A stretch of 22,013 bases of DNA from a virus: positions 1-22,013 of IMG/VR virus record IMGVR_UViG_3300010334_000318. The stretch is one strand, 5' to 3'. Within the stretch, counting starts at the first letter, position 1, and the number at the start of each line of letters is the position of its first letter. Shown here piece by piece: positions 1 through 22,013 of the stretch. A model generated the notes under the pieces. The model did not search any database, had not been told where the DNA came from, and saw nothing but the letters and a program-made list of their open reading frames with translations. The position numbers were made by a program, and so were the translations under genes.

Positions 1-7660: not shown

Positions 7661-7663
7661 ACT

Positions 7664-7691
7664 TGATAAATATACTGAAATTGATTATCTT
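7664..7691 (+). promoter_or_regulatory. candidate promoter for the helicase gene
   Basis: The sequence TTGATA, a 17-base spacer and TATCTT (7686-7691) resembles a sigma70 promoter (5/6 and 4/6 consensus matches). The TATCTTTT part is also close to the Bacteroidota -7 consensus TAnnTTTG. Transcription would begin near 7698, almost at the proposed TTG start codon. Motif evidence only. Confidence 0.35.
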
Positions 7692-7699
7692 TTGTTAGA

Positions 7700-9469
7700 T
7701 TGGAAAATACTGAAAACACATATAATGTCTCTGTGTTAGAAAGAAAGGCTCTTGATTTATTAGAGACGTATCAGGGTGCCAATAATTATATCATACGTTT
7801 AAGACAAAAACAGATTGATAACAAAAAGTTTTATCCAACTCGTGCTCAAGCAGAGTATATTATAAATTATCACGAAACATCACCAAAAGTTGCGAAGAAA
7901 TGGGTGGAACTTGATTCTTATTTTGCTCAAAAAATTGCCAATGATAAATTACTTTCATCTGTACCAACAAAAGTATATGTTGAAAAACTTTTGGTTGAAA
8001 AAGATACCGCCTACCATATTTGGGGAAAATATTTTGAATCAGAACAAGTCTACGACTTTTGGATTCCAAAGGTTGCGTTAATAAAAGATAATAAAGTTAA
8101 AGATGTTGTAATTGATTATGAAAAATACTCTCATCGTCCACCACTTGAACACCAAAAAGAAGCAATTAAATCTTTGGTTGAGAATAAAAAGTTTATTCTT
8201 GCCGATGATATGGGTTTGGGTAAGACAACATCAACCATTATTGCCGCTTTGGAAACAGGGGCAAAAAAGATTTTGATTATTTGTCCCGCATCTTTGAAGA
8301 TTAACTGGCAACGTGAGATTGAAAATTATTCAGACAAACCAACATCAATTATTGAAGGTAAAAAATGGGAAGATGGTACTTTTGTTATTATCAATTATGA
8401 CATTATTAAAAATTTCCACGATGAAAAAAAGAAAGGTGATTCTATTTTATTGAAAACAAAGTTTGATTTGGTAATTATTGATGAAGCACACTACATTCAA
8501 AACAAACAAGCCCAAAGAACCAAGTTAATCAATGACTTTGTATCCAATGTTGAAAGGCTTTGGTTGTTAACAGGTACACCAATTACTTCAAGGCCAATTA
8601 ATTACTTCAATTTATTAAACTTAATTGAGTGTCCTGTGGCTAAAAATTGGATGGCTTACGTTAAAAGGTATTGTAATGGTTTCCAATTCCAAGCAGGAAG
8701 AAGAAAAATTTGGAATGTCAGTGGAGCATCCAACTTGGAAGAGTTAAGAGACCGAACAGCACCTTTGGTATTAAGAAGATTAAAGGAAAATGTTTTAGAT
8801 TTACCCGATAAAATTATCACACCTGTTTACCTAAGATTAAAATCAAAAGAATATGAAGCCTTAATGGGTGAGTATTATGATTGGTACGATAAAAATGGTG
8901 ATTCTGATTCATTAACACTTCAGTTTACCAAACTTACAAAAGTAAGACAGGTGATTGCCGAAGAAAAAGTTCCATCAACAATTGAAATTTGTGAGAACAT
9001 TGTTGAACAAGGTAAGAAAGTGATTGTTTTTACTAACTTTACCAAAACATTGGAGATGATATTAGAACATTTTGGAAAAAGTGCTGTTAGACTTGATGGA
9101 CAAATGTCCCAAAAAGAAAGACAATTGTCCGTTGACCGTTTTCAAAATGATGAAAGTGTTATGGTATTTGTTGGGAACATAAAGGCCGCAGGTGTTGGTA
9201 TTACATTGACAGCGGGTGAGGCGGTTGTAATGAATGATTTGTCTTTTTTACCGTCAGACCACTCCCAAGCAGAGGATAGAAGTTACCGATATGGACAAAA
9301 AAATAATGTATTAGTTTATTATCCAATTTTTGACAATACGGTAGAAGGAATCATCTATGACATACTCAAAAAGAAGAAAGACATCTTTGAAACCGTGATG
9401 GGTGACAAGGTAGATAATGGCGATTATGTTCAAGAAATACTAGAACTTATAAATAATTGGAGGCGATAA
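7700..9469 (+). CDS. SNF2-family (SMARCAL1-like) DNA helicase/translocase
   Basis: This 589-residue protein has a full SNF2/SF2 ATPase. It shows an RPPLEHQKEAI motif near 146-156, Walker A DDMGLGKT (169-176), PASLKINW (motif Ia), DEAH at 261-264, TGTP at 291-294, and a C-terminal RecA domain with LDGQMSQKER, VGNIKAAGVGITLT and QAEDRSYRYGQ (523-533). The compact C-terminal domain without large insertions is like SMARCAL1/HARP annealing helicases. Such enzymes remodel forks and reanneal strands, a task T4 gives to UvsW. The N-terminal 140 residues are helical and not recognised. No ATG is in frame near the start: candidates are TTG at 7700 and GTG at 7733, while an ATG at 7725 is out of frame. 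It lies divergent from the gp14-like gene. Confidence 0.88.
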   Translation: MENTENTYNVSVLERKALDLLETYQGANNYIIRLRQKQIDNKKFYPTRAQAEYIINYHETSPKVAKKWVELDSYFAQKIANDKLLSSVPTKVYVEKLLVEKDTAYHIWGKYFESEQVYDFWIPKVALIKDNKVKDVVIDYEKYSHRPPLEHQKEAIKSLVENKKFILADDMGLGKTTSTIIAALETGAKKILIICPASLKINWQREIENYSDKPTSIIEGKKWEDGTFVIINYDIIKNFHDEKKKGDSILLKTKFDLVIIDEAHYIQNKQAQRTKLINDFVSNVERLWLLTGTPITSRPINYFNLLNLIECPVAKNWMAYVKRYCNGFQFQAGRRKIWNVSGASNLEELRDRTAPLVLRRLKENVLDLPDKIITPVYLRLKSKEYEALMGEYYDWYDKNGDSDSLTLQFTKLTKVRQVIAEEKVPSTIEICENIVEQGKKVIVFTNFTKTLEMILEHFGKSAVRLDGQMSQKERQLSVDRFQNDESVMVFVGNIKAAGVGITLTAGEAVVMNDLSFLPSDHSQAEDRSYRYGQKNNVLVYYPIFDNTVEGIIYDILKKKKDIFETVMGDKVDNGDYVQEILELINNWRR

Positions 9470-9519
9470 TCAAACTTCGGCTTATTTATAATTAATAAAC
9501 ATTAATAAAAGCCGACCTT

Positions 9520-11064
9520 ATGAAGAATCTTAAAAATAGGATTGAAGTAATTGAAGAAGATTTACAAAAAAAAGAAGTTAAAAGACAACAAGAACAAAAA
9601 GTACAAAGAGTTGTCGCAGAAGCCAAAAACATTAAGATAGAAAAATTACCCTATTCTTATTCAGCACTAAAACAATTTATTGACCCCGAAACCATGAGTG
9701 TTCATTACAACAAACACTACAAAGGTTACGTTGATAAATTAAATGGGGCATTAAAAGATGATGAAGATTTAACCTTAGAAGAAATTGTCAAAACAATAGA
9801 CAGTTTCAACAAGTTTATCAGAAATAATGCGGGTGGTGCTTATAACCACCAATTGTTTTGGAAAATGTTAACCCCAAAAACAACAAAACCAGGCCCAATC
9901 ACACTTAAAAAAATTAATCAAAGTTTTTCATCATTGTCTGACTTCAAAAAGAAATTTGAAGGTCAAGCAAAAGATAGATTTGGTTCAGGATGGTGTTGGT
10001 TGGTTCTTACAAAAAGAGGAACCTTAAAAATTATGACAACCCCCAACCAAGACAACCCCCTTATGGATGTTGTTGACCAAGGTGGTTTCCCAGTTTTAGG
10101 TTTGGATTTATGGGAACACGCATATTATCTAAGATATAGAAATAGAAAAGACGAATACATAAAAAACTTTTGGAGAGTTGTTAATTGGGACTACGTAGAA
10201 TCAGAACTTTCAAGAAAGTTAGATAAAACCGTTAAAGAATCTACAAGCGCCAAAGAATTTTTAACCGAAGCTGTTAAAAGTGAACCTTGTTCAACCCAAG
10301 ATAAAATGGCATCAAAGTTATTGTTTAATACAAACAGAGATGTTCTTAATCTTTACAAAAACGCCATCATGCAAATTTTGAAAGAGACATTTGCCGATAG
10401 ATACTACAACAAAGATGAATATGCAAAAGGACAAATGTCGGGTGTATACAATTTGGAAGGTGAAGGTAGGTCAGTAATCAATTACTTGAATACAAACTAC
10501 AGTGCATTTTGTGTATTGAAAAAAGATATAAACAAATATCTTACAAAGGTTGGTGAAGAACCAATAATTTTTTCAGGAAAAACACCAAGAGAACAAGTTA
10601 TTGAAATGGCAAGAATGTTGAAAGTTCTAAACAAAGTTAAGTTTAGAGTATTCTCATTGGAGTCCGAAACATTTAAAACAATTATGAGTGTGATGGGTGT
10701 AACATCAGACAAAGGTAATAAAACTGAAGATGCTGTTGTTGAAAAACTTAAAAAACAATTTGGTGATGAAAATGTGACTCGTATTGGGGAACTTGGAAAT
10801 AAAGAGGATATGATGACGGGTGTTGATGTTAAGATTATGATTGATGGTGTTGAAAAAACCGCACAGGTAAAACCATTCAGTTACATAACAAGAAACGATG
10901 ACATGTATAAAGTTGACGGAACCGCAAATGTTAAAAAATATCAAACAAATTGGATGATTTTTATGAAACGTTTGGATGATATGGTAATCTTTGATAATTC
11001 AAATACAAAAATTATTGACGGAGTTTATTATTTTCCAATTGATGCCAAGTTGTATCAATTATAA
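9520..11064 (+). CDS. fusion of Fe/Mn superoxide dismutase and PD-(D/E)XK nuclease-like domain
   Basis: The product is 514 residues. Residues 1-40 are a charged coiled-coil-like helix. Residues 40-232 are a complete Fe/Mn superoxide dismutase, which converts superoxide to O2 and H2O2. The metal ligands are H62, H110, D196 and H200; H66 and Y70 (second sphere) and W198 are also kept. Q177 in the NQDNP segment and Gly in GGAYNH suggest the manganese type. Residues 250-514 are a separate helical plus alpha/beta domain with E403, D436 in GVDV and QVK (449-451), spaced as E...D-x12-QxK, the arrangement of PD-(D/E)XK nucleases. The frame is continuous, with no second start needed. It begins 50 bases after the helicase and precedes the gp13-like gene. 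The SOD call is firm; the nuclease call rests on motif spacing. Confidence 0.85.
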   Translation: MKNLKNRIEVIEEDLQKKEVKRQQEQKVQRVVAEAKNIKIEKLPYSYSALKQFIDPETMSVHYNKHYKGYVDKLNGALKDDEDLTLEEIVKTIDSFNKFIRNNAGGAYNHQLFWKMLTPKTTKPGPITLKKINQSFSSLSDFKKKFEGQAKDRFGSGWCWLVLTKRGTLKIMTTPNQDNPLMDVVDQGGFPVLGLDLWEHAYYLRYRNRKDEYIKNFWRVVNWDYVESELSRKLDKTVKESTSAKEFLTEAVKSEPCSTQDKMASKLLFNTNRDVLNLYKNAIMQILKETFADRYYNKDEYAKGQMSGVYNLEGEGRSVINYLNTNYSAFCVLKKDINKYLTKVGEEPIIFSGKTPREQVIEMARMLKVLNKVKFRVFSLESETFKTIMSVMGVTSDKGNKTEDAVVEKLKKQFGDENVTRIGELGNKEDMMTGVDVKIMIDGVEKTAQVKPFSYITRNDDMYKVDGTANVKKYQTNWMIFMKRLDDMVIFDNSNTKIIDGVYYFPIDAKLYQL

Positions 11065-11091
11065 TAACCTGATATTTATATACAAAAGACT

Positions 11092-12207
11092 ATGGTAGTT
11101 ATTGCTGAACCAGAAAGAACCAAACTGTATAACAGGATTTTAAATCAACTTGGTGCTCCATTAAGAGCTGTTGAATTGGAGTTTGAAATGATGGATTCAT
11201 TACTTGAATTATCCATCGGTGATTATACGCAGTATCTTTATGATTGGTTGATTGAATCACAATGGACAACATTGTATGGTATGAATTTGGATACCCAATC
11301 AGTTGCGAACGCTTTAATTAGAAGAAGTCTTGATTGGGAAACTCAATACACTTACGCATATTCTAAAATTGTTGGTCTTCAAAATTCAGGTCCTTGGGTT
11401 CTTAAAAAGGATTATTTTGAATTACAACAAAACGTACAAATATATGAAATACCTGCAGGTCGTGAAATTAACGAACTTTTATGGTATTCACCAGCCGAAC
11501 AAAACAATTTGTTATTTGACCCTTGGTCAATGAATAGTCTTGGTGGTGCTGGTGGAGTTGGAGGACCTGGTGGATTTGCTCAAACAGGTGGTGGTGGAGG
11601 TTACTTCATGTTTTCATCATACGATGTGTTGGCAAGACAACAAGATTTAAATCTTAAAAGAAGAATTATACAACCCGATGTTAGTTATCGTGTAACGGCA
11701 CTTCCTGACGGAAAAAGAGCGGTTATGTTGTATAATACACCTGGTGGTAGATTTGACTTTGGTGATAACGAATTAATGAGGGGTAAAGTTTGGTATTGGT
11801 ATTATGATACAACCGATAATGACAGAGACCAATGTCTTAAAGATAATCCTGACATTGTAAAATTACCTTCAGATATTCCATTAGACGAATTAAATTGGAT
11901 TGATTTAAACGACCCTGCAAGACAATGGGTTAGAAGATGGTTCACCGCATACTGTAAAGAAACCTTAGCTCGTGTAAGGGGTAAATTCAGTGGTAACTTA
12001 AAGACACCAGATAGTGAATTAACTATGGATTATCAATCTTTGGCTACTGAGTCAAAAGATGAGAAGACAATGTTAGTTACAGAATTAAAAGAAAGACTAG
12101 AAAGACTTCGTCCTGAAAAACAAATGGAGAAAGAAGCACTCATCGCCGAAAATTTAAACAAACAATTGAAATTTAGAGCGATGCCTATACCAATTACAGT
12201 TGTTTAA
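11092..12207 (+). CDS. gp13: neck protein (T4 gp13-like)
   Basis: This is a 371-residue protein with three regions. A helical N-terminus (RILNQLGAPLRAVELEFEMM) resembles the start of phage neck proteins. A beta-rich middle (about 110-270) contains a loop of about 20 residues made mostly of Gly (150-170). The helical C-terminus (about 275-370) has DPARQWVRRWFTAYCKETLARVRGKFSG, a P-x-S/G-E-L-T-M-D turn, then a long charged helix. This order matches gp13-type head-to-tail joining proteins, where a W-x-x-x-[YF]-T-x-x-L/C helix and a 'P...t.dg' turn are typical. It lies on the plus strand, opposite to gp14-, gp15- and gp18-like genes. It shares a transcription direction with the SOD fusion and is followed after 3 bases by the next gene. 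Alternative: a different portal-adaptor protein. Confidence 0.6.
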   Translation: MVVIAEPERTKLYNRILNQLGAPLRAVELEFEMMDSLLELSIGDYTQYLYDWLIESQWTTLYGMNLDTQSVANALIRRSLDWETQYTYAYSKIVGLQNSGPWVLKKDYFELQQNVQIYEIPAGREINELLWYSPAEQNNLLFDPWSMNSLGGAGGVGGPGGFAQTGGGGGYFMFSSYDVLARQQDLNLKRRIIQPDVSYRVTALPDGKRAVMLYNTPGGRFDFGDNELMRGKVWYWYYDTTDNDRDQCLKDNPDIVKLPSDIPLDELNWIDLNDPARQWVRRWFTAYCKETLARVRGKFSGNLKTPDSELTMDYQSLATESKDEKTMLVTELKERLERLRPEKQMEKEALIAENLNKQLKFRAMPIPITVV

Positions 12208-12210
12208 TAT

Positions 12211-12546
12211 ATGCCTATAATCAAATCAATACCGATTGAAAAAATAATCAACGGTTACAGAATCAAAACATCAGAACTTGCAATAGTTTCTGAACCCGAA
12301 TACACCACAAATGGAGAATATGCCATTGTTATCAGAGGTGTTGATAATTGTAAACTCAAATTAAATTCTACCACAACAGATAGAATCAAAATTAAGGCAA
12401 TGACCAAGACTTTGATTATACCTGACATGAATAGTATTGATGAAGAATGGGATGAAATTTCATTAGACAAAGGTTCTTGTGTAGAGTTTATTTTCATCAA
12501 TCAAAATTGGTATATCTTATCTTCAGATGGTTTGAAGATTTGGTAA
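12211..12546 (+). CDS. small beta-rich structural-like protein
   Basis: This is a 111-residue protein that begins 3 bases after the gp13-like stop codon and so is probably translated with it. It appears to be almost all beta strands (YAIVIRGVDNCKLKLNSTT, then KAMTKTLIIPD, then CVEFIFINQNWYILSSDG). The ending 'V-x-F-x-F-I-x-x-x-WYILSSDG' is often seen at the end of phage surface/fibre or decoration proteins, where a strand carrying WYI closes a small sheet. No catalytic residues, signal peptide or membrane segment are visible. Its 3' end overlaps the 3' end of the convergent DNA polymerase gene by 24 bases. The function is not recognised; a virion decoration or neck-associated role is inferred from the neighbours. 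Confidence 0.55.
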   Translation: MPIIKSIPIEKIINGYRIKTSELAIVSEPEYTTNGEYAIVIRGVDNCKLKLNSTTTDRIKIKAMTKTLIIPDMNSIDEEWDEISLDKGSCVEFIFINQNWYILSSDGLKIW

Positions 12547-15258
12547 TCCCGTAATTTGATTTTCCCAACCTTCTTCAGCCTTTTCATAGATATAAAAAGG
12601 TTCCAATCCACGTTTTTTCCAATAAGACATTTCTTGTTCAGAAATTGTTAATACATCATTTAAATCATCTTGGTCACCTTCACCTAATGGATGTCCATTA
12701 ATTAATTCACATTGTGCGGTTGTAAATATTCCACGTTTTTCAGGTTCATTTACTATTAACGATTCACGAACTTCATCTTTGAATACAACCAATAATGGGT
12801 CAATACGTTTGTTAAAAGTTGCAATTGCTCTTGCCACATTGTAATTTCCTGTTAAATCAGGATTTGCTTCCAATTCCGCAGGGTCCAACAAATAACAATT
12901 CAAAACCAAACTATCACCCTTTTTAACTACATCACCATGAGATGCTCTTAACCCGTTATTTACATAAGTAATCACATCACCCAAGTTAACACTTAAGTTG
13001 TGGTGAATTGCAAGTTCCATATGTGCTTGACGTGACATTAATGAACCAGCCTTTGTTTTTTGAGTACAACGGAATTTATAATCACTCAAAGAATGTTTAA
13101 TTCTTGCTCTTTGGGCAATTTTTGCCAAAGGAACTTTCATATCATAAATCTTTTGTAGGTATTCATAGTAATACTCAATAAAATCTTTACCCTGACCTTG
13201 AAGTAACATCTTAATTCCTTTATCCAAGAACTCTTCAATATAACCTGGTAATTTCTTTGATTTAATAGTGTTACCAACCAATTTGATTTTACCTTTATCT
13301 GTCATCAAAGCGTAATTCTTACGAGCCAAGTTAATACAAGCCGGCCAAACACCATCATTATCCAAAGCCATCTCACCTCTCATGAATATGTCATTGTATT
13401 CGGCAATATCCGCAGCTGCACCAACGTATTCTTTACCTTCAACCACCTTCCAATTCAAACCACGACCAATGTATTTACGGTCACTAATATTAGATGGTGA
13501 TGAAAAGTTCACACCATCCGTATCCATAACCAATGGTTCATATCCACGTTTCATAAAAAAACCAATCATCTGACGTAGGTATTGTCTACCGGTACAAGTA
13601 ATCTGTTCACCCATGTACATATCACCCCAATGAAATACTTGTGGTGCAGATAACGCTCCAAACATTGAGTTAATAAAGATTTTAATCGGTAACTGTTTAC
13701 GGTCATATGACTTTGACTTCTTAGGGTCACTCTTCTCAAACTCTTCAGCCAATTGTTTGTACATAATACGAGAATTTCTAAAGTAACCCAATAATCCTTT
13801 CATCGCACCTGTCACATCACAATCAGGAAACACATCATGTACCAACTGAATAGATGGATAAAGTGAACTAAAGTCCAACTTCAATACAGATGTAGAATAA
13901 CCCACTTTAATCAAACGAGACAATCCACCAACAAAGTCAGTCTTATCTTGTTTAGCCGGAATAGCCAAGTTGTACTTATAAGACCAAGCCAACATAATCA
14001 TCTTCCATAAAGTTGCCGTACCCATCGTACTTACACGCTCATAAGTTGTGGGAACCAACGAAGCCAAAAGGAATGAACCTTGGTTAAACTCGTCATCCAC
14101 ACGTAAGGTTTCATCTAAGTCATCATCAAGATACTGTTCTACAATTTTATCACCTGTAGTCTTGATATATGTACCAGGAAAACGTGTATCAAGGTCATCA
14201 AATTGTGGATTATCTGCCTTTTTATACTTTCCGTTTTTAACATTAAACCAATAATCTTCTTTTTTGGCGTACATAGGACCAATTTCAGTGTGGTCAATGT
14301 ATACACGGTCTTCATCTTGAATCTCCAAGTACTGAGTTATGTATTTCAAACCTGCTGACTTAATGTTTGAGTTAATCGCTTGGGCTCTACGAACTGAGTG
14401 TAAGATATCAATGATGTTATACCCCCACATTGAGGTCTGTGGGTATCTTTCTACCTCATTGGCAAGCTTCAACATTTGTTCTTTCTGAGATATGGAACGT
14501 TGGGGGTTAAGTGACTTGGCTATCTTCTTTATATCCAATCCAAGTGCCTTGGCTCGTTCAAAAATCCACAACCAGTCAAAGTTAAATGAGTTATATCCAC
14601 CAATGATAGATGGTTTAAGTTCATTAATTGTATCAAAGAATTTAATTAAACCTAACTTTTCAGTTTCTTCTGTGTCACATTCAATTACCTCGTGGAACCC
14701 TTTGTTTGTTTTTATTCCAATCATGAATATACGACCATCCTTTGGTTCAAGTGAGGTCGTTTCTAAGTCAAATACAAGTCGGGTTATGTCATTGTATTCT
14801 TCATATCCTTTGAATAGTCGTTTTTCCTTCTGAATAAGATATTGTTCTACAGGAGGTAACATAAGGAACTTGTCCTTTGCTCTATCACCCCAAGGGTCAA
14901 TACCACCATCACGGAAAAATTGAACCAATGAACGGTATCCACCAAGACATTTAACCATATAGGTTAAACCATTCTCTAATCTTTCATTATCGTGGGTTTC
15001 TAATTTGTCAATAACAATTTTATGTTTTGACATGGCCTCTTTTTGTAATCCTTTTGAGCCTTGATAAAAATTTAAACCCTTTAGGTCACCGACCCAAGCA
15101 AAAGGTATAAAATTATCTTTTATGATTTGTTTTCCCTTACCAGGAACTTCTTTAACTTTGTAGATTGCGTCTGTCACATAATCAAATTCTATGGACACAA
15201 TGAATTGTTCGGGGTCGCCACCTTCCAAGAACGCTTTAATTTCTTCGTTTGATATCAT
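12523..15258 (-). CDS. gp43: family B DNA polymerase (T4 gp43-like)
   Basis: The product is 911 residues (T4 gp43: 898). The 3'-5' exonuclease is intact: FDLETT with D164 and E166, a GGYNSFNFD motif with N223 and D228, and Y376-x3-D380. The polymerase motifs are: A, LDFSSLYPSI with D462; B, KIFINSMFG at K526-N530-G534, where Phe533 replaces the usual Tyr; and C, DTDG (579-582), where DTDS is usual. They are followed by RKNYAL (KxY type) and the segment GNTIKSKKLPGY. All catalytic Asp/Lys residues are present, so it should be the active replicative polymerase with proofreading. It has its own sigma70-like promoter (15329-15357) and a 5' leader with a hairpin, unlike the surrounding late genes. 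The gene runs toward, and overlaps by 24 bases, the convergent small gene. Confidence 0.95.
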   Translation of the reverse strand: MISNEEIKAFLEGGDPEQFIVSIEFDYVTDAIYKVKEVPGKGKQIIKDNFIPFAWVGDLKGLNFYQGSKGLQKEAMSKHKIVIDKLETHDNERLENGLTYMVKCLGGYRSLVQFFRDGGIDPWGDRAKDKFLMLPPVEQYLIQKEKRLFKGYEEYNDITRLVFDLETTSLEPKDGRIFMIGIKTNKGFHEVIECDTEETEKLGLIKFFDTINELKPSIIGGYNSFNFDWLWIFERAKALGLDIKKIAKSLNPQRSISQKEQMLKLANEVERYPQTSMWGYNIIDILHSVRRAQAINSNIKSAGLKYITQYLEIQDEDRVYIDHTEIGPMYAKKEDYWFNVKNGKYKKADNPQFDDLDTRFPGTYIKTTGDKIVEQYLDDDLDETLRVDDEFNQGSFLLASLVPTTYERVSTMGTATLWKMIMLAWSYKYNLAIPAKQDKTDFVGGLSRLIKVGYSTSVLKLDFSSLYPSIQLVHDVFPDCDVTGAMKGLLGYFRNSRIMYKQLAEEFEKSDPKKSKSYDRKQLPIKIFINSMFGALSAPQVFHWGDMYMGEQITCTGRQYLRQMIGFFMKRGYEPLVMDTDGVNFSSPSNISDRKYIGRGLNWKVVEGKEYVGAAADIAEYNDIFMRGEMALDNDGVWPACINLARKNYALMTDKGKIKLVGNTIKSKKLPGYIEEFLDKGIKMLLQGQGKDFIEYYYEYLQKIYDMKVPLAKIAQRARIKHSLSDYKFRCTQKTKAGSLMSRQAHMELAIHHNLSVNLGDVITYVNNGLRASHGDVVKKGDSLVLNCYLLDPAELEANPDLTGNYNVARAIATFNKRIDPLLVVFKDEVRESLIVNEPEKRGIFTTAQCELINGHPLGEGDQDDLNDVLTISEQEMSYWKKRGLEPFYIYEKAEEGWENQITGLPNLQTI

Positions 15259-15291
15259 TTCTATAAATTTTAACCGAGTGACCTATTATCT

Positions 15292-15306
15292 TCCGTGAAA
15301 TACGGA
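15292..15306 (-). promoter_or_regulatory. small hairpin in the DNA polymerase leader
   Basis: On the minus strand TCCGT-ATTTC-ACGGA forms a 5-bp stem with a 5-base loop (arms 15302-15306 and 15292-15296), 33 bases before the polymerase ATG. T4 and RB69 gp43 repress their own translation by binding a leader hairpin. This one is short and further from the start codon, so it is only a weak candidate for a similar operator. Confidence 0.25.
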
Positions 15307-15328
15307 GTTTGTCTTACTCATTGATAAA

Positions 15329-15357
15329 AGTATAGTCATTAAATTTGTTTCCGTCAA
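15329..15357 (-). promoter_or_regulatory. sigma70-like promoter for the DNA polymerase gene
   Basis: On the minus strand TTGACG (15352-15357) is followed by exactly 17 bases and TATACT (15329-15334), matching 5/6 of both the -35 and -10 consensus with ideal spacing. It begins inside the last codons of the upstream gene and leaves a leader of about 60 bases before the polymerase ATG. TACTTTTA within it is also near the Bacteroidota -7 consensus. It allows early expression of the polymerase. Confidence 0.6.
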
Positions 15358-15761
15358 CAACACCCGCGAGCGGCTGTTGATATAAAACTATCTTGGACAT
15401 TGATGAATAATTCATCTCTCAAAGGTAAGATAAGATTTCCTTCAGGTCCACCCAATAAACCATTATTGTATTGAATTAAAAATTGACCGACATAACGACC
15501 AACTGTATTTGTATCACGAGCGGTGAATTTAAAATATACATAATACTCGGGTAAATCATTTGGGTCATTTCCAACTACCTCTACAATATATGCGGGTTTT
15601 GAAACAATTTTTGGAATCCCACTTCCTTCATTAATCATTGTAAAGAAAATTGACGCTTCGCCTAATGAATCCATAAATGATTGGTATTCACTTCTACCGT
15701 CTCTAACCACTTGCATTTTTAAAAGTGGCAATGTTGCGTTTTTCTTAATGTTAAAATCCAT
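15354..15761 (-). CDS. small structural-like protein (possible baseplate/fibre BppU-like domain)
   Basis: This is a 135-residue soluble protein. It is beta-rich: FNIKKNATLPLLKMQVVRDG, a SIFFTMIN strand, YIVEVV, EYYVYFKFTARDT, RYVGQFLIQYNN, and ILPLRDELFINVQDSF. The succession of an N-terminal 'I-K-x-x-x-x-L-P-L' strand, a 'GRYVGQF' turn and a final 'LPLRDELFI-V' strand is like N-terminal Ig-type domains of phage baseplate/fibre proteins such as BppU. The end, AARGCC, is unusual in having two terminal cysteines. A TATTTATA sequence ends 4 bases before the ATG, and the gene follows 16 bases after the two-domain glycosyltransferase. Function is not established. Its final codons contain the -35 box of the polymerase promoter. 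Confidence 0.5.
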   Translation of the reverse strand: MDFNIKKNATLPLLKMQVVRDGRSEYQSFMDSLGEASIFFTMINEGSGIPKIVSKPAYIVEVVGNDPNDLPEYYVYFKFTARDTNTVGRYVGQFLIQYNNGLLGGPEGNLILPLRDELFINVQDSFISTAARGCC

Positions 15762-15777
15762 TACATATAAATACTCA

Positions 15778-17451
15778 TTAAGATTCTTTTCTTAATGAGC
15801 CATCATAAAATTCAAATCTATCATGTTCTGTTGGTGTCATTAACAACATTGCTGGTGTAATATTTCCTTTAATTGTTTCTTGGAACATATAACTCATCCA
15901 AGTTTGTTCAAATGGTCTTGCCCATGTTGTTTCTAAGAACATTTTTTTGTTTCCATGACGTGTAACCACTTGTGGCCAATTACAATAATAAATTTCACCA
16001 TCAATAAATGGGACTCCATTGTATGTTCTAATATTTTTGAATCTTGTTTTTGGAGCATTTGGGTCTTGTCCGTGAACAGGTAATGTTGGTTTTTCAGGCC
16101 AATGTTTTACTCTAAAATCTTGTGGTACATTATACCAAGACCATTGTATTCCATTATCACCAAAAAATTCTGAATAATTAAACTTTAAAAAGTCATAGTG
16201 ATATTTTTTTACAATTTCTATTGTATTTTTGTATAAATTTTGTGCGAATCTGTTAAATCCATTTCTACAAACCTCACCTTTATTAGGATAGAAGAACATG
16301 TCATCCTCAAAGAAGAAGTAAAAATCAAATCCATTTTCTTCTGAGTGTTCAGCAATCCATTGTCTACCACCACAAATACCTAAATTGTCTTTCTTAATAT
16401 GTTCAAAACCATATTTTTCACAAAGTTCCGAGTATTTCTCGGTAGTTGATAAATCTGAAGAATTATCTAATAAAAACTTCTTTGGTTTGTTAATAAAATC
16501 CATATCATAAACTTCCATAGATTTCATTAATGTTTCAAATTGGTTTGGACTATTAAATGTTATTACATATAACGCTGAGTTATTATTGTCTAAGTCATCA
16601 TTTAATGTTGTATTTACTGACTTACATTTTTTTTCTAATTTATCATCTTTTAAATCTTCAAAAAATTTACCAAACAATCCATTACCTTCAATTTCAAAAT
16701 AATCAATAATGTCCGAGTGTTTATAACACATAATTGTGAATATTGATTCTTCAGTTCCCATTAAATTTTGTGATAAAGTTGAACTTAATAGGTTATAATA
16801 AATTCCATTAATATCACCAATTAGACTTTTTGGACCACCAAAAAAACCACCACGGGCAACCATATCAACTTTCGTTCCCGCAATTTGATTTATATTGTCA
16901 TATGTAAAACCATGTATTTCTGTATTGGCTTCGTATGGGAAACAAACAAAACTAAATTTGTTTGTATATTTTGATAATTTATTCAGAACTTTATCGTGAG
17001 TAAAATACCCTGGATGTACGGTATTAGTTAATCCAGCGTCAATCCAAAACATTTGTTCTGAATCAAACGAGTCCATAATTTTAGCATCATTAAGTAAAAA
17101 CACTTTAGACATTACCAATGGATTATACAATTCTAATTTCGCTTGTGTTGATTCTGATAACCAACCTGCTTGATTGTACCAATTTGGGTTTGTTCTAATT
17201 TCTTGAATTTTATCATAAAATTCATTTTTAAACCAATCTTGAGAACGGGTAATAAACATCGTATTTTCACGAGTTCTTCTTTCAAAAACAAATGATTCTA
17301 ATTCAGAATCACCGAAAATAATCATATTATTTTCTACTTGTAATAGTTGTTCAAACTTATCTAAATAATGTTGAAAAGAACGTGACCATCCTTCTGATAA
17401 TCCGTCTCTTTTAATATTCCAAAGTCCTGTTACTAAAGTTAATCCGCTCAT
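15778..17451 (-). CDS. two-domain glycosyltransferase (YibB/HtrL-like plus GT-A domain)
   Basis: The product is 557 residues. Residues 1-265 resemble the HtrL/YibB family: a VTGLWNIKRDG start, SRSFQHYLDKFEQLL, WIDAG (137-141, a possible metal/nucleotide-binding Asp), GGFFGGPKS (201-209) and GTEESIFTI (232-240). A linker (about 265-292) leads to a second domain that starts ALYVITFNSPNQFETLMKSM and has FFFEDDMFF with E382-D383-D384, a DxD-type metal-binding motif of GT-A glycosyltransferases. The chain thus looks like two sugar transferases in one protein, which would act in the cytoplasm. The start overlaps the stop of the upstream methyltransferase gene (ATGA). It is the last gene of the glycan island. 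Acceptor and donor sugar are unknown. Confidence 0.75.
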   Translation of the reverse strand: MSGLTLVTGLWNIKRDGLSEGWSRSFQHYLDKFEQLLQVENNMIIFGDSELESFVFERRTRENTMFITRSQDWFKNEFYDKIQEIRTNPNWYNQAGWLSESTQAKLELYNPLVMSKVFLLNDAKIMDSFDSEQMFWIDAGLTNTVHPGYFTHDKVLNKLSKYTNKFSFVCFPYEANTEIHGFTYDNINQIAGTKVDMVARGGFFGGPKSLIGDINGIYYNLLSSTLSQNLMGTEESIFTIMCYKHSDIIDYFEIEGNGLFGKFFEDLKDDKLEKKCKSVNTTLNDDLDNNNSALYVITFNSPNQFETLMKSMEVYDMDFINKPKKFLLDNSSDLSTTEKYSELCEKYGFEHIKKDNLGICGGRQWIAEHSEENGFDFYFFFEDDMFFYPNKGEVCRNGFNRFAQNLYKNTIEIVKKYHYDFLKFNYSEFFGDNGIQWSWYNVPQDFRVKHWPEKPTLPVHGQDPNAPKTRFKNIRTYNGVPFIDGEIYYCNWPQVVTRHGNKKMFLETTWARPFEQTWMSYMFQETIKGNITPAMLLMTPTEHDRFEFYDGSLRKES

Positions 17452-18080
17452 AATTCTTTTCTCCTACAAGTCCAAACAACATTTTCAAATGTATCTTTAT
17501 CATAGATGTTTAAATTATTTTCTTCAGACGCTTTTGATATATCGGAATCCGCAATTTCATGCCAATTCCAAATTTTATTTTGAATTTTTGTTTCAAAGAC
17601 TTCTTTATTTTCGGCATAATCATGAGCCAAAATAAAATCACCATTTTTAATGTATTTTGAAATTACATTAAATTCTCCAATTTTCCATCCACCATCACAC
17701 AATACAATTGTAATACCATCTTGTTGAATATAATCTTTAACTTCTTGGTCAAAATCTATAAACCCATCAGTAAAAATGTTTTCTACACGAATGTCTACAC
17801 CACGAGCAATAATATCATCATACCAAGGATGTCTATTAATATCATAACTTCTAATGTTAGTATTCAAATTAAGTTCATCACAAACAATCTTTAAAAAAGT
17901 TGTAAATCCCCCCAATGAAGTTCCAATTTCTAATATTCTTTTTGGTTTTACATCTTTAATAAAATTATAAAACACTTCAAACGCGCCATGATATTGTTGT
18001 GCGGTGTGTCCTTGAAACCCTGATAAACTATCATTCGCATCAAGGTTAGTAAATTTTGTTATATTTTCTTGTATATTCAT
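17448..18080 (-). CDS. class I SAM-dependent methyltransferase
   Basis: This 210-residue protein has a standard Rossmann methyltransferase core: RILEIGTSLGG (motif I, 48-58, SAM binding), SYDIN with D80 at the end of strand 2 (ribose binding), IVLCDGGWK (125-133) in the strand-4 position, and DFILAHDYAEN (148-158). The 'LCDGGW' plus 'AHDY' pair resembles the cephalosporin hydroxylase/CmcI and Methyltransf_24 type proteins, found in polysaccharide and natural product clusters. It has no membrane segment. It lies 5 bases after a GT-A gene and overlaps the next glycosyltransferase by 4 bases (ATGA), which points to coupled translation and O-methylation of a sugar or glycan. The acceptor is unknown. 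Confidence 0.75.
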   Translation of the reverse strand: MNIQENITKFTNLDANDSLSGFQGHTAQQYHGAFEVFYNFIKDVKPKRILEIGTSLGGFTTFLKIVCDELNLNTNIRSYDINRHPWYDDIIARGVDIRVENIFTDGFIDFDQEVKDYIQQDGITIVLCDGGWKIGEFNVISKYIKNGDFILAHDYAENKEVFETKIQNKIWNWHEIADSDISKASEENNLNIYDKDTFENVVWTCRRKEL

Positions 18081-18085
18081 ATTAT

Positions 18086-18799
18086 TTAAAATCTTACGTG
18101 TAAATTACCTGCTTTATCATGAAACTCAAAACAAGATGGTATGTGACCTCTAAAACTATCCCAATCCCACTTCATTTCAGCTTCTAATGCTGATACACCA
18201 ATATCAAATCCATCAGGGTAATTTCTTATATTATTGTGTATTGAATACCATAAAAACTCTTCCCATCTTCTCACAAAATATCTAAATTTCCAATTGTTTT
18301 TAAACACCATAAATTGTTCATTAACAACGTGAGCTTCATCCCACTTTGTGTGTTCAAACACATGATAATCAACCATTTTTCTATCAAAAAAACAACCACT
18401 CATATTTTTTTTATGGTCACCAATTTTAGAAGGTCTTTCAAATAAAAAATCTAAATTATTCTTTTCCATATGATTGAACATATTAAATAATTTATCCTCA
18501 CTAAAATTTTCTGTCATCCTCCAATCGGCATCATTGTATATTATGTAGTCATACCCTTTATCCAAACAATGTTTTAATGACAAAACTTTTAAGTTTAAGA
18601 AAAATGAAAAACCTGGATTTCCATCATCATATCTGTCTAATTTAAATAAATCTAAATTAACTTTTGGACCAACTTCACAAAGTTCGTTAGTTGTAATATT
18701 AAAATCCGCTGAACATTTTTCGCTATATTTTGTATAACACTCAGAAGCGTTTTTAACGTAAGATTCACCTACAGCTAATGTTGTAAAAATATATTTCAT
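18086..18799 (-). CDS. GT-A-type glycosyltransferase
   Basis: This is a 237-residue protein beginning MKYIFTTLAVGESYVKNA, the first strand and loop of a nucleotide-sugar binding GT-A fold. YDYIIYNDADWR (83-94) contains D90-A-D92, the DxD motif that holds metal and the sugar nucleotide. Residues 112-150 (KNNLDFLFERPSKIGDHKK then SGCFFDRKMVDYH) and the C-terminal segment SALEAEMKWDWDSFRGH are consistent with an acceptor site. No signal peptide or membrane helix is seen, so it probably works in the cytosol. Its start overlaps the stop of the GT10 gene (TAATG), so the two are coupled. The exact family and sugar cannot be named. Confidence 0.65.
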   Translation of the reverse strand: MKYIFTTLAVGESYVKNASECYTKYSEKCSADFNITTNELCEVGPKVNLDLFKLDRYDDGNPGFSFFLNLKVLSLKHCLDKGYDYIIYNDADWRMTENFSEDKLFNMFNHMEKNNLDFLFERPSKIGDHKKNMSGCFFDRKMVDYHVFEHTKWDEAHVVNEQFMVFKNNWKFRYFVRRWEEFLWYSIHNNIRNYPDGFDIGVSALEAEMKWDWDSFRGHIPSCFEFHDKAGNLHVRF

Positions 18800-19782
18800 T
18801 ATGACTCAACAATTTTTTCTAAGAAATTAAGGGTATAATCAAAACTATAATAATCAGGTAATTTGTTATCTACAAAAATTGGAGATTCAATATACTTTCT
18901 ATGTAATGTTTCGTTATTATCAATTTCTTTAACTAAAGATAAAAAGTCATTTAAATCAGTAAAGTCGTGTAAATTAATAAAACTTTCAGGATTAAAACCT
19001 TCTTCTAAAATGTGTTTATTACCAAAAAATATTGGAATTGCCCCACTAAAAAATGCGTGGTATATTTTTTCTTGTAAAATATAATCGGTATTTGTGTAGT
19101 GAATTGACATATTAAATTTGTATTTTTGAAACAAACCTATTTTTTCTCTATAAGTCAATCCATCAATTCTACCAAGATATAAGTGATTTTGCCATTGGTA
19201 TTTATTTAAAGTGTCATCACCCTGTAATGTTTGTCTCCAAGGACCTGAAGAACTAACCATTTTATATTCCGATAATTTATCAAAGACCTCACCCCTAAAA
19301 TCATTATTTGAAGCTTGAGTAATTGAACAAAAACCAGTATTTCTTTTTGATATTACATCAAAATTTCTTTTTTCGGTTAACCAATTTAAAGGACTATCAA
19401 CTAACCTTGCCTCATTGTATAAAGTCCACACATCAAAAACACCTGATGGTTGTCTCAAGTATCTTTCGTGTTCAAATTTATTATATCCCAAAGCCCATTG
19501 ATTTTCATTTGATAAGATTGGACTTCTAAAATCCGCAACCTCACCTGATACATATAAAAATTTTTTATTCTTATCAGATTGATTATGATTTGTTTGTAAT
19601 TGACCTGTATACGTATCAATTTGACTTTCATTGTAATTTAAATCAGAGTGTATTACAATATCAGGATTTATTGGGTCAATAATTACATTATATTTCTTTG
19701 ATAAAATAAATTTGAAATAGTTCATCCAACTATGTTGACCAACATTTGGAAACCCTTGTCTGGTTATTCTAATTGTTTTCAT
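18799..19782 (-). CDS. GT10-like fucosyltransferase
   Basis: This 327-residue protein has the core GT10 (alpha-1,3/1,4-fucosyltransferase) signature: YKFNMSIHYTNTDYILQEKI (221-240), then YHAFFSGAIPIFFGN (241-255). It matches the family pattern 'K-F-x-x-x-x-E/H-N/Y-x-x-x-x-Y-x-x-E-K-x-x-x-A-x-x-x-G-A-x-P-x-x-x-G', with E238-K239 and G247. GDP-fucose is the usual donor. The N-terminal half (residues 1-160) provides the acceptor-binding domain and includes FLYVSGEVADFRSP. The start overlaps the PLOD-like gene by 14 bases, so translation is coupled. The donor would need to come from the host, or from a gene outside this window. The acceptor is unknown. Confidence 0.8.
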   Translation of the reverse strand: MKTIRITRQGFPNVGQHSWMNYFKFILSKKYNVIIDPINPDIVIHSDLNYNESQIDTYTGQLQTNHNQSDKNKKFLYVSGEVADFRSPILSNENQWALGYNKFEHERYLRQPSGVFDVWTLYNEARLVDSPLNWLTEKRNFDVISKRNTGFCSITQASNNDFRGEVFDKLSEYKMVSSSGPWRQTLQGDDTLNKYQWQNHLYLGRIDGLTYREKIGLFQKYKFNMSIHYTNTDYILQEKIYHAFFSGAIPIFFGNKHILEEGFNPESFINLHDFTDLNDFLSLVKEIDNNETLHRKYIESPIFVDNKLPDYYSFDYTLNFLEKIVES

Positions 19783-20473
19783 TTAAAGTTTGTGTTAATT
19801 TAATGGTATTTTCATTATGTGGACCATTATCATGTATAATATAGGCATCCAAATTTAAAAGTGAAACTTCCCCATTTTCTATCTTAACACTATCTTTAGT
19901 GTCTAAAGTACTAAAGAAAAAATCACGTTCTTGGTCAATAATAATATCATCGTGAAGTATATATTGAATTGTCCATCTACCTTGGTCATCAATTCCTGTT
20001 TGATATTCTTTTTCAATAATATCTTTTAGATGGTCTACAATTTTATCTGTATATCCAAAATAAGTACCAGAATTTAAATACTTACTTTCATTTATAGCTC
20101 TTTTATTCTCATACAAATGAGTATAGTTTGTTGGTGGCCATAAACCTTTTTCAGCCCCCATAATAAGACTACAATTTAAAGATTGAAACTTTTCTATAAT
20201 ACCCTCAGGTGATTTAATAAAGTTGGTATCTGTAGCATCTAAAAATAGAATATAATCATATTTCCCAACAATGTTTGATTCAATATATTCTAATACTTTT
20301 ACTGTTTTATAAAAGTATAATTTATCATAATAAGAACCATCTGTAATCAAACCAGAATTTCTTACAACATGAATATCTTCAGGTGAAAAATACTTTAAAG
20401 CATTCTTATAAAAAGAAGGTTCATAATATTCGGGGTAGTCAAATAAAGCCGTTATTAACGCAATATTTTTCAT
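19769..20473 (-). CDS. PLOD/procollagen-type (GT25-like) glycosyltransferase
   Basis: This 234-residue protein has the motif set of the glycosyltransferase domain of procollagen lysyl hydroxylases (LH3/PLOD) and relatives: YILFLDATDTNF with D79-x-x-D82 (metal/nucleotide binding), IMGAEKGLWPP (104-114), YLNSGTYFGYTD (132-143), IDDQGRWT (161-168) and a C-terminal IIHDNG (212-217). The 'AE-x-x-x-WP', 'YLNSG' and 'DDQ' motifs together are distinctive. These enzymes transfer hexoses to hydroxylysine or sugar acceptors; viral members exist in large DNA viruses. No membrane segment is present. It follows the methyltransferase gene after 1 base and overlaps the GT10 gene by 14 bases. The real acceptor here is unknown. 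Confidence 0.75.
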   Translation of the reverse strand: MKNIALITALFDYPEYYEPSFYKNALKYFSPEDIHVVRNSGLITDGSYYDKLYFYKTVKVLEYIESNIVGKYDYILFLDATDTNFIKSPEGIIEKFQSLNCSLIMGAEKGLWPPTNYTHLYENKRAINESKYLNSGTYFGYTDKIVDHLKDIIEKEYQTGIDDQGRWTIQYILHDDIIIDQERDFFFSTLDTKDSVKIENGEVSLLNLDAYIIHDNGPHNENTIKLTQTLNENN

Positions 20474-20474
20474 A

Positions 20475-21113
20475 TTAATTACTTGAAATCTGTTTATAGA
20501 ATTGTTTGATTAAATCACCATCACTATGGAAAATATTGTCTTGTGCGAAAAATTTATAAGGAATTTCATCTTCCCAAAAAACAACAAGTTCATTACCTAA
20601 ATTATTTTCTAAAACTTTATCAGTCTCTTCAAAAACCTCAATGAATGGGTATTTTGGGTATATACAAATCATGTCATCTTTTACATCAATAATTTGTTTA
20701 TGATGAGCATTACCCCTATATTTGTTGTCCCATAAAAACATAAACTCATTATATTTTGATGGGATTGCTATATAACCCTTCTTAGATATTTTAGGTAGTA
20801 ATTCTAATAAATCTGTTGGTGTTATTACATCTTCTAATGTGTGTGAACAGATACTGTAATCAAACTTACCGTGTTCCGCAACATAGTTTAATAACTCAGT
20901 CCAGGTGTTTTTATTTTGAATGTTAAAATCAAAAAATTTAACACCCTCTTGTTCTATTTTAACAATGTCGGCAACAAATTTACATTCAGGATATGACCAA
21001 AATTGTAAAGAAGCACCAATATCAATTGTTTTATAGTTGTTATCTGATATTAATTTTTTTACGTCACCGATTAGGTTCTTAACAGAACCATTATATTGCC
21101 AATGTGTTATCAT
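20475..21113 (-). CDS. SAM-dependent methyltransferase-like protein
   Basis: This is a 212-residue protein with a methyltransferase-like core: TIDIGASLQFWSYP (29-42) in the motif I position, VADIV (47-51) at strand 2, FFDFNIQN (60-67), FDYSICSHTLEDV (84-96) as the usual strand 4 with the following helix, and GYIAIPS (113-119) for strand 5. The glycine-rich loop is poorer (GAS rather than GxGxG), so SAM binding is likely but not certain. The C-terminal part (about 120-212), with NEFMFLWDNKYRGNAHHKQII, has no match that I recognise and may be the substrate-binding side. Its start overlaps the FkbM-type gene by 23 bases, and the next gene begins one base after its stop, so it is part of the same operon. 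Confidence 0.6.
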   Translation of the reverse strand: MITHWQYNGSVKNLIGDVKKLISDNNYKTIDIGASLQFWSYPECKFVADIVKIEQEGVKFFDFNIQNKNTWTELLNYVAEHGKFDYSICSHTLEDVITPTDLLELLPKISKKGYIAIPSKYNEFMFLWDNKYRGNAHHKQIIDVKDDMICIYPKYPFIEVFEETDKVLENNLGNELVVFWEDEIPYKFFAQDNIFHSDGDLIKQFYKQISSN

Positions 21114-21720
21114 ATTTTTTGTTTAAGAATAGTATATCTTGTTGAATTAATTCGTAGGTCAAAGGATGATTTATGTTTCCAATAAGTTCAACAGGTTTAA
21201 AACCCAAGTTATCCATATATTCATAAACAAATTCTTTTGTGGGGGCATTTTGATTGTACTCCATTAAAGATACTTCCATTAGAATACCTTTAGCCTCTTT
21301 AATGATATCTAACCCACCATTTATAATATCAATTTCAGAACCTTGAACATCAATTTTAATTAAATCAAATGTTTGATTGTTTAAAAGATTAGAAAGAGTT
21401 TTAGTTTGTTTTTTTTCTACAATAATTTGGTCATCATCATAAAAAGACGTATTTTCACGATAAATTGAATTACCCGTACATATTGGTTCGTTTTTTCTAA
21501 TGTATAAATCAACTTCTTTTTCAGAATCACTCAATAAACAAATTGAATAATCAACATTAAATGTTTCCAATACTACTTCACAACTTTCACTACCCTCAAC
21601 TAAATAATAATATGAATTTGGAAATATATTTTTAATTTCATTATAAAATTGACCAACATTTGCTCCAATATCCAAAATAGATTTTGGTTCAAAATATTTT
21701 TTAATACTCTCTAAACTCAT
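21091..21720 (-). CDS. FkbM-family methyltransferase
   Basis: This 209-residue protein has the FkbM pattern: SILDIGANVGQFYNEI (14-29, motif I SAM loop), YLVEGS (39-44, strand 2 acidic residue), a GNSIY turn (83-87) and FDLIKIDVQGSEIDII (118-133), the hallmark 'IKIDVQGxE' motif of the family, followed by GILMEVS (145-151). FkbM-type enzymes methylate hydroxyl groups of polyketides, sugars and glycans. The protein is complete and cytosolic. It follows the partial upstream gene by 3 bases and overlaps the next methyltransferase-like gene by 23 bases, an arrangement that suggests translational coupling in one operon. Confidence 0.85.
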   Translation of the reverse strand: MSLESIKKYFEPKSILDIGANVGQFYNEIKNIFPNSYYYLVEGSESCEVVLETFNVDYSICLLSDSEKEVDLYIRKNEPICTGNSIYRENTSFYDDDQIIVEKKQTKTLSNLLNNQTFDLIKIDVQGSEIDIINGGLDIIKEAKGILMEVSLMEYNQNAPTKEFVYEYMDNLGFKPVELIGNINHPLTYELIQQDILFLNKKYDNTLAI

Positions 21721-21723
21721 AAA

Positions 21724-22013
21724 TTATTTAAAATAAACAACACCAGTTCCTGTTAAGTGACCAATGTTTGTAATATCATATTTTTCTTTGGTGATTGAAC
21801 CCCAAAATCTTTCCATTTCAAAATTCAAATGAATATCATCAAGTAACAAATAACCTTTATAGTTAATTGACACCAAATGGTCATAAAATTCTTTTTCAAA
21901 TGTACCATCGTGGTAAGTGTCCAACATAATATATTTTGAACCTAAAATAACACTGTTGTAATTACCGTTTAATACATTATCAATAATAAACTCAGCGTTT
22001 AATGGTGTGTAAT
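21724..22013 (-). CDS. C-terminal fragment of a methyltransferase-like protein (partial)
   Basis: The frame is open to the right edge of the window, so the 5' part of the gene is missing and the ATG at 21925-21927 is internal. About 95 residues are present. The visible part includes FIIDNVLNGNYNSVILG, YIMLDTYHDGTFEKEFYDHL, YKGYLLLDDIHLN and a final LTGTGVVYF. The 'LDTYHDGTFExxF' and 'GYLLLDDIHL' segments are in the places of strands 4 and 5 of a class I SAM methyltransferase, as in other methyltransferases that handle glycans or small molecules. It lies 3 bases before the FkbM gene and is the first visible member of the island. Confidence 0.5.
   Translation of the reverse strand, partial: YTPLNAEFIIDNVLNGNYNSVILGSKYIMLDTYHDGTFEKEFYDHLVSINYKGYLLLDDIHLNFEMERFWGSITKEKYDITNIGHLTGTGVVYFK

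What the first reader, a model, noticed from the sequence alone, without database searches (positions are those of the whole stretch)
9520..11064. Superoxide dismutase fused to a PD-(D/E)XK nuclease-like domain in a phage
One uninterrupted 514-residue frame joins a complete Mn-type SOD (H62, H110, D196, H200, Q177) to a 260-residue domain with E403, D436 and QVK at 449-451. SODs are rare in phages, and I know of no described SOD-nuclease fusion. An infection-stress role (removing superoxide while cutting or binding DNA) or a redox-linked DNA-processing or defence/counter-defence role is possible. It lies between a SNF2 helicase and a neck protein.
Basis: partly seen in the sequence, partly recalled or inferred. 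Interest (0 to 1): 0.85.

Follow-up and report, generated by a model that had tools for sequence, protein, structure and literature searches.

The report
Phage superoxide dismutase–nuclease fusion, probably head-packaged
A family of aquatic phages makes one protein that joins an antioxidant enzyme to a DNA-cutting-type domain, with what look like the phage's own capsid-protease cut sites on either side of the enzyme, so the two are probably packed in the virus head, separated, and injected into the host together.

Summary
The 514-aa frame is real: an intact Mn-type SOD joined to a PD-(D/E)XK-type domain that no Pfam, PHROGs, NCBIfam or PADLOC model names. It is no misassembly. Of 63 homologues under 93% identical, 54 have the same order, with the SOD ligands (54/54) and E403/D436/Q449/K451 (63/63) invariant.

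Of nine glutamate columns at least 90% conserved, only E34, E240 and E250 combine an aliphatic P3 with a free P2, close to the T4 gp21 prohead-protease rule (L/I-x-E|). They lie in the model's two segments below pLDDT 50 and bracket the SOD. Relatives encode an S77 prohead protease and a gp23 with LINE|A near residue 60. Nine SOD-less homologues keep the last site and a leader (short in one); one keeps a scar of the SOD start. The gene shares an upstream motif with several head and tail genes, though not with gp23.

Best reading: a late, head-targeted precursor cut by the prohead protease into free SOD and nuclease, co-injected with the DNA. Cleavage, packaging and both activities are inferred, not shown. 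It is a new variant of the T4 internal-protein kind.

The parts
9483..9489 (+). TATTTAT promoter-like heptamer, 30 nt before the ATG
   Evidence: Present before 17 of the 18 homologous genes printed (L172 has TATATAT). In 157 kb of a related record it lies within 60 nt upstream, sense strand, of 45 of 140 ORFs, against 14 for the antisense form and a mean of 6.6 in shuffles. The two gp23 genes printed lack it
9520..9621 (+). residues 1-34: N-terminal leader (candidate capsid-targeting propeptide) ending V-A-E34
   Evidence: E34 with aliphatic P3 in 42 of 42 fused representatives ([LI] in 38 of 42; V in the window), ten different P2 residues; pLDDT <50 at 29-35
9634..10206 (+). residues 39-229: Mn-type superoxide dismutase
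   Evidence: Pfam Sod_Fe_N and Sod_Fe_C; solved SODs to E 1.1e-60; H62, H66, Y70, H110, Q177, D196, W198, E199, H200 invariant in 67 of 67 unique fused proteins; dN/dS 0.042
10207..10287 (+). residues 230-256: linker with two candidate prohead-protease sites, TVKE240|S and FLTE250|A
   Evidence: [ILVM]xE at E240 in 42 of 42 and at E250 in 41 of 42 fused representatives (strict [LI]xE 37 and 40 of 42); mean motif count 2.26 against 0.77 in shuffles; pLDDT <50 at 238-252
10270..11061 (+). residues 251-514: C-terminal module (helical part plus nuclease-type core), found without SOD in some phages
   Evidence: AlphaFold2 model pLDDT 88.3; SOD-less homologues; homologue P0002 in the 735-kb phage LR756501 (hhalign E 1.9e-12)
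10702..11061 (+). residues 395-514: PD-(D/E)XK-type core with E403, D436, Q449, K451
   Evidence: VIA-align: Hjc 2wcw_D Z 8.6, rmsd 3.3, 103 residues; all four residues invariant in 63 of 63 representatives
7700..9469 (+). neighbour: SNF2-family helicase
   Evidence: Pfam SNF2-rel_dom E 4.4e-31 and phrog_62; upstream in 41 of 41 testable homologues
11092..12207 (+). neighbour: head-tail adaptor (Ad2-like neck protein)
   Evidence: phrog_211 E 2.3e-9; within 1 kb downstream in 43 of 45 testable homologues

Best explanation
The gene encodes a head-targeted precursor of a T4-type phage. The N-terminal leader (1-34) is inferred to carry the protein into the prohead core. The phage's own S77 (gp21-type) prohead protease is inferred to cut after E34 and after E240 and/or E250, releasing a free Mn-SOD (about residues 35-240) and a free PD-(D/E)XK-type protein (about 251-514). 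Both then stay in the head with the genome and enter the cell with it. There the SOD removes superoxide in the first minutes of infection, before phage genes are expressed, and the nuclease acts on host or competing DNA, or on DNA junctions. Shown: architecture, conservation, site pattern, protease and capsid genes in relatives, SOD-less forms, shared upstream motif. Inferred: cleavage, packaging, injection, both enzyme activities and the benefit.
For: (1) Of 9 glutamate columns conserved in at least 90% of 42 fused representatives, only E34, E240 and E250 have an aliphatic P3 with a variable P2 (42/42, 42/42, 41/42; strict [LI]xE 38, 37 and 40 of 42); the one other, E199, has a fixed P2 and lies in the SOD active site. 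Mean [ILVM]xE count per protein is 2.26 against 0.77 (shuffled) in the linker and 3.14 against 1.71 in the leader, but 2.69 against 2.57 in the SOD and 4.19 against 4.36 in the C-domain. (2) T4 gp21 cuts after L/I-x-E, removes N-terminal propeptides of 7-65 residues, and IP propeptides are capsid-targeting (PMC9026906, sections 2.5 and 2.6 read). (3) Relatives encode an S77 protease (5 of 9 large contigs; also phrog_207) and gp23 (6 of 9, one of them cut by the contig end); the 5 gp23 with an N-terminus have HLINE|A or FLINE|A (E60 in the two counted), and Flavobacterium phage immuto has IVSE|A at the like place. (4) The only model segments of 3 or more residues with pLDDT <50 are 29-35 and 238-252. 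(5) All 9 SOD-less representatives have [LI]SE shortly before C257; L302 keeps SINE|MKKIEIEKL, a scar of the SOD start, joined to IISE|G; the tree needs at least two changes for the five SOD-less rows in it. (6) Upstream motif shared with gp21, sheath, tube and neck genes. (7) C-domain fold.
Against: No proteomics or cleavage data. The motif is short and the regions are E-rich. In the window itself P3 is V at E34 and E240; only E250 fits L/I-x-E strictly. P1' at E34 is M in 26 of 42. L063 lacks the E250 site (it keeps E240). Most SOD-less leaders have K-N-E at the E240 place, and the leader of L321 is only 14 residues. The gp22-like protein (named by position and acidity only; no PHROG match) is not clearly enriched in the motif (18 against 17.1 +/- 3.3; 26 against 18.5 +/- 3.6). 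The leader profile finds no sibling among 199 ORFs apart from the fusion genes (best other E 0.29). gp23 lacks the upstream motif in both records printed. In the giant phage SPN3US 13 of 14 mapped prohead-protease cuts remove N-terminal propeptides and the other is the protease's own C-terminus (PMC10052503, passages), so a cut between two enzyme domains has no precedent there. Head genes come from relatives, not from the window. A nuclease packed with the phage's own DNA needs restraint that is not shown.
Confidence: 0.55

Rival explanations
1. An uncut bifunctional late enzyme: the fused SOD protects nearby DNA or the nuclease while the C-domain processes DNA late in infection.
For: One uninterrupted frame, fused in 54 of 63 representatives; both halves under purifying selection, dN/dS 0.042 and 0.083.
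Against: The linker is the least conserved region (mean identity 38%) apart from E240, E250, their P3 residues and C257; the SOD has come or gone at least twice, with the last site kept and one scar; no reason for E34 to be invariant.
Confidence: 0.25
2. Head-packaged, but the PD-(D/E)XK-type fold serves binding or head assembly, and the SOD is passenger cargo taken from a bacterial host.
For: QxK instead of (D/E)xK; the best-scoring cellular SODs are mostly Bacteroidota at 45-53% identity; the C-domain, not the SOD, is the constant part.
Against: E, D, Q and K are invariant in 63 of 63 and align in P0002; SPARDA DREN has D41, Q60 and K62 as catalytic residues (PMC12205087, passages).
Confidence: 0.15
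3. Misassembly or frame artefact joining two genes.
For: One contig (L073) has the halves in different frames.
Against: 54 of 63 distinct homologues are fused in the same order, from many separate assemblies.
Confidence: 0.01

Closest known systems
T4 internal head proteins (IPI-III, Alt) processed by gp21
   Same: N-terminal propeptide ending in hydrophobic-x-E; S77 protease and gp23 in relatives; such propeptides are proposed as a way to bring varied proteins into heads (PMC9026906, section 2.6). T4 was made to package EcoRI and staphylococcal nuclease by fusion (passage).
   Different: Two enzyme-type modules in one precursor with sites between them; packaging not shown; leader about 34 aa, against 10-19 for the T4 IPs; leader similarity to T4 not tested.
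PBCV-1 Cu/Zn SOD (A245R), a late gene packaged in the virion
   Same: Virus-encoded SOD proposed to lower superoxide in infection (PMC7019647, passages).
   Different: Algal virus, unrelated Cu/Zn enzyme, not described there as fused; ours is Mn-type and joined to a nuclease-type domain.
Phage Fe/Mn SODs of the PA5oct group and Vibrio phage 2.275.O
   Same: Same SOD family.
   Different: 29-31% identical, match limited to the SOD part of the query.
A0A6J5L953 'superoxide dismutase' (501 aa, uncultured Caudovirales phage, BFVD/UniProt)
   Same: Foldseek match over 484 columns at 44% identity, and also to the C-domain alone: the same fusion.
   Different: Described only as superoxide dismutase.
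Hjc resolvases / I-Ssp6803I / SPARDA DREN (PD-(D/E)XK)
   Same: Fold of residues 395-514; D...QxK as in DREN.
   Different: No sequence-level match found; extra N-terminal helical part 258-394.

Membership tests
Fe/Mn superoxide dismutase | Both Pfam domains above curated cut-off | tested here: met
   72.8 bits (cut-off 27) and 128.7 bits (cut-off 20.9). NCBIfam Mn-SOD equivalogs match but below their cut-offs (193 against 363 bits)
Fe/Mn superoxide dismutase | Metal ligands His, His, Asp, His | tested here: met
   H62, H110, D196, H200 in 67 of 67 and 54 of 54
Fe/Mn superoxide dismutase | Mn-type outer-sphere Gln in the C-terminal domain (recalled criterion) | tested here: met
   Q177 in 67 of 67; the best NCBIfam match is the Mn model. 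The metal itself cannot be tested
Fe/Mn superoxide dismutase | Dismutase activity | not testable with these tools
   Needs an assay
PD-(D/E)XK nuclease superfamily | Core fold | tested here: met
   best Z 8.6, rmsd 3.3, 103 residues, top rows are nucleases of this fold; Foldseek alone best E 2.4e-3, none at 1e-3, so a fold-level claim only
PD-(D/E)XK nuclease superfamily | Canonical D...(D/E)xK signature | tested here: inconclusive
   D436...Q449xK451 plus E403, invariant in 63 of 63; third residue is Q, a variant described as catalytic in SPARDA DREN
PD-(D/E)XK nuclease superfamily | Active-site residues clustered in 3-D; DNA cleavage | not testable with these tools
   No coordinates returned; needs distances and an assay
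T4-type internal head protein | Phage encodes an S77 prohead protease and gp23 | tested here: met
   In relatives: 5 of 9 and 6 of 9 large contigs; the 22-kb window itself does not reach those genes
T4-type internal head protein | Hydrophobic-x-E site ending an N-terminal propeptide | tested here: met
   42 of 42; strict [LI]xE 38 of 42, V in the window
T4-type internal head protein | Leader shared with other head proteins of the same phage | tested here: inconclusive
   No sibling among 199 ORFs from 157 kb of one relative, 19 kb of another and the window
T4-type internal head protein | Present and cleaved in virions, injected | not testable with these tools
   Needs proteomics

The most novel reading that the evidence does not exclude
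A phage prohead protease acts as a polyprotein protease: it cuts one head-targeted precursor into two separate injected enzymes, an antioxidant Mn-SOD and a nuclease of a new family, with the SOD a removable cassette that lineages drop between conserved cut sites.
Probability: 0.45. Interest if true: 0.85.

Novelty: new variant of a known kind. Interest (0 to 1): 0.7.

Why it matters
If right, it shows bacterial viruses delivering a redox enzyme with their genome, as chloroviruses are thought to do, and a simple natural plan for packing two cargoes: leader, cut site, cargo, cut site, cargo. It turns 'does superoxide matter in the first minutes of phage infection?' into a testable question, because related phages with and without the SOD exist. 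It also adds a PD-(D/E)XK-type family that the libraries searched here do not name, and suggests that other head cargo can be found by looking for conserved hydrophobic-x-E sites in poorly ordered leaders.

Tried and rejected
Misassembly: rejected by homologues. C-domain in cellular genomes: the genome-contig scan confirmed none of 218 pattern matches; it rests on two short patterns. Relatives of P0002 by a direct scan: none confirmed of 15. C-domain profile against PDB sequences: only chance-level matches (best E 0.058). Pfam over 30 members: no recurring family, at most 2 of 30 for any; lowest E 0.0014 in a single member (YcaO_C). NCBIfam for the C-domain: a 54-residue match to a replicative helicase model at E 0.012, 14 of 884 bits, taken as chance. 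PHROGs for the C-domain: E 0.065 to a family without function. PADLOC: none for P0001 and P0002, so a known defence protein is not supported. A second SOD: Sod_Fe_C gives one match in each of 6 of 10 records (open frames of 518-540 aa, as for the fusion) and none in the 4 SOD-less records (308, 76, 35 and 61 kb). Generic search for leaders by [ILV]xE within the first 45 residues: 26 of 153 proteins over 100 aa, too unspecific.

Literature (open PMC library only): SOD with jumbo phage (6 of 6 listed), virion/packaged/chlorovirus (12 of 163), auxiliary metabolic gene and phage-encoded (7 of 7), prohead protease (5 of 5), phage genome and nuclease domain (3 of 3), phage capsid and internal head proteins (10 of 62), uncultured Caudovirales phage (0). 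No listed title or abstract start describes this fusion. Passages of PMC9875498, PMC9405923 and PMC1995217 were looked at: the first concerns SOD of CPR bacteria, the second SOD in giant-virus virions, the third I-Ssp6803I as a PD-(D/E)XK enzyme. MW462191 (H6) looked like a phage SOD, but its neighbours look bacterial.

Rows dropped: edge-cut ORFs and the frameshifted L073 before the counts; of the 80 loci, 57 were examined, the other 23 lying on contigs already held.

Full report
Observation. Residues 39-228 are an Fe/Mn SOD by both Pfam models; the best PDB matches are SODs, several named Mn-SOD (best E 1.1e-60). Residues 229-514 have no convincing match in Pfam, PHROGs, NCBIfam or PADLOC. 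The window is a whole 22-kb virus record.

The fusion is widespread. A scan of IMG/VR gave 460 stretches encoding a relative, of which the best 80 were kept. With the scans unique complete proteins were aligned, after dropping edge-cut ones and the frameshifted L073; 63 of them are under 93% identical in the C-domain, 54 with and 9 without SOD. H62, H110, Q177, D196 and H200 are invariant in 54 of 54, and E403, D436, Q449 and K451 in 63 of 63. Among 46 homologues the gene follows the SNF2 helicase (41 of 41 with enough flank) and precedes the Ad2 neck gene (within 1 kb in 43 of 45 with enough flank), the five SOD-less ones included. Both halves are under purifying selection: dN/dS 0.042 for the SOD, 0.083 for the C-domain, 0.131 leader, 0.118 linker (60 of 101 pairs drawn, 45-59 usable per region, NG86).

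The C-domain. AlphaFold2 on 30 homologues gives pLDDT 88.3. Residues 395-514 match PD-(D/E)XK structures: A. fulgidus Hjc Z 8.6, NhoI 7.9, SPARDA 7.7, I-Ssp6803I 7.6. Foldseek alone is weaker (best 2ost, E 2.4e-3, none at 1e-3). The motif is E403 ... D436 ... Q449-x-K451. A QxK third motif is described as catalytic in SPARDA DREN, with D41, Q60 and K62 (PMC12205087, passages). A homologue without SOD occurs in the 735-kb phage record LR756501 (hhalign E 1.9e-12), with all four residues aligned. BFVD holds A0A6J5L953, a 501-aa phage protein named superoxide dismutase that matches the whole fusion, and a 1113-aa marine phage protein that matches the C-domain in another setting.

In 42 fused representatives, nine glutamate columns are at least 90% conserved. 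Only E34, E240 and E250 have an aliphatic residue at P3 and a varying P2 (42/42, 42/42 and 41/42; strictly L or I in 38, 37 and 40). E199 also has L at P3, but a fixed W at P2; it lies in the SOD active site. The [ILVM]xE pattern is enriched in the linker (mean 2.26 against 0.77 shuffled) and leader (3.14 against 1.71), and not in the SOD (2.69 against 2.57) or the C-domain (4.19 against 4.36). In the 54 fused representatives of the larger set the aligned E34 column fits in 50; of the other four, two have the motif shifted (QIDE, IIQE) and two have an in-frame GTG upstream whose leaders, with LLE|M and LTE|M, the ATG-only ORF call had left out. The only segments of 3 or more residues with pLDDT <50 in the full-length model are 29-35 and 238-252, which contain E34, E240 and E250.

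This is close to the rule of the T4 prohead protease: gp21 cuts after L/I-x-E, and propeptides of T4 internal proteins target them into the head (PMC9026906, sections 2.5 and 2.6 read, further passages seen). In the window the three sites read VVAE|A, TVKE|S and FLTE|A, so only the last has L or I at P3. The relatives encode an S77 protease (5 of 9 large contigs; head maturation protease by PHROGs) and gp23 (6 of 9). The five gp23 with an N-terminus have HLINE|A or FLINE|A near residue 60, and Flavobacterium phage immuto has IVSE|A at the like place. That these are the gp23 cut sites is inferred from position and from the T4 propeptide length of 65.

Natural experiment. Nine representatives lack the SOD. 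Each has [LI]SE followed by S, G or T shortly before the conserved C257, the stretch up to that site being 14 to 45 residues long. L172 keeps both linker sites. L302 reads leader-SINE|MKKIEIEKL-KSIISE|GKSERC: the first residues of the SOD remain as a scar. In the C-domain tree the five SOD-less rows then known need two changes; parsimony with the scar favours repeated loss. A [ILVMF]xE lies within 16 residues before C257 in 62 of 63 representatives; L063 is the exception.

Expression. TATTTAT lies 30 nt before the ATG, and in 17 of the 18 upstream stretches printed. In 157 kb of a relative it precedes 45 of 140 ORFs of at least 80 aa on the sense strand, against 14 for the antisense form and 6.6 (max 14) in shuffles; among the 45 are gp21, the gp22-like gene, sheath, tube and neck. 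The gp23 genes printed lack it. I read it as a late promoter element; that is inference.

Mechanism. Made late, carried into the prohead by its leader, cut by the prohead protease into SOD and nuclease, packed and injected. The SOD would act before phage genes are on, as proposed for the virion-packaged Cu/Zn SOD of PBCV-1 (PMC7019647, passages). The nuclease could act on host or rival DNA, or on junctions; which cannot be told. T4 heads were made to carry EcoRI and staphylococcal nuclease by artificial fusion (PMC9026906, passage), so a nuclease in a head is feasible.

Against: no protein data; P1' is M in 26 of 42 at E34; the gp22-like protein shows no clear enrichment, and the leader has no sibling among 199 ORFs; in SPN3US 13 of 14 mapped cuts remove N-terminal propeptides (PMC10052503, passages), so a cut between two enzyme domains would be unusual; head genes come from relatives, not from the window.

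Origin. The best-scoring cellular SODs are mostly from Bacteroidota at 45-53% identity (80 best of 579). The best named capsid relatives are a Microcystis phage and Flavobacterium phages, at about 40-42% identity. A Bacteroidota host is likely but not settled.

Noticed in passing
L176, L178-L184 (record G001) and window 9483-9489: TATTTAT heptamer upstream of 45 of 140 ORFs, often only 4-6 nt before the ATG: a candidate late promoter with a very short or no 5' leader.
   Followed up: partly
L176:4906-5376, L179:9240-9926 (-), L184:11814-12779 (-), L177:18639-19004: Other proteins of these phages start with short charged leaders ending in hydrophobic-x-E|Q; possible further head cargo.
   Followed up: no
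BFVD A0A8D9CCA0: A 1113-aa marine phage protein contains the same C-domain (Foldseek E 4.9e-18, 23% identity) with other, unexamined parts: perhaps another cargo arrangement.
   Followed up: no
L273, L279, L303: Homologues with an in-frame GTG upstream, so an ATG-only gene call drops exactly the leader.
   Followed up: partly
L073 about 7650: Halves in different frames in one contig, in the linker; sequencing error or a natural split.
   Followed up: no
window 15778-21927 (-): Run of ORFs beside the tail module that look by eye like sugar- or methyl-transferase genes; not searched.
   Followed up: no
L083 (MW462191): Record labelled 'Bacteriophage sp.' whose SOD neighbourhood looks bacterial (beta-lactamase, LysR, efflux).
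   Followed up: no
L068, L163: The Ad2 gene lies about 1.1-1.2 kb downstream instead of about 30 nt: something is inserted behind the SOD-nuclease gene.
   Followed up: no
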